NCBI RefSeq assembly: GCF_000186865.1
Contig: NW_008705565.1
Span: 1,759,686-1,823,685 of the forward strand
Length of the DNA: 64,000 bases
Direction: 5' to 3'
Source: Aureococcus anophagefferens
Taxonomy: Eukaryota > Sar > Pelagophyceae > Pelagomonadales > Pelagomonadaceae
Part shown: positions 1-64,000 of the stretch, in pieces
Layout: every line of letters starts with the position of its first letter
Numbering within the stretch: position 1 is the first letter of the stretch
Notes under the pieces: generated by a model
The model's database searches: none
What the model saw: only the letters and a program-made list of their open reading frames with translations
What the model was told of the DNA's origin: nothing
Program-made: the position numbers and the translations under genes

Positions 1-1
1 G

Positions 2-409
2 GTCGAGCAGTTCTTCCTGGAGGCGCTCGAGGACGTCAAGGCGAACATCGTCAAGCAGCGCCAGGAGCGCTACCGCGCGGACATGGCCGAGTACCGCACG
101 CAGATGCGCACCGCGACGCTCGGCGACGGCACGGCCAAGTTCCCGAAGATCCGCGCGCTCCAGGCGGGCAAGGACGTCGACGGCATGGGCCCGCCGGCGC
201 CGGGCACCATGCCCCACAACTTGTCGGCGAAGGTCCAGCTCAAGGACCTCACCCTGGAGGACCGGGAGCACGTCCTCCGGCTCCTCTTCGCGAAGATCAA
301 CGCGGTCCACGGCAACGTCTCGAGCCTCCCGCCCCACGACCTGGAGAACAACGAGCGCACCTTCCTGACCAACTCCGCGCCCACGGGCGGCGGCGACGGG
401 GGGATGTAA
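2..409 (+). CDS. BBOF1-like basal-body/cilium protein, C-terminal part
   Basis: Open in frame from base 2 to the stop at 407-409; the 5' part lies outside the window. The roughly 135 visible residues begin with a charged helix (FFLEALEDVKANIVKQRQER) and carry a conserved block ending in VLRLLFAKIN, followed by a disordered glycine-rich tail. Both blocks resemble, from memory, the C-terminal part of basal body-orientation factor 1 (CCDC176), a coiled-coil protein of motile-cilium basal bodies. If right, the organism keeps flagellar genes. The match rests on short motifs only; another ciliary coiled-coil protein is possible. Confidence 0.55.
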   Translation, partial: VEQFFLEALEDVKANIVKQRQERYRADMAEYRTQMRTATLGDGTAKFPKIRALQAGKDVDGMGPPAPGTMPHNLSAKVQLKDLTLEDREHVLRLLFAKINAVHGNVSSLPPHDLENNERTFLTNSAPTGGGDGGM

Positions 410-636
410 GCGTGGTTCGCGGAGGAAGGGGCCGATGCAGACGTCGAGGCTACGTCGATGCAGGCCTCGATGCCCGCCGCCCGCCGCGGTCGCGGCGGCG
501 GAGCTGGCGTCGGAGCCGAGCACTCGGGAGTGGTGGTCGCCCTTGAAGCATCCGCCTCCCGTCGACGCTAAAACAAGCCGGCCGGGCGACGCGCTCTCTG
601 CCACCGTCCGAGCGCGGGTGCCGCGCGGGGACGGGG

Positions 637-1506
637 ATGGCGGACGTCGACATGATGGACATTACGTCGGAAAGCGGACACGCGGGCGGCGCCCCGCGGG
701 CCCCGGAGCCGTTTTTCAACAACGGGCTGCACAAAGACCACTTTCGGGAAAGCCCGATGGCGATGGACGACGCGCCGCCGTGCCCCTGCGACACGAGCCA
801 CGTCGAGGAAGGCTGCTACTGCCCTAGTGACGTTTTCAAGGGTGCGGCCCACCTCGCGCCCGCGGCGCTCGAGAGGCGACCGGGGTCGCCGGCGATGCCG
901 CCGCGCGCAAACTTGGAGCCGTGGGTGGCGCCCCCCGCGGCGCCCGCGGCGCCCGAAGTGCCCTGGGCGGCCCGCACGGCGCCCCCGGCGCCCCCGGCGC
1001 CCCCGTGCCCGTGCGCCACGTCGCACGTGGAGCCGGATTGTTTTTGCCCCGAGGGCGGCGCGTCGGATCCGTTCGCCGAGGCCGACGCGGCCGCCGGCGA
1101 CGCCGACGCGATGGCCTGCGACTCGCGCTGCGACGCCTGCCCCTGGTGCGGCGACGTGTGCGACGACCCGGACTGCGCCGAGTGCGCCGTCTGGCGGCGG
1201 CGGCCCCGGCCCCGCGCGCGGAGCCAGGCCGTCTACACGCTGTGCGAGATCCGGAGGCACTGCACGGCCGAGTCCTGCTGGCTCGTCGCCGGCCGCGACG
1301 TCTTCGACGCGACGCCCTTCCTCTCGCGCCACCCGGCGGGGACCAAGTCGATCGTGCGCGTCTCCGGCGGCCGCGACTGCACCGAGGACCTCGGCTTCCA
1401 CTCGGGCAAGGCGCAGAAGCTGTGGCAGCAGCACAAGATCGGCCGCCTCGTCGCCTGCCCCTGCGAGAAGAGCAAGGACGACCCGCGCGGCTGCGCCCTG
1501 AGCTGA
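637..1506 (+). CDS. Cys-rich protein with C-terminal cytochrome b5-like domain
   Basis: Intronless, 289 residues. The C-terminal ~90 residues form a cytochrome b5-like haem-binding domain: CWLVAGRDVFDATPFLSRHP with His232 in an HPAG motif (classical HPGG) and a second candidate haem ligand His255 in GFHSGKA, 23 residues later as expected for the fold. Two short near-repeats, CPCDTSHVEEGCYCP near residue 49 and CPCATSHVEPDCFCP near residue 123, precede it, and further CxxC pairs (CDACPWCGDVC) lie between. There is no signal peptide or membrane anchor, so a soluble electron-transfer or metal-binding role is likely. The partner enzyme is unknown. Confidence 0.75.
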   Translation: MADVDMMDITSESGHAGGAPRAPEPFFNNGLHKDHFRESPMAMDDAPPCPCDTSHVEEGCYCPSDVFKGAAHLAPAALERRPGSPAMPPRANLEPWVAPPAAPAAPEVPWAARTAPPAPPAPPCPCATSHVEPDCFCPEGGASDPFAEADAAAGDADAMACDSRCDACPWCGDVCDDPDCAECAVWRRRPRPRARSQAVYTLCEIRRHCTAESCWLVAGRDVFDATPFLSRHPAGTKSIVRVSGGRDCTEDLGFHSGKAQKLWQQHKIGRLVACPCEKSKDDPRGCALS

Positions 1507-1649
1507 GGACGCCGCGCGCGAGCGCGCCCCGATAATCGGAATCGTCAAACACCCGGATTTCCGCCGGTGGCGCGAGCGACATGTGGGAACACAGCAGGTC
1601 TGATTACTCGAGCCGCGGGGGTGCCCCCCGCGGGAAGCGGACCGGTCGA

Positions 1650-2480
1650 TCACGCGACGAGCGCCGCGCAGAGTTTGGGGAGGAGGAGGCAGGCGAAGCC
1701 GACGCTCGCGGACTCGAGGGCGTGGCGCGTGTAGGCGAGGCGGGAGAAGGAGGCCCGCCAGCCGCCCGTCCAGGCGAGGGCCGCCGTCGCGGCCGCGAAG
1801 GTCGCGAACGACGCGGCGCCGGCCGGCGACGAGCCGTCGAGCGACGCGCCGTAGGCGCCCCCGGCGACCGCCGGCGCGCAGGCGGCGGCCAGTCCCCCGC
1901 AGCAGAGGGGCAGGGCCGCGCCGAGGGCCACGCAGGCCGCGAGCTGCGCGCACTGCGCGCCGGGATTCGCGGCGGGCTCGAACATGCGGAGCTCCTCGGT
2001 CATCATGAGGTTCACGAAGAAGGCCTTGTAGTCGCTCAGGGTCGCGATGACGCGCTCGGCGTCGGGCCGCGCCAGGCCCTTGAACATCCACAACCCGACC
2101 ATCTCCTCGCGCTCGCCCTTGGCGTAGTTGTCGAGCTCCCAGGTTTCCCTGCCGTGTTCGCGGGTGTAGTGCCGCGCGTACCAGAGCCGCGCCGTGGCCT
2201 CGCGCAGGCCGTAGGCCAGGGCCAGCGTCAGGGCGAGCGAGAGGAGGCGGGGGCGGGAGACGTCGCCGCCGAGGGCGGACTCGAGCACGATCGCCGCGCA
2301 CAGGCCGACCTGCGCCGCGTCGACGCGGCGGTAGCACGCCTCCGCGTGGGCGCCGCTGTTGTGGCCGTCCTCCTCCCAGTCCTTGAGCGTCGCGTCGTGG
2401 GCGATCTGGCTCGCGGCGCTGTCCTTCTCGTCGAAGGCCTCGCGCGTCTTCTTGACGCGGGCGAGCGTCGGGCTCTCCAT
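1650..2480 (-). CDS. VIT1/CCC1-family vacuolar iron/manganese transporter-like protein
   Basis: 276 residues from the ATG at 2480; an upstream in-frame ATG at 2588 would add a low-complexity extension. After a soluble N-terminus there is a hydrophobic segment (VGLCAAIVLESALGG), then a charged block (EREEMVGLWMFKGL and the LMMTEELRM region) that matches the cytoplasmic metal-binding domain between TM2 and TM3 of VIT/CCC1 proteins. Three more hydrophobic segments follow to the C-terminus. Family members move Fe2+ or Mn2+ into vacuoles. Glutamates and methionines typical of the metal-binding domain are present, but transport substrate cannot be told from sequence. Confidence 0.75.
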   Translation of the reverse strand: MESPTLARVKKTREAFDEKDSAASQIAHDATLKDWEEDGHNSGAHAEACYRRVDAAQVGLCAAIVLESALGGDVSRPRLLSLALTLALAYGLREATARLWYARHYTREHGRETWELDNYAKGEREEMVGLWMFKGLARPDAERVIATLSDYKAFFVNLMMTEELRMFEPAANPGAQCAQLAACVALGAALPLCCGGLAAACAPAVAGGAYGASLDGSSPAGAASFATFAAATAALAWTGGWRASFSRLAYTRHALESASVGFACLLLPKLCAALVA

Positions 2481-2708
2481 CGATGTGCGCGGCGGGGGTG
2501 ACTTTGCGTCGCGGACGCGCGGTGCGTGCTGTTGGCGGTGTAGCGGTGGTCGGCGGACGCGAACCGGCGCGGGCGACGGCGGCCGCAAAAGAGGGGCACG
2601 AGGCTCGCGCCTTGAGCTGCTGCCAATCGATGCGAACCCGCACTTGAAGCTACGTTGCAGGCCAGACGCCTCGCGCGTCCATCGCGCTTACTTCCTATCC
2701 ACCCACCC

Positions 2709-5700
2709 CTACATGCGGAAGACGCCGCGGCCGAGGTCGCCGCGCTCCTTCCCCGACACGACCTTCAGCGCCTTGGCCAGCACCGCGCGCGTGTCCTTGG
2801 GGTCGATGACGCCGTCGTCCCAGAGGCGCGCCGTCGCGTAGTAGGGGCTCGCCTGGGCCTCGAAGGAGTCCTGGACGGGCCGCTTGAACGCCGCCGCCGC
2901 GTCGTCGTCGAGCGGGGCCTCGCCCGCGGCGGCGAGGGCCGCCTGCTTCACCGTCAGGAGCGTGTCCGCGGCCTGGGCCGCGCCCATGACGCCGATGCGC
3001 GAGTTCGGGTACGAGAAGAGGAAGTCGGGCTCGAAGGCCCGGCCGCACATGCCGTAGTTGCCCGCGCCGTGGCTGCCGCCGACGAGGAGCGTGATCTTGG
3101 GCACGTTGGCGCCTACCGAGCATGACGGTGACGATTGCTCACTGTTTTCCCACCCCAAATCTCTCGAACATCGTCGCGGCCGCGGGACGCCGGTCGGCGC
3201 AGGACACGGCCGCGACGAGCTTCGCGCCGTCGCGCGCGATGCCGCCCTTCTCGGCGACGGACCCCACGGAGAAGCCCGTGATGTTCTGGAGGAAGAGCAC
3301 GGGCACGCCCCGCTGGCTGCAGAGCTCGACGAAGTGGGCGCCCTTCTGGGACGCCTTCGAGTCGAGCACGCCGCCGTTCGCGAGCACGCCGACGCGGCGG
3401 CCGTCGACGCGGCCGAAGCCGCAGACGAGCGTCGGCCCGTAGAGCGCCTTGAACTCGGAGAAGCGGCTCCCGTCGAGCACGCGCGCCAGCAGCTCGCGCG
3501 GGTCGTAGAGCTGGGCGTTGTCCGTCGGCAGCACGCCGTAGATCGACTCCGCGGCGTACGCGGGCTTCTCGCCCGCGGCGTCGTCCGCGGCGGCGGCGCC
3601 CGGCGCGGCGTCGACCAAGTTGTGCACGAGCTCGCGGCACTTGAGCAGGGCGTCGTCCTCGTCGTCCGCCGCGTGGTCCACGACGCCGCTGTGGACCGCG
3701 TGCGTGTCCGCGCCGCCGAGCGATTCCGCGGAGATCTCCTCGCCCGTCGCCGCCTTGACGAGCGGCGGCCCCGCGAGGAAGATCGTGCCGTTGCCGCGCA
3801 CGATGATCGCCTCGTCGGACATGGCCGGCTGGTAGGCGCCGCCGGCCGTGCAGGACCCGAGCACGCAGGCGACCTGGGGGACGCGCTTCGCCGACATGCG
3901 GGCCTGGTTGTAGAAGATGCGGCCGAAGTGGTCCTTGTCCGGGAAGATCTCGTCCTGGAGCGGCAGGAAGGCGCCGCCGCTGTCGACGAGGTAGACGCAG
4001 GGCAGCTTCAGCGCCTCGGCGACGGCCTGGGCGCGCAGGTGCTTCTTGACGGTCACGGGGTGGTACGTGCCGCCCTTGATCGTCGCGTCGTTCGCGACGA
4101 AGACGCAGTCGCGGCCCCGCACGGGGCCGATCGCCGTGACGATGCCGCCGGACGCGACGGCGCCGCCGTACATGCCGTCGGCGGCCAGGGGCGACAGCTC
4201 GAGGACGTCCGCGCCGGCGTCGCAGATCGCGGCGATGCGCTCGCGCGGCAGCCGCTTGCCGCGCGACCGGTGCCGCGCGACGCTCTTCGCGCGGCCGCCC
4301 TCGGCCAGCGCGCCGTGCTTCTCCCGGAGCTCGGCGGCCAGGGCGCGGTGGTGCGCGACGCGCTCCCGGTAGGCGTCGCCGTTCTCGTCGAGCTGCGACT
4401 CCAGGACCGGGAGCTCCGAGAACGCCGCGTCGGCCGCCGCGGAGTCCAAGGCGCCGACGTCGGGCCCGCCGGGCCGCCAGCAGCGCGCGAGCGCCGCGAG
4501 CTCCGCGTCGCTCGGCGCGTAGTCGGCGCTCGCGACGGCGTCGACCTTCTCGCGGCGCGTCCGCTTGAGGTCCGCGGCCGGCCCCGTCGCGCGCTTCCGC
4601 GCGTACTTGCCCGACGTCAGCGCCAGCGTCTGCGCCTGGTCCACCTGGTCGCCGACGCGCACGAGCACGTCGTCGACAAAACCCGACACCTCGGACTTGA
4701 TCTCCATTTCGAGCTTCATGAACGACAGGACGACGACCGCGTCGCCGCGCGCGACGGCGTCGCCCGCCCGCTTCAGGACCGCGACGACGGCGCCGGCCGA
4801 CGGCGCCGCCAGGGGGCGCCCCGCCACGTCCACGGCCGTCGCCTCGTCGACGTCGTCGTCGGCGGCGTCCAGCACCTTCTCCAGGAAGCCCGTCGTGATG
4901 GCGTCGTCGGCCATGCGCGCGTGGTCGAGGATCGCCGCGTGCTCGTCCAGGTTCGTGTTCACGCCCTCGATGACGTAGTTCGCGACGGCGTCCCGCGTCT
5001 TGGCGACGAGCGCGGCGAAGGGCTCGGCCGCGGGCACGGTCGTGCAGAGCTTGGCCATCAGCGGATCGTAGAGCGTCGACGGCGCGTCGCCGGGCCGCCA
5101 GGGGTCGCCCGCGGCGTCGACGCGGTGGCCGGCGGGCTCGTCGTAGGCCGTCAGGACGCCCGTGTGCTCGGGCTTCGTCGGCGGCGCGACGGAGACGCGG
5201 CACTGCATGGCCCAGTGTTTGGCCTCGACGGCCGACTGGGGAAAGACGGCGCCGACGTCGCCCCGGGCCGCGATGGCCGCGAGCGTCTCGCCCCGGGCGA
5301 CGCGCAGCTGACAGCGCACGAGGTCGACGCCCGTCGTGAGCTCCGTGACCGTGTGCTCGACCTGGATGCGCGGGTTGACCTCCATGAAGAACGCCCGCGA
5401 GGTCGCGTCGTCGAGGCGCCCGCGGACGAGGAACTCGACGGTGCCCGCGTTGGCGTAGCCCGCGGCCCGCGTCAGGTCCAGGGCGCTCGACGTGAGCGTG
5501 CTCCGCAGCTCCTCGCACAGGTCGCGCGGCGGGCTCCACTCGACGACCTTCTGGTTCCGCCGCTGCACGGAGCAGTCGCGCTCGAAGAGGTGGACGCCGT
5601 CGCCGTGCGCGTCCCAGAGCACCTGGACCTCGAGGTGCTTGGCGTCCTCGACGAACTCCTCGACGAAGACGCGCGAGTCCCCGAAGGCCGCCGCGGCCTC

Positions 5701-6339
5701 GCTCGAGCAGCGCGCGAAGTTCGGCGCGACCTCGGCCATGGACCGGCAGACGCGCATGCCCCGGCCGCCGCCGCCGGACGCGGCCTTGAGCATGACGGGG
5801 AACTCCAGGCCCTCCGCGGCGAGCCAGGCCTCGACGTCGGCGCCCGCGGCGAAGGCGTCGCCCTCGCCGCTGCCCCTGGCGACGGGCACGCCGAGGTCCG
5901 TCGCCAGCGCGCGCGCGGTGACCTTGTCGCCGAAGGTGTCGATGGCCGCCGCCGACGGCCCGACGAAGACGAGGCCGTTCGCCGCGCAGGCCCCCGCGAG
6001 GGCCGCGGACTCGCTCAGGAAGCCGTAGCCGGGGTGCACCGCGCCCGCGCCGGACGCGAGCGCCGCGGCGACGATGCCGTCGACGTCCAGGTAGGGCGCG
6101 ATGGGCCCGCCCTCGGACCCGCCGCTCGACGACTCGTGGCCGATGACGACGGACGTCGTCGCCGCGGCGACGTGCGCCGAGTTAGCGTCCTCGCGCGCGC
6201 ACACGGCGACGCTCTCGAGGCCTTCCGCCGCGCACGCGCGCATGATGCGGAGGGCAATTTCGCCGCGATTGGCCACGAGCACGCGGCCGAAGGACGCACT
6301 GCGGCGCGTGTTAGCGCCGCGGCGCAGCACTGCGCGCAT
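2709..6339 (-). CDS. MCCA-MCCB fusion: Fused methylcrotonyl-CoA carboxylase (biotin carboxylase-BCCP-carboxyltransferase)
   Basis: One polypeptide of about 1180 residues carries both subunits of 3-methylcrotonyl-CoA carboxylase, the mitochondrial leucine-degradation enzyme. Order: Arg-rich mitochondrial-type leader; biotin carboxylase (RVLVANRGEIALRIM, GGGGRGMR, EVNPRIQVEHTV); biotinyl domain with biotin lysine in SFMKLEMEI; linker; carboxyltransferase (GSCTAGGAYQPAMSDE, GTIFLAGPPLVKAATGEE, GSHGAGNYGMCGRAF). The CT motifs fit MCC-beta better than propionyl-CoA carboxylase. Exons are 3201-6339 and 2709-3112. The 88-bp intron uses a GC donor; joining at VSCA-NVPKIT reproduces the family sequence without a gap. 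The ATG at 6339 is chosen because it precedes the leader. Two separate genes encode these subunits in most eukaryotes. Confidence 0.9.
3113..3200 (-). mobile_element. Short introner-like intron in the MCC fusion gene
   Basis: 88-bp GC-AG intron. The first 8 intron bases (GCGCCGAC) and the first 8 bases of the next exon (GCGCCAAC) agree at 7 of 8 positions, as expected for a target-site duplication. The interior (GTCCCGCGG, TTCGAGAGATTTGGGG, AATCGTCACCG, ending GGTAG) is shared with introns at 26662-26734, 54954-55028 and partly 17658-17740, so these form one dispersed family of about 73-88 bp. Confidence 0.75.
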
Positions 6340-6438
6340 CGATGCACTGCGCGCATAGATTAGGTGGACTCCCATGCTCTGAATTCTGTGGCAATCAATC
6401 CGCTCGCTCATTGGCCGATTTTCGGCCGCCGCAACCAA

Positions 6439-6449
6439 CACGTGACGTC
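6439..6449 (-). promoter_or_regulatory. Possible G-box/CRE-like site upstream of the MCC fusion
   Basis: CACGTG overlapping TGACGTC, about 100 bp upstream of the MCC start codon in the 281-bp gap to NAT10; an ATTGG (reverse CCAAT) lies nearby at about 6410. Both are classic bZIP/bHLH and NF-Y target words. Only the motif match supports this. Confidence 0.25.
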
Positions 6450-6620
6450 GCCGTAGGCTCGCCGTCTCCTCCTACAATAGTAACCAGCAGCGACCAACGT
6501 CGCCTACTCGCCCGCAAGACCATTCTCTGCCCGAAGCCGGTCCGGGCAGGGACTTTCGTGGCGTATGGAGAAAAGACGGAGACATCCCCCCCAAAAATTC
6601 AAAAAAGCACACACCTCCTT

Positions 6621-9600
6621 TTACGCGCCCCGCATCTTCTTCTTCTTGCCGCCGCCGCCGTCGCGCTTCTGCTTCTTCGCCTTCTTCGGCGAGGCGGCGG
6701 GCTCGTCGCCGCCGCGCGCGCGCGGCGCCTTGGTCGAGGGCACCTGGACGAGCGCGCCGTCGCGGAGGCCGCCGTCGGCGGCGCGCGCGAGGGCCGCGGC
6801 CGTCGCGTCGTCGATGGCGAAGTCGTCGCCCGCGTCCTCGAGGGCGTCGAGGAGCGACGGCCCGGACCGCGCGGGCGCCGCCGCCGCCGCCGCGTCGTCC
6901 GCGGCCGCGCGCTGCTCGTCGTCGAGCGACGTGGCCACGGGCGTGAGCTTGGCCGCGCGCGCCTCGCGGCGCGCGGCGTCCTGCTTGCCCAGGCCCAGCT
7001 CGACGTCGCGCACGTGGGCCTCGCGGACGCCGCGGATCGCGGCCGAGAACTTGCGCACGGCCTTGTTGTAGAGCGCCAAAGCCTGCGACACGGGCAGGTT
7101 GAGCTCCGAGGCCACGTCGGCGACGTCCTTGCGCTGGAGGCTCAGGCCGAGCACGATGGCGGCCTGGAGCAGCGAGAGCTTGACGCCCGCGAGCTTGCCC
7201 GCGAAGCAGAGCTCGCCGAGCCGCGGCAGGAGGTCGCTGATGAGGTGGTGGTCCACCATGTTCTTCGCGTAGAGGTCCAGGCGGTCGAGGTCGTGGGCCG
7301 TGAACGCGTAGCCGAGCTCCGCGGCCCCCGCCGCGGGCGGCAGAGACCGGCCGCCGCCGTCGCCGCCGAAGACGCGCGCGTTGAGGACCGAGGACGCATC
7401 GCGCGCGCCCAGGAGGCCGAGGCTCAGGGACAGGGGGAAGGCGTGGAAGCACGGCGCGCCGAGCAGCGCGCCGACGCGCCGCCGGAAGTCGTCGACGAAG
7501 GCGTCGGACCAGCCGGCCTGGACGCCCGCCGCGGACCGGATCTCCCGCAGGACGATGGCCGTGTGCTCGCCCGTGACGTCGTTCGCCGTCTGCCGCACGT
7601 AGCAGGGCCGCATGCCGAGCTTGCCCCAGAACTCGAAGAGGCCCTCCGTGAGTCCGAAGGACGCGCCGACCCACTGGAGCGCCGGCGCGGCCTTGGCACC
7701 CACGGGCGCCAGCAGCGGCGGCAGCTTCGACCGCGGCTTCAGCTCCTCCTTCCGGAGGCTCTTCATCCGCGCGATCTCGCCCCGGTCGTCGTCCGACGCG
7801 TCGTCGTCCGACGCGTCGTCGTCGTCCTCCGCCGCCGCCGCCTCGTCCTCGTCCTCGTCGTCGTCGTCGTCCTCCATGCCCTCGTCGAGGTCGCCCTCGA
7901 AGTACTTGACCAGGTCCGCGAGCGCCTTGGCGCCGTAGCCCATGCGCTGCGCGTCGGGATGCGTCGCCACCCGGACGACGCGCGCGCCCGACAGCTTCGC
8001 GAAGCTCGGGTCGCAGAACTGCTGTGACAGCGTCCAGGGCACGAGGTCGCCCGCCGCGCGCTCGCCGCGCGCGAGCGCGCCCCGGACGACGTCCGCGGCG
8101 ATGAGCCCCTCGAGCGCGACCTGGACGACGACGAGCACGTCCGGCAGCGTCCCCGGCGGCGCGGCCTCGTCGACGGGGCCCAGGAGCACGTAGAGCCGGT
8201 GCGCCGGCGCGTCGCTCAACAATTGCAGGTCGTTGGGCTGGTTCTTGTAGTGCGCCGCGGTGTAGAGCGCCATGACGCGCTGGAGGAACCGCTCGCTGAG
8301 CGCGTGGTAGGAGAAGAGCGCGTCGCGGTCGACCTCGTACAGCCCGCAGGCCGCGGGCGCCGGCAGGCCCCGGCTCAGCGCGAAGCAGCCGCGCTTCGGC
8401 GAGTCGAGGCAGAGCGCGCGGTGCAACCAGGCCTCGACGTCGTCGCCCGCCGCGTAGCGGATCGGCGCCTCGAGCGCGAGCTCCCGCAGGGACTTGGCGC
8501 CGCCGGCGTCGCTCGCGCCCTTGGCGGCGGCGGAGGCCTCGGCCCAGCGCGCCTCGTGGAGCTTGAGGTCGCCCTTCTTCGCGTGCGCGACGCCCCGCAC
8601 GCCGTCCGCCGCGTCCGCCGCGGCTTCCGTGACCGCGCGGCGCGCGTGCTGCGCGCGGAGCTGGGCGATGAGCTTGAGCTGGAGCGCGCGGCCCGTGCCC
8701 TCGTAGCCCGTCACCGTCGACGCGAGGAAGACGACGTAGGGCCCGAGGAGCTTCTTGACCGTCGGCAGCGGCAGCGCGGCGGCCTCGTCGATGACGAGCA
8801 GCTCCGCGTGGCTCAGCTTCTCCGGGTCGCCGGGCGACACGTACTGGACGACCTGGCGCGTCGTCCGCTCGCCGCCGTCCTTCTTCGTGTAGACGTTGAC
8901 GCGCACGGGCACGTCGTCGCCCCCGTCGGTGCGGTGCTTGAGGACCTCGTAGTCGCCGTGCTCCGAATAATGTAAAGCCTCGAGCCCCACGAGCAGGAAC
9001 TCGAAGACCGTGCCCACGTTCTCCGGCGACGGGGCCGTGACCTACGGCGTCGGGGGGTCGCGTTCCGGACGGACGCGTCGCGTCGTTCCGACCGCGGCGA
9101 CCGGGGGCGACTCAGAGGTAGTGACAAGTGATGCGTTCTCTCCAGCGACGGATCTCGGAAGGTAAAGCGAATCAAACTTTCGTCATCGTCTAAAAAAACG
9201 GAAAGACCGGCGGACGCGGGCGACGCGCGAAGACGGACGCGTATCCCGTCGCGACGGCGGCCGCGAGGCACAGGCCGAGCGCGGCGGACTTGCCGCGGCC
9301 GCGCGGCGCCGTGAGCGTCGTCACGGACCGCGCGCGGCGCTCCGCGAGGGCGTCGATGAAGGCGAGCACCGCGCGCGCCTGGTCGAGCGTCCGCGCCTTG
9401 GCGACGAGCTCGCCCGCCGGCGGCGCGTCCGCGAGCGTCGCCGCCAGGTCCTCGATCTCGGCCCTGACGGCCGCCGACGGCGGCGGCGGCGCGTCCGGCG
9501 GCGCGTCCTCGAAGCGGGCGACGTGCTTGCGGCTCAGGGGCAGCACGTTGAGCTCGTCGTCGAGGACGAGGCACCGCCGGCAGTCCGCGAGGCTCAGGAT

Positions 9601-10161
9601 GAAGCGCTCGTTGAAGCGCGGCACGCACTCGCCGCGCGTCGCCGAGCCCCGGAAGCGCGCGTGCACGTCCATGGACATGGCGTAGAGCTGCTTGAGCGAC
9701 GTGACGGTCCGGAGCAGCACGACGACGAGGCCGCCGCCCTCGACGGTCTCGATCGTCCGCGCGAGCAGGTTCGGCGTCAGCGCCTCGAAGTCCTGGAGCA
9801 CGAGCGTGCCGTAGGTCGCGCCGAGGATCTTGTGCGTGTCCCGGTAGTAGCACCAGCGGATGTCCGTCTGCGAGATGAAGAGCTCGAAGGGTTCGTCCGT
9901 CGCGTCGTGCAGCCCGCGCGCGATCTGCTTCTTGATCGCCTTCATGCGCTTCTTGCGGTGCGTGCTGAAGCCGAGCTCCTTCTTGTAGCACCAGAGCACC
10001 GACGGCCGCGCGCGCACGCGCGCCTTGCTCAGGATCGCGTGCAGGTTCACGACCTGGTCCTTGCCGTAGTCGCCGACGAGCACGACGAGCGACCGCTGCT
10101 CCAGGGCCACGCCCTCCTCGATGAAGCGCCGCACGCGCTCGTCGACGCGCTTGCGCACCAT
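6621..10161 (-). CDS. NAT10: RNA cytidine acetyltransferase NAT10/Kre33
   Basis: About 1117 residues in two exons (9229-10161 and 6621-9041). Family enzymes make N4-acetylcytidine in 18S rRNA and tRNA in the nucleolus, using ATP and acetyl-CoA. N-terminal domain starts MVRKRVDERVRRFIEEGV; Walker A GRGKSAALG near residue 290; SPSPEN and DEAAALPLP helicase-type motifs in exon 2; GNAT domain with VATHPDAQRMGYG; an acidic run near residue 760; C-terminal lysine-rich tail (KKAKKQKR, GGGKKKK) fitting nucleolar localisation. Splice sites were placed so that GYASVF-VTAPSPEN matches the family without a gap. That requires a GC donor at 9228; a GT donor six bases upstream would remove two conserved residues. 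Confidence 0.93.
9042..9228 (-). other. Intron of NAT10 (187 bp)
   Basis: Interrupts the conserved helicase region; in-frame stops occur in it. Its size is like the 203-bp introners, but it has no clear CTGTGTGG termini, and the 8-mers at the two splice sites match poorly. It may be an older or different element. Confidence 0.7.
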
Positions 10162-10443
10162 CGTCGCTGCGTGTGCTGCTACGGCGGCGCGCGTGCAAGG
10201 CGTGCCCCGGCGCTCGACGGCGTCGCAGTCGGTGGTCGAGCTTTGATCGATCGCCCGTTTTCGCAGCCTCTTGCCGCCTCTTGCCGTCCCACGCCTCGGC
10301 ACTCGAGCTCAGTACGCCTCAACCCCGCCAACGCGCCGGGCCGCTCCTTACCCGGTCCTTCGCGCGCGGGAAAAGGGCCGGGGGGATAATACTCGGCGGA
10401 AGACCGTGCGGTGATGGCGGCCGCGGCACACGCACGGTAAAAT

Positions 10444-12795
10444 TTAAGCGGCCGCGCGGCGCGCGCGCGCGACTTCGGCGTTGCGCCCCTTGGCCTCGTT
10501 CACGCGCTTCGCGTGCTTCTCGTCGAGCGACGGGTCGAGCCAGCCGACGAGGCCGCCGGCGCCCGGCGGGCCGCCGTTCCGCAGCCCCGGGATCAGGCGC
10601 ACGCCGGCGTAGTAAGGGCCCGATTCCCTTCCGATCATCTCGCGGTTCGCGCGGTTCAGGGGCTTGAGGGCCTTGTCGACGTCATACGCGTGGATGTCGA
10701 GCCTGTCGCGCGTCCGCTGCTCGACCTTCGTGGCGACCTCGCGAGCGTGGCCCGCGTCGACGATCGCGAAGGCCCGCGGCTTTATCTTCCGGAGCTCCAT
10801 TTCGCGAAAGCCGCGCACGAGCTTTAAGGGCTCCTCGGGGTTCGCCAAGCCGATGCCGGGCCGCTGCTTCACCGTTCCGTCCGCGAGAACTTTGCACACA
10901 GTCGCACCATTCAAGTCGCCCTCCCGCTCGATGCTCCACTTTCTGGCGGCTTGATCCGTCGACGTCGCGAGCACGATGTAGTAGATGACCCAGTCCCCGT
11001 CGTGGTCCGGTTCGCCGAGCTGTTTCCGCAGCTCTTCGACCTTGCGCAGCGTCAACGAAAAGCCCTCGTCCGACACCGCCTCCACGTCGACCCCATCAGG
11101 AATTCCAGCCACGTCGCGGATGCTCGCGGCGGCCCGACGTTCGTCGCGAGCGGCATGGAAAGCAGTTCCTCTCAAAAGAATCTTCTCGCGTCCGCCACGC
11201 TCGGCATAATATGTTTTGCGTGATTGCTGCACCTGCTCTTTGTTCTCGCTCTTGAACTTCTGACTAGCCTTCGCTTTACCGCCCTTCAAAATTTGCAGCA
11301 CCTGCGACCTCTGGCATCTCACACACGACATGAATCTTTTCCCCTTTGCCTTGGCGTCGACCCCCCACTGGATTTTGTCGTCGGCCTTGTAGCAGAGCGG
11401 TTTTTTTTCCCAGTCCTTCCCGCTGCGACTGCGGCACGCCTGACAGCAGTGAACGTAAGGGCAATTGACGGCGTCGCAAGCGCAAAACTTGAGGCCAAGG
11501 TCCTGTGCTCTAGAAATCGTCATTCCAGAGTGAACCTGTGGCCTGGGCCCGAGCCAGGCCTCAGCCTCCTCCGTCGTCATCGTCTCCAACGGCAGCGGCC
11601 TCCCCTGCCATGTACGTTGCCGCGCCGCCGTCGGCGCCGAAGGTCGCGTCGCGTTTCGTTTCGCTAACGCCGCGCCTCGTTTCGCGTCTGGTAGCGCATT
11701 GATGTCGCTTAGGCAAACGATCGGGATATCCATCGTCTTTGCGTCCAAAAACTTCGTCGACCTCTCCTTCGACCGGTCGGAATCAAGAATGCTCCTTGAC
11801 ACCAGCAACACTCCCGTCGTTTTCGTGACCGAGCCCGAGGCCATGAGCTTCCCGCCCTTTCGCTTCACCAGCTCCTCGAGCTTCTCGCGCTCGTCCTCGG
11901 GGAAGCCCGTGCCGAGCACGTTCAATCCGACCAAGTTCACAACGGGGGGCTCCGCCGCGGGCTTCACGCCGCGCCGCGACTTCTTCGGCGGCGGCGGCTT
12001 CGTCGGCGACTTCGCTTTGCCCGCGGCCGTCGGCGCGTCGCCCTTGGCCTGCTGCGGCGACGGCGGCGCCCGCGCGCGCGCCTTCGTCTTCTCCGCCGCG
12101 GGCTCCGCCGCGGGCTCCGCCGCGGGCTCCGCCGCGGGCTCCGCCGCGGGCTTCACGCCGCGCCGCGACTTCTTCGGCGGCGGCGGCTTCGTCGGCGACT
12201 TCGCTTTGCCCGCGGCCGTCGGCGCGTCGCCCTTGGCCTGCTGCGGCGACGGCGGCGCCCGCGCGCGCGCCTTCGTCTTCGACGCCGCGGGCTCCGCCGC
12301 GGGCTCCGCCGCGGGCTTCACGCCGCGCCGCGACTTCTTCGGCGGCGGCGGCTTCGTCGGCGACTTCGCTTTGCCCGCGGCCGTCGGCGCGTCGCCCTTG
12401 GCCTGCTGCGGCGACGGCGGCGCCCGCGCGCGCGCCTTCGTCTTCGACGCCGCGGGCTCCGCCGCGGGCTCCGCCGCGGGCTTCACGCCGCGCCGCGACT
12501 TCTTCGACGGCGGCGGCTTCGTCGGCGCGGGGCCCGCGGGCGTCGGCGCGTCGCCCGTGGGCTTCGCCGGCGACGGCGGCGGCCACGCCGTCGAAGCACG
12601 CCACGCCGTCGAAGAAGGCGCGGCCGCCGCGCGGTACCCGCCCGGGGGCGTGCCGCAGAGCTTGCATGCTGCGCCACCGTCGCCGCAAATCGTCGAACTT
12701 TGGGCGAGGCGCTCGTTCTCGGCCTTGAGGCGCTTGATTTCGGCCTTGAGCGAGGCGAGGTAGGCCGCGGAGACGGTGACTTGTTTTTTAGGCAT
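10444..12795 (-). CDS. BRCT-domain protein with long basic tandem repeats
   Basis: 783 residues from the ATG at 12795; an in-frame ATG at 12930 would add 45 residues. A short N-terminal coiled coil (SLKAEIKRLKAENERLAQ) precedes four copies of a Lys/Pro/Ala-rich unit of 55-63 residues containing KKSRRGVKPAAEP. Next is a BRCT-like domain (GLNVLGTGFPEDEREKLEEL, GGKLMASGSVTKTTGVLLVS). A cysteine-rich patch (FCACDAVNCPYVHCCQACRS with later CVRCQ) may bind zinc. The C-terminal ~250 residues are globular and not recognised. BRCT plus basic repeats suggests a nuclear, DNA-damage or chromatin role, which is an inference. Confidence 0.7.
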   Translation of the reverse strand: MPKKQVTVSAAYLASLKAEIKRLKAENERLAQSSTICGDGGAACKLCGTPPGGYRAAAAPSSTAWRASTAWPPPSPAKPTGDAPTPAGPAPTKPPPSKKSRRGVKPAAEPAAEPAASKTKARARAPPSPQQAKGDAPTAAGKAKSPTKPPPPKKSRRGVKPAAEPAAEPAASKTKARARAPPSPQQAKGDAPTAAGKAKSPTKPPPPKKSRRGVKPAAEPAAEPAAEPAAEPAAEKTKARARAPPSPQQAKGDAPTAAGKAKSPTKPPPPKKSRRGVKPAAEPPVVNLVGLNVLGTGFPEDEREKLEELVKRKGGKLMASGSVTKTTGVLLVSRSILDSDRSKERSTKFLDAKTMDIPIVCLSDINALPDAKRGAALAKRNATRPSAPTAARQRTWQGRPLPLETMTTEEAEAWLGPRPQVHSGMTISRAQDLGLKFCACDAVNCPYVHCCQACRSRSGKDWEKKPLCYKADDKIQWGVDAKAKGKRFMSCVRCQRSQVLQILKGGKAKASQKFKSENKEQVQQSRKTYYAERGGREKILLRGTAFHAARDERRAAASIRDVAGIPDGVDVEAVSDEGFSLTLRKVEELRKQLGEPDHDGDWVIYYIVLATSTDQAARKWSIEREGDLNGATVCKVLADGTVKQRPGIGLANPEEPLKLVRGFREMELRKIKPRAFAIVDAGHAREVATKVEQRTRDRLDIHAYDVDKALKPLNRANREMIGRESGPYYAGVRLIPGLRNGGPPGAGGLVGWLDPSLDEKHAKRVNEAKGRNAEVARARRAAA
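11962..12560 (-). repeat. Coding tandem repeat, units of 165-189 bp
   Basis: The word CTTCACGCCGCGCCGCGACT (plus strand) recurs at 11962, 12151, 12316 and 12481, giving spacings of 189, 165 and 165 bp. The longer unit has extra GCGGGCTCCGCC (Ala-Glu-Pro-Ala) steps. Units are almost identical at DNA level, which points to recent amplification. All lie in frame within the BRCT gene. Confidence 0.9.
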
Positions 12796-12960
12796 GTTGA
12801 GGACCGTAATAATTGACGGTCGGCGAGCGGCGACAGTGTTTAGAGACGGCGAGGCGACAGAGAGTGGCGAGAAGAGAGGCCTCGCCAAGCAGGGCGAGGA
12901 TCTCTCGGCCGTGAGATCCTCTTCATTCATGGCGCAAGGGCAGCCCTGATGGTCGACGCC

Positions 12961-13105
12961 GCCGCGGCCGATGCGGTGCCAGCCCGGTGCGCGGGTTAGC
13001 CGGGTCCGACCCCGTCGGCCGCGGAAACCGTGCTGCGCGGGCCTGGCGCTGCGCGCCGCGGGCGCCGCGCGCCGGCGACGTCGCGACGCTCGCCGTCGAC
13101 AGCCG
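12961..13105 (+). repeat. Dispersed repeat, copy 1
   Basis: Related to 14285-14411 (same strand) and 45483-45602 (opposite strand). Shared words are an AG followed by CCGGGTCCGA and a later GCCGCGGGCGCC...GACGTCGCGACGCTCGC, coding for a GDVATLA-type peptide. It forms the 5' end of each adjoining repeat-protein fragment, so a dispersed exon or gene-family start is the simplest reading. Confidence 0.55.
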
Positions 13106-13673
13106 CCTCTGCGAGGAGAACCCGCACAACTTCACGGGCCTCGACCTCGAGACCGTCGTCCAGGGCACCACGACGGAGGAGCAGACCGTGCACACCGCGC
13201 TCGATGGCGCCTACCTCGACGGCTCCTACTACGAGCTCCAGCGCGGCACCGAGCGCGCGGCCCGCCTCGACTGGGGCGCGCCGGCCGAGGACGTCCAGGA
13301 CGCGCTCAACACGCTCACGCTCACGGACGCGCGCGTCGACATCATACCCGTCGGCGTCAACCCGTCGTTCCAGCCCGACTACATCATCCGCTCGTCGTGC
13401 TGGACTGCCCCGACCGCGCGGTACCGCGGAGCCAGCCCTTCGACGACGCGTGCAGTCCGTCTTCTTCTTCAACTTCTTCTTCGACGCCGTCGCCGTCGAC
13501 GTGCCCCAGCTCTTCTACGACACGAGGCCGACGACGGCTCCGGCGGAGACGCTCCGCCGCTCGCCGAGCCGCGCGGCGGTGGCCTCGCGCACTACGAGCT
13601 GCGCTCGCGACGGCCGATTAAGTTGGGACCTCAACTTTGTCTAGAGCCGCACGGGAAATATATTGGTCCGTGA
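12987..13673 (+). pseudogene. Fragment of a secreted repeat protein
   Basis: Open for 228 codons, but only the first ~130 look protein-like: GDVATLAVDSRLCEENP and a block LDWGAPAEDVQDALNTLTL with the alternating W-x-A-x-x-DV-x-x-AL pattern also seen at 14600-14700 (MEWQEAADEVEYVIEKL). After about 13420 the translation becomes arginine-rich and shows no domain. It lacks a signal peptide and the downstream repeats of the neighbouring gene. I read it as a truncated paralogue of the 14346-17001 gene; it could also be one exon of an unresolved gene. Confidence 0.4.
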
Positions 13674-13946
13674 CGACGGCGTCTGTTGCGACGATGTAGT
13701 CATTTTGTTTTTGTTTTTTTTGGAGGCCATGGGCGCGCCGACGCCGTGCTTCGCGTAGTAGCAGTTGTTCTCGACGATCACGCCGATGTTCGACTGGGCG
13801 TGCTCCAGGGCCGTGTCGAAGCAGATCTTGTGGGCCGCGTCGAACCTGCAGCGGTAGTCTCCGAAGGACGCGGACGGGCAGCAGGCCTCGCTGCCCTTGA
13901 TCGTCTCCCAGAGCGTCGGCGCGTCGGCGCAGCCGTCGACGCCCAT
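13641..13946 (-). CDS. Small Cys-containing protein, unknown
   Basis: 101 residues from ATG 13946. Residues 1-70 contain six cysteines (for example ACCPSASFGDYRC and CFDTALEHAQ). The tail KKNKNKMTT is encoded by an A-rich run that may be intron or 3' UTR. No family recognised and no signal peptide. It may be a terminal exon of a decayed extracellular protein, given its neighbours. Confidence 0.3.
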   Translation of the reverse strand: MGVDGCADAPTLWETIKGSEACCPSASFGDYRCRFDAAHKICFDTALEHAQSNIGVIVENNCYYAKHGVGAPMASKKNKNKMTTSSQQTPSSRTNIFPVRL

Positions 13947-14284
13947 CTCTTGGGCCTAGCCCGCAGGACACGCGGATTGTGGGCCGCGCGCCGCGGCGGC
14001 CCAGGGTCTCCGACGCGCAGCCTTCTTGGAGAGTACCAGATGCCGGTCAGTGCTAGCACTGCTCAGCGCCGCGGCGACATCGCCTTTGCAGCACGATGTC
14101 TTTCCTTTTTTCGAGGACTACACATTCGACCAAGTACGATACACTGGAGTTCGCGCGCATGCTGTGCCTCGCGCGCGACCGAAAGCTCCTGATCGTGAGA
14201 TGGGCCCCATGCTGCGGGCTGCCCAAGATGGTTCAACTCAGCCTTCAATTCAGTTTGTTGCCGCCCACTCAGACTGCTGCCCCA
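13947..14284. other. Gap without a supported gene
   Basis: About 340 bp between the small Cys-rich ORF and the next repeat copy. Less GC-rich than the surroundings. Reading frames on both strands are short and show no domain. Nothing else is supported. Confidence 0.5.
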
Positions 14285-14411
14285 GCCGATGCGGTGCTAA
14301 CCCAGCGCGCAAGCCAGCCGGGACCGATTCGTCGACCCCGGCACCTTGCTGCGAGGGCTCGGCGCCGCGGGCGCCGGCAACGTCGCGACGCTTGCCGTCG
14401 TCGACATCGGC
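14285..14411 (+). repeat. Dispersed repeat, copy 2
   Basis: Shares GCCGATGCGGTGC and the AGCCGGG(A/T)CCGA...GTCGCGACGCT words with copy 1, and the peptide AAGAGNVATLAVVDIG with copy 3 (AAGADDVATLAGAVDIG). It is the apparent 5' end of the next gene. Confidence 0.55.
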
Positions 14412-17001
14412 AACCGAGGGGCTGCCCACCATGCCCTGCTGGGCTCCTACGACGGCTACACGTACCCGCCGGGCGCGGGCAACCTCGACTCCATCACCTA
14501 CGACACCTCGAGCCTCCAGGGCACGACGCCCGCGGTGGTCAACGAGGTCCTGCGCACGGGCTCGACGCCCTTCAGCGGCACGTTCTCCGTCGCCTTCAAC
14601 GGCGCCAAGACGGAGGAGATGGAGTGGCAGGAGGCCGCGGACGAGGTCGAGTACGTCATCGAGAAGCTCGACACCATCGGCGAGATCCGCGTCGACCGCA
14701 CGGACATGGGGCTCCAGCGCATCCCGGGCGTGACGGCGACCTCTGCTTCGACGGCTCGTCGGCGTCGCTCGTCTACGACGCGAGCTTCGGCGACTCGTAC
14801 GACCGCGAGACGTCGCTCATGGACTACCTCGCGCCCGGCGAGGTCTTCCGCCTCGGCGGCGTCGACGGCGGCATCTACAGCTCGCACGCGGGCAAGGTTG
14901 ACGGCTCGGAGATGCTCGGCTCGCTCCTCGACTACTCGGAGAACGCGCCCCTCGTCGGCACGCCCCTGGGCCGGCGGCTAGGTCTTCGACGTCGCGCCGA
15001 TCGACGAGGTCGAGTACGGCGGCGTCGTCGTCGACGACGGCGCGGAGGCGAAGTACCTCGTCGGCGTCGGTCAGGCCTACGAGGTCGTCGTCGTCCGCCT
15101 CGCCGACGACGGCGCGCCCGACGCCTACGCCGTTTTAGGGGGCGACGTCGTCACGGGCCTCGACGACGCGACGGCGGAGACGTCCGTCGGCGCGGTCTGG
15201 ACCTACTACGACGCCGCGGACGACGGCGCGATCGTGCTCGTCGCGTCGTCGAACGACGGCTTCGGCGTCTTCCGCCTCGACACGCCCTTCGCCGTGCCCG
15301 ACGCCTGCTGGAACAGCGGCGACGACGTCGACGACCACGTCGCCTGCGCCGACAGCGGCGCGAGCGGCTACGCGCCCGTGGCCATCGCCTACGTCGTCGC
15401 CGCGGACGCCGCGGCGAGCAACGACGGCATGAACTGCCCCGTCGCCGACCTCTCGACGGCGCCGCCGTCCGCGGCGCCCACGGAGAGCTGCGCGACGCGC
15501 AAGACGGCCGTCTGCTGGGCCGACGGCGGCGTCGCGCCCTTTGGGTGCGACGACTTCGCGCCCGTGCAGATCCTGCGCGCCGAGGGCGACGACGCCTACA
15601 GTGCGATGCGCTTCGACCTCGCGTCGGGCACCTACGGCTTCCTCTTCGCCCTCGACTACTTCGACGGCGACGCCGTCAACGGCGCTGGGCTCCTCGAGAT
15701 CGGCGGCGCCGCCTACGCGATGGCGGCCTTCGACGACCGGCTCTGCCGCTTCGACGGCGACGGGTCCCTCTGCTTCGACGGCGCGCTCGCCTACGACTAC
15801 CCGAATGTCGCCGCCGTCGTCGGCACGACCTACTACTACTCCAAGTCGCCGGGCAAGAACGACAAGTCCTTCTACTTCGTCGAAAACGTCCACACGGACG
15901 ACCCCGTCTTCGTCGACGACGCGGCCTTCGTCGTGTCGCCGGACCTCTTCTCCTCGTCCCTGGGCGACGTCGTGCCGATCGTCGAGCGCGACGGCGCGGC
16001 GAGCGTCGTCGACGACGGCGAGGACTACCGGACGTACCTCGTGGGCCTCGGCCGCGCGTTCGAGGTCGTCGTCGTCCGCCTCGACGCGGACGGCCGCTAC
16101 CCGGAGGCCTACGCGGTCCTCGCGAGCGCCGTGGACTGGGGCGCGTACAACGCGACGCTCCCGGACGACAGCGCCTTCGGCGCGGGCTTCGGCTACGAGC
16201 TCGACACGGGCGAGAACCAGGTCTTCTTCGCGAACAACGACGGGTTCGGCATCTTCGAGGTCGAGCTGCCGCTCGCGGTGCCGTCGACGTGCTGGAACGC
16301 GGGCTCGTCGACGGCCTTCCACGCGCTCTGCTCCGCGACGGCGGCCGTGACGCGGCGCACGGACGCCGCGGCGGTCGCGAGCAACGACGGCTTCAACTGC
16401 GCGGGCGACGGCGGCAGCCCCATCGACACGATGCCGCCGACCGTCGCGCCGACGCTGCCCTGCGCGGAGGACCCGGGCCGGGGCACGTGCTGGGCCGACG
16501 CGTCCGTCGCGCCCTGGGACTGCGGCGCGTACCCCTACCCCGTCCAGGTGCTCCGGCTCTGGGACGACGCCGCGGGCGCGTACGAGGACGACTACGCCGT
16601 CGCGTCCGTGAACATCTGGCAGGGCACGTTCGACGTGCTCTACCACATGACCTACGCGTCCAGGGTCAACGCCGTGGACCTGCCCTTCAGCGACAACCAC
16701 GACGAGTACGTCGTCGCCGAGATCATCTTCGCGGCGACGGCCGAGCAGGCGCCGCTCGCGCCGTACCGCTGCAACGTGTCGTCGCCTCGCGCTCACGACG
16801 CCGTCCGCGCTCTCGACCTACTCGTCGACCTACGGCGGCTACGCGGCCGCCTCGAGCTCGAACACGAGCGGCTTCCTCCGCTCCTGGTGCGACTCCATCT
16901 GCCACGACGAGCTCGGTCCCGTTTCCATCGACGACCAGGTCGCCTGCTCGATCCTCGACGGCAACCAGCCCGGCGGCTCCACCAAGCTCGAGTACGAGTA
17001 G
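14346..17001 (+). CDS. Secreted-type repeat protein with broken reading frame
   Basis: Strong coding signal runs through, but the frame changes near 14740, 14965-14990 and 16780. Order: GNVATLAVVDIG and a filamin-like block; DGDLCFDGSSASLVYD; then two homologous units of ~300 residues with words YLVGVGQAYEVVVVRL / YLVGLGRAFEVVVVRL, SSNDGFGVF / NNDGFGIF and CWNSGDD / CWNAGSS. Pro/Thr-rich linkers (STAPPSAAPTES, MPPTVAPTLPC) like those of algal cell-surface proteins separate them. The C-terminus is read in a third frame to the TAG at 16999. The 14965 break could be a 28-bp GT-AG intron; the last has no splice signal. A decaying gene or assembly errors are the alternatives. No catalytic motif is seen. 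Confidence 0.5.
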
Positions 17002-17027
17002 AGTGAGCCCGCACTAGACCGGCCTAC

Positions 17028-20000
17028 TCAGGAGACGACGAGGCGCTTGCGCACGGTCACCTTGGGCGTCTCGCCCGGGGCCGCGCGCCAGAAGCGTAGG
17101 ATGGTCCTCTCTCTCAGGGAAGGGATTTTGAGCTGGGTCATCGGCACGCGGACGTGGACGAGGACGTTGTAGCCCTTCTTCTTGAGCTGGCTGATGATGA
17201 GGTCGCAGGGGGGCGTGCCAAAAAACGCGGGGACATTCTCCACGAAGCCGGCCTCGAGCTGCTTGTGGGTGTCGTGGTAGAGGAGGATCCAGATGAAACG
17301 CGCCTGCGTAGGAATCGTACTGAAGGTGAGAATATTTGCGCGCTCGGGACACGACTCTTTCGACCATCGTTCGAGATCTCGACCGTCCTTCGAAAGCTCG
17401 ACGAGAGAACACGAGTCGTCCAAAAGTCGGGCGAAACGACGTCGATGTGACCGAGACTGAAGTTCGGGTACCGCGCGGAAGCGCGCCACGAGCCAGACGT
17501 GGCTCCGGAGGGCAAACGGTAGAGTATCGTTGATCTTGGATGACCTAGAATGGCCGCGGCACGGGCCGGTGGCATTAAGAAAAAGTGAAGAGCCGCTCTT
17601 GAGCGCCTTCCTGGCGATGCCGGACGCCTCGGCCGCGTCTTCGAGGTCAGCGGCGACCTACGAAGCACCCCGACGACGATTTCGTGTCGCCCCGGTCGAA
17701 CACTCTCGAACGTAGCCACAGCCAGGACGCCGGCGGCCACCTTGCGCCCAAGCACGCCCATCTCATTGCAGAGCTTGAGGCGCTCGTCGTCGTTGTCCGT
17801 AGACAGCGACGCGGAGGAGCCGAGCCCTCCGGCCTGGCATCCGAGGGTGCCGAAGCCGGCGCCGACCCCGACGGAGAGCACCGCCGTGCCCGGGGACACG
17901 GCGCCGGCCTTGATCATCTGCTCCTGCGTGCGTGCGTGCGTCGGACCGAAATGAAGCCCTCGGCGTTCGGCCCCGCGCGGTCGAATCGTAGGCGTTTTTG
18001 GTCGATTCTGCGACGAGCGATCGCCTCTCGTCTCGACGCGACGCGCGACCTTCCACACGCCGTGCCGCGCGGTGATGCAGCGCGCGGCCCTGGGCATGAG
18101 CGCGTCGGCGAGCATGTGGCCGGCCTGCGCGCGATCGATAACGCAGGGGCAGGGCAAGGATCGGGATGCTCACCTTGGTTTTGTTTCCTCTCGCCTCGGC
18201 GAAGTTCAGAAATGCCTTCCGCTGCTTCACGTTTAATTCAAAGATGCCACAAAGCCGGGACGCCGACGACTGGAACTTGTCCGGCACTTTGACCTTGCCG
18301 TTCGCGGCCTTCTTCGAGGAAAAGCCGGAGGCCTTGATGGCGGCGATGTCGTCGTGGTTCTCGACGGTCGACAACGCGCTTAGACAGGACCGACGTAACG
18401 TCGGCAGAAACCTGCGTGGCGTGCGCTAGCTCCGTGAATTCGACGTCGTCTGGGCGGCGCGGGGCCGAACGTCGACGTCGTGTCGAATAATTGTTTGGAC
18501 CTCGGACCTACACGGGATGCAAATCTGCGCGAAGCGGCAGTCGCGAGTTGGCGCCGGTGTGGACCATTTCTGGAGTGGAGCGCCAAAAACGGCGCCCCGC
18601 CGGGACCCTCGAGGTCGCGAAGGGAAGGGAGCCGTTCTTGGGCCGTCTCTCTCATAAGGCTCTCTAATTTCTCGACCGTGCACATTTGGGGGCGCTCCAC
18701 GATGGCCTTCGTGAGGTCAATCCAGCCGACGGCGCCGCGCGGGTGCTCGTAGGGGATGAAGGTCTCGTAGACGATGACGTCCTCGAAGACCCAGGCGTGG
18801 ACCTGTGTGGAAATCAACCAGTGAGCTGGGACGTCGGGGCCAAACTTCAGAAATCTCTAGCTCGGTCAAATCGAAGTCGATTCGGCTGATTTTTGGACGA
18901 ATCGATTGCTCTCGTCGAGTTCTCGAAGCACAGCGAAAGAATCTGGTCCAAATCGTTCGATTACGCGCACATTGAAGTCGGGTTGAAGGTTTGATTTCCA
19001 CACAGGCGTGGACCTTTTTGTACTCGACGCTTTCGCGGAGCTCGTCGGCCGTGTCGGGCTCGCCGTCGTCGCGCGCGTGGACGCAGTGCTGCGGCTGGAG
19101 CGCGAGTAGCTCGACGTTGGTCAGCGGGCCCCGGGCCTCGGCCAACAAGCACTCGCCCATGACCATTGACCTGCCGCGCGACGATGACGATATTTCGACG
19201 TTTCCCCGGCCAAAAATCTCGAAATTCGGACGCAGGCGTTGACGACTTGGAGCAGATCAATCCAATCCGCTGGCCGACCTTGGCCGTGCCCTTGCCGCGG
19301 AGCTCGACCGTCTTCTCCCCGCGCAGGATCTTTTCGAGCCACTCGGCCTTGATGGGCAGCCCAAATTCGGGGCGGTCTCCGGGCTCGACGCGCGCCGTCG
19401 ACGCCAGCGCGGCGTCCATCTGGGCCACGACCTCGGCCTTCTTCGCGTCCGCGGCGGACGAGCCGCTGGGCTCCGGCGGGAGCGCGCGCGGCCGTTCCGG
19501 CGGGAGCGCGCGCGGCCGCCGCAGCTCGTCCTCGCCGTCGTCGCTGTCGAAGTCGACGTCGTCGTCGGAGACGTCGTCGTCGGAGATGACGGCGACGGAG
19601 AGCTCGCCCGCGTCCAAGCCCATGGCCCCGGCGCCGTCCTTGCAGCTGTCGCCGTCGCCGCCGTCGTCCCTGCGGCCGTCGCCGCCGCCGCCGCCGTCGT
19701 CCTCGCCGAAGTAGAAGCCGCCGGGGCCCAAGTCGTCGGCGACCACGCCCGCCTGCGTGTAGACCTTGCCCGCGTCCGTGTACCGCACGGTGACCGTTTC
19801 CACTACTGCCTCACACCTTCTGATCCAGCCGTCTTCGTCCCGCCACAAGACGTCGATCGGGAGCTCTTTATGGAGCCGGCGCCACTGAAGCTTGCGTCGC
19901 GTCGCCTCCGCGGCCGCTCGCCGCGCCGCTCGCGCCGCCACCGCCGCTTGCATCACCTTGAAGACCCGCAGGCGCGCGAGAAATCTCGTCGACTTCTCGC

Positions 20001-20364
20001 TCGGCTCGCTCCAGAATTTCAGCGCGAACGCGTCGCGCATCTTGATTTTCCTCTCGATGTGGCGTTCGAGCAGCGCGCGGCGCTCCTCCGCAGCTTCTCG
20101 CGCTTCGCGCTTCTCGTGCTCGATGGTGACCGCGCTCAAAACGGTGTAGAGGCGCCTGCGCACCTTCTCGGTAACTTTCCTCAGCTCGTCATCTTCCAAC
20201 TTCGCATTCGCCCGCACGTTATACAGCTTCATTTGCTCCTTGATTTTAGAGGGGTCCGTCTCCTTCATCTTGTGTATCGCCAGAAGGTCGCGCTTTAGCG
20301 CGCGCGCGCCATCGAGGCACGGCACGCGGTCGAAGTCCTCCGCTGTGACGCGAAAACCACCCAT
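17028..20364 (-). CDS. ASCH-domain protein with seven introns
   Basis: About 808 residues. Exons 19244-20364, 19014-19170, 18591-18802, 18174-18411, 18050-18124, 17741-17917, 17487-17657 and 17028-17303; all phases agree and the total is divisible by three. The N-terminus is charged and helical (KMKETDPSKIKEQMKLYNVR), followed by acidic linkers. The ASCH domain spans exons 1-3 (FGLPIKAEWLEKILRGEKTV, KVGQRIGLICSK, then VHAWVFEDVIVYET). ASCH domains are beta-barrels thought to bind RNA or modified nucleotides. The last ~400 residues, including FIWILLYHDTHKQ and CDLIISQLKKKGYNVLVHV, are not recognised. The fifth intron (17918-18049) is open in frame and may be retained. Two genes rather than one is possible if exon 3 does not join exon 4. 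Confidence 0.6.
17304..17478 (-). mobile_element. Diverged introner, reverse orientation
   Basis: Lies in the last intron (17304-17486) of the ASCH gene. Flanking 8-mers AAACGCGC and AAGCGCGC match at 7 of 8. The interior reads CTTCGAAAGCTCGACGAGAG...CGTCCAAAAGTCGGG, matching the reverse complement of the 203-bp elements (CTTCGAGAACTCGACGAGAG, CGTCCAAAAATCAG). It therefore sits in the opposite orientation to those relative to transcription, yet still supplies the AG (CTACGCAG). Its GC donor comes from the duplication. Confidence 0.7.
17658..17740 (-). mobile_element. Short introner-like intron (83 bp)
   Basis: GT-AG intron of the ASCH gene. Donor octamer GTGGCCGC and downstream exon octamer GTCGCCGC match 7 of 8. 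The interior ACGTTCGAGAG...ACGAAATCGTC...GTGCTTCGTAG resembles the short family in the MCC, LtrA and RND genes. Confidence 0.65.
17918..18049 (-). mobile_element. Possible diverged 203-type introner
   Basis: The interior (GTCGAATCG...GTTTTTGGTCGATTCT...CGAGCGATCGC, plus strand) resembles the 203-bp family, and a CTGCGTGCGTGCG end abuts the exon. No clear duplication was found and the stretch is open in frame, so splicing is uncertain. Confidence 0.4.
18412..18590 (-). mobile_element. Intron with duplication-like ends (179 bp)
   Basis: Third intron of the ASCH gene, predicted from frame. Donor octamer GTTTTTGG and following exon octamer GTTTCTGC match 6 of 8; the 3' end is CCACGCAG, like the 203-bp element terminus CCACACAG. 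It also carries GCTAGCTCCGTGAATTCGA, similar to CTAGCTCCGTCAAATCGA of the 203-bp elements. Confidence 0.55.
18803..19005 (-). mobile_element. Introner, 203 bp, perfect 8-bp duplication
   Basis: Termini CTGTGTGGAAATCAA in inverted repeat (15 bp perfect). Flanked by GCGTGGAC at 18795-18802 and 19006-19013. Same length as, and close in sequence to, the element at 41429-41631. On the coding (minus) strand the GT donor is the first two bases of the duplication GTCCACGC and the AG is the element's end. Removing element plus one duplication restores EYKK-VHAWVFED in frame. No ORF inside, so it is non-autonomous. Confidence 0.92.
19171..19243 (-). mobile_element. Short introner-like intron (73 bp)
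   Basis: First intron of the ASCH gene. Donor octamer GTCAACGC and exon octamer GTCAATGG match 6 of 8; the spliced product reads LICSKSS-MVMGE. The element end CGTCGCGCGGCAG resembles the start of the short family read in reverse, which is tentative. Confidence 0.5.
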
Positions 20365-20513
20365 AGCGGCGCACGTGCTCGCGTTCCGCGAAGCGCTCGG
20401 CGAAGAGGAGCCGGAGCTCGGCCTCGACGACGAGGCGGCCAAGGCGCCGGCCGTGCTCCAACCCGAGCGCCGCGCGACGCTCCGGAAAGCCGTGGGCCTC
20501 GACGCGACCGACC

Positions 20514-20782
20514 GAGGTGCTCGAGTCGATGCACCAGGGGCACGAGCGCCTCGCGGAGCGCTTCGCGGAGCGCGCCGACCGCGGCGCGTATCGCAGCTGC
20601 GCTCGGTGCTGCACGAGTCGAACGATCACCAGCGACGTGCGAAGCGGAGCGACGTCAGAAACGGGCAGCCATGCTCGGCCAGCGCCCCTTCAACATTGCT
20701 TCGTTTTGCCACAGCAAGGTCGGTGTTCCTCGCCGTCGCCGTCGCGGCCCTCCTGGCCTGCCGCCGCGCGATCTTCGCCTAA
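20514..20782 (+). CDS. Possible end of a small tail-anchored protein
   Basis: Between the divergent ASCH start and the dynamin stop. One frame ends in a hydrophobic C-terminus (ARSVFLAVAVAALLACRR) with stop at 20780-20782, as in tail-anchored proteins. A second frame just upstream reads a helical SMHQGHERLAERFAERA. The overall look recalls SNARE-type proteins, but the frames do not join without an unseen intron and no good start codon was found. Confidence 0.25.
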
Positions 20783-20783
20783 C

Positions 20784-22922
20784 TTAGCCGCGCGCGGCCG
20801 GCGCGTCGAAGGCGCGCGCCGCGGCGAAGTCGTCGAGGGTCTCGCGCGCGCGGTCGAGCTTGTCGAGGAGCGCGGCGGCGGCGTCGCGGCGCGCCGCGAG
20901 GTCCGGGTCCTCGGCGAGGAGGCCCGCGATGGCGCCGTCGGAGTACGCGTGCGTCGCCTCGGCGACGCGGAGCGCGAGGTCGTGGCCAAACTCCTGGACG
21001 AGGTACATGTCGACGGCCATGGGCACGAGGTCCGCGACGCGGCGCTCGAGGATCTCGAAGTAGCGGTCGACCTTGGCCCGGAGGAAGTCGCGCGCGTCGC
21101 GGCGGCCCGGCCGCGCGGCCGCCGCGCCCTTGGCGGCCGGCGGCGGCGGCCGGTTCCAGCTCCCGAAGGGCGACGCCGTCGGCTGGGCGCGGAAGGCCGC
21201 GTCCCGGGGCGGCGGCGGCTCGTCGTCGTCGTCGAGGGGGTCCAGGGTGAAGGGCTGGCGCTGCGTGCGGAGGAGCACGTCGAGCGCGGCGACGGCCGCC
21301 GCGTGCTTCGCGTCCGCGAGGTCGCGCGCGACGTCGTCGACGGCGGCGCCGAGCGCCGGGAAGCGCGCGCCGAAGGTCGCGGACGCCGTCGTCCGCGCGA
21401 GGCGCAGCACGCGGGCCCGCACGCGCGCCGCGCACGCCTCCGCGGGCGCCGCCAAGTCGCCGACGACGTCTCTCACCAGACTCGCGAAGGCCGCGTAGGA
21501 CGGGAAGCCGTAGAAGGCCTCGCGGCCGTGGCGGCCCTCGACGGCCTCGGCGACGCGGTGCGCCGTCGCGTTGTCGTCGCCGGGCCAGAGGCCTCGAAGG
21601 GTCGCGTGGAAGCCCCGGTACTCGTCCAAAAGCTCCGCGGCGAAGCTCCGGCCGCCGGTGTCCGCGTCGCGGCCCAGCGTCGCCTCGCGCACGGCCGACG
21701 CGAAGTCCGTCGTCAGCGACACGAGGAAGGCCTTGCGCCCGGACGCGCTCCGCGGCGGCGGCGCCGCGCCGAGCGCGGCGAGCGCCGCGCGCGCCTCGGC
21801 CGCGCGCGCGTCGACGCGCGCGCGGAGGCCCGGCGCGTCGGCGGCGATGTGGGCGCCGAGCACGTCACCGAGGTGGGCGACGAGCCGCGGCACGCCGAAG
21901 CGGGCCGGCCGCGCGTCGCGGAGCGCGGCGAGCCGGTCGTCGAAGAAGGTTCGTTCGCGATCGAGCGCGTCGGCGACGGACGCGCGCGCGTCGAGCGCGC
22001 GCTGGCCCCGGTTCAGGACCACGTACCAGCCGTGGGCCGCCAGCTTGACGACGTGGCCGTCGAGGATGGCCGCGAGCGAGCCCTCCGTGCCCGGGTCCAT
22101 GAGGTCGGGCTTCGTGAGGACGCCCACGGTCCGGGCCCCGTCCGGGTCCGCGTCGCGCGCGAGCTTGAGCGCCTCCGCCGTCGCGAGGTCGGCGTTGCAG
22201 GGCACGACGACGAGGATCACCGTGCGCGCCGGCGCCGCGTAGCGCTGCGCCAGAGCTTTCGTCACCGCGGGCACGTCGCGGCTCTGGCCCTCGACGGAGA
22301 CGCGCGCGAGCCCCGGCAGGTCCACTAATGTCAAATCCGGCGCGCTCGGGCTGCTGATCGTGCACCGCACGGCGCGCTCGCTGACGCCGCCGCCCGCGCG
22401 CACGAGCTTGCGCATCGTCGCGTTCAGCGCCTCCCCGACGCCGTCGCAGCCGACGCGCGTCCGCTCGTCGCTCCCCTCCGCGGAGACGACGGCGCGGCAC
22501 CCGGGCGACGCGCTCCGCACGAGCCGCAGCTCGATGGGCGCGCGCGTCACGAAGCCCGTGCCCCGCAGCAGCTGCACGCCCGAGATCGCCTCGAGCACGC
22601 TCGACTTGCCCGCGGACTGGTCGCCGACGACGACGATCCGCGGCAGGTCCAGCTGCGTCCCGAGGCCCAGGGACCGCAGGCCGTCGTTGAGGTCCAGCAA
22701 CGCGCGGAACGCGGGCCGCTGCTCGTAGACCGTCGAGAGCGTCGAGGGCGACGGGGTAACGGTTGTTTTGAACGTCGTGGCGTTGCTGGCCGCGTCGGCG
22801 AACGCGCAACGCGTGCCCTCGTCGCAGGCGTCGTCCTGGGCGGCGACGACCGCGACGAGGGCCGCGAGGAGGCGCAGGCGCCTGCTGGTTTGAGCGCAGA
22901 AGGCGACCATGTTGCGCGCCAT
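20784..22922 (-). CDS. Dynamin-superfamily GTPase with N-terminal signal peptide
   Basis: 712 residues from ATG 22922; a second ATG lies four codons downstream. G1 GDQSAGKSSVLEAI, switch region VTRAPIELRLVR, G3 DLPGLA and G4 TKPDLMDPG identify a dynamin GTPase. A helical stalk and a C-terminal GED-like helix (RDAAAALLDKLDRARETLDD) follow, but no PH domain. Before the GTPase domain is a typical secretory leader (SRRLRLLAALVAVVAAQ) and an acidic Cys-containing segment. Dynamins are normally cytosolic, so a leader suggests action in the lumen of the secretory system or, in a complex-plastid alga, at plastid membranes. No phenylalanine follows the predicted cleavage site, which argues against the plastid stroma. 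Confidence 0.85.
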   Translation of the reverse strand: MARNMVAFCAQTSRRLRLLAALVAVVAAQDDACDEGTRCAFADAASNATTFKTTVTPSPSTLSTVYEQRPAFRALLDLNDGLRSLGLGTQLDLPRIVVVGDQSAGKSSVLEAISGVQLLRGTGFVTRAPIELRLVRSASPGCRAVVSAEGSDERTRVGCDGVGEALNATMRKLVRAGGGVSERAVRCTISSPSAPDLTLVDLPGLARVSVEGQSRDVPAVTKALAQRYAAPARTVILVVVPCNADLATAEALKLARDADPDGARTVGVLTKPDLMDPGTEGSLAAILDGHVVKLAAHGWYVVLNRGQRALDARASVADALDRERTFFDDRLAALRDARPARFGVPRLVAHLGDVLGAHIAADAPGLRARVDARAAEARAALAALGAAPPPRSASGRKAFLVSLTTDFASAVREATLGRDADTGGRSFAAELLDEYRGFHATLRGLWPGDDNATAHRVAEAVEGRHGREAFYGFPSYAAFASLVRDVVGDLAAPAEACAARVRARVLRLARTTASATFGARFPALGAAVDDVARDLADAKHAAAVAALDVLLRTQRQPFTLDPLDDDDEPPPPRDAAFRAQPTASPFGSWNRPPPPAAKGAAAARPGRRDARDFLRAKVDRYFEILERRVADLVPMAVDMYLVQEFGHDLALRVAEATHAYSDGAIAGLLAEDPDLAARRDAAAALLDKLDRARETLDDFAAARAFDAPAARG

Positions 22923-23204
22923 AGGCCGGAGCTGAACTGCCACAAGGACGGACAAAAGATCTTTTTTGTTTGCAGCAAACCTCGCGCGGCCCGCCTTTCG
23001 AACGGGTCGGCCGCCCGCCGTGCTCGCGAGTTGGCAGCCGCACGGCGCCGCAGACCAGCCCCCGCAGCCATCCGTGCTGGCCGTCGCGCAGCGGACGCAC
23101 CACCAGCCCCCGCCGCGGCGCCCGAGTCGCCCGAGCTCCCCGCGCGGCCGCCGCCGTCCGCCGCGCCGCACCCGGCGCTCGCGTCCGCCTTCGCGGCCGA
23201 CAAA

Positions 23205-25254
23205 ATGAACGTCCAGAAGCGGCGCAGCGTCGATGGCGGCCCCGGCAAGCCCAAGAGCACGCTGGCCGCCATGCAGGACATCGAGAAGAAGCGCCAGGAG
23301 CGGCGGCAGCAGATGGAGGAGCGCAAGGTGCGCCGCGCGCGGCGGGACCCGCGCGACCCGCCCCGTGAATCGCCCCTTCGTAGGCGGACAAGCGCGCGGA
23401 GGAGAAGCGGAACGCGGAGCAGGGCCTCCTGGGCGACGCGGACTTCGTGAAGATGATCGGCGCGTGGCGCGAGGCGCGCCCCACGGGCGCGCCGCACGTG
23501 CCCTTCGACTGCGGCGACGTCGCGACGGCGGGGAGCGGCAACGAGATCTGCATCTGCGTGCGGAAGCGGCCCATCGGCCGGCGGGAGGTCGCGGCGAACG
23601 ACCACGACGCGGTGTCGTGCGTGCACCCGGCCGTCGTCGTCCACGACTGCCGCCACCGCGTCGACGGCATCACCAAGTACCTGAACAACACGCAGTTCGC
23701 CTTCGACCACGCGTTCTCCGAGGCCGTCGAGACCGAGGAGGTCTACGCGTGCGTCGGCGCGCCGCTCGTCGACTTCGTCGTGTCGCGCCGGGGCCGCGCG
23801 ACGATCTTCGCCTACGGCCAGACGGGCTCGGGCAAGACCTACACGATGGAGGGCATCCAGGACCGCGCGGCCTACGCGGTCTTCACGGCGCTCGGGAACG
23901 CCGGCGGCGTCAACGTCGGCGTGTCGTTCTTCGAGATCTACGGCGGCCGGTGCCAGGACCTGCTGCGGGACCGGGCGCGGCTCCAGGTCCGCGAGGACGG
24001 CAAGGGCGAGGTCAACGTCGTGGGCCTGTCCGAGGCCGCCGCGCCGTCGCCGGAGGCGCTGCTCGAGACGATCCGCGAGGGCAACGAGCTCCGGACGAAG
24101 CAGCGGACGGAGATGAACGACGCGTCGTCGCGGTCGCACGCGATCTGCTCCATCTGCCTCCGGGAAAAGGCGTCGGGCAAGCTGCTGGGCAAGCTGAGCC
24201 TCGTGGATCTGGCGGGCAGCGAGCGCGGCCAGGACACGCGGAGCCACAACCGCCAGCTCCGGACGGAATCCGCGGAGATCAACAAGAGCCTGCTCGCGCT
24301 CAAGGAATGCATCCGGGGCCTGGCGACGCGCGACGCGCACGTGCCCTTCCGCGCGTCCAAGCTCACCATGGTGCTCCGCGACTCCTTCGTGCGGCCGCAC
24401 TGCCGCGTCGCCATGATCGCGACGGTGTCGCCGTCCGTGTCCGCGACGGACCACACGATCAACACGCTCCGCTACGCGGACCGCGTCAAGGAGAAGCAGC
24501 CCCACGCCGTCCAGCCGCTGTCGGAGCGCAACGCGGCGGCCGAGGCCAACGAGCGCCGCGGCGGCGCCAAGGACGACCGGCCGCCGTCCGCGCGCGCGCC
24601 CGGCGCCGACGCCGCGCGCGACCGGCGCCGGTCCGCGCCGCCGGCGCCGTCCGCGCCGCCCGCGCGGCCCGCGTCCGCGGCCGCGCGCCGGTCCCTGGGC
24701 GCCGGCGCGCCGGGCCGCGCCGACGACGCGCCGCGCGGCGCGCCGCCCCGGGCGGCGGCCGCGCCCGCGCGGCCGCCGCCGCCGGACGCGGACGCCAAGT
24801 TCGGCTACGCGCCGCCGGCCAAGGCCGCGCCGCGGCCCCGCGACGAGGCCAAGGACGACGTCAAGGCCGGCCCCGACGACCCGCGGCCCGCGGTCGTCGC
24901 GCCCGCGCCGCCCGCGCCGCCGCGCGGGCGGCGGCGACGACCCGCCCGAGGTCCTCCGCTCCCCGCACGGTGGACAGCCTCTTCGAGGAGGAGGAGGCGC
25001 TGCTCAACGCGCACATGAACGTCATCCAGGAGAACGCGGAGCTCCTCACGGAGGAGGGCCGCATGCTCCAGCAGGTCCAGGGCGGCGACGTGCCCGACTA
25101 CGACATCGACACCTACGTGTCCCGGCTCCAGGCCATCCTCGACCGCAAGGCCGAGCAGATCGCCACGCTCCAGGCGCAGCTCCACAAGTTCGCCAAGAAG
25201 CTCCGCGAGGAGGAGGACCAGTCCCAGCGCGTCCACCAGATGCCCATGTGGTAG
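23205..25254 (+). CDS. Kinesin-13-like microtubule depolymerase
   Basis: Exon 1 23205-23327 gives 41 charged residues; a 56-bp GT-AG intron follows; exon 2 starts at 23384. The internal motor domain has P-loop AYGQTGSGKTYTMEG, switch I NDASSRSHAI and switch II VDLAGSERG, with a neck region before it as in kinesin-13/MCAK, which depolymerise microtubule ends. The Pro/Ala-rich linker changes frame between about 24890 and 24970. The C-terminus VDSLFEEEEALLNAHM, then a coiled coil ending in HQMPMW, is typical of kinesin-13 but lies in another frame. A short intron ending at CCCGAG (24951) is likely; an indel is possible. Starts divergently from the dynamin gene 282 bp away. Confidence 0.85.
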
Positions 25255-25295
25255 GCGCCGCGCGCGAGCGCGCGCCCGCCCGCGTCACCCCGGGC

Positions 25296-25450
25296 CCACG
25301 TAACCGTCGCTATCTTGGTCGCGCGCCCCTGGCCCACGCCACGCGCCGCTCTCTTGGTCGCGCGCCCGCCCGCGCCCGCCCGGGCCCACGCCACAGTCGC
25401 TATCTTGGTCGCGCGCCCCCGTCCACGCCACCGCCGCTCTCTTGGTCGAG
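25296..25450. repeat. Minisatellite between convergent genes
   Basis: Four imperfect units containing CGCT(A/C)TCTTGGTCG at about 25308, 25348, 25398 and 25436, separated by GC-rich GGGCCCACG(C)CA spacers (38-50 bp period). It lies between the stop codons of kinesin-13 and PABPN1, so it sits in one or both 3' UTRs. Confidence 0.8.
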
Positions 25451-25508
25451 CTTAGGCGAGGGGGGCGCGCGCGCGTTTTTTCGAGGGGGGCGGCGGCGGC
25501 GCCGCGGC

Positions 25509-26072
25509 CTAGTAGGGGCGGTAGCCCTTGTAGTAGCCCTTGCCCTTGCGGCCCTTGCCGCGGCCCCGGCCGCGGCCGCGGCCGCGCCCTCGGCCGCGGC
25601 CCTGGCCGGGCACGTTCGTGCGCTTCGCGACGACCTTGAGCTGGCGGCCTTTGAAGATCGAGTTGTCGAGGAGCACGGCCGTCGGCACGGACGCGGGCTC
25701 CTCGAACTCGACGTAGGCGTAGCCCTTGGACCGGCCCGTGAACTTGTCGCAGAGGATGGTCACGCGGTTGATCGTGCCGCAGGCCGCGAAGTGCGCCTGG
25801 AGCTCCTCGGGCGTCGCGTCGTAGTCGACCTGCCCGACGTAGATGGACCGCTCGTCGGTGTCGTTCTCCTTCTTCGCCTCGGCGCCCGTCTCGACCTGGA
25901 GCTCCTGCTGCATGGCCTTGAGCTTCGCCGCCTCGTCCTCCATCTCCTGGACGCGCCGCTTCATCTCCTCGAGCTCGGGGTCCACGGCGCCGTCGCCGCC
26001 CTCGTCGCCGCCGGCCTCGGCGTCGTCGGCGCCGGCGTCGTCGTAGTCGACCTGCTCCTCCTCGTCGGCCAT
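25509..26072 (-). CDS. PABPN1: Nuclear poly(A)-binding protein PABPN1/PABP2
   Basis: 187 residues from ATG 26072. An acidic N-terminus and a coiled coil ([20 protein letters not shown]) precede one RRM with RNP2 SIYVGQVDY and RNP1 [10 protein letters not shown] Gly-Arg-rich tail ([15 protein letters not shown]) ends in YKGYRPY, typical of PABPN1 and a target for arginine methylation. The family controls poly(A) tail length in the nucleus. Intronless here. The start is supported by family length and by the MADEEEQ acidic beginning. Confidence 0.93.
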
Positions 26073-26296
26073 GGCGCGTGCAACGGGAACCGGCGCGCGG
26101 CCGGTCGCTGTGTCGGTTCGGCGCGCGGTCGGCGGCGCGAGGCGGCGACTGCGGCGGCTCAACTCGCGAGAAGGTTGCTGGCGTGAAGGCAAGCTCGCCC
26201 TATTCGGCAGTGCCATCCCCCACCCAGCCCTGTCCACGAGTCCTCCCACACCCTTGGTGGTGCGCAGCCCCATGGGCGCCGCGGCGTAGGCCTCCC

Positions 26297-28397
26297 ATGC
26301 AGCTCCAGAGCATGCCGAGCGCGGCGTGCGACGACGGCGACGCCGACGCGCCCGCGTCCGAGGCGCGGCCCGTGACGCCGGAGCGGCCCGGGTCGGAGGA
26401 CGCGCCGGCGTGCGACGCCGGCGCCGACGACGACGACGCCCGCAAGCAGTCGCTGGCGAAGGCGCTCGACAGCCACGGCGCGCACCGCCACGAGACCTGG
26501 ATGGAGCTCATGACGGACCTGCTCTTCGTGAGCCTCGCCTACAACTGCGGCTACATCATCAAGGACTGCGGCGTGTCCAAGGCCATCCACGCGACGTGGA
26601 TCCCCTTCTTTAGCTGCTACCAGGCCTGGCTCGACGTCACGCTCTACGCGAACCGCTTCGCGTCCCCGGCGGCGTCCCGCGGCCGCGACGACGGTCGAGA
26701 GATTTCGAGAGGCGAAGACGACGAGCAACGGTAGGTCCATGGACATCTACCACGGCTGCTGCTACGGGCTGAGCGCGCTGGGCATCTTCCTCATGGTGCT
26801 GAACGCGAACACGGGCGCGGACGGCGCCTACCTGGGGTGCACGGGCTTCGCGAAGACCGACGCGTCGTACGCGCGCGCGTTCCTCGTCGGCTTCGGCGCG
26901 AACCGCTTCGCGGTGGCGATCCTCAACGCCATGGCCTTCGAGTCGAACCGGGAGCTGCTGGGCACGCGGACGGACGCGGCGCTCGCGACGGCGGAGACCG
27001 TCGCCGTCGTCTGGGCCGCGGGCGTCGACGGCGCGGACATCCGCGTCGTGCCCGCGCTCCTCTTCATGCGCATCGCCTGGCACGTGCTCGAGGTCGTCGC
27101 GCTGCACCTGCTGGGCTCGCGCGCCTTCGAGCGCCACACGCGGCGCGCGCACGTCCACGAGGAGCACCTCATCGGCCGCCACACGGCCATCACGATGATC
27201 ATGCTCGGCGAGGCCGTGCTCCAGCTCACGACGGGCGTGTCGACGCTCGACGCGCACGAGAGCGGGTCCTACACCTTCTCCGTCGCCGGTTTCACGCTCG
27301 TCTTCGCGCTCGCCGTGCTCACGTTCAACACGGTGCCGCGCATCGGCATGCACGCGCTCGGCCGGTCGAAGAAGCGCGGCGCGGTCTGGCGCATCCTGTC
27401 GGCGCGGCCCCGCGCCAGTTCCGAGCGAACGGCCGGGAAAAAACGAATTCTCCTAGGCGCTGTCGAGCTACTACATCCTGCTCGTGGGCTGCGCGATCAA
27501 GCTCGTCGAGATGGACCTGTCGCCGGCGGCGTCCGACGGCGACGCTCTTCTCGTAAACCGCATCCTCGTAGGTCGACGAGCTACTCCTGCAAGGACTACT
27601 CGGCCGCGGAGATGCCGTCGTACCCGTCCGACGACGACCATCGCGACGACGACCATCGCGACGACGGCCACCGCCGGCGGTTTCTCGCGGATGGGTACGC
27701 GCCGGCGGCGGCGTGCCCGGACTCCCTCGTCAAGGAGGGCCACGCGAGCTTCATGAGCTTCTCGCTCACGGGGGCCATGGTCTGCTACCTCGTCATCCGC
27801 CTGAACCACAAGGGCTTCGTGCTCAGGAACGTCGCGCGCCTCTACGCCTACGGCGCGCGCGCGGTCGTCTCGCTGGGCCACGTGCTCATCTTCCTCTTCT
27901 ACCGCGACGACCTCTCCGCGGACCGGCTCCTCGTGCGCCACGCGCTCGCGGCCGTCGCGGCCTGCGTCCTCGACGGGCTCCTCACGTTCGTCGACTTCTT
28001 GCTCGCCGGCAAGCACCGGCGCGACGACGACCACGTCGAGTTCGCGGCGGTCCACGAGGAGGGCTTCAGCCGCCCCTCGCGCAGCATCCTCGCGCGGCGC
28101 TTCTCGGCCCACGTGCGGCCCCGGTCCGTCATCCAGCGCGTCCTCGAGCGCCGCCGGCTCTTCGACGCCGTCCGCCGGAGCTCGACGTCGCTCCGCAAGA
28201 GCGACCCCGGCGCGGCGCCGGAGCCGGCGTCGCCGCAGGGGCCCTTCCGCAAGTCCGCGCCCGGCCGGACCTCGTCCGTCGACGCGCGGGACGGCTCCTT
28301 CGTCGAGCTCCGGGGAAGCTCCGTCGGGGGAAGCTCCGCGGCCCGGCCGCCGCCCGCGTCGCCGCGGACCGTCCGCTTCTCCGATAACCTCGTGTGA
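26297..28397 (+). CDS. LtrA-family (low temperature requirement A-like) multispanning membrane protein
   Basis: Four exons (26297-26661, 26735-27401, 27457-27530, 27572-28397), 643 residues, all phases consistent. Hallmarks of the LtrA family: [18 protein letters not shown] at the first TM, then [11 protein letters not shown], and [18 protein letters not shown] further on. About eight or nine hydrophobic segments are visible, plus a basic, Ser-rich cytoplasmic tail. Function of eukaryotic members is unknown. Exon joins give [26 protein letters not shown] and [13 protein letters not shown]; the second uses a GC donor. The 41-bp third intron is unusually short, so that boundary is the least certain. 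Confidence 0.75.
26662..26734 (+). mobile_element. Short introner-like intron in the LtrA-type gene
   Basis: 73-bp GT-AG intron. Donor octamer GTCCCCGG and downstream exon octamer GTCCATGG match 6 of 8. Shares GGCGTCCCGCGGCCGCGACG and TCGAGAGATTT with the MCC intron and GGCGTCCCGCGG with the RND intron. Confidence 0.7.
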
Positions 28398-28534
28398 ACC
28401 AGCCGGGGTGGCCCTGTCCCGAAGTCTGTCCCGTCTCAGTGCCCGTGGACCGGCGAGCTCATGATGATGTCGCACTTCATCAATTCGGGCATCCACCCTT
28501 GTTGGAACAGCTAAAATTCCATCGTGCCCGCGCG

Positions 28535-30002
28535 ATGTACAGCATGCGCGCGATCCTCGCGCTCGCCGTCGGCGCCGCGGCCTTCGGCAGCAGCTCCAGC
28601 GCCACCTCCTCCGAGGACCTCGAGAGCATCGAGGCGACGCTGGACCACGTCGAGGAGATGGTGCGATCCCGCGTCCAAACGCTGCCCCAAACACCCGCCT
28701 CGCAGCCCCTCCACACTGCGCGTCGCAGGTCTACAACCACACCTACACGCCGTCCGCGCCCATCGGCACCACGACGCTCGGGCACGGCGTCGACCCGGAC
28801 GACTACTCGACCTTGGACGACTACCAACTGCCCATGCGCCGCCGCCTCGAAGACGGGGAGAGCCTCGGCGTGCTCGGCCTGGGCTCGGGCGACTTGAACT
28901 TGTTCGAGCGCGCGGGCTTCGTCGTGTCGTTCGACTGGGAGTGCCAGACCGGCACGAGCGGCGGCGTGTACCCGTGCCCGAACGGCATCCCTTCGACGTG
29001 CCGCGCGAACACGGGCGGCGTGTCGTCGGTGTGCGCCAAGTGCTACTGCGAGGTCGGGAGCCACACGTGCTGCCCGTACTACAGCGAGAACAACACGTAC
29101 TCGGAAGACGGCTACTGGTACGGGGGCTTCGAGTGCCCGTCGGCGCTCCTCAGCGGCGGCGAGCTCGTGACCGACTCGGCGGTCAACTACTGCGAGGTCG
29201 GCGACGCCGTCTCCGCGCTCTACGACGACGGCGAGTCCTACTCCGCGACGGTCTCCGAGGTGACGGGCAGCGACATCACGGTCACGTACTCGGACGACGA
29301 CACGTCGACCTACGACCTCACGGAGTCCGGCAACGTTGTGCAGACCGCGAGCGGCGCGGACTGCGTCACGACCTGCGACTCGTCGACGCTCGACACGGAG
29401 GTCTGGGGCAACCAGTGGTGGAACGACCCGTACGTGTCGCAGTCGTACATCAACTTCAAGGTGACGCGCTACGAGATGGCGGACGCGTTCGGCGTCGAGT
29501 TCTACTCGACGGAGGGCGACACGCTCAAGGTCTTCTCGACGGGCGACGTGCACTTCAAGCCGGACAACGCGGAGCGCACGGTGTACATCAACGAGCAGGT
29601 CGAGTACGAGAGTACGAGTACGAGACCGACATCGACCGCCGCCTCTCGACGGCTGAGGCCGTGCTCGGGGACATCGACCTCACGCTGCCCATCGACCACG
29701 CGCGGCTCGTCGAGGCGCGGTACCGCCACAGCAACACGCGCGGCGGCTCCCAGAAGCCCGCGGCCGCCTCGGAGGTCCCGAGCCCGAAGGGCGAGCCCGT
29801 CGCGCAGAAAGACGCGACCGTCAAGAAGGTCCGGCGTCTCCTCGGCCGCCGCGGCGGCAGCTTCATCTCCTCCGTGGGGTCGTACTCGATATGCGGCCAC
29901 CATGGCGGCCTCTGCGGGAGCAACCGGGCGGGCAACGACAGATCTGATCATCCCTGGACCGTTAACATTTCTCGCCGGCGGGATATGTTAAACGCCGCTT
30001 AA
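28535..30002 (+). CDS. Secreted Cys-rich protein with Tudor-like segment
   Basis: Exon 1 28535-28660 encodes a signal peptide (MYSMRAILALAVGAAAFGSS); a 68-bp intron; exon 2 from 28729. The mature part has a Cys-rich section (DWECQTGTSG, CAKCYCEVGSHTCCPYY) and then VGDAVSALYDDGESYSATV followed by ITVTYSDDDTSTYDL, which has the spacing of a Tudor/agenet barrel. An extended beta-rich region follows (YINFKVTRYEMADAFGVEF). At about 29607 a short GTACGAG microduplication shifts the frame; downstream ETDIDRRLSTAEAVLGDI in the new frame to the stop at 30002 looks coding. Function unknown; likely extracellular or cell wall. Confidence 0.55.
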
Positions 30003-30024
30003 ATTTGGCCGGCGGGATATGTTA
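29974..30024. repeat. 17-bp direct repeat
   Basis: GCCGGCGGGATATGTTA at 29974-29990 and 30008-30024, straddling the end of the preceding gene. Unit period is 34 bp. Confidence 0.85.
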
Positions 30025-30098
30025 CGATGCCCCGTCTCGGCGCCCCGCGGACGGGTCTCCGACGCGTCTCCCGGCGAGCTTACGTCCTTCCCCCGGCG

Positions 30099-30530
30099 TC
30101 ACGCGGCGGCGGCGGGCGCGGGCCTCGTCAGGTCGCCGAGGATGCGGTCCACGGTGCCGCGCGCGTGGCCCTCCTCGGCGACGAGGCCCAGGACGTGCTC
30201 CGCGAGGAGGTTCGCGAAGGCCGTCATCGGGTCGCACTCCGGGTACTTGCGGAGCGCCATCTGATAGAGCGCCTCGAGGAAGTGGTTGTAGTCGAGGCGC
30301 CGCTCGCCGTGGGCGACGGCGTGGGAGAAGATGATGTCCGTGTCCGACTTGGTGAAGTACTTGGTGTAGAGGTCCGGCGTCTGGTTGCAGAGCTTGGCCC
30401 AGTTCACGTTGTCGAGGCGCTGCTCGCTCTTGCCCGACGCCGACGTGCGGCCGAAGCGGCAGTAGTGGTGGAACACGGCCTTGAGCACCTCGTGCGTGCT
30501 GTGGTCCTCGGGCAGCGCAAAGCGCTCCAT
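30099..30530 (-). CDS. p25-alpha/TPPP-family protein
   Basis: 143 residues. Core p25-alpha features: NVNWAKLCNQTPDLYTK, SDTDIIFSHAVAHGERRLDY and FLEALYQMALRKYPE, in the order found in TPPP and in flagellar p25-alpha proteins of protists. Such proteins bind and bundle microtubules. The C-terminal ~35 residues are a helical extension. Together with the BBOF1-like and kinesin-13 genes it fits a flagellate cell. Confidence 0.85.
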   Translation of the reverse strand: MERFALPEDHSTHEVLKAVFHHYCRFGRTSASGKSEQRLDNVNWAKLCNQTPDLYTKYFTKSDTDIIFSHAVAHGERRLDYNHFLEALYQMALRKYPECDPMTAFANLLAEHVLGLVAEEGHARGTVDRILGDLTRPAPAAAA

Positions 30531-30690
30531 GCCGCCCCGCGGACGCCGCGGCGCGACGACGTTCCAGCCCGCTCGGCGGGGCAGCCTCTCGTTGCGGCGG
30601 CAGCATCGGCCCAGGCACCAGGTGGCTGAAGCTGTCGCTGAGGTGCCACCGCATGGGCCATCAGCTCGGCCAGCTCTCGATAGGACCTGC

Positions 30691-31443
30691 ATGCCGGCGC
30701 GCCGCTTCCCGTTGCCACTCCTCGCGATGGCAGCCCTCGCCTCGACGCTGCAGCCGCGCACGCAGACCATCTCCTTCGCGCGGCACGGCCAGGCGCAGCA
30801 CAACGTGCGCGCGGAGCGCATGCGCGACGAGGGCTGCGACTTCGACGCGTTCATCGCGCAGATGAAGGTCGACGACGCCTTCGACGCGGAGCTCACGGAG
30901 CGGGGGCGGGAGGAGGCGCGCGCGGCCCACGCGGCGCTGCCCGCGGGCGTTTCGCCGGAGCTCGTCGTCGCGTCGCCGCTGAGCCGCGCCATCGAGACCG
31001 CGCGGATCCTCTACCCGGACCGCGCCGCCGCGGGGACCTTCGTCGCCGTCGAGGAGCTGCGCGAGTGGAGCGGCCAGCTCGAGAACGGCCGGCGGCGGCC
31101 GAGCGCGGAGCTCGCGGCCAAGTTCCCGGGGCTCGACGTGGCGCAGCTGCCGGCCGACGAGACGAACTGGGACCCCGTCGACCTCGAGGCCGAGGCGTCC
31201 GTCGCGGCGCGGGGGCTCGCCGCGCTGGCCTGGCTGGCGAAACGGCCCGAGGACAGGATCGCCGTCGTCGCCCACGGCGGCTTGCTGGCGGTGCTCTTCG
31301 ACGGGCCGCACCACGGCGGCCACACGACGGACTTCGTCGACGACCCGGACAACGTCCTCGGCCCGCGCTTCGCGAACTGCGAGGTGCGCACCGTGCGCGT
31401 GACGACGCACCCGGGACCGAGGTACGTTGTTTCGCGAGTGTAA
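30691..31443 (+). CDS. Histidine phosphatase superfamily (phosphoglycerate mutase-like) protein
   Basis: 250 residues. The N-terminal RHG motif is present (ISFARHGQAQHNVRAER), with TERGREEAR, the SPLSRAIETARILYP motif and the late catalytic histidine in VVAHGGLLAVLFD. These are the full catalytic set of branch-1 histidine phosphatases. About 25 residues precede the fold and are moderately hydrophobic. The substrate cannot be assigned: small phosphoesters and protein phosphates are both known for this family. Intronless; starts about 160 bp from the divergent p25-alpha gene. Confidence 0.85.
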   Translation: MPARRFPLPLLAMAALASTLQPRTQTISFARHGQAQHNVRAERMRDEGCDFDAFIAQMKVDDAFDAELTERGREEARAAHAALPAGVSPELVVASPLSRAIETARILYPDRAAAGTFVAVEELREWSGQLENGRRRPSAELAAKFPGLDVAQLPADETNWDPVDLEAEASVAARGLAALAWLAKRPEDRIAVVAHGGLLAVLFDGPHHGGHTTDFVDDPDNVLGPRFANCEVRTVRVTTHPGPRYVVSRV

Positions 31444-31547
31444 AAAGGTCAACATCACTGCATGTTGAGGTCGAGGCTCGGTCCGCCGGAGAGCGCGCGG
31501 GACCGATCCCTCGTCCCTCGTGCGACGTGCTCCCACCTGCTGAGACG

Positions 31548-33377
31548 ATGACGACGCCGTTGAAGAAGGCGAAAGACACTAACGCACGCGTTGCGCTCGA
31601 CTGGGAGCAGGAGCTCCACCGGCTCGTGCGCCTCGTGGGCGACGACGCCGAGGCGCTCGAGCGCGCCGCCAGCGCCGTCGGCGGCGGCGCGGCGGACGAC
31701 TCGCCCGCGGTGGCCGCGATCGCGCGCCACTGCGCCGCCGGCCCGGCGAACGCGACGGCGCTCGCGGCGTCGGCGCTCATGTACGCGCACACGCGCGCGG
31801 AGCAGCGCGAGGTCCTCGACGCGTTCGAAGCGTCGCAGCGCGACATCGACGAGGTCGTGCGCGCCGTCGAGGTCATCGAGATCTCCGACGACGAGGCGGA
31901 GGACGTCCTCGCCGTCGCGGACTCGGACAGCGACGTCGAGCTCGTCGACCCGCCCGCGGCGGACGACGACGCGGCGCTGGCCCGGCGCCTCGCCGCGGAC
32001 GAGCGGCGGGCCGAGCGCGCGCGCCGCCGCCAGAGCGACGCGGACGCCAAGGTCGCGCGCGACCTCGAGCGCGCGGACGACGACGCGCGCCGCCGCCAGA
32101 GCGACGCCGACGAAAAGTTCGCGCGCGAGCTCGCCGGCGCCGGCGCGGCGGCGGCGGCGGCCGGCGCGGCGGCGCCCGCGGCCGGCGGCGAGTTCCGGGC
32201 GCTGCGCGTCGTCGTCCCCGGCGGCGACTCGGTGCGCCTCCGGCGCGTCCCCGCGGGGCGCGCGCTCGCGCTGATCTTCGAGCTCGTGCGCGAGCGCCTC
32301 GGCCTCGGGCCGCGCGACGACCCGCTCGCGACCTTCGCGCTCCTCGCGCCCGACGGCCGCCCGTTCTCGCGCGCCGAGATCCGCGAGACGACGATCGGCG
32401 CCGTCTGGGCCGGGCGCTCCGTCGTGCGCGTCGAGCGCCGCGCGAGCGTCGGCGCGGTCGTCCGGGGCGCGGGCGCCTTCGTCGGCCGCTGCGAGGTCAT
32501 GCGCCTCAAGACGCCGACGGGCATCTTCTCCCCCATCGTCGTCGTCCGCGACTTCGCGGGCGACCGCGGCCTGCGCGTCTCGCGCCTCGTCGAGCGGCAC
32601 TGCGACGCGCGCCAGAACGTCGGCAGCCGCGTGGCCACGGGCCAGCTCCGGGCGACCAAGGCCATCCGCGCCTACGCGAAAGCCGCGCGGAACGCCGCGC
32701 CGGCGCCGGCGGCGCCCGGGCCGCGCGCCGCGCCGTCCCTGCTCACGGCGGCCGCGGACGGCATGCGCAGCGGCAAGCACGGCGGCATGCGGCCCATCCC
32801 GCTGAATTCGCGTGGCACCGTCATCGGCGGCGGCGGCTTCGGCGGCGGCGGCGGCTTCGGTGGCGGCGGCGGCGCCTACGGCCGCGTCGCGGAGGCCTTT
32901 TCGGAGATCGCCGACGAGGTCCTCGACCTCGCGGAGGAGGCCGTGCGCGACGCTTCGCTCCTGCCCGCCGACGGGCGACTGGCCGACGACGCGACGCGGC
33001 GCCTCGCCGCCGCCGCGCTCTCGAACCGGCGCGCCTACTACCTCGCCCAGGCGATCATGTACCCCGCGTCGGGCTCGCTCCCGAACCACGTCGACGGCAT
33101 GGGCCACTGGGTCGTCCTCTTCAGCCTCGGCAACTCGGCTCGATTCCACTGCGGCACGCCCAGCGGGGGGGCGCCGGGCGGCGCCATCTACGGGGCGACG
33201 GCGGGCGACGCGAAGTTCGACTTCGACTTCCGATCCGGCGACGCGCTCGTCTTCAACGGCGCGCCGGCCCACCTGGCGCTCCACGGCATGTCCCACGTCG
33301 CGCCCAACTCCCAGCCCAAGGGGCTCCCCGACTGGCTCCGGAACACGCGCGTCAGCGTGCAGATCCGCCAGGCGTAA
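31548..33377 (+). CDS. AlkB-like 2OG-Fe(II) dioxygenase with N-terminal UIM-like repeats
   Basis: 609 residues, intronless. The C-terminal ~150 residues fit the AlkB fold: His514-x-Asp516 in NHVDGMGHWVVLF, distal His579 in HLALHGMSHV, and the 2OG-binding R-x5-R at Arg601/Arg607 (RVSVQIR). AlkB enzymes oxidatively demethylate nucleic acids or proteins. Ahead of it lie a Gly/Phe stretch (GGGGFGGGGGFGGGGG), a beta-grasp-like region, and three acidic-flanked helices (DDDAALARRLAADE, AKVARDLERADDD, EKFARELAGAG) resembling ubiquitin-interacting motifs. SVEVIEISDDE-like acidic text before them may be SUMO-binding. The N-terminal reading is inference. Confidence 0.8.
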   Translation: MTTPLKKAKDTNARVALDWEQELHRLVRLVGDDAEALERAASAVGGGAADDSPAVAAIARHCAAGPANATALAASALMYAHTRAEQREVLDAFEASQRDIDEVVRAVEVIEISDDEAEDVLAVADSDSDVELVDPPAADDDAALARRLAADERRAERARRRQSDADAKVARDLERADDDARRRQSDADEKFARELAGAGAAAAAAGAAAPAAGGEFRALRVVVPGGDSVRLRRVPAGRALALIFELVRERLGLGPRDDPLATFALLAPDGRPFSRAEIRETTIGAVWAGRSVVRVERRASVGAVVRGAGAFVGRCEVMRLKTPTGIFSPIVVVRDFAGDRGLRVSRLVERHCDARQNVGSRVATGQLRATKAIRAYAKAARNAAPAPAAPGPRAAPSLLTAAADGMRSGKHGGMRPIPLNSRGTVIGGGGFGGGGGFGGGGGAYGRVAEAFSEIADEVLDLAEEAVRDASLLPADGRLADDATRRLAAAALSNRRAYYLAQAIMYPASGSLPNHVDGMGHWVVLFSLGNSARFHCGTPSGGAPGGAIYGATAGDAKFDFDFRSGDALVFNGAPAHLALHGMSHVAPNSQPKGLPDWLRNTRVSVQIRQA

Positions 33378-33479
33378 GCCCGTACGTGTACGGCAACTTC
33401 GGGGGCCATATTTTGTTGACCCTCGCGACGACAAATCGTTAGCATCGGGACGAAGCGCCGCGCGGGGACGGGAGGCGCG

Positions 33480-34361
33480 ATGTTTGGTGACTTCGACAAC
33501 CCCGAATCGATGATTATGTGGTGCGCTCGAGGCCCACGGAGCCCGACGAGTCCCCCTCGAGTTCGACACTTCTTCCGGGGCCATGGGAAGCCGCCGGCGC
33601 CGCCAGCGCCGGCGCCGAAGAAGAAGGCCGTCGTCCCGAAGACGCCTGACATCGAACACATCATGGCCATCACGCCACCATCGCGCCGCCCGCTCGGCGA
33701 GCTCGACGCGAACTCGTTAACCGCTCGCGCGATCGCGACGCCCGCGAAGCCGTCGCGCGAGATCCCGTTCGCGATCGCCGAGCCCGTCGCGACGCCCGCG
33801 GAGATCACCGAGTGGAAGAAACCGGCGCGCGGCCGCGGGGGCGTCGCCATCGTCGCGGCGGTCGTCTGCGCGATCGTCTACGCGACGCACGTCTCCCGCG
33901 CGGCGCCGCCGACGATGCTCCTCGAGAAGCCGCCGCCGAACTACGTGCTCGTGCCGCCGCGCCCCGCGCCGACCACGGCCGCGCCCACGCCGGAGCCGCG
34001 CGTCGTGCGGGAGAGCCTCGCGCCGGCCGTCCCGGCCGCTCCGGAGCCAGTCCCGGCCTCTCCGAAGGCCCGCACCGAACCGTTCGCGCCCATCGTCCCC
34101 GCGGAGCCCTTCGTCTTCCTCTGCCCCGGCGCCCCAGACGACGCCGCGACGGACCCCGGCGCCCCGGACGCCGCCGCGACGGTACGCGTCGCGCCGCGCC
34201 AGCCCTCGCTCGACTTCCGCCACTCCCGCGTCCTCGTCGTCCACCCGGCCGCCCGCCTGCGCGGCCGGGCCGAGCGACTCCTCGCGCTGGCTCGCCTCCT
34301 CATCAAGCCCTTCCGCCCGCCGCCCCGCGCGGCGTGCATCACGCCTTTCTCATGCGTGTGA
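33480..34361 (+). CDS. Proline-rich single-pass membrane protein, unknown
   Basis: 293 residues. One hydrophobic helix near residue 125 (GVAIVAAVVCAIVYATHV) divides a basic, Pro-rich N-terminal part from a long Pro/Ala-rich region (PRPAPTTAAPTPEPRVV). No signal peptide, so type II or tail-in topology is likely. No catalytic motif or known family. Low-complexity composition makes the far C-terminus (LLALARLLIKPFRPP) uncertain. Confidence 0.5.
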   Translation: MFGDFDNPESMIMWCARGPRSPTSPPRVRHFFRGHGKPPAPPAPAPKKKAVVPKTPDIEHIMAITPPSRRPLGELDANSLTARAIATPAKPSREIPFAIAEPVATPAEITEWKKPARGRGGVAIVAAVVCAIVYATHVSRAAPPTMLLEKPPPNYVLVPPRPAPTTAAPTPEPRVVRESLAPAVPAAPEPVPASPKARTEPFAPIVPAEPFVFLCPGAPDDAATDPGAPDAAATVRVAPRQPSLDFRHSRVLVVHPAARLRGRAERLLALARLLIKPFRPPPRAACITPFSCV

Positions 34362-34438
34362 ATTCCGCGAAGTAACGCCATGAAGTCTATACAGCTCGAG
34401 TCTAGCCAGTCCTCGACCAAAAGGGTCTTGAATGGTAC

Positions 34439-37093
34439 TTACGCCTGCATGGCCTGGGTGAGCTCGTCGCGGACCGCGCGGAGCGTCTGGAGCTCGCCGG
34501 AGGCGTCGCGCGCGACGATGTTGACGAGGTTGTCGATGACGCGGGCCTTGGCGTCGAGCTTCGACTGGACGACGCGGAGCTTGTCGTCGAACTTCTTCTC
34601 GAGCGCGGCGAGGCGCTGCGCGACGTCGTCCCGGTAGGCGCGCTCCTGCTCGTCGTCGCTCTTCCGCCGCTCCTCGGCCGCGCGCAGCGCCTCCTCGCGC
34701 CGCGCCTCGATCGCGGCGAACTTGGCCTCCGACGCGGCGGCCGCCGCCTTGGCGAGCTCGTCGTCCTTGGCCTGCTTCTGCGCGGCGCGCTCGTCGTCGG
34801 CCTGCTGCTTCTGCGCGAGGCGCTCGTCGACGGCGGCGAACTTGGCGTCGACGCCCGCGGCCGTCGTCTTCGCCGAGTCGTCGTCCTTTTGCTGCTTCTG
34901 TTGCAGGCGCTCGTCGAGGGCCGCGAACTTGGCGTCGACGTCCGCCTTGGTCGTCGCCGCGTGAGCATCGTCTTTTTCCTGCTTCTGCTTGAGCCGCTCG
35001 TCGATCGCGGAGAATTTCCCGTCGACTTCGGCCTTGGTCGCCGCCGCGAGCGTGTCGTCCTTCTCCTGCTTCTGCGTGAATCGCGCGTCGACGTCCGCCT
35101 TGGTCGTCGCCGCGTGAGCATCGTCTTTTTCCTGCTTCTGCTTGAGCCGCTCGTCGACCGCGGAGAATTTCCCGTCGACTTCGGCCTTGGTCGCCGCGGC
35201 CGAAGCGTCGTCCTTCTCCTGCTTCTGCTGGCGCTGCTCCTCGAGGACCCGGAATTTCTCGTCGAGCGCCGCCTTGGTCGTCGCCGCGAGCGCGTCGTCC
35301 GCCGCCTGCTTCTGCTGGAAGCGCTCGTCGACGTCGGCCTTGGCCTTGGCCGCGAGCGCGTCGTCCTCGACCCGCTTCGCCGCGAGCGCGGCGGCCGCGT
35401 CGCTCGCCGCCGTGGCGATGGCGGCGTCCTGGACCTGGTTGTGCTCGTCGGCCATGACGGCGACGGCCTCGACGTTCGTGACGCGCTCCGCGAGCGCCGC
35501 GTCCGCGGCCGCGTTCTCCTTGGCCGCGGCGTCCGCCTTGCCGAGGCGCTGGTCGAGCGCGAGCTGCTTCTTGAGCGCCGCCTCCTCGTCCGCCTGCAGC
35601 TGCTCCTGGCGCCGCGCCTCGGCGGCGGCGAACTTGGCCTCGACCTCGGTCTTCGTCGTCGCCGCGAGCGCGTCGTCCTGCTCCTGCTTCTGCTTCAACC
35701 GCTCGTCGATCGCGGTGAACTTGCCGTCGACCTCGGTCTTCGTCGCGGCAACCAACGCGTCGTCCTGTTCCTGCTTCTGCTTCAATCGCTCGTCGAGGGC
35801 CGTAAATTTGCCGTCGACCTCGGCCTTGGTCGCCGTCGCCACTTCGTCGTCTTTCTGCTGCTTCTGCTGGCGCTGCTCCTCCATGGCCGCGAATTTGGCA
35901 TCGAGCTCGGTCTTCGTCGACGCCGCCAACGCGTCGTCCTTCTCCTGCTTTTGGGCGAATTTCGCGTCGACGTCCGCTTTCGTCGTCGTCGCCAGTTCGT
36001 CGTCTTTTTGCTGCTTCTGCTTCAGTCGCTCGTCGAGGGCCGCGAACTTGGCGTCCACCTCGGTCTTCGTCGTCGCCGCCGATTCGTCGTCCTTCTGCTG
36101 CTTCTGCGCGAATCGCTCGTCGATCGCCGCGAACTTGCCGTCGACCTCGGTCTTTGTCGTCGCGGCCAATTCGTCGTCCTTCTCTTGCTTCTGCTTCAAC
36201 CGCTCGTCGATGGCGGCGAATTTGCCGTCCACCTCCGTCTTCGTCGTCGCCGCCAAGGCGTCGTCCTGCTCCTGCTTCTGCTTGAACTTTGCGTCCACGT
36301 CCGTCTTCGTCGTTGCGGCCAACGCGTCGTCCGTCTCCTGCTTCTGCTTGAACTGCTCGTCGATGGCGGTGAACTTGGCGTCGACCTCAGCCTTGGTCGT
36401 CGCGGCCAACGCGTCGTCCGTCTCCTGCTTCTGCTTGAACTGCTCGTCGATGGCGGTGAACTTGGCGTCGACCTCAGCCTTGGACGTCGCCGCGAGCGCG
36501 TCGTCCTTCTCCTGCTTCTGCTTGAACTGCTCGTCGATCGCGGTAAGCTTTCCGTCGACCTCGGCCTTCGTCGTCGCCGCCAAGGCGTCGTCCTGCTCCT
36601 GCTTCTGCTTGAACCGCGCGTCGACGTCGGCCTTCGCCGCCGCCGCGAGCTCGCCGTCCTTCGTCTGCTTCTGCTCGAGCGCGGCGCGCATGTCGCCGGC
36701 CACCTTGGCGATGGCGGTCTCCTGGGCCTGGTTCGTCTCGTCGGCGAGGACGGCGACGGCCTCGACGTTCGTGACGCGCTCCGCGAGCGACCCGTCCGCG
36801 GCGGCGTTGGCCTTGGCCGCGGCGCGCACGTCCGCGAGCTCGCCGTCGCGCGCCGCCTTGGCCTGCGCCGTCGTCGCCTTGATGGCCTCGAACTGCTGCA
36901 GGACGTCGACGTCGCGGATGACGAGGACCTCGCGCGCCTCGAGGCGCGGCGCGACGAAGCGGCCGCTGCCCTCGCAGGTGCCGTCGTCGTGGACGGCGAA
37001 TTTCAGGGACGAGTCGCTGCCGCGCACGGGGAAGAGCTGCGCCGCGGCAGGCGCCGCGGCGAGCGCAACGATTACCTTCCGCAAAACACCCAT
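34439..37093 (-). CDS. Secreted long coiled-coil repeat protein
   Basis: 884 residues, intronless. An N-terminal signal peptide ([19 protein letters not shown]) precedes a short Cys-containing head. About 650 residues are then built from KQKQEKDDALAATTKAEVDG-type repeats. Units are 22 or 29 residues long, differing by one heptad, and alternate. Two non-repeat spacers containing AERVTNVEAVAVLADE/MADE are themselves duplicated. Strong heptads of Ala/Leu/Phe with Lys/Glu/Asp predict a long rod. Likely structural and extracellular or in the secretory system. No relative recognised beyond generic coiled coils. Confidence 0.75.
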   Translation of the reverse strand: MGVLRKVIVALAAAPAAAQLFPVRGSDSSLKFAVHDDGTCEGSGRFVAPRLEAREVLVIRDVDVLQQFEAIKATTAQAKAARDGELADVRAAAKANAAADGSLAERVTNVEAVAVLADETNQAQETAIAKVAGDMRAALEQKQTKDGELAAAAKADVDARFKQKQEQDDALAATTKAEVDGKLTAIDEQFKQKQEKDDALAATSKAEVDAKFTAIDEQFKQKQETDDALAATTKAEVDAKFTAIDEQFKQKQETDDALAATTKTDVDAKFKQKQEQDDALAATTKTEVDGKFAAIDERLKQKQEKDDELAATTKTEVDGKFAAIDERFAQKQQKDDESAATTKTEVDAKFAALDERLKQKQQKDDELATTTKADVDAKFAQKQEKDDALAASTKTELDAKFAAMEEQRQQKQQKDDEVATATKAEVDGKFTALDERLKQKQEQDDALVAATKTEVDGKFTAIDERLKQKQEQDDALAATTKTEVEAKFAAAEARRQEQLQADEEAALKKQLALDQRLGKADAAAKENAAADAALAERVTNVEAVAVMADEHNQVQDAAIATAASDAAAALAAKRVEDDALAAKAKADVDERFQQKQAADDALAATTKAALDEKFRVLEEQRQQKQEKDDASAAATKAEVDGKFSAVDERLKQKQEKDDAHAATTKADVDARFTQKQEKDDTLAAATKAEVDGKFSAIDERLKQKQEKDDAHAATTKADVDAKFAALDERLQQKQQKDDDSAKTTAAGVDAKFAAVDERLAQKQQADDERAAQKQAKDDELAKAAAAASEAKFAAIEARREEALRAAEERRKSDDEQERAYRDDVAQRLAALEKKFDDKLRVVQSKLDAKARVIDNLVNIVARDASGELQTLRAVRDELTQAMQA
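34900..36640 (-). repeat. Coding repeats of 66 and 87 bp (153-bp higher-order unit)
   Basis: The word GTGAGCATCGTCTTTTTCCT recurs at 34961 and 35114, 153 bp apart, equal to one 66-bp plus one 87-bp unit; the intervening sequence is nearly identical. Another nearly perfect pair lies at about 36340-36490. Recent local amplification within the coiled-coil gene. Confidence 0.85.
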
Positions 37094-37227
37094 CGTCTAC
37101 TGGATCGGCGGTGAGTGGTCCGCTTGAATGGGGCTGCCTCGGCGAGAGGAAAGTTACCGATGTTGATGATCGGCAAGGATTCATGCTGCACTTTTCACAC
37201 ACACACGGTCGATCTGGGGGCAGCCAT

Positions 37228-39135
37228 ATGAGCGGCGAGACGCGGCGGCGCCGGGAGCGGCGGGCGTGGGCGCTGCCCATCGTCGCGTCCGTCGTCGTCG
37301 CGGCGTCCGTCGTCGCCTGGCGCGGCGGCGCGATCGCGAAGCGCCGCACGGCGGCGCTCTCGACCCTGAGCCGGTCCGACGACGACGACGCGGCGGCGTC
37401 GAAGCACGGCAGCAAGCGCGACGGCGACGACGCGGGCGACGACGCGGCGGCGTCGAAGCACGGCGGCAGGCGCGACGGCGACGACGCGGGCGACGACGCC
37501 GCGACGAACACCGCGGACGACGACGCCGGCGCCGACGACGCCGCGGGCGTCGGCGGCGGCCCGGATCCCGAGGACCCGCCGCACCTCGTGCTCATCCTCG
37601 CGGACGACATGGGCTACAACGACATCGGCTACAACCGGGCGCCGCACCAGACGAACCAGGTGTCGACGCCCTTCCTGGACGAGCTCGCGTCCGAAGGGGT
37701 CACGCTCACGCGCTACTACACGCAGTGCGACTGCTCGCCGAGCCGCGGCGCGCTGCTGACGGGCCTCTACCCGGCGTCGACGGGCCTCTATCACGGCGTC
37801 ATCGTCACCCAGAGCCACTGGGGTCTGCCCCTCGAGTACCACCTCATCCCCCAGTTCCTGCCGTCGCGGTACCGGAGCCACGCGATCGGCAAGTGGGACG
37901 TGGGCCACTACACGTGGAACCACGTGCCCACGGGCCGGGGCTTCCACTCCTACGTCGGTTTCTATGGGACGGACATCGATTATTACACGCACGAGATCGG
38001 CGCGGGCTGCAACTCCTACAACTGCAGCTCCGCGATCAAGCGGTGCATGAACGACAGCATCACGGACCTCAACTACGACGGCGCGGCCACGGGCGACGAG
38101 TACTACAACCGCTACTCCACGGACATCTTCACGGACCGCGCCGTCGAACTGCTGCGGACGGAGAGCGCGAGGAACCCCCTGTTCCTCTACGTCGCGTTCA
38201 ACGCCGTGCACGGGCCCCTCGAGGCCGACGACGCGACGATCGACCGCTTCAACGCCAGCTTTTTATACGAGGCGCGCACGGAGCGCGCGACCTTCGCCGC
38301 GGCGGCGCTCCTCATGGACCGGGCCGTCGAGTCCATCGTCAAGACCATGCACGCGGTCGGCGCGTACGACAACTCGATCGTGCTCTTCGCGAGCGACAAC
38401 GGCGCGACGCTCGCGCAGACGGGCGGCGGCTCGAACTGGCCCCTGCGGGGCTCGAAGTTCACGCCCTACGAGGGCGGCGTGCGCGTCCCCGCCTTTTTGC
38501 ACTCGCCGCTCCTCGGGAGCGGCCGCCGCGGCATCACGCACGCGGGTTTATTCCACGTCACGGACATCCTGCCGACGCTCGTCCACGCCGCCGGCGGGTC
38601 GCCGCCGTCGGACATCGACGGCGTCAACCAGTACCACGCCCTCTTCGGCTCCGACGCCACGGCGTCGAGCCCGCGGGCCGACGTTCTCGTGCACGTCGAC
38701 GTCTACGGCTACGAGACGGAGGCCATGGGCCTCGCGACGGGCGCCTACATCGAGGGCGACCTCAAGGTCGTCGTCAACGCCACGGAGGCGACGTGGTGCG
38801 CGCCGGACTCGGAGACGTACCGCTACGCGGACGAGTGCTGGGACCTGCCCGCGACGTACTGCGACAAGGTCGCGGAGAACAAGAGCGGCTACGCGGCCTA
38901 CTTCCACAAGACGTACCTCTTCGACCTGAGCGTCGACCCGGAGGAGCAGCACGACCTCAAGGACGCCATGCCCGCCAAGTTCCGGAAGCTCTACGCGGCC
39001 TTCCAGGCCCACGTCGACGACCTCCACGCGATGGAGTACAAGAACACGTGCACGAAGAGCGACGACTGCGACGAGGTCTACATGCGCTGGATCGACAACG
39101 GCTGCGTCGTGAGCCCCTGGGGAGACACGTTCTAG
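37228..39135 (+). CDS. Membrane-anchored arylsulfatase (sulfatase family)
   Basis: 635 residues from ATG 37228; earlier in-frame ATGs are possible. A type II anchor (LPIVASVVVAASVVAW) and an acidic stalk with a duplicated SKHG-RDGDDAGDDAA unit lead to a sulfatase domain. Metal ligands DD in LILADDMGYNDIGYN; active-site CSPSRGALLTG with Cys169 as the residue expected to become formylglycine; GKWDVGH; FASDNGA further on. It resembles arylsulfatase B-type enzymes that remove sulfate from polysaccharides, which fits marine sulfated glycans. Several N-glycosylation sequons agree with lumenal location. Intronless. Confidence 0.92.
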   Translation: MSGETRRRRERRAWALPIVASVVVAASVVAWRGGAIAKRRTAALSTLSRSDDDDAAASKHGSKRDGDDAGDDAAASKHGGRRDGDDAGDDAATNTADDDAGADDAAGVGGGPDPEDPPHLVLILADDMGYNDIGYNRAPHQTNQVSTPFLDELASEGVTLTRYYTQCDCSPSRGALLTGLYPASTGLYHGVIVTQSHWGLPLEYHLIPQFLPSRYRSHAIGKWDVGHYTWNHVPTGRGFHSYVGFYGTDIDYYTHEIGAGCNSYNCSSAIKRCMNDSITDLNYDGAATGDEYYNRYSTDIFTDRAVELLRTESARNPLFLYVAFNAVHGPLEADDATIDRFNASFLYEARTERATFAAAALLMDRAVESIVKTMHAVGAYDNSIVLFASDNGATLAQTGGGSNWPLRGSKFTPYEGGVRVPAFLHSPLLGSGRRGITHAGLFHVTDILPTLVHAAGGSPPSDIDGVNQYHALFGSDATASSPRADVLVHVDVYGYETEAMGLATGAYIEGDLKVVVNATEATWCAPDSETYRYADECWDLPATYCDKVAENKSGYAAYFHKTYLFDLSVDPEEQHDLKDAMPAKFRKLYAAFQAHVDDLHAMEYKNTCTKSDDCDEVYMRWIDNGCVVSPWGDTF

Positions 39136-39211
39136 TTCATGTTGGGAAACGGGGGCCGCGGCGCGGCGCCGCGCGCGACGTCGGCGGCGGCGGCGGCCGC
39201 GCCGCGCCGCG

Positions 39212-42008
39212 CTAGACGTCGACGGCGGCGGCGCCCGCGCCGCGCCGCTGCTCGAGGTCGTCCTCGATGGCGGCCGTCTCGAGCGCGGGCCGCACGAGCG
39301 TCACGCGGCGCTTGTGGCGGCCGTCGCCGAGGAGCGCCGCGAGCAGCGCGGGGTTGGCCGGGAAGTTGCCGTTGACGCCGACGACGCGGTCGCCGTCGCG
39401 GATCGTCGACGACCCGTAGGCGAGCTGGACCGTCGGCACGGTGTGCGCGGAGCAGCCGGCGACGACGAGCGACGCCGCGTAGCGCACGCGGCCGAAGTCG
39501 ACGGGCTCGCCGGCGTAGCAGCGGAGGCCGAGCTTCGGCGTGACGCCGCGCCGCGCCTTCTCGGAGACCGTGATCTCGTAGCGGTGGCCGTCGGCGCAGG
39601 AGTGCGTCGCGCGGAACTTGGCCGACTCGTCCCGGCGCATGCGGCGCGCCGCCGGCGGCGCCGTGCGCAGCTGCTCGAGCGTCCGGACCGTCGCGGTCTC
39701 TTCTTTGACCGGGCTCCCGTCGGACTCCCCGTCGGACGCCGCGTCGGAGCCGGCCTCGGAGTCGTCGCGGGCGGCGGTCGCGCCGCCGGGCGCCGCGGGC
39801 CCGTCGGCGCGCGCGTCGCCGCGCCGGGCCCGGGCCTCGCGCGCGCGCGCCTCCCCGCGCTGCGCCTGCGCGTCCCGGAGGATGGCCTCGCGCCGCGCGT
39901 CGACCATCATCTTCTGCGACGAGTTGAAGGACACGGGGCCCGGCTCGTACATGCGCCCCGCGGCGAGGCGCGGGTCCGCCTGGCCCTTCTTGCCGTGCTC
40001 GCCGCCGTAGAGCTGGCGCAGCAGCGCGCGGCGCAGGTGCGTCGCGTCCTGGCGCGCGCCCGACGGCCCGGCCTCGTCGCCGCTCGACGCGCCCGTCGCG
40101 TCGCCGTCCGTCTCCGCGCCGTCGGCGGCCCGCGACCGCCCGAAGGCCCGGCGGAGCCGCGCGGCGACGCCGCCGCCGCCGGAGTCCGTGAGCTCCTGGG
40201 TCAGGCTCTTCCGCGCCGCGACGGACGCCGCGGCGCCCTGGAGCTTCGCGGCCGTCGCCGCGGCCTTGCCGCCGCGCGAGAGCGCGAAGGCGACGAGCCG
40301 GGCCTCGTTGTCGCCGTCGAACTCGAAGTCGCCGGACTCGGTGTTGCGCCAGCCCCGGACGCCCACGTGGCCGTAGAGGTCGCGGGTCTGCGCCGAGAAG
40401 TAGGAGATGAGCTCGGACGTGGGCATGGGCTCGGGCCGCGGCGCTTGGGCGTCGTCGCGGCGCCGCGGCCGGTCGACGCGGCGCCACCGGTCGCCGTCGA
40501 AGACGCAGCGCTGGAGCACGAAGCGCTCCTTGGACCGCGTGGCGCCGTCGGCGTCGAAGCGGCCCGCGAAGAAGTCGCCGTAGCTCAGGACGACGGTCTC
40601 GGACCACCACGCGGCGCCGCGGCGCTCGCCGCCCGGCGCGACGTGCTCGTAGACGACCTTGAGCGGCAGGTGCTGGGGCTTCGCCGCCGGCGGCAGCGGG
40701 GCCGGCAGGAGGCAGCCCGGCGGGAGGCGGCCCGGCAGGTGGCGGTCCCGCGCGGGCGGCCGGCCCGGGCCCCCGGCCGCGCCGGCGTCCGCGGGCCGCG
40801 CGCCGCCGTCGGCGCCCGTCCAGTCCGGGTCGAGGAGCGCGACCTGCTCCCAGCGGTCGAAGACGGAGCGGCCGACGCGGCCGTAGGCGCCCCGGGCGTC
40901 GAAGAAGAAGGCGTCCTCGGACTCGAGCTCGTCCAAAAGCCGCGAGAAGTTGCGGTAGAAGCGGTCGCAGCGGCTCTTGCCGTCGTCGGCGACGTCGACG
41001 GACGCGCCGTGGTCGAAGGCGACGTCGATGGACGACCGCCGGCCGCGGGCGTCCCGGAGCCAGAGGCTCAGGTGCTTCTCGGGCGCGAGCTGCGTGATGA
41101 GGTCTCTTAGGAACTCCGACGCGTAGCCCTGGGTGACGCGGTAGACGTCCTTGAGCCGGTGCTTCCGCGTGCGGCGGCCCACGGTCGTCGTGAGGAAGTG
41201 GCGCGACTTGTCGACGCGCAGCGCCGCGCGCGCCGTGCGCTTCTTCTCGTGGTCCCAGAGGAGCACGGCCTCTCCCTCCTTGGACGTCAGCGCCGCGCGG
41301 AAGTCCTCGAACGCGCGCCACTTCTTCGCCGCCGCCTCGGCGGCGACGGCGCGCGCCTTGAAGGCCGCGCGGCCCCGGTGCCGCCGCCAGGCGCGCTGGA
41401 TCTTGTCGATCTCCCGCTCCATGATCGCCTGTGTGGAAATCAACCACTGGTTTGGGGGGTCCCCACCAAACTTCAGAACTCTCTAGCTCCGTCAAATCGA
41501 TGTCGATTCGGCTGATTTTTGGACGAATCGATCGCTCTCGTCGAGTTCTCGAAGCACAGCGAAAGATTCTGGTCGAAACCGTTCGATTACGCTCACATTG
41601 AAGTCGGGTTGAAGATTTGGAATCCACACAGATGATCGCGAGGTCGCCCGCGACGAGCGCCTTCGCCGCGCGCCGCTTCGCGAGGAAGATGCGCACGCGC
41701 TTCAGCAGGAGCTCGGCCGCCCAGTACTCGTCCACGTCCATGTAGTTGGGCCGCAGCGACGCCGCGATGTTGTAGTTCGTCCAGTGGGCGCGCGCCGCGC
41801 CCGGGTCCTCGGCGGACGACGCGAAGTAGACGCCGCCGCCCTCGAACGTCGGCGCGAACTCCCCGCCGGCCGCGCCCTCGAAGAGCGCGGCGAGCTCGGC
41901 CTTGCGCGCCTGCTCGTCGCTCAGGGTGACCCGGGGGTTGTATTCTTTCTCGGGCGTGGAGAGATCGTCGTCGTCGACGTCGTCGGTGTCGCCGCAGAGC
42001 TTGAACAT
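39212..42008 (-). CDS. IQ-motif protein with PH-like and PDZ-like regions
   Basis: 861 residues; exons 41640-42008 and 39212-41428. The N-terminus starts MFKLCGDTDDVDDDD. After the exon join (GDLAI-MEREIDKIQ) an IQ motif IQRAWRRHRGRAAF could bind calmodulin. A PH-like domain follows (GEAVLLWDHEKKRTA to FYRNFSRLLDEL). The middle is Pro/Arg-rich; SFNSSQKMMVDARREAIL starts a charged helix. The C-terminal ~100 residues end in a PDZ-like core (YGSSTIRDGDRVVGVNG). A membrane-proximal scaffold is plausible but unproven. The intron is a 203-bp introner plus its duplication, giving a GC-AG intron. Confidence 0.65.
41429..41631 (-). mobile_element. Introner, 203 bp, perfect 8-bp duplication
   Basis: Flanked by ATGATCGC at 41421-41428 and 41632-41639. 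Termini CTGTGTGGA...TCCACACAG. Same length and orientation as the element at 18803-19005, with most of the interior identical (e.g. GATTTTTGGACGAATCGAT). The coding-strand donor is GC, the first two bases of the duplication GCGATCAT. A GT-AG alternative would break the frame. No ORF. Confidence 0.93.
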
Positions 42009-42260
42009 CCTCGTCGTCAAAGAGCGGGGGGGGTGGTCGGGGGCTTGATGCCGGGTCGAGGAGACGGTTTTGAGCCGTGCGACCGGACCCCACGCCGGTC
42101 GCCGTCGTCGGGGAGCGGGGACGACCTGGTAGAAACTCTCCACAAGCGAAATGCGTCGCATCAACACCACTTCACAACCTCTTCAAGCTAGGCAGCCTTT
42201 CGAGCCGCGCCGGACCGCCGGGCAGCACCTCGACGCGCTGCGCCGCGCCGCAGCGGCACG

Positions 42261-42727
42261 ATGGTCGGCCGCTGGGGCTGCATCGTCGCGGCACTCGTCG
42301 CCATCGCAGCCGCGAAGCCGAATCGCGACTGCGAGTTCGACTGCCATGGAGGCAAGTGCGTCTACGAGGGCTGCGAGGACGTGACGTGCCGGGGAGGCGC
42401 CTGCGAGTTCCTCGCGTGCACGCGACCGACGTGCGACGGTGCGCGCGCGGCGCGCGCGGCGGCGGGGTTCGTACGCGGCGTCGAGGCCGACCGCTCGCAG
42501 GCGGCGCGTGCGTCTTTCGACGGAGCGTCGACCCGCAGTGCAAGGGCGGCGGGTCCCGGGCCGGCGTCCGGCGCGCCGACCGCGCCCCGCGTCGCGACGC
42601 GCGGCCGCGCAGGTGCCAGTTCTTCGACCAGGCGTCGACGCTCGGCCCGGGCTACTGCGACGGCGGCAACTGCGTCGTCCAGGGCCGCAAGTGGCCGTCG
42701 AAGCTGTCGAACATGCTCTCCTACTGA
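42261..42727 (+). CDS. Small secreted Cys-rich protein
   Basis: Two exons (42261-42438 and 42501-42727), 134 residues. Signal peptide MVGRWGCIVAALVAIAAA, then spaced cysteines: CEFDCHGGKCVYEGCEDVTC, GGACEFLACTRPTC, and after the 62-bp intron GGACVFRRSVDPQCKGG and GYCDGGNCVVQGRKW. The repeated GG-x-C pattern across the junction (TCDG-GACVF) supports the join. Likely a disulfide-bonded extracellular protein; no family recognised. Confidence 0.6.
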
Positions 42728-42901
42728 GCCGGCGCGTGTTCTAGAGGTCGCGGCGCGCGGCGCCCCTGAGTCCCAGGCCGCGTCGCGTCGCGTAGCTCTC
42801 GAGCATCTTAATACTCGCGTAGCCTCGCGCGCGCGCGGGCGCCGTCCCCGGCCCGGCCGCGCGGTCTCTTCTTTCTTGCGCGTCGTCAGGCCCGCCGCTC
42901 C

Positions 42902-43620
42902 CTAGGCGGCCTTGGCCTTCTCCGCGGCGGCCATGTCCTGGTACTTGACCTTGGCGCCGTCGGAGAGCTCCCGCCACTCCTCGCCGAGCTTCGTCATCAC
43001 CGCGGTGTACTTGAAGCCGGGCCCGAGGGACGCCTTGAGCGTCTCGGTCAGGGCCGGCCGCCGCTCCTGGCAGAAGAGCATGTAGGCCGACAGGGGCCGC
43101 TTGGGCTTGGAGGCCTTCTTCTGCTTCGGCGTGAGGATGCCGGCCGCGGCGAGCGCGGCGTCGTAGCGCTCCTTGTCCGCGGCCGCGCGCGCCTTGTAGG
43201 AGTCGACGGTGGCCGCGTCGAGGGCGCGCCAGAGCTCGCCGAGCTTCGTCATGACCTTGGTCTGCTTGAACGCCGCGCCCTCGGCCGCCTTGACGGACGC
43301 GGTCACCGCCGCGCGCTCGTCGCCGCAGAAGTGCATGTAGGCGCTCAGCGCCGCCTTGATGGGCTCGCCTGCGGGGGCGCGCGCGTCGCCGCGGCGCGGC
43401 GCGGGGGCGGCGGCGGGCGCGACGAGGCGCGCGGCCTCGGAAGCGGCAACAGTCGCGGGAAATCTTGGCGCCGGCGCGCGCCGTTCGCGTCGACATACTT
43501 GGCGCGCAGCGCGCTATCCAATCGCGGGGCCGCGGGCGCGGTCGCGGGGCACGCCTGGAACGCGAGCGTCGTCGTCGCCGCCAAGGAAAGAGCCACGGCG
43601 AGTCGGAGCGCAGGCATCAT
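42902..43620 (-). CDS. Double HMG-box protein with plastid-type bipartite leader
   Basis: 201 residues; exons 43482-43620 and 42902-43368. Box [21 protein letters not shown] and box [20 protein letters not shown], each followed by the helical WR-x-L...[11 protein letters not shown] / [16 protein letters not shown] pattern. The first exon encodes a signal peptide ([18 protein letters not shown]) followed by [12 protein letters not shown]. Phe at the cleavage site plus a Ser/Ala/Pro/Arg-rich stretch is the signature of import into complex plastids of stramenopiles. This would place a TFAM-like DNA-packaging protein in the plastid nucleoid. The 113-bp intron uses a GC donor (octamers GCGCGCGC and GCGAGCCC, 6 of 8). 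Confidence 0.75.
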
Positions 43621-43801
43621 GCTCTCGCCTTCTCTTCCGCGGCGAGCCGCTCGAGCGTGCACGGCGCCCCTCGTCTCGCCGCGGACGCCGTCCGGAGCCC
43701 GCGCTTCTCAAACCCGAGTCGCCCGCAGTCCGGCGCCACGCTCAACTTCAGTTTCACTCGGTTAGTCGGCGGAGAACTCTCGGCGGGTCGCGGCGCGGCG
43801 C

Positions 43802-44519
43802 CTAGTCCATGCGGCCCTTGAGCTGCTTGGACGTGACGCCCTGGGGCGTGAGGACGTGGACCGTCGCGCCCCAGCCGGAGAGCGCGTCGCGGTCGACGGA
43901 GGCGAGGAGGCACTGGGAGATGGTCTCGAAGAGCTCGTCGGGCCCCATGTCCGGGCGCCACATCGACTCGCACATGCCGTTGAGGTTGGGCGTGCAGGTG
44001 CCGCTGACGACGTAGTCGTCCGTGTAGACCGGCGCGCCGATGAGGTCCATGCCGCAGAGGAAGGGCGAGCCGTCGTCCTTCAGGCCCGCGACGACGGGCT
44101 CGACGAAGTACGGCCCGAACCGCTTCTCGTAGAGCATGTGCGACAGGAGCGCCGCGAAGGCCTCGGGTTTCATCACGCGCTCCTCCCGCAGCTCGTAGAG
44201 CGCGAGCCTGCGGGGCGGGGGGGCGTCGGGGGGGGAGGGCGCGCGCGCGGGGTCCGCGGAAGGGCGCGCGTCGCTTCGTCGAGCCCGTCGCGCTGGACGC
44301 CGGTTCGCGCTTGAATTTCAGCGTGTTCCGCAGCGTCTGCACGTCCGTCGCCAGGCCCGCGAGGCCGACGAAGAGCCGGTCGCTCTGCTTGAACACCTTT
44401 TGGAAATCGCAGGACACGGTCTGCTGGCTCAAACCAAAGCGCGTGTCGCTCGCGATGGCGACGCAGTTTTTGCCGGCCATACAGACGATCGCCGCGCCGT
44501 TGTGCTGGAGGATCGACAT
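43802..44519 (-). CDS. PSMB3: 20S proteasome subunit beta-3 (PSMB3)
   Basis: 204 residues, as expected for this non-catalytic beta subunit. Starts [71 protein letters not shown]; ends [11 protein letters not shown]. Exons 44311-44519 and 43802-44207 join as KFK-LALYEL, matching the family. The 103-bp intron needs a GC donor for that phase. There is no catalytic N-terminal threonine, as in all PSMB3. Confidence 0.95.
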
Positions 44520-44599
44520 GGTGTCGGGGGCCGGGGTGCGACGCGCGCGGGCCTCTTCCTCGCGTCGACGCGGGCTCGCGGTCGCGGCGCGGCTCTACT

Positions 44600-45035
44600 A
44601 CGGCTCGGACACTGGCTCCGCCAGCTCCGCCTTCGCAGGCCGGTCACGGACGGCTCGAGCTCGGGCGCGACGCGGCTCCTCGAGGACCTGAGGCCGGCCG
44701 CGCGCGGCTCGAGCCCGGAGTACTTCACGGCGCTGACGACGGAGGCGAGCCGCCTCTTCTTCCTCGCGACGACGTCGGACCTCGGCGACGCGCGGGGCTC
44801 GTCGCTCGAGGCGCCCGTCACGCGGCGGCTCTTCGAGTCGGACGGTACGCGCCACGGCACGCGCGTCTACGACCAGACCGAGGCGCTGTTCTACGTGGAC
44901 GACGAGGTCTTGGACGCGGCCTGGCCCCGGTCCCTGGCGCCGCTGGGCGCCGCGCTCTACTACCCCGCGCGCCGCGGGTCCGGCGACGCGTCGAAGACCG
45001 AGCAGGGCACGCCGTGGTGCGGCACGCGCGGGTAG
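44600..45035 (+). pseudogene. Fragment of an ELWxxDGT-repeat protein
   Basis: Two degenerate repeat units: TDGSSSGATRLLEDLRPAA, SRLFFLATTSDLGD, then RRLFESDGTRHGTRVYDQ and EALFYVDDEV. The ELWxxDGT pattern (x-DGT-x-x-GT-x-L-V) is typical of extracellular hyalin-like proteins. No start or signal peptide. The frame ends where a fragment on the opposite strand begins, so it is probably a remnant. Confidence 0.5.
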
Positions 45036-45602
45036 AGCCGCTCGACGTCGACCTCGCCGGCGACGGAGATGGGCCGCGGGATGCCCGCGACCTGGAGCGC
45101 GGGCGCCGCGGACAGCGTCGCGGACGCGGTGCCGTAGCCCGCCGCGTTGATGGGCAGGACCCGCACGTAGTACGTCGTACTCGTCGTGAGCTCGTCGCTG
45201 GTGTAGGACATGGCCACGGACGCGTCGACGTCGACGGTGCCCTTGTGGGGCGACGCGGAGAGCGAGTTGAAGCTCGACGACGTGTCCCAGTCGACGCGGT
45301 GCGACGACACGTCGTCGCCGCCGCCGTCGGCGGGGTACGCGTAGCCGATCGTGAACTTGGACTCGGACGTGATGCCGAGCTCCACGTCGCTGGGCGCGCC
45401 GCTCTCCTCGTAGGGCGCGGCGCTCGACGGCGCCGTCGACTGGGGCGTGCCGTAGCCCTTGCCGAGGCAGCCCAGCCCTCGGCGCCGATGTCGACGGCGC
45501 CAGCGAGCGTCGCGACGTCGTCGGCGCCCGCGGCGCCAGGCAAGTACCCGCGCAGCAGAGTATCCGAGGCCAACGAATCGGACCCGGCTGACCCGCGCGC
45601 AG
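45010..45602 (-). pseudogene. Fragment with fibronectin type III-like domain
   Basis: From the dispersed repeat copy 3 leftwards: DVATLAGAVDIGAEG, then (other frame) GYGTPQSTAPSSAAPYEES, then an FN3-like beta sandwich (FTIGYAYPADGG, HRVDWDTSSSFNSL, STTYYVRVLPINAAGYGTAS). It ends abruptly within VERLYPRVPHHG. Fragment of a large surface protein; no complete gene is visible. Confidence 0.5.
45483..45602 (-). repeat. Dispersed repeat, copy 3
   Basis: Reverse-strand copy of the repeat at 12961 and 14285, including CAGCCGGGTCCGATTCGTTG and the GADDVATLA coding segment. Confidence 0.55.
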
Positions 45603-45640
45603 GTTTCTTGAGCGGCTCATGGGCTGCTCGTACGATGCGA

Positions 45641-46190
45641 GCGATTCAACATTACTTTTTGCTTTGTTTAACAAAGACAGTAACGTTCATGCTTCCCCTG
45701 TCCAGAATGGCTGCCCGTCTTCTCGCAGAGACCTTGCACGTCGTGGACGTGCCGCGGCCGCCGCGGACTCGCGCGACCTTGGCGGCCGCCTTCGACGCGC
45801 CGCGGAAGATGCGCGCCTCGTCCGCGGCCGCGTGAAGCTGAACGTCGTGCCCGACGGGTCGAGCAGCGATGCAGCGATTCGACACGCTTCGACACCGTCG
45901 CGCCGCTTCGACGGCGGCTCGGCGGCTCCCAGCTCGCACCGGCGGCGCCCGGCGCGCGGTCGGTCGGCTCGGCGCGCGGTCGTCTCGCCGTCGAAATCGA
46001 GGCTCTCGATGCGACGATCCACCGGCGGCGCGCGGCGGCCGCCCGCGCCCACCGCGACGCCTCCTGCTCCCCGTCACCGACGTCGCCGAGGAGCACGACC
46101 GCATCATCGACAGCGGCGGCTTCGCCGGGCGGGGCGCCGTCAGCTCCGACATCGTGCCCTCTGCCCGCCGCCGGCGCGTCTTCCGCGCGC
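45641..46190. other. Gap without a supported gene
   Basis: About 550 bp. Long frames exist on both strands but are compositional (Arg/Ala/Pro-rich) and show no domain or family feature. Some stretches look like distant remnants of the surrounding repeat-protein fragments, which I cannot substantiate. Confidence 0.4.
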
Positions 46191-46360
46191 GCTCCTGGTC
46201 TACGCGCACCGCCGCGTCGACTGCATGTCCGTCATCGAGATCGACGTCGACGGCAATAGCAACGTTGGCACGCTGTCGGCGGCCTCCAGCGACGACACGA
46301 TCGCGTGGTACGCGAACGTCGGGCCCCAGTCCGTCGCCGAGTGCGTCCGCGAAAGGCGCG
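46191..46360 (+). pseudogene. Remnant of an FG-GAP/VCBS repeat
   Basis: One short unit, SVIEIDVDGNSNVGTLSAAS followed by SDDTIAWYANVGPQSV, matches the (D-x-DGDGDxDVL-x-AS...IAWYEN-x-G) repeat of FG-GAP/VCBS surface proteins. Key Asp/Gly positions are partly lost (DVDGNSNVG). No frame extends it. The rest to 46738 holds nothing supported. Confidence 0.45.
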
Positions 46361-46738
46361 TGCCGCCTTCGCGAGATCGAGTTCGTCTTCGCGATGCTGG
46401 ACACGGCGACGTCGACGCGCTCTGGCTGTATGCTCTTGCGACGTGTCGCGACCGCGTGGTACCAGAGCGACGGCTCGCGGCTCCGGACGGAGCGCGTCAG
46501 CGCCGCGACGTCCGCGAACCGCGCGGTCGCCGCGCCACCTTGCTGGGACAACTTCCGTGGAGTGCGACGTCGCGATCGCCCAGGACTCCTAGCGAGCCCG
46601 CGCCTAAGAGTCGGCCTCGCCCTCGGAGTCGGGGGTGGCCGTGTCGCAGGTGTCGGAGTTGGCGTCCTCACAAATTCCACAGGGCAGCACCCAGGGCACT
46701 GATTTTTTGGCCACATTGCCTCAAAGCTCTCGGCGAGC

Positions 46739-47017
46739 ATGGCCACAGGGCGTCGCCCGCGGAAGAAGCAGAGCCGCCAGAAGGGCACCTCTGACACTCA
46801 TGAAGCGGCGTGGCAGTATCTGCTCGCGGGCGTCGGCGTCGGCGTGAATCATTTGACTCTCGACCTGAAAAATGGTCGAGAGATCATCGAAATGATTCAC
46901 AATGACCCGGCGCTTCGGCGGCGCCTCTGCGACGAGAACCCGCGCTTCGCGCGCCTTCTCCAGCTCTCGCTCGAGAAGGGCGCGCGGGGCATGATCGCCA
47001 TAGACCCGGAAGAGTAG
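46739..47017 (+). CDS. Small basic/helical protein, unknown
   Basis: 92 residues. A basic start (MATGRRPRKKQSRQKG) is followed by a helical segment LKNGREIIEMIHNDPALRRR and LCDENPRFARLLQLSLEKG, which has the NDP...NP spacing of STI1/ubiquilin-type repeats. It could be a short protein or the first exon of the next gene, which starts 96 bp downstream after a possible acceptor GATCGTAG. No conserved name can be given. Confidence 0.45.
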   Translation: MATGRRPRKKQSRQKGTSDTHEAAWQYLLAGVGVGVNHLTLDLKNGREIIEMIHNDPALRRRLCDENPRFARLLQLSLEKGARGMIAIDPEE

Positions 47018-47113
47018 GATCCAGAGTCCCGTCGCGGGCGTCGCGCGGCGTCGGGAGACGACGCGCCCGACGCGCCCCGCGATCGTAGGTACGGCGAGGT
47101 GGTCGACGCGGCC

Positions 47114-49422
47114 ATGGGCGCCCTCTCCGACTACGTCGGGGCGCTCAAGTTCGCCAACGAGGCGGCCGTCCGGCGCGCCATCGCCTTCGTGAGCGCGCGC
47201 GGCGACGCGCCGGGCCTGCTCCGCGTCCTCGACGGCCACCTCAAGGACCGCGTCGCGGAGGAGATGCCCCCGTCCGCGGCCTCGTTCTGCCCCTACGCGG
47301 GCATGACGTGGGCCTCCGGGCCGTGGGCTAGGATGGTCGAGCACGAGGACGGCACGAGCGGGGCCACGCTCTTCGGCGAGGGCCTCGCGCTCGTCGCGGC
47401 GATGGCGGACGCGGAGATCACGCGCGTGCACGTCCGCGTCGCGGAGCCGAGCTCCAAGCTCGACGCGCTCTTGATCGCGCTACACCCGCGTCCCGCGCCC
47501 TCGCCCGCGTCCTACGCGCGCTCTTTTGGACCCTCGCGCGGTCCCGCGCCGCAGGAAGCGGCCATCGGAAGCGCGCTCGGCGTCGGCGAGGGGCACGGGT
47601 TTAACGAGGCCCACTGCGGGCCCTGGCGCTACGGCGACAACGTGCCCGCGTGGGTCTTCCTCGCCTGGCTGCTCAAGGTCGAGTACGGCGAGTGGCGCGT
47701 CGAGGACGCGAACTCCGGCGCACTTTTTGTCAACTTTTTTTGGTAACCTTCAACTTGACATCTATTTTAACGCAGGTGCTGCGCGATGAGGGGCTGCGCG
47801 CGAGCTCGCCGGAGGGCCTCGCGGTCCTCGCGCGGTACGTCGACGCGACGTTCCACCTCGAGAACCCGCGCATCGCCGACGCGGGCGGCGCGCGCGCCGT
47901 CACGGTTTCATGTCTGCAGAAGGAGCAGGCCAGCTTCGCCGGCAAGCTCGGCAACAAGGTCAAGTGGGACCTCACGAAGAAGCTGCGGGCGGCCCTGACG
48001 GCCGTGGACCTCGTGACCTGCCTGTGCGTGCTCGGCGTGGGCGGCGCCGGCGGCACGTCGTGGCGCTTTGCGCTGTCGAACGCGCTCTGCCAGGCCGTCG
48101 ACCGCGTCGGCCGCGCCGACGACGCGGCCGCGCGGCGCGCGGTCGCGCAGGTCTACACCATCTTCGAGGTCATCTACGGCGCCGAGGACGTCGCGGCGGC
48201 GATGCCCGTGGGCACCTCGGTCGCCGCCGTCTACGCGGCGGCCAAAGAGGCCAGCGGCTACCTCGGCGCGGCGGAGCTCGCGGCGCGGCGCGAGGCGACG
48301 CGCGCGGAGCGCAAGGCGGCGCGCGCGGAGGCGGGGCTCGCGGCGCGCGCGGAGCTGAAGACGGAGGACGGCTGCGCGGCGGCCCTGGCGCGCGCGGAGC
48401 AGAAGAAGGCGACGGCGGCGCTCGTGACGGAGGACAAGTGCCGCGCCGAGGAGGCGGAGCGCGGCGCCCTGGACCTTGCGGCCGCGGAGCTCGAGGAGTC
48501 GGGGTGCGCCGCGCGCGACTCCGCGGCGGCGGCGTGGGCGCGGGAGGAAGCGGCCGTGGAGTCGGAGGCGAAGGTCGCGGCGCTGGAGGCGGCCCTCTGC
48601 CGCGCCAAGATCGAGCGGGACGAGGCCACGCGCGAGGCGCGCGAGGCCCGCGACGGCGCGGAGGCGGAGGCCGCGCGCGTGACGGCGGCGTTGAAGGAGA
48701 AGGAGCGCGTCAAGGCGCGCACCGCGGAGGCGGCGGAGGCGTCGGCGGAGGCGGCGGGCGCCCAGGCGGTCGCGTGCGCGGAGTTCTACTCCGTCGCGCG
48801 GAACGTCGCCCGCGCGCGGAACGTCCTGCGCGACGCCGAAGGCCTGCGGCCGCTGCAGCTTCCGAGAACAGGCGCTCAACTGGACGCTGTGGCGCGGCGG
48901 GCCTCGAAGGCGCAGCAGAAGGCCGCCGCGCTGAAGGACGCGTCCGCGGCGGACGTCGCGCGGCGCGCGGCCGCAGCGGACAAGTTCGACTGGCTCTACC
49001 GCGTCGACGAAAAAAAGACGTGCGGCTTCTTCGCCAAGTCCGGCGACGGCCTGTGGATTCCCTTTGCCACGAGCGCCGCGCTCGTCAAGGACGCGGCCTT
49101 CGTCGCGGCGGCGCCGTTCTTGGCAAACAAGGCCCCCGAGACAGCCTTGAGCAACGTGAGCAACGTTCTTAAGGGCCGCATGGAGGCGAAGGGCCCCGTC
49201 GAGCTCTGCTACTGGCCGCCGGAGGAGGCGACGGACGCGCTCATCGAGCTCGCCAACCGCGTGTTCCCGCGCAAGCCCACGAAGCGCCTCGCGGAGACCG
49301 CGGCGGCGGCTCCCGCGGCGGCGGCGCCGTCTTCGCCCGCGCGCTCGTCCTCGCAGGCGAACGTCGTCCGCTCCGATTCCGCGCGCAAGGCGAGGCGCTC
49401 GGGCCGGGGCCGCGGCGGCTAG
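47114..49422 (+). CDS. Large coiled-coil protein of unknown function
   Basis: 753 residues; exons 47114-47728 and 47776-49422 with a 47-bp intron (GTCAAC...CGCAG). The N-terminal ~340 residues are globular (ALSDYVGALKFANEAAVRRA; FCPYAGMTWASGPW; YGDNVPAWVFLAWLLKVEYG; LVTCLCVLGVGGAGGTSWRF). A long Ala/Glu/Arg coiled coil follows, then a small C-terminal domain (FFAKSGDGLWIPFATSAALV) and a basic Ser/Arg tail. No domain recognised. The intron is less GC-rich than the exons. The exon junction ALF-VLRDEG is set by phase only. Confidence 0.55.
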
Positions 49423-49424
49423 GA

Positions 49425-49476
49425 GAGCGGGTGGCGCTCTCCGTAATCGAGGTGGAGCGGGTGGTGCTCTCCGTAA
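49425..49476. repeat. 22-bp tandem repeat just after a stop codon
   Basis: GAGCGGGTGG(C/T)GCTCTCCGTAA at 49425-49446 and 49455-49476, one mismatch, period 30 bp, starting 3 bp after the stop of the preceding gene. Both copies end in CCGTAA. Confidence 0.9.
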
Positions 49477-49618
49477 CGCCCCTCTACGCGTAAGGACTGC
49501 AACGTCGATTCAACGTTAAAGGCTCGCTCAATCCTTGCCACACAAAGGGATCGAGGTGAACTCGAGCGCAATGGCTGTGTGGTAATTGAGCTGCGTGGCG
49601 CCGCCTAGCGACCTGCCA

Positions 49619-49812
49619 AACGATGCGCTGCCTACGCGCCAGCCTCCTCTACAACTACGTCTTCGCCGTCGACTACACGCACGACTGGCTGCTGGAGCGC
49701 GCAGCCTAGCGCAGCCAAAACCCATGCGCTGGCTGCACACCAGCCTCCTCTACTCCTGCGTCCTAGCTGTCGACTACACGCACGACTGGCCCCTCTACCG
49801 CGCGGCCTTTGG
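49619..49812 (+). repeat. Tandem duplication of the PhoD-like gene start
   Basis: Period 101 bp. The upstream copy (ATG 49623) encodes MRCLRASLLYNYVFAVDYTH and hits a stop after 28 codons. The downstream copy (ATG 49724) encodes MRWLHTSLLYSCVLAVDYTH and continues. GTCGACTACACGCACGACTG is identical in both. Confidence 0.9.
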
Positions 49813-50899
49813 GAGCTGCAACAAGCAGGACAAGCCCCAGCCGCTGTGGCCGGTCATCGGCGCGGCGGCGCCGCAGCTGTGGCTGTGGACCGGCGACGCC
49901 GTCTACGCGCACGGCTCGGCGGCGGCCCTCGCGCGCGCCGTCGACCGCCAGCGGCGCAACGCGAACTACAGCGCGTTCGCGAAGGGCGTCGTCGTCGACG
50001 GCGCGTGGGACGACCACGACCTCGGCGTCAACGACGCCGGGCGCGGCGTCGCCGAGCTCGCGGCGCGGCGGCGCGCCTACGTCGAACTCTTCGACGACGC
50101 GGCGCGGCGCCGCGAGCGCGCCGAGGAGCGCCGCGGCGTCTACGGCTCGCGGCGCTTCGGCCCGCCGGGCCGCCGCGCGACCGTGCTCCTCCTCGACACG
50201 CGGTCCTTCCGCGACGACTACCTGCTGCCGTCGTGGAACGTCGGGTCCTGGTGCTTCGGCATCCCCGTCCTCGGGCGCCTCGCGCCGCTCGCGGCCGCGG
50301 CGCTCCGCCTCGTCTCGGGGCTGCTCGACCTGCCGCGGCGCGCGGACTTCGGCGGCGACGTCTTAGGCGAGGCCCAGTGGGCCTGGCTCGAGCGGGAGCT
50401 GCTGGACGCGCGCGACTCGTCCTTCGTCGTCGTCGCGTCGTCGGTCCAGGTGCTCACGTCGAACCCGACGTTCGAGTCGTGGGCGCACTTCCCGAAAGCG
50501 AAGCGGCGGCTGCTGGCGCTGCTCTACGCGACGAACGCGTCCGGCGTCGCGCTCCTCTCGGGCGACGTGCACCACGCGGAGGTCGCCGCGCCGGCGCCGG
50601 GGCCCGTCTGCGGCGACGTCGTCGAGGTCACGTCGTCGGGGCTCACGCACGCGATGAGCACGTCGGCCGTGACGAAGCTGCTCTTTCCGCCGCTCCTGCG
50701 CTACTTCCACGCGCACCGCCCGGAGCCCGGCGCCTACTACGCGGACCCGAACTTCGGCCGGCTCGACTTCGACTGGGAGGCGCGGACGATGACCGTGTCC
50801 GCGCGCGACGGCGACGGCGCGGCGGTCCTCGCCGCGGAGGTGCGCGCCTGCCGCGCGCGGCCGCCGGCGGCTCCGCGGCGCCCCGGGGGCGAGCTGTGA
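49724..50899 (+). CDS. PhoD-like metallophosphatase
   Basis: 391 residues. Motifs of the PhoD/alkaline phosphatase D fold: FGSCNKQ, WLWTGDAVYA (metal-binding Asp), WDDHDLGVNDAG, LLLDTRSFRDDY, EAQWAWLERELLDARDSSF and LSGDVHHAEV. The start MRWLHTSLLYSCVLAVDYTH is a weak signal-peptide-like leader. PhoD enzymes release phosphate from phosphoesters, often outside the cell. The gene has a duplicated, frame-terminated copy of its first ~90 bp just upstream and a duplicated stop region downstream. A start inside the upstream copy would terminate early. Confidence 0.85.
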   Translation: MRWLHTSLLYSCVLAVDYTHDWPLYRAAFGSCNKQDKPQPLWPVIGAAAPQLWLWTGDAVYAHGSAAALARAVDRQRRNANYSAFAKGVVVDGAWDDHDLGVNDAGRGVAELAARRRAYVELFDDAARRRERAEERRGVYGSRRFGPPGRRATVLLLDTRSFRDDYLLPSWNVGSWCFGIPVLGRLAPLAAAALRLVSGLLDLPRRADFGGDVLGEAQWAWLERELLDARDSSFVVVASSVQVLTSNPTFESWAHFPKAKRRLLALLYATNASGVALLSGDVHHAEVAAPAPGPVCGDVVEVTSSGLTHAMSTSAVTKLLFPPLLRYFHAHRPEPGAYYADPNFGRLDFDWEARTMTVSARDGDGAAVLAAEVRACRARPPAAPRRPGGEL

Positions 50900-50943
50900 C
50901 GTTGTTTTTAAAATCCGCGGGCGAGCTGTAACGCCGTTAAAAC
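50887..50943. repeat. Tandem repeat spanning a stop codon
   Basis: GGGCGAGCTGTGACG with TTTTAAAA downstream (50887-50913) and GGGCGAGCTGTAACGCCGTT (50919-50943). Both copies encode Gly-Glu-Leu then a stop (TGA, TAA) in their own frame. The second copy also borders the stop of the convergent primase gene. Confidence 0.85.
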
Positions 50944-52271
50944 TAGATCTCATCGTCGTCGTCGCGCGGGTCCGCGTCGGGCCTCGCGTCGAGGCTCGCG
51001 TCGACCCAGTCCGTCGGCGCGTGGAACGGGTCGCCGGCGTCGCCGCCGTGGACGGCGGCGAAGGCCGCGGCGCACTTGGCCCGCGGCGACGCCGCCGCGA
51101 GCACGGCGGCCACGTCGCCGTCGCCGAGGCGGAGGTCGCCGCGCAGCGTCGCCGCGACGTCCGGATCCCAGCGGAACGGGCAGTCGTGGACCGCGCCCGG
51201 CGCGCCGTGCGGCTGGCCCCGCCGGGCGATCATGGTGGCGCATTTCGCCGGCGCGTAGGCCGTGAGGCCGCCCTCGAGGCCGTAGGCGTGGCGCACGCGG
51301 TAGGCCGCGTCCCTGGGCCTCCGCGGCAGCTCGGCCTCGAAGAGCGCGACGACGAGCTCGGGAGGCGCGCCCAGCGCCCGCAGGAAGCAGGTGTACTGGA
51401 AGCGCGCGTCGTGCTTGAGGTGGTGGGCGGCGCGGACCTCGCGCGTCATGCGCGCGAAGCACGGCGGGAGCCGCCCGGCGTCGCGCGCGGCGAAGACGTC
51501 CTCGGGCGCCGCGAGCCGCAGGCGCCCGCCGGACCGGCGGCGCCGCGCGGCGGCGGCGGCGGCGTCGAGGACGGCGGCGGCGACGCCCGTCTCGCGCTCG
51601 ATGTCGTCGCTCGCGAACGCCGCCGCGCGCCGCAGCGCCGCGCCGAGCTTCCGTCGGAACCGCGCGACGGCGATCGCGCGCAGCGTCCGCGCGTCGCCGA
51701 AGACCGCGGCGCCCCGGACGAAGACGACCGCGCCGACGGCGCCGGCGCAGTCGCGGAGGAAGGACGCGTCGGCCCGGGCCTCGCGCCACGACGCCGCCCG
51801 CGGAAAGCGCCGCGAGAGGTACGCGCGCGCGGCCGCCGTCGCGGCGCGCGTCGACGGCGCCGCGTTCCCGGCGGCCGCGGCGGCGTCGAGGCGCGTCCGG
51901 CCCCGCGCGAGCCGCCGCCGGTAGCGCGCGGTCTCGCGGTCGAGGAAGAACCGGGCGACGGAGCGCCGCGCGCCGGCGACGGGCCCGCACGCGACCGCGA
52001 GGCGCGCGGCGAAGTGCGCGACGGCGTCGAGGCCGTCGCCGTCGTCGTCGTAGCGCGCGGCGACGGCGGCCTCGAGGTCGTCGCGCCGCACCTCCGCCGT
52101 CGGGCACCAGTCGTACTCCCAGGGCCCGTCGTCGTCGCTGTCCTCGTCGTCGGCCAGTTCTTCCGGCAGGTCCGGGAGCGAAGCTTCCTGTTTCAGCGCT
52201 TCGTGCTTCTCTGCGAGCGCCGCGTCGCCGATGGAGCGAGCGATGGACTGTAGGAAAGACGAGGGTTCCAT
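50943..52271 (-). CDS. PRIM2: DNA primase large subunit (PRIM2)
   Basis: 442 residues, somewhat shorter than the human protein. The C-terminal Fe-S domain is clear: Cys271 (LPPCFARMTREVR), Cys344 (YAPAKCATMIA), Cys364 (VHDCPFRW) and Cys400 (SPRAKCAAAF), spaced much like the four 4Fe-4S ligands of human PRIM2. AHHLKHDARFQYTCFLRALG and YRVRHAYGLEGGLTAYAP are also family features. It acts with PRIM1 and DNA polymerase alpha in RNA primer synthesis. The N-terminal domain is diverged. Its start codon lies inside the first copy of a 121-bp duplication. Confidence 0.85.
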   Translation of the reverse strand: MEPSSFLQSIARSIGDAALAEKHEALKQEASLPDLPEELADDEDSDDDGPWEYDWCPTAEVRRDDLEAAVAARYDDDGDGLDAVAHFAARLAVACGPVAGARRSVARFFLDRETARYRRRLARGRTRLDAAAAAGNAAPSTRAATAAARAYLSRRFPRAASWREARADASFLRDCAGAVGAVVFVRGAAVFGDARTLRAIAVARFRRKLGAALRRAAAFASDDIERETGVAAAVLDAAAAAARRRRSGGRLRLAAPEDVFAARDAGRLPPCFARMTREVRAAHHLKHDARFQYTCFLRALGAPPELVVALFEAELPRRPRDAAYRVRHAYGLEGGLTAYAPAKCATMIARRGQPHGAPGAVHDCPFRWDPDVAATLRGDLRLGDGDVAAVLAAASPRAKCAAAFAAVHGGDAGDPFHAPTDWVDASLDARPDADPRDDDDEI

Positions 52272-52499
52272 CGAGCCGACGCTCGCGCTCGTCGGCGCGC
52301 TGTTCGCGGCGGTGGCGGACCGGTCCTTGCCTTGCCCGAGCGCTCCGGCGTCCGTGGTAAACTTTATCGAGGAGCTAAGACGACTGTTCCATCGAGCCGA
52401 CGCTCGCGCTCGTCGGCGCGCTGTTCGCGGCGGTGGCGGACCGGTCCTTGCCTTGCCCGAGCGCTCCGGCGTCGTGGAAAAACTTTATCGAGGAGCTTC
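52265..52499. repeat. 121-bp tandem duplication in a divergent promoter
   Basis: Copies at 52265-52385 and 52386 to about 52499, nearly identical (TCGAGCCGACGCTCGCGCTC, GCGGACCGGTCCTTGCC shared). The first copy contains the primase start codon. The second carries a matching ATG on the minus strand followed after four codons by a stop. It fills most of the gap between PRIM2 and the RND-protein gene. Confidence 0.92.
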
Positions 52500-52569
52500 A
52501 AGGTGCAGCCTCATGGTGAATTGGGACCTACGCTGCCCCGTCAGGCGGAATACCATCGGCGCGGGCGCG

Positions 52570-55500
52570 ATGGAGCTGAAGGAAGACGACAAGCTGAAGA
52601 CCCCGCACGCCATCGAGGCGGCGGCGGAGGTCGAGGCGGCGCGACGAAGTTTCAAGAAGAAGGCGAACCGCAACTCCGTGATCAAGCGCCTCGAAGCAGC
52701 GTCGTCGTCCGGCGTCGACGCCGTGTCGCTCCTGCTCGTGCGCCGCCCGAAGGCGGTCATCTTCGGCGTCATCTTCCTCACCATCCTGGGCGTCGGCGTC
52801 ACCGTGGCCTGCAACTTCTCGCTGTCGAAGCCGACGGAGTACGACTGGGAGGTGCCCGACGACAAGTTCACGCTGCTGCGCGACATGATCGAGGACGCGA
52901 GCGACGAGACGGACGAGGCCGCGGCGCTGCGCGTGCGCGGCGACGCGACCTTCCCCTTCTACTTCATGTACGACGCCGAGCCCAAGTTCCGCGACACGTG
53001 CGACGGCCCCGCGGGCATTTTGACGGCGCGGAACGTGCAGGCCATGTGCGAGGCCGAGCGCGTGTTCACGGGCCTGGACAAATACCAGGACTACTGCGTG
53101 TTGGACACGGCCGGAGCGTGCACGCCGCTGGCCTACAGCGTGCTCCGGGTCTTCTACGACGGCGACGGCGCGGCGCGCTGCCCGCTGCTGAACCAATCGG
53201 CCGTCGACGCGGGCTGGGCGACCATGCGGGACCACGAGGCGGCCTACCTCTTCTTCGTCGACGCGGGCGCCTTCGAGCGCGGGTTCCCCTGCCGCGCGCG
53301 GAGCATCGTCTACACGGGGAGCCCCTTGGCGGGGTACGAGAACCTCGCGAAGCGCAACGACAACCAGTACTGGCGCGCGGCGAACGAGCTCGGCGCGGAG
53401 GCCGAGGCGGACCTCTGGGACCACTACCACATGGAGGGCCACTTCCTCAAGTCGCCCTACGACGAGCGCGCGCGCGCGGGCGCGAGCGGCGAGAAGATGT
53501 CGGTGCTCTGGTTCTCGCCGCTCGTCGAGAGCTTCGAGTGGACGCGCCTGACGACGGAGGACTTCATGGTCGCCTTCGGGTCCGTGCTCTTCGTCTGGCT
53601 CTACATCTCGAAGCACACGGGGAGCTTATTCGTGGGCAGCATGGCCATGCTCCAGATCACGATGTCGCTGCCGCTGTCCCTGTTCTTTTATCGGTGCGTC
53701 TTCTGGATCCGCTACTTCTCGTCCATGCAGATGCTCGTCATCTTCGTCATCCTGGGCGTCGGCGCCGACGACGTCTTCGTCTTCAGCGACGCCTGGCACC
53801 AGGCCGCGCCCATCGCGGGCGACCGGCCGCCGGCGGGCGACGGCGCCGCGACGGAGGCGTACCTCCACCGGCGGCTCAAGTACGCCTACGTCCGCGCGCT
53901 CCAGAGCATGATGAACACGTCCTTCACGACGGCCGTGGCCTTCCTCGCCACGGGCGTCCACCCCGTCATGCCCATCTCGACGTTCGGCATCTACGCCGCG
54001 GTCTGCGTCTTGGTGAACTACGCCCTGGCGATGACGTTCACGCCGGCGATCCTCGTCGTCCAGGACCGCCTGGAGCAGGCCCGCTGGTGCTGCTGGGGCA
54101 AGGCGCGGTGCCGGAACGACGCGGCGGACGCGGACCCGGCGCGCCACGAGGGCGGCCGGGCCGTGGAGGCGTACCTGCGGGTCATGGAGGCCGGCGCGCC
54201 GCGGAAGCCCGTCGCCTGGGTCCTCGTGGCCGTGCTCGCGGCGTTGTCCGGCGCGGCGGCCTCCTTCGCGAGCCGCCTCGAGCCGCCCGCGAAGCCGGAG
54301 AAGTGGTTTCGGTCCACGCACATGTTCCAGCAGGCCTTCGACCTCAGCGACGGCGCCTACGGGACCAACGAGGACAGGTACTACCACGCGCTCCATTTCG
54401 TCTTCGGCATGGACACGCTCGTGCGGAGGAATTTCGATATCTACGTGCCCGAGCGGCGGCGGGGCCGCGTGCGCTACGCGGCGGGCTTCGACCTGTCGCC
54501 CGCGGCGTCGCAGGACGCGATTTTAGCGTCCTGCGACCTCGTCGAAAACTTCCCGTGCTCGTCGGGCGCCTGCGAGTTCGGGTTGTTGGCGCGGCCGAAC
54601 ACGACGCTCTGCTTCATGCGCGAGTTTCAGCGGTGGCACGGCGGCGCGTACGGCGCGTCGACCTACGGCCTCAACAAGACGACGTTCGACGCGCGGCTCC
54701 GCGTCTTCCGGGACACGACGGCCCCGGAGAACGCGGACCTCTACAGCTCCTGGTCCGACGTCATCGGCTACGTCGACGGCGAGCTGCGCTACGCGCGCGT
54801 CGACGCGCGCGTGTCCATGGACAACCTCGCGCCCGTCTCCGACAAGAAGGACTGCCTCGAGCGGTCGAACGCGCTGTTGAGCGACGTCCGCGCGCTCGCG
54901 CGGGGCGTCGACGGTTTGCCGAAGGTCTTCCAGTTCTCGCGGGCCTGGCTCTGGTTCGAGTCGGCGTCCCGCGGTCGACGACCGACGAGAGATTCGGGGT
55001 GAGAAATCGTCACCGGCATGCGTTGTAGGTATAAATGCCAGATCGCGCTCGTCCACGGGCTCCTGGTCGGCATCTCCATCGCGTTCCCCGTCGCGTTCGT
55101 CGTGCTCGCGGTGGCGACGCAGAACGTCGTGCTGGCGCTCTTCGCCATCACGTGCATCGGCTGCATCGTCGCGGGCGTGCTCGGGCTGTGCTTCCTCTGC
55201 GGGTGGTCCCTGGGCATCCGGGAGAGCGTCGCGGGCGTCATCGTCATCGGCCTCGCGGTCGACTACACGATCCACCTCGGGCACATGTACGACCACGGCC
55301 GCATCCACGAGAACCTGGCGACGCGCGAGGACCGGACGAAGTACGCCATGCGCAAGATGGGCCACACGGTCTTCGCGGGCGCGATCACGACGGCGGGCTC
55401 CGCGTCGCTCATGCTGCTGTGCCAGCTCACGTTCTTCGTGCAGATGGCGCTGCTCATCGTCTTCACCATCTCCTTCTCCATCTTCATGGCGCTGCTCTTC

Positions 55501-55701
55501 TTCGTGCCCCTGCTCTGGGCCTTCGGGCCCCAGGGCGACCAGGGCAACCTCCTCCACATCTGGACGTCGCTCCGCGCGCGGTGGGACCGCCGCGGCCCCG
55601 ACGTCGGCTCGCTCTTCCTGCCGGACGACGAGCCCGACGACGACGCGGCCGAGTCCAAGGAGGACACGGCCGTCGTGCCGTCCGGGGACACGGCGCTCTA
55701 A
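52570..55701 (+). CDS. Patched/Dispatched-like RND transmembrane protein
   Basis: 1018 residues; exons 52570-54953 and 55029-55701. TM1 (AVIFGVIFLTILGVGVTVAC) follows a soluble N-terminus; a large first lumenal loop comes next. A five-TM sterol-sensing-like block contains VILGVGADDVFVFSDAW, the GxxxDD signature of eukaryotic RND proteins. A second loop and a second TM block follow (ESVAGVIVIGLAVDYTIHLGH, the matching GxxxD). Proteins of this kind use ion gradients to move lipids or sterols. The exact substrate is unknown. The exon join AWLW-YKCQIALVHG is set by phase. Upstream in-frame ATGs exist in the duplicated promoter, but the ATG at 52570 fits better. Confidence 0.85.
54954..55028 (+). 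mobile_element. Short introner-like intron in the RND gene
   Basis: 75-bp GT-AG intron sharing CGGCGTCCCGCGG and GAGAGATTCGGGGTGAG...AATCGTCACCG with the MCC intron and the 5' part with the LtrA intron. The flanking octamers (GTTCGAGT, GTATAAAT) match only 4 of 8, suggesting age or a misplaced donor. Confidence 0.65.
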
Positions 55702-55822
55702 CGGACCTTTGCTGCTGGTTTAAAAGCCTGCAACCCGACTGCAAGGAGCCCATGCTGCCGCGCGCGTTCGGCGAGGATCCTAGGAGCCTCGTGCCTCCGG
55801 TCCTCCGCTTGCCTCTTGCGGG

Positions 55823-56596
55823 ATGACGAGCCTGGAGCAGCCCGCGGCGCCCGCGAAGCACTCCGTGCTCATGATCGCCGAGGACCTGCCCTGCGGCGGG
55901 AAGACGCTCAAGGCGACGCTGCCCGCGGGCAAGGCCTGCGGCGCGTCGACGCTTTTGAAGCTCTTCGCGAAGCGCTTCGCGCTCGACTGGGCCGCGCTGG
56001 CCCTGCGCCCGCCCGAGGGCGCGCTGCTCCTGGCGGGGGACCGCGTCGTCTTCGGCGACGAGCTCTCCGTCTTCACGGTCGTCCTCGCGCCCGCGCCCGA
56101 GGCCGCGGAGCCCCTGAGCGCGCACGCGACCGTCGCCGTCTACGACGGCGCGGCGGGCGGCCGGGCGACGTTCCGCGTCGCGCGCTACCTGCGCTACGCC
56201 GCCGTCGCGCCGCACCACGCCGAGGGGCTGCAGGAGACGTTCGCCTTCGACGTCGCGGCCGCGGACGCGCAGACTCGGGAGCTCGCGGACGAGACGACGG
56301 CCGCGCTGAGCGCCGTCGTCGCCGCGATCCCGGCCGGGGCGCGCGTCGAGCTCGAGTGGGTCCAGCTCGCCATGCCCGGGCGGCCGCGGCGCGTCGTCCG
56401 CCAGGTGCAGAAGCTCGAGGCGCTGACCGAGGCCGCGGAGGCGGCGCTCGCGAAGCGGTACCCGGCGCCGCGGCTCATGATGCGCAAGGAGGAGGTCGCC
56501 AAGGGCGCCGTCTTCGAGCTCGAGGGCTGCACCTGCGCGGCGTGCGTCCCGCCGCCCGTCTGCGTGCCCTGCGCGCCGGATAACCTCATACGTTAG
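55823..56596 (+). CDS. Unknown protein with C-terminal Cys cluster
   Basis: 257 residues, intronless. The N-terminal ~100 residues have a ubiquitin-like (beta-grasp) alternation: KTLKATLPAGKACGASTLLK and LLLAGDRVVFGDELSVFTVV. A mixed alpha/beta middle follows. The C-terminus has GCTCAACVPPPVCVPCAPD, five cysteines in 15 residues, which could bind metal. Tail-to-tail with the PTER-like gene, with the two stops overlapping within a few bases (56593-56596). No family recognised. Confidence 0.6.
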   Translation: MTSLEQPAAPAKHSVLMIAEDLPCGGKTLKATLPAGKACGASTLLKLFAKRFALDWAALALRPPEGALLLAGDRVVFGDELSVFTVVLAPAPEAAEPLSAHATVAVYDGAAGGRATFRVARYLRYAAVAPHHAEGLQETFAFDVAAADAQTRELADETTAALSAVVAAIPAGARVELEWVQLAMPGRPRRVVRQVQKLEALTEAAEAALAKRYPAPRLMMRKEEVAKGAVFELEGCTCAACVPPPVCVPCAPDNLIR

Positions 56597-57849
56597 ACGC
56601 CCTGCGCGCTCGCCGTCGGGCCCGTCGCCGCGTCCGCGGCGTACGTTCGCTCTCGGTGCGCGCCGAGGCAGGCGCGGCCGCAGTAGACGAAGTCGTACTT
56701 GCCGTAGTGCTCGCCGCGCTTCACCTCGAACGTCGCCCCGCAGAGCGTGCACCGCAGCGTGACCGTGTCCACCTTGGGCTTCTTCGGCTTCTTCGCCCAG
56801 GCGAGCGCCGGCGCCGCGGACCGGAAGCAGTCGGCCGGCGCCCGCGCCTCGTTCGCCGCGTGCGCGTAGCCGAACCCCCCAAAGGCCGCGAGCTGCGTGC
56901 GATGGCGGACGCCCGTGGCGACGCAGCAGCGCCGCGCGTCGAGCGCGGACGCGTCCGGGCTCGCCGCTCCCTCGAACGGCCGGCCGAAGCCGTCGACGAG
57001 CACGGCGTGGGTCCCGTCGCCGGCGGCGAGCAGGTCGGCCGCGAACTCGCCGCGGCGCAAGATGGTCCGGCAGCCCGCGCACGCCGCCAGCGCCGCGTCC
57101 GCGCGCCGCCGCGCGACCGCGCCGTCGCGACACGGCGGGAGGCTGACGACTAGCGGCGCGCCCGTCGACGCGGCGGCGGCGGCGGCGGCGCGGAGGTAGA
57201 AGGCGTCGAGGTCCGTCAGATCGACGGACGGCGCGCCGGCCGCGGCGCGAAACTCGGGCCGCACGGGCCCGACGAAGGCCGCGCGCGGCGCCGCGGGCGC
57301 GCCCGCGGAGAAATGGCGCGCCGCGTCGGGCCGCACGGCGACGCCGACGACGAGCTCCCGCTTGAGCGCGGCCGCCGCGTCGCGGTCGCCGTAGGGCTTC
57401 GCCGCCGCGGCCTCGACGTCCGCGCGCGCGAGCGACGCGCCAAAGGCCAGGAAGACGTCGTCGCCGAGGCGCGCCGCGCAGCGCACGAGGCCGTCCACGT
57501 CCCGGCCCTCGTCGACGGTGGTCGCCTCGCAGACGACGCAGGCGCCGCCGCCGAGGCGCGCCGCGGCGCTCGCGAGCTCGTCGAGCTCCCGCGCGGCCGC
57601 GTCCGCGCTGTCGAGCACGAGGTTCTCGCCGCTGCAGAGCGGGTCCAGGCGGATCGCGCCGAGGTGCTCCATCGCGACGCGCACGTCGCCGGGCGCGCGC
57701 GCGGCCACCGGCCCGTTGCACGGGAAGCGGGCGGCGTCCCAGTCCAAGGGCGCGTCGCGGAGGTCGCAGAGCACGTGGTCGAAGCAGACGAGCGACACGC
57801 GCGCCGCGTCCGCTGCCTCTATCGGCGGCCTGGCGACGACGTTGATCAT
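56593..57849 (-). CDS. Phosphotriesterase-related (amidohydrolase-fold) protein with C-terminal zinc finger
   Basis: 418 residues. The arrangement RVAMEHLGAIRLDPLCSGEN, VLDSADAAARELDELASAA, GGGACVVCEATTVDEGRD matches the early part of PTER/phosphotriesterase-like proteins (N-acyl amino-acid or lactone hydrolases). Some usual metal ligands are not evident: the first HxH is not obvious (LVCFDHVLCD). The C-terminal ~60 residues carry a zinc-ribbon-like finger LRCTLCGATFEVKRGEH...YCGRACLGAH, not usual for the family. A catalytically altered member is possible. Confidence 0.5.
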   Translation of the reverse strand: MINVVARPPIEAADAARVSLVCFDHVLCDLRDAPLDWDAARFPCNGPVAARAPGDVRVAMEHLGAIRLDPLCSGENLVLDSADAAARELDELASAAARLGGGACVVCEATTVDEGRDVDGLVRCAARLGDDVFLAFGASLARADVEAAAAKPYGDRDAAAALKRELVVGVAVRPDAARHFSAGAPAAPRAAFVGPVRPEFRAAAGAPSVDLTDLDAFYLRAAAAAAASTGAPLVVSLPPCRDGAVARRRADAALAACAGCRTILRRGEFAADLLAAGDGTHAVLVDGFGRPFEGAASPDASALDARRCCVATGVRHRTQLAAFGGFGYAHAANEARAPADCFRSAAPALAWAKKPKKPKVDTVTLRCTLCGATFEVKRGEHYGKYDFVYCGRACLGAHRERTYAADAATGPTASAQGV

Positions 57850-58015
57850 GACTCCGACGATTTTACCACAAGCTTAGTCCATCGGCCCGAGGTAATCACA
57901 TTCAACATCAACTACGATCTTCACGAGCGGTTGGGCAGCATACAAACTCATCTTACAAACTCCGATCGGTTGCGGACTCGGTCGTCGTCGACGCCCCACT
58001 CATTTTTTTCGCACC

Positions 58016-58516
58016 ATGCTCCGGCTCCTCGCGCTCGTCGCTGCCGCGTCGTCGGCGGACGTGCGGTCGAAGATGATCATCGAGAACACGGGCGACGAGG
58101 ACTTGGCCATGTACTACATGGGGTCCATCAACGACGGCGACATGTCCATGTGGGACGGCAGCGAGCACTTCAACGCCATCATCGAGCCCGGGTCCAAGGC
58201 CGCCCGCTACGTGAGCTTCAACGACTCCTTCGCCCTGCGCTCCGGCGACATGAAGTGGCGCAACCGGCTGTCGCTCTACCAGAACGAGGACGAGCACCCG
58301 TACAAGATCAGCTTCCACAACGTCATGGTCGACGAGGAGCAGCAGCCCGTGGAGCTCAAGCACCACGACGAGGGCTACATCTGGATCGACCCGAACCACC
58401 ACGTGACCCACAGCGCGGTCGGCGGCCACACGTTCTACATGCGCGACAAGCAGAGCAAGGACCGGTTCTCCGTGTCCATCCACGAGCTCGACGCCCAGGA
58501 GCTCGGCGAGCTCTAG
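58016..58516 (+). CDS. Small secreted beta-rich protein
   Basis: 166 residues. A short signal peptide (MLRLLALVAAASSAD) is followed by a compact domain: SKMIIENTGDEDLAMYYMG, IIEPGSKAARYVSFNDSFAL, RLSLYQNEDEHPYKISFHN and GHTFYMRDKQSKDRFSVSIH. The alternation of strands resembles VHL-beta-like sandwiches. Likely lumenal or extracellular. No catalytic motif. The stop codon begins a tandem duplication. Confidence 0.6.
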   Translation: MLRLLALVAAASSADVRSKMIIENTGDEDLAMYYMGSINDGDMSMWDGSEHFNAIIEPGSKAARYVSFNDSFALRSGDMKWRNRLSLYQNEDEHPYKISFHNVMVDEEQQPVELKHHDEGYIWIDPNHHVTHSAVGGHTFYMRDKQSKDRFSVSIHELDAQELGEL

Positions 58517-58564
58517 GCGCCGGCGGACGTAACCGGTGTTAGGAGCCGGCGGACGTAGCCAGGT
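58514..58564. repeat. Tandem repeat starting at a stop codon
   Basis: TAGGCGCCGGCGGACGTAAC (58514) and TAGGAGCCGGCGGACGTAGC (58540), period 26 bp; the first TAG is the stop of the preceding gene. Confidence 0.9.
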
Positions 58565-59412
58565 TAGGCCGCGCAGAGCCACGCGTCGAGGCCCGCGACG
58601 GTCGCCGTCGTTTCCGGCGCGTCCGCGCGCGCCAACGCCGCGGCGAGCTTCGCGTACGTCGCGAGGGCCTCCTCCGTGCCGGGCCCGCCCAACACGCGGA
58701 GCGCCGCGGCGACGGGGTCCGCGTCCTCGACGACCGCCTCCGGCGCGGGCGCGGGCGCCGAAGCCTCCTCCGGGGGCGGCGCGTCGTCTTCCGGCGCCGC
58801 GAGCTCGTCCGCGAGGTCCGGCCGGCAGAGCGCGGCGACGGCGCGCGCGGCGAGCTCGTCGAGCGTCGCGTGCTCCTCGCTGCTCAGCGGCGGCCGCTCG
58901 CTCTCCGGCGCCTCGCGGCGCGCGCCCGCGACGGCCGCCATCTGCGCCGCGGCCTTGGAGAACTGCGCGGCGCGCGCGCCGCCGCCGGGCCCCGCGCCGC
59001 CCGCGCGCGGCGACGACCCGCCGCCGCCGGCCCCGGGCCCGCCGCCGGCGCCGCCGCCGCCGCCGCCCCGGGGGTCGCCGCGCGGCGGCGCGGGCGCCTC
59101 CGGCGGCGGCGGGCCCGGGCCGCCGCGCCGCGGCGCCGCGGCGCGCGGCGACGGCGGATATCTCAGGAGCAGGCGCGCGAAGGTCGCGTCCATGCGGCCC
59201 GCGACCTCCTGCATGAGCGCCAGGTCTCCCGCGGCGTCCGGGCCCTTGACCTCCGCCGCCGCCGGGTCCGGCGCCGCGTCCCCGGCGTTGCTTTCGTCGT
59301 CGTCGTCGTCGTCTTCGTCGTCGTCCTCGTCCTCGCTGCCGCTCTCTTCATCTTCTTCCTCGCTGCCGCTGCCGCTCTCCTCGTCGAGGCTGCTCTCATC
59401 CGCGTCGGACAT
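58564..59412 (-). CDS. Acidic, low-complexity protein of unknown function
   Basis: 282 residues from ATG 59412. The first ~45 residues are nearly all Asp/Glu/Ser (ESGSGSEEEDEESGSEDEDD). A helical segment (LMQEVAGRMDATFARLLLRY) and a Pro/Gly-rich linker precede a helical C-terminal part (SEEHATLDELAARAVAALCR; ALATYAKLAAALARADAPE). No family recognised. Acidic runs suggest a nuclear or histone-binding protein, which is speculative. Confidence 0.55.
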   Translation of the reverse strand: MSDADESSLDEESGSGSEEEDEESGSEDEDDDEDDDDDDESNAGDAAPDPAAAEVKGPDAAGDLALMQEVAGRMDATFARLLLRYPPSPRAAAPRRGGPGPPPPEAPAPPRGDPRGGGGGGAGGGPGAGGGGSSPRAGGAGPGGGARAAQFSKAAAQMAAVAGARREAPESERPPLSSEEHATLDELAARAVAALCRPDLADELAAPEDDAPPPEEASAPAPAPEAVVEDADPVAAALRVLGGPGTEEALATYAKLAAALARADAPETTATVAGLDAWLCAA

Positions 59413-59413
59413 G

Positions 59414-59563
59414 GTTCGCCTTCTGGGGCTGCCTGCGGTCCGGCGTGCTGTGCGTGCCCGTCTACCCGCCCGACCCGTCGAAGATGCAAAAGGCCGTCGA
59501 CAAGATGGACGTCGTCCGGGCGGCGTGCGGCGCGAGGGTCTGCCACCACGACACCGCCGTAAA
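59414..59563 (+). pseudogene. Fragment of an acyl-AMP ligase (PKS/NRPS-type AMP-binding domain)
   Basis: Translation FAFWGCLRSGVLCVPVYPPD followed by PSKMQKAVDKMDVVRAACGA and RVCHHDTAV matches the early part of fatty-acyl-AMP ligases, where a conserved (A)FWGC-x-x-AG-x-x-AVPVYPPDP block occurs. Only ~50 codons are present, with no start or catalytic core. It lies in the 351-bp gap between two divergent genes. Probably a captured or decayed piece; the rest of the gap holds nothing supported. Confidence 0.6.
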
Positions 59564-59763
59564 ACCGAACGCTGCCCGGTTTTTGCGCGCTTGCCGAACC
59601 TCAACCAAATGGATTGTTGAAGCGAATGGCATCGATGCGAGGCTCCTCGCTTCGACGCGCTCGCTGCTGATCAATTTCGCGTCTGCGTGCACGCTAAGCC
59701 CCCGCGGCCCTCTCTGGTGACCCCCGACGCCCCCGGGCCCCCGCCGACGTCCTCCGCGCGCCC

Positions 59764-62700
59764 ATGGCTCTGCCGCCGCCGCTCGAGGCCCCCGGCGAGC
59801 TGCCCGTGTCGCCGGGGTCGCCGCGGCCGAGCTCCCCCCGCGCGGCGACCATGTTCGACGGCCTCGTGGCCGTGGACGACGCCTGCGACGACGGGTCGGC
59901 CTACGCCGTCGGCGAGGGCGTGCTCGCCCTGAACGAGGGCGTCTGGTACCCGTCCACGATCGCGGCGGTGTCGTCGCGGTCCCGCAAGCGCGTCGCCGTG
60001 CCCATCTACAAGGTGCACTACGACGGCTGGGCGCCGCGCTGGGACGAGTGGGTCGAGCTCGGCGACGGCAAGGTGCGGCGGCGCACGGCCGCGCACCTCG
60101 AGGCCGCGCGCGAGAGCCTGCGCGTCGCGGAGGCCGAGGAGGCCGAGGAGCGCGCCGCGAAGCGGCGCAAGTCCGAGGAGGCGAAGCGCCGGAGCAGCGG
60201 CGGCGCCAAGGGCGCCGGGAGCCGCGTGTCCCACCCGCCCTACGCCGAGCTCGTGTCGCGCGCGCTCTACGAGCTCCGGGACAAGGGCGGCGCGTCGCCC
60301 GCGGCCGTCGCCAAGTGGGTGCTGGCCAACTACCCCGTGCACGAGACCAAGTACAAGTCGAGCGTCGCGGCGGCGCTGAAGGGCCTCGTGGCCGCGGGCA
60401 AGCTCGTCAAGGTCAAGAACTCCTACAAGTTCACGGCCAAGGAGCAGCGGCTAAGGGAGGCGAAAGCTACCGGCCTTCCCGTGCTCCCGCCGCCGCGCAA
60501 GGAGCGCGAGCTGGCCGTCGACGACCTCGTGCTCGAGGAGCAGTTAAGGAGTCAGGGCATCGCCATCCCGAAGCGGCCCGAGCCGACGGCGCTGGAGCTC
60601 GTCTGCCCCGGCGAGTGCGCCGCGGACCTCTTCGCCGTCGCCGAGTTCTGCCGCCAGTTCGACGGCATTTTGTTCGGCCCGTCGCGGGGGTCGCGGGTGT
60701 TGGGCGTCTCGGAGCTCGACGCCGCTTTAGGCTGCCTCCCGGGCGCCGAGACGCCGCCGCTGCTCGAGCGCCTCGCGCTCTGCCTGCTCCGCGTCGTCTG
60801 CGGCCGCGACCCGGCGTCGGGCGCGCCGGACGCGGCCTTCGCTTTGGAGGCGGAGCAGCTCCTCTTCGTGGGCCACGCCCAGAACCGGCGCATCTGGGGC
60901 CACGTGCTCAACGCGCTGACCTGGCCCGACGTGCTCCGGCGGCACCTCGGCGCCGAGCGCCGCTACCGCCGGCGCCTCGCGGACGCGTACCCGTCGGCGC
61001 TCGGCAGGCCCGCGCGGCCCGCGTGGGTCCACCCGTCGGTCCTCGAGGCCGACGCGGCCAAACAGGCGCGGGACGAGGCCGAACGGCGGCGCGTCGCCGA
61101 CGAGGCGGCGAAGAAGGCGCGGGACGAGGCCGAGGCCGCGGCGGCGGCCGCGCGGCGCCGCGCGGACGACGACCGCCGCGCGGCGGAGCAGGCCGCGCTC
61201 CAGCGCCAGCAGGCCGCCGCGGCCCAGGCCGCGCTCGCGCTCAACGGCGGGTTGCTGCCGCCGATGACCGTCTACCCGCCGGGCTTCCCGGGCCAGCCCT
61301 TCGCCATGCTCGCGCCGGGCCAGCCCTTCGCGCCCGCGGGCGCGTTCGTGGGCTACGCGGCCGCCGCGGCGCCGCCGCCGCCGGCGCCCCTCGCGCCGCG
61401 GCCGCCGAGCGCGCGCGAAAAGAAGCCGACGCCCAAGTCCGAGCCCAAGCCCAAGCGCAAGCGGTCCGGCGAGGGCGGCGCGCCCCGGAAGCGCGCGTCG
61501 TCCGCCGTCGGGCCCGTCATCGAGGCGCCGCCGCCGCCCGCGGAGGGGCCCGAGCCGCCGCGCCACCCCTTCGACGGCGCGGTCGACGGCGACCCGGCGG
61601 TCCTCGGCGAGGCGCTCTACGCCTTCTGCGAGGAGCGCACGGCCTTTTGCGCGCTCAAGCCGGCCCACGCCGTCGCGCTGCTCAAGCACCTCGTCGACGA
61701 CGCCGTCGCGACGCCGGCCTTGCAGCACGCGCTCCAGGAGAGCGCGCTGCTCCTCGACCACCTGGGCAAGGAGGCCAAGGCGACGTTGGCCGCGCGGCGC
61801 AAGGCCGAGCGGGCCTTGGCGGAGGCCGAGGACGAGGACGAGTGCGCCGCGCTCCAGCGCGAGCTCGCCGCCGCCAAGGCCGCGTCCGAGGCGGCGGCCA
61901 AGGCCTTAGCGGACGCCGAGGCGTCGCGGTCGCTCCGCCGCGACGCGCTCGGCGACGACCGGCGCTGGGCGCGCCACTGGGCGCTGGACTGCGACGACGC
62001 GGGCCTCGGCGGGCCGCCGCGGGCGCGCCTCGTCGTGCGGCTCCACGGCGGGGACCCGCGCGCGGCGGCCGGCGGGCCCGACCTCTGGCGCGTCTTCGAC
62101 AGGGCCGAGCCCGTGGCCAAGGCGCTCAACGACCGCGGCGCGCGCGAGGGCCCCCTCGCCGACGCGCTCCGGAAGCGCGCCGAGGCCCTGGAGGCGGCGC
62201 CGCGGCCGCCGCCGCCGGAGGACGCGCCGCGGGACGCGCGGCTCGCGCTCGCGCTCGAGCGGCCGCCCGCGGCGGAGTCGCGCGCCGCGCGGCTGCCCTG
62301 GCCCGGCGGCGACGTCGACGACGGCGCGCCGCGGCGGAGCTCGCGCATCATGAACGTCGCGACGACGTCGTCGACGCCGCTGAAGAAGGAGCGCACGGAC
62401 TTTGACGCCGTCGAGAAGCGCGCGCTCCGGGCCGTCGAGGCCGCGGCGCCCTGGAAGTGCGACCTCGACGACCTGGGCGACGCCTGCCGCCAGTACGCGG
62501 CGGAGCTCGCGGACCTGACCGTGCGCGTCGCGGCCATCGCCGCGGGGTCGCTGCCGCCGGACGACGAGGCGCCGCGGTCCGAAAACGATCCGGCGCTCCG
62601 GGACCTCGCGGACGCCGCGCTCGACGCGGAGCAGCGGCTCTACGACTTCATCCACCACGGCCGCGAGGCCGCCTTCGAGAAGGAGGCCAAGGAGGCGCCC

Positions 62701-63450
62701 GAGGCGCCGCCCGGCGACAACGACGCGCTGCCCGTGTCCGAGCTCGTCGAGGTCGACGTCGTCAGCGAGCGCGACTACTACGAGCTCGTCGGCGCCTGCA
62801 GCGACTTCTCCGGGTCCAGCGACGTGGGCTCGCACCGCGCCCTCTGGCGCGGGACCATGGCGTCGGTGGCGGCGGGCACGCCGGCCACGGAGTCCGCGGA
62901 CCGGCGGACGTTCGCGACGTTGTACCTCGGCCTCAAGGAGCAGGTCGCGCGCCACCTCGGGCCGCTCGAGGCCCGCGTCGCCGCGGCGTCGCGCCTGCTC
63001 CTCGGCGACGACGACGAGATGGGCGGCGACGAGGCCGGCGGCAAGCAGCCGGCGACGTCCGCGGTCTTCGTGCCGTCGCGGCCGACGGCGAACATCGTCT
63101 GGGCGCGGATCCGGGGCTACCCCTGGTGGCCCGCGCGCCTCCACGAGGCGACGGCGCCCAAGTTCCAGGAGGCCCTCGAGCGCAAGAAGCAGTCCCTCGT
63201 CGTCTTCGTCGGCGACTCGATCCAGTACTTCCTCTCGCCCGCGTCCGTCGCGCCCTTCACGGGCGCGCCCGACGACCCCAAGCTCCCCAAGCAGGGCAAG
63301 GCGACGTCCAAGGGCCTCCCCGACGCCATCCGCGTCGCCCGCGCGGCCCTCGTCGCCGCGGGCCTCGCGCCCGCGAACGGCGCCGCGCCGTCGCCCGCGG
63401 CGTCGCCGTCGCCCGCGAACGGCCACGCGACCTCGACGCCGCCCAACTAG
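59764..63450 (+). CDS. Chromatin reader: chromo barrel + linker-histone H15 + DDT + PWWP
   Basis: 1228 residues, intronless. Chromo barrel/Tudor-knot near residues 45-100 (VPIYKVHYDGWAPRWDEWVE), as in MRG15/MSL3. H15 winged helix near 155-225 (SHPPYAELVSRALYELRDKG to SYKFTAK). DDT-like domain near 285-350 (DLFAVAEFCRQFDGILFG), with WHIM-like helices after it. A long Ala/Arg/Glu coiled coil and Pro-rich, basic linkers follow. PWWP near 1110-1190 (IVWARIRGYPWWPARL). DDT proteins usually partner ISWI remodellers, and PWWP and chromo barrels read methylated histone tails. The combination with an H15 domain is unusual. A second ATG at 59851 could be used. Confidence 0.85.
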   Translation: MALPPPLEAPGELPVSPGSPRPSSPRAATMFDGLVAVDDACDDGSAYAVGEGVLALNEGVWYPSTIAAVSSRSRKRVAVPIYKVHYDGWAPRWDEWVELGDGKVRRRTAAHLEAARESLRVAEAEEAEERAAKRRKSEEAKRRSSGGAKGAGSRVSHPPYAELVSRALYELRDKGGASPAAVAKWVLANYPVHETKYKSSVAAALKGLVAAGKLVKVKNSYKFTAKEQRLREAKATGLPVLPPPRKERELAVDDLVLEEQLRSQGIAIPKRPEPTALELVCPGECAADLFAVAEFCRQFDGILFGPSRGSRVLGVSELDAALGCLPGAETPPLLERLALCLLRVVCGRDPASGAPDAAFALEAEQLLFVGHAQNRRIWGHVLNALTWPDVLRRHLGAERRYRRRLADAYPSALGRPARPAWVHPSVLEADAAKQARDEAERRRVADEAAKKARDEAEAAAAAARRRADDDRRAAEQAALQRQQAAAAQAALALNGGLLPPMTVYPPGFPGQPFAMLAPGQPFAPAGAFVGYAAAAAPPPPAPLAPRPPSAREKKPTPKSEPKPKRKRSGEGGAPRKRASSAVGPVIEAPPPPAEGPEPPRHPFDGAVDGDPAVLGEALYAFCEERTAFCALKPAHAVALLKHLVDDAVATPALQHALQESALLLDHLGKEAKATLAARRKAERALAEAEDEDECAALQRELAAAKAASEAAAKALADAEASRSLRRDALGDDRRWARHWALDCDDAGLGGPPRARLVVRLHGGDPRAAAGGPDLWRVFDRAEPVAKALNDRGAREGPLADALRKRAEALEAAPRPPPPEDAPRDARLALALERPPAAESRAARLPWPGGDVDDGAPRRSSRIMNVATTSSTPLKKERTDFDAVEKRALRAVEAAAPWKCDLDDLGDACRQYAAELADLTVRVAAIAAGSLPPDDEAPRSENDPALRDLADAALDAEQRLYDFIHHGREAAFEKEAKEAPEAPPGDNDALPVSELVEVDVVSERDYYELVGACSDFSGSSDVGSHRALWRGTMASVAAGTPATESADRRTFATLYLGLKEQVARHLGPLEARVAAASRLLLGDDDEMGGDEAGGKQPATSAVFVPSRPTANIVWARIRGYPWWPARLHEATAPKFQEALERKKQSLVVFVGDSIQYFLSPASVAPFTGAPDDPKLPKQGKATSKGLPDAIRVARAALVAAGLAPANGAAPSPAASPSPANGHATSTPPN

Positions 63451-63554
63451 GGCGCCTGCATCGCGGCCGCGTAAGGCAGCGAACCTCTCCCGCGCCCCGA
63501 ACTAGGAGCTCCGAATCGCGGTCGTGTAAGGGCGAGCGAACTTCTCCCGCCGGC
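63445..63554. repeat. 55-bp tandem repeat spanning a stop codon
   Basis: Two units starting AACTAGGGCGCC (63445) and AACTAGGAGCTC (63500), each with ATCGCGG(C/T)CG(C/T)GTAAGG and CTCTCCCGC/CTTCTCCCGC. The first TAG is the stop codon of the chromatin-reader gene. Confidence 0.9.
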
Positions 63555-63558
63555 GTCT

Positions 63559-64000
63559 TCAGCCCTGCTTCATCTGGATGGCCTCGCCGTGGACCTTGGC
63601 CTCCTCGAGCGTCAGGTCCTTCTGGGGCCAGAGCTGGCGCGGCGGGAAGCCGCAGCGGAGGTCGAAGAGGCCCGTGGTCTGCGACGCCTCCGCCGCGAAT
63701 TTGAAGAGCGCGGCGACGGTGTCCGAGGGCTCGAAGCGGCGCTTCTTCGCGCCGTTGGGGAGGCGGAACTGGACCATGACGCCGCCGGCCGCGGGCTCGG
63801 GCGAGAGGACGGCGTCGGCCCAGGGCGCGGGGCCCGCGGGCGCCGCGGGCGGCGCCGCGGCGGCCGCGAGCGCCGCGGCCGCCGCGGCCGGAGGCGGCGC
63901 GGCGAAGGCGGAGCCCGCGCCGCCGCCGAGGACCGCGCCGCCGGCGAAGGGCGGCGGCGGCGCGGGCGGCGGCGCGGGCGCGAGGGGCGGGCTGCGGCGG
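63559..64000 (-). CDS. UBX-domain protein, C-terminal part
   Basis: Open from the window edge to the stop at 63559. The last ~72 residues form a UBX-like ubiquitin fold (VQFRLPNGAKKRRFEPSDTV, FKFAAEASQTTGLFDLRCGF, then PPRQLWPQKDLTLEEA), where GFPPR corresponds to the FPR loop that binds p97/Cdc48. Upstream is an Ala/Pro/Gly-rich linker (WADAVLSPEPAAGG). The N-terminus is outside the window. An internal ATG at 63777 is probably not the start. Likely a p97 adaptor. Confidence 0.65.
   Translation of the reverse strand, partial: RRSPPLAPAPPPAPPPPFAGGAVLGGGAGSAFAAPPPAAAAAALAAAAAPPAAPAGPAPWADAVLSPEPAAGGVMVQFRLPNGAKKRRFEPSDTVAALFKFAAEASQTTGLFDLRCGFPPRQLWPQKDLTLEEAKVHGEAIQMKQG

Follow-up and report, generated by a model that had tools for sequence, protein, structure and literature searches.

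Can a gene be caught at the gain of an intron? It is unusual to observe an intron as it arises, and a minus-strand gene of Aureococcus anophagefferens encoding a protein with an ASCH domain is a textbook case, in which the element, the duplication, the splice sites and the empty paralogous sites can all be read in one genome. The window (the whole stretch of DNA that was analysed, 64,000 nucleotides in length) contains the following features at this locus:

18803..19005, minus strand: introner of family 1, a non-autonomous 203-bp element (direct sequence; at least 190 genome copies with both perfect ends)
18803..18817, no strand assigned: arm 1 of the terminal inverted repeat, source of the minus-strand 3' splice site (...TTGATTTCCACACAG)
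18991..19005, no strand assigned: arm 2 of the terminal inverted repeat
18795..18802, no strand assigned: target site duplication GCGTGGAC, with which the downstream exon begins (8 nt, minus-strand reading)
19006..19013, no strand assigned: the other copy of the target site duplication (GTCCACGC on the minus strand), the first 8 nt of the predicted intron, with the GT donor
18803..19013, minus strand: predicted 211-nt GT...AG intron of the ASCH gene (from the reading frame and the match to AURANDRAFT_62698)
19014..19170, minus strand: upstream exon of the ASCH gene, between a predicted 61-nt intron (19171-19231) and the introner
18684..18802, minus strand: downstream exon of the ASCH gene, with the distal boundary predicted from the annotated protein

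The inverted ends of the element (CTGTGTGGAAATCAA and TTGATTTCCACACAG) match perfectly over 15 bp, or over 16 bp if one base of the duplication is included, and the original prediction of a 203-bp element with 15-bp perfect inverted termini, lying between two copies of GCGTGGAC, proved correct to the base (18803-19005). A third occurrence of GCGTGGAC, at 19075-19082, is irrelevant to the element. Along the coding strand, the upstream exon (...AAAAAG) is followed by GTCCACGC, the element with its terminal CACACAG, a second GTCCACGC and the downstream exon, and the predicted intron runs on the minus strand from 19013 down to 18803 (211 nt, GTCCACGC...CACACAG). A chance origin of this structure is excluded, because both perfect ends were found at the family spacing in 190 places of the genome and in none for a reversed-pattern control. 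The window was also scanned de novo for perfect 8-bp duplications beside inverted ends. The focal element alone had all 14 of 14 end bases paired; the six other hits, with 12 or 13 paired bases, consisted of GC-rich or simple sequence, and 2 hits in total came from five shuffles.

Removal of the first GTCCACGC together with the element joins ...ESVEYKK to VHAWVFEDVIVYETFIPYEHPRG... (...ESVEYKK / VHAWVFED...), and a reading in which the element is retained runs into a frameshift or stops. The ASCH domain (PF04266) of the gene scored 21.2 bits at a curated cut-off of 21.2. The best protein match is annotated in A. anophagefferens as the hypothetical protein AURANDRAFT_62698; a second source calls it an ASCH domain protein. 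This annotated protein, which may itself be a prediction, contains without a break 155 residues from either side of the junction, as translated with two introns removed, and reads YKK/VHAW as predicted. The claim that excision of the element plus one copy of the duplication restores the exon is thus borne out by a product that is identical to the annotated AURANDRAFT_62698 across the junction.

A genome search with the joined flanks found the focal locus, its duplicate on contig C4, one paralog on contig C8 (84%) and another at a different place on C4 (77%). Each paralog crosses the junction without the element and is as long there as the joined query (258 versus 258 and 242 versus 242; in one DNA alignment eight bases are split off, with the length unchanged), and therefore an empty site exists within the same genome. 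The paralogs translate as KYRNCYAWVIKD and NYRDCYGWFVKD where the focal gene reads EYKKVHAWVFED. The protein obtained by exact excision is gapless to them at the junction, and alignment with three distant ASCH proteins shows no insert at this point either. A second A. anophagefferens protein (P0004) contains the translated paralog stretch L103.

The whole genome (49 Mb, 86 contigs) was searched for further copies. Family 1 comprises at least 190 copies in which both 15-bp ends are perfect and stand 160-188 nt apart, and 678 copies of exactly 203 bp with no more than 3 end mismatches (0 for the reversed-pattern control). Fifty of the 190 perfect-end copies, from contigs C1-C4, formed a pattern set, picked by their ends and not by duplication or gene. 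The 8-bp duplication was perfect in 42 of these 50 copies, 47 lay in coding sequence under a stricter background rule, and a single reading frame ran across exact excision in 45, the frame not being continuous in L038, L056, L063, L093 and L096. Coding sequence was called with a codon table from the four window open reading frames that have Pfam matches and with an author-chosen margin threshold of 15; L009, L056 and L063 were under this margin, and L096 passed though its score was just below 0 (the background rule would exclude it). A similarity-ranked set started from 30 loci, of which 28 had clean ends (L013 and L018 were dropped) and one more (L009) fell below the threshold, leaving 27 copies. 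The focal insertion and its duplicate on C4 (L001 and L002) are two copies of one insertion, and L002 is counted among the 50. In the test that the original prediction proposed, further genome copies proved to carry duplications (47/50 with at most one mismatch) and to lie in clear coding sequence by codon usage (48/50); the contrary outcome, other copies lacking duplications and lying outside genes, was looked for across the 50 copies and was not seen. Judging from reading frames and splice sites, the copies of the family are probably introns.

The origin of the donor can be read from the duplications. Their first two bases on the coding strand were GC in 25 copies, GT in 22 and GA in 1 (n = 48), and the proposal that the GT donor belongs to the duplicated target and the AG to the terminal repeat is upheld family-wide by this GT/GC start in 47/48. 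GT or GC occupied the mirror place on the opposite strand in 12/48 (Fisher P 1.3e-14 versus 47/48), the position one base further into the duplication in 0/48, and 44 of 189 sampled coding places (Fisher P 6e-23, which is overstated because the sampled places overlap). All 27 copies of the similarity-ranked set followed the rule, as did 70 of the 71 copies in the union of both sets. Co-option from the target predicts such a coding-strand donor rule, and an element-internal donor does not. No strong consensus was apparent by eye in the other six bases of the duplication (71 copies), and a donor seemingly needs little beyond GT or GC. When the frequency of each in four coding sequences is taken into account, GT sites were kept about three times as often as GC sites; introner families with up to 50% GC donors are mentioned in a passage of PMC9860276.

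The codon phases of the GT donors (18, 2 and 12, versus 16.6, 1.5 and 13.9 expected; P 0.77) follow the GT phases in the four coding sequences. Those of the GC donors (10, 20 and 8, versus 13.6, 10.4 and 13.9 expected; P 0.002) show an excess in one phase, which is unexplained (71 copies). In L064 (C3:1340893-1342293), which is clearly coding, the coding-strand duplication starts with GA (GATCTTCT), and the donor would be either this GA or one in the terminal repeat. In L063 (C3:1332048-1333450) both flanks read as coding on the plus strand, but exact excision leaves them out of frame with each other; this copy would be explained better if the donor lay two bases inside the terminal repeat.

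The interval 18803-19013 is, we are confident, an A. anophagefferens introner, that is, a MITE-like transposon intron with its donor from the duplication and its AG from the terminal repeat. This reading draws on what can be seen in the sequence: the element, its inverted ends, the duplication, the family, the GT/GC rule, the restored frame and the empty paralogous sites. In the proposed mechanism, a short non-autonomous cut-and-paste DNA transposon, moved by a transposase presumably encoded elsewhere, would insert into the ASCH-domain gene, and staggered cutting with repair would duplicate an 8-bp piece of the exon (coding strand, GTCCACGC). The 5' splice site would be given by the first two bases (GT) of the upstream copy of the duplication, and the 3' splice site would come from the element's own end (...TTGATTTCCACACAG). 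The spliceosome would then, in living cells, take out the copy together with the element (211 nt) and leave the mRNA unchanged, and insertions not beginning with GT or GC would be lost by selection.

A different placing of the donor, inside the terminal repeat (CTGT^GTGG), would leave 12 extra nt (8 of the duplication and 4 of the element) and thus four added amino acids. Such a donor is also in frame at the focal gene (...YKKVHACVHAWVFED...), the ASCH domain score with the four-residue insert is almost equal (21.0 versus 21.2 bits), and exactly such a 12-bp addition is given, in the Fig. 2F legend of PMC9860276, for an Aureococcus sp. metagenome genome. It predicts, however, an unconstrained duplication, and the bases observed are GT or GC in 47/48 copies and in 0/48 one base later; moreover, the four-residue insert is found neither in the annotated protein nor in either paralog. 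We therefore consider a terminal-repeat donor very improbable for the focal intron, and it may apply to single copies such as L064, with its GA duplication.

Two further accounts explain parts of the evidence and have very little probability. If a spliced intron had been reverse-spliced into another transcript and then copied into the genome, a near-exclusively coding location and a strand rule would also be produced, but an intron copied from RNA brings its own first 8 nt, whereas here these bases repeat the surrounding exon sequence and vary between copies (perfect in 42/50), and insertion in both orientations (25 along and 46 against the gene, n = 71) also speaks against this route, which we regard as hardly credible. 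The structure alone is compatible with any MITE, including an ordinary unspliced one that disrupts the gene and leaves a pseudogene or is read through. Retention, however, gives a frameshift or stops, exact excision restores a protein that is gapless to the paralogs at the junction, and the coding-strand GT/GC rule would have no other evident reason; a merely disruptive insertion is accordingly a most unlikely explanation. The introner, with its donor taken from the duplicated target, is the reading adopted below.

The element lies along the gene in 20/48 copies of the pattern set (P 0.31) and in 7/27 of the similarity-ranked set (P 0.019). Either end is usable as the acceptor, because both inverted ends finish in CACACAG. 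Both orientations are used, unequally, and the symmetric ends do not explain the inequality.

Coding sequence held 48 of the 50 pattern-set copies, compared with 189 of 260 overlapping background places (P 1e-4) or 45 of 60 non-overlapping ones (P 0.003), the background consisting of 20 arbitrarily chosen stretches (28 kb). Uniform insertion followed by purging of non-GT/GC copies from coding sequence predicts that approximately 59% of the surviving copies would be non-coding (40-73% when the stretches are bootstrapped), and no more than 3 of the 50 were. The near-absence from non-coding DNA would thus exceed what purging alone predicts, a comparison sensitive to the codon model and made against a small background, and it may be an addition to what is known. 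A preference for GC-rich DNA or open chromatin would also yield an enrichment in coding sequence. According to a passage of PMC9860276 (Gozashti et al. 2022), introners are enriched in genes in 161 of 175 introner-bearing genomes. Together with the small demands apparently made on the donor and the use of both orientations, the near-absence outside coding sequence would let one ask whether the transposase or selection places introns in genes.

Two other places in the window resemble the focal element:

41429..41631, minus strand: second introner of family 1, 89% identical, with a GC donor; duplication ATGATCGC at 41421-41428 and 41632-41639
17304..17478, minus strand: probable old, decayed introner; 17385-17455 is 82% like family 1; ends placed by eye

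The introner at 41429..41631 sits in another gene, and its exact excision restores an open frame (...VAGDLAIMEREIDK...). At 17304..17478 the AG end is kept and the 5' inverted repeat is unrecognisable; the flanking 8-mers, GCGCGCTT and GCGCGTTT, differ by one base (by eye).

The duplicate of the focal locus (L002, C4:1467502-1470720) is a 3.2-kb copy of the ASCH locus including flanks, 98.4% identical, with the same introner. The insertion is common to both duplicates and is therefore older than the local duplication. A full haplotig was considered and rejected, since C4 sequence approximately 22 kb away from the duplicated locus showed no match to the window; the duplicate therefore does not reach that far on that side, unless shifted. 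The original prediction held that the copy looks young. Recent insertion is a fair description, the nearest independent copy being 97% identical (40 of 1750 candidates scored), but the insertion predates the 98.4%-identical duplication, and its youth is thus only relative.

A related family of 192 bp was found in flanking sequences, where four members have 8-bp duplications and ends CAGGGCAG...CTGCCCAG or CAGGGCGG...CCGCCCAG:

L014:226-417: 192-bp relative
L026:1154-1345: 192-bp relative
L035:479-670: 192-bp relative
L042:2874-3065: 192-bp relative

Three of them have the ends CAGGGCAG...CTGCCCAG and perfect 8-bp duplications, and the fourth has CAGGGCGG...CCGCCCAG. All four are relatives of the type CAGGGC...GCCCAG and lie in predicted coding sequence, with the coding-strand duplication starting with GT or GC and the AG end downstream. 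When A or T was allowed at the second base from each end, the genome contained 1016 copies of this family, of which 1010 (516 + 494) had CAGGG at one end and CCCAG at the other, i.e. AG at one end only. The two families are related in end-to-end alignment (z 6.8 to 9.4 versus plain shuffles, four copies), and a core, CGGCTGATTTTTGGACGA, is common to most copies of both. Reading of the first 80 bases of 63 copies showed the 192-bp interior in one direction in 41 and in the other in 22; the one-ended AG is therefore not tied to a single orientation of the interior. The simplest account, not a proven one, is that a hAT-like CAG...CTG ancestor may have gained AG at either end (192-bp family) or at both (203-bp family). 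A broader proposal, which we put forward only tentatively and consider doubtful as a whole, is that both families form one homologous MITE lineage made capable of forming introns by a single end-base change (at both ends in the 203-bp family; at one, independently either, in the 192-bp family), and that insertion is in addition directed to coding sequence. No treatment of the one-ended family was recognised in the passages that the literature search covered, and we do not claim that it is unpublished.

The inverted ends fold into a long RNA stem in both families. Hairpin-guided splicing was set aside, since the ends of transposons are inverted anyway and the stem is uninformative. Mismatches in the terminal repeats of the 27 similarity-ranked copies numbered 10 at the 5' end (in 5 copies) versus 3 at the 3' end (in 1 copy), which is not significant (P 0.09).

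Searches of the whole genome for transposase families gave no match to PF05699, PF04937 (hAT) or PF18758 (KDZ), for which the control genomes were also without a match, and none to PF10551 (MULE) or PF12762 (IS1595/Merlin). PF13359 (Harbinger) had 4 genome matches and was rejected as a partner, neither CTGTGTG nor CACACAG being present in the four surrounding loci. IMG/VR, from which records very near the source genome may be absent, held no copy with both perfect ends. Viral carriers were likewise rejected: the shared 18-base core occurred in two IMG/VR contigs, with only 18-20 bases matching, inside open frames, and these matches are taken as chance.

The introner mechanism is already known in A. 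anophagefferens, where it was reportedly described by Huff, Zilberman and Roy in 2016 (Nature), and the focal case is a real and clear one. The attribution to the pelagophytes was right, the species being A. anophagefferens itself, in which the mechanism was described, and the asserted match to that mechanism extends to the inverted ends, the 8-bp duplications and the co-opted donor. Compared by description, not by sequence, the focal element shows no established difference from the introners of Huff 2016, which are also reported to insert between nucleosomes. Some introners of Micromonas pusilla are likewise non-autonomous DNA elements that give rise to introns by co-opting one splice site; this species is a green alga, and the likeness is one of description, not of sequence. 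MITEs of the hAT type make 8-bp duplications and have ends that start with CAG or TAG (consensus). Family 1 is like them in its 8-bp target duplication and unlike them in starting with CTG instead of CAG, while the 192-bp family begins with CAGGGC, which resembles hAT ends, with a CAG start at one end only.

The published descriptions agree with the focal case. A. anophagefferens introners always show direct repeats and inverted ends, each constant in length (PMC7789003), have one carried and one co-opted splice site (PMC12403724, crediting Huff et al.) and have a characteristic length of approximately 210 bp (PMC9481584); the element studied here shares the species, the inverted ends, repeats of constant length, the co-opted splice site and the length (211 versus approximately 210 bp). 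Introner family 4 of Aureococcus sp. TARA (PMC9860276) is of the same genus and has an 8-bp duplication, and the four bases that it retains from the element would equal CTGT here in length. In that family, however, both splice sites are carried and 12 nt are added, whereas here the duplication supplies the donor and nothing is added; its intron is 77 bp by coordinates, versus 211 nt here. The use of both orientations and the one-ended 192-bp family may or may not figure in Huff 2016. Possible additions to the known system are thus the unequal use of both orientations, the related one-ended family of approximately 1016 copies and the near-absence from non-coding DNA.
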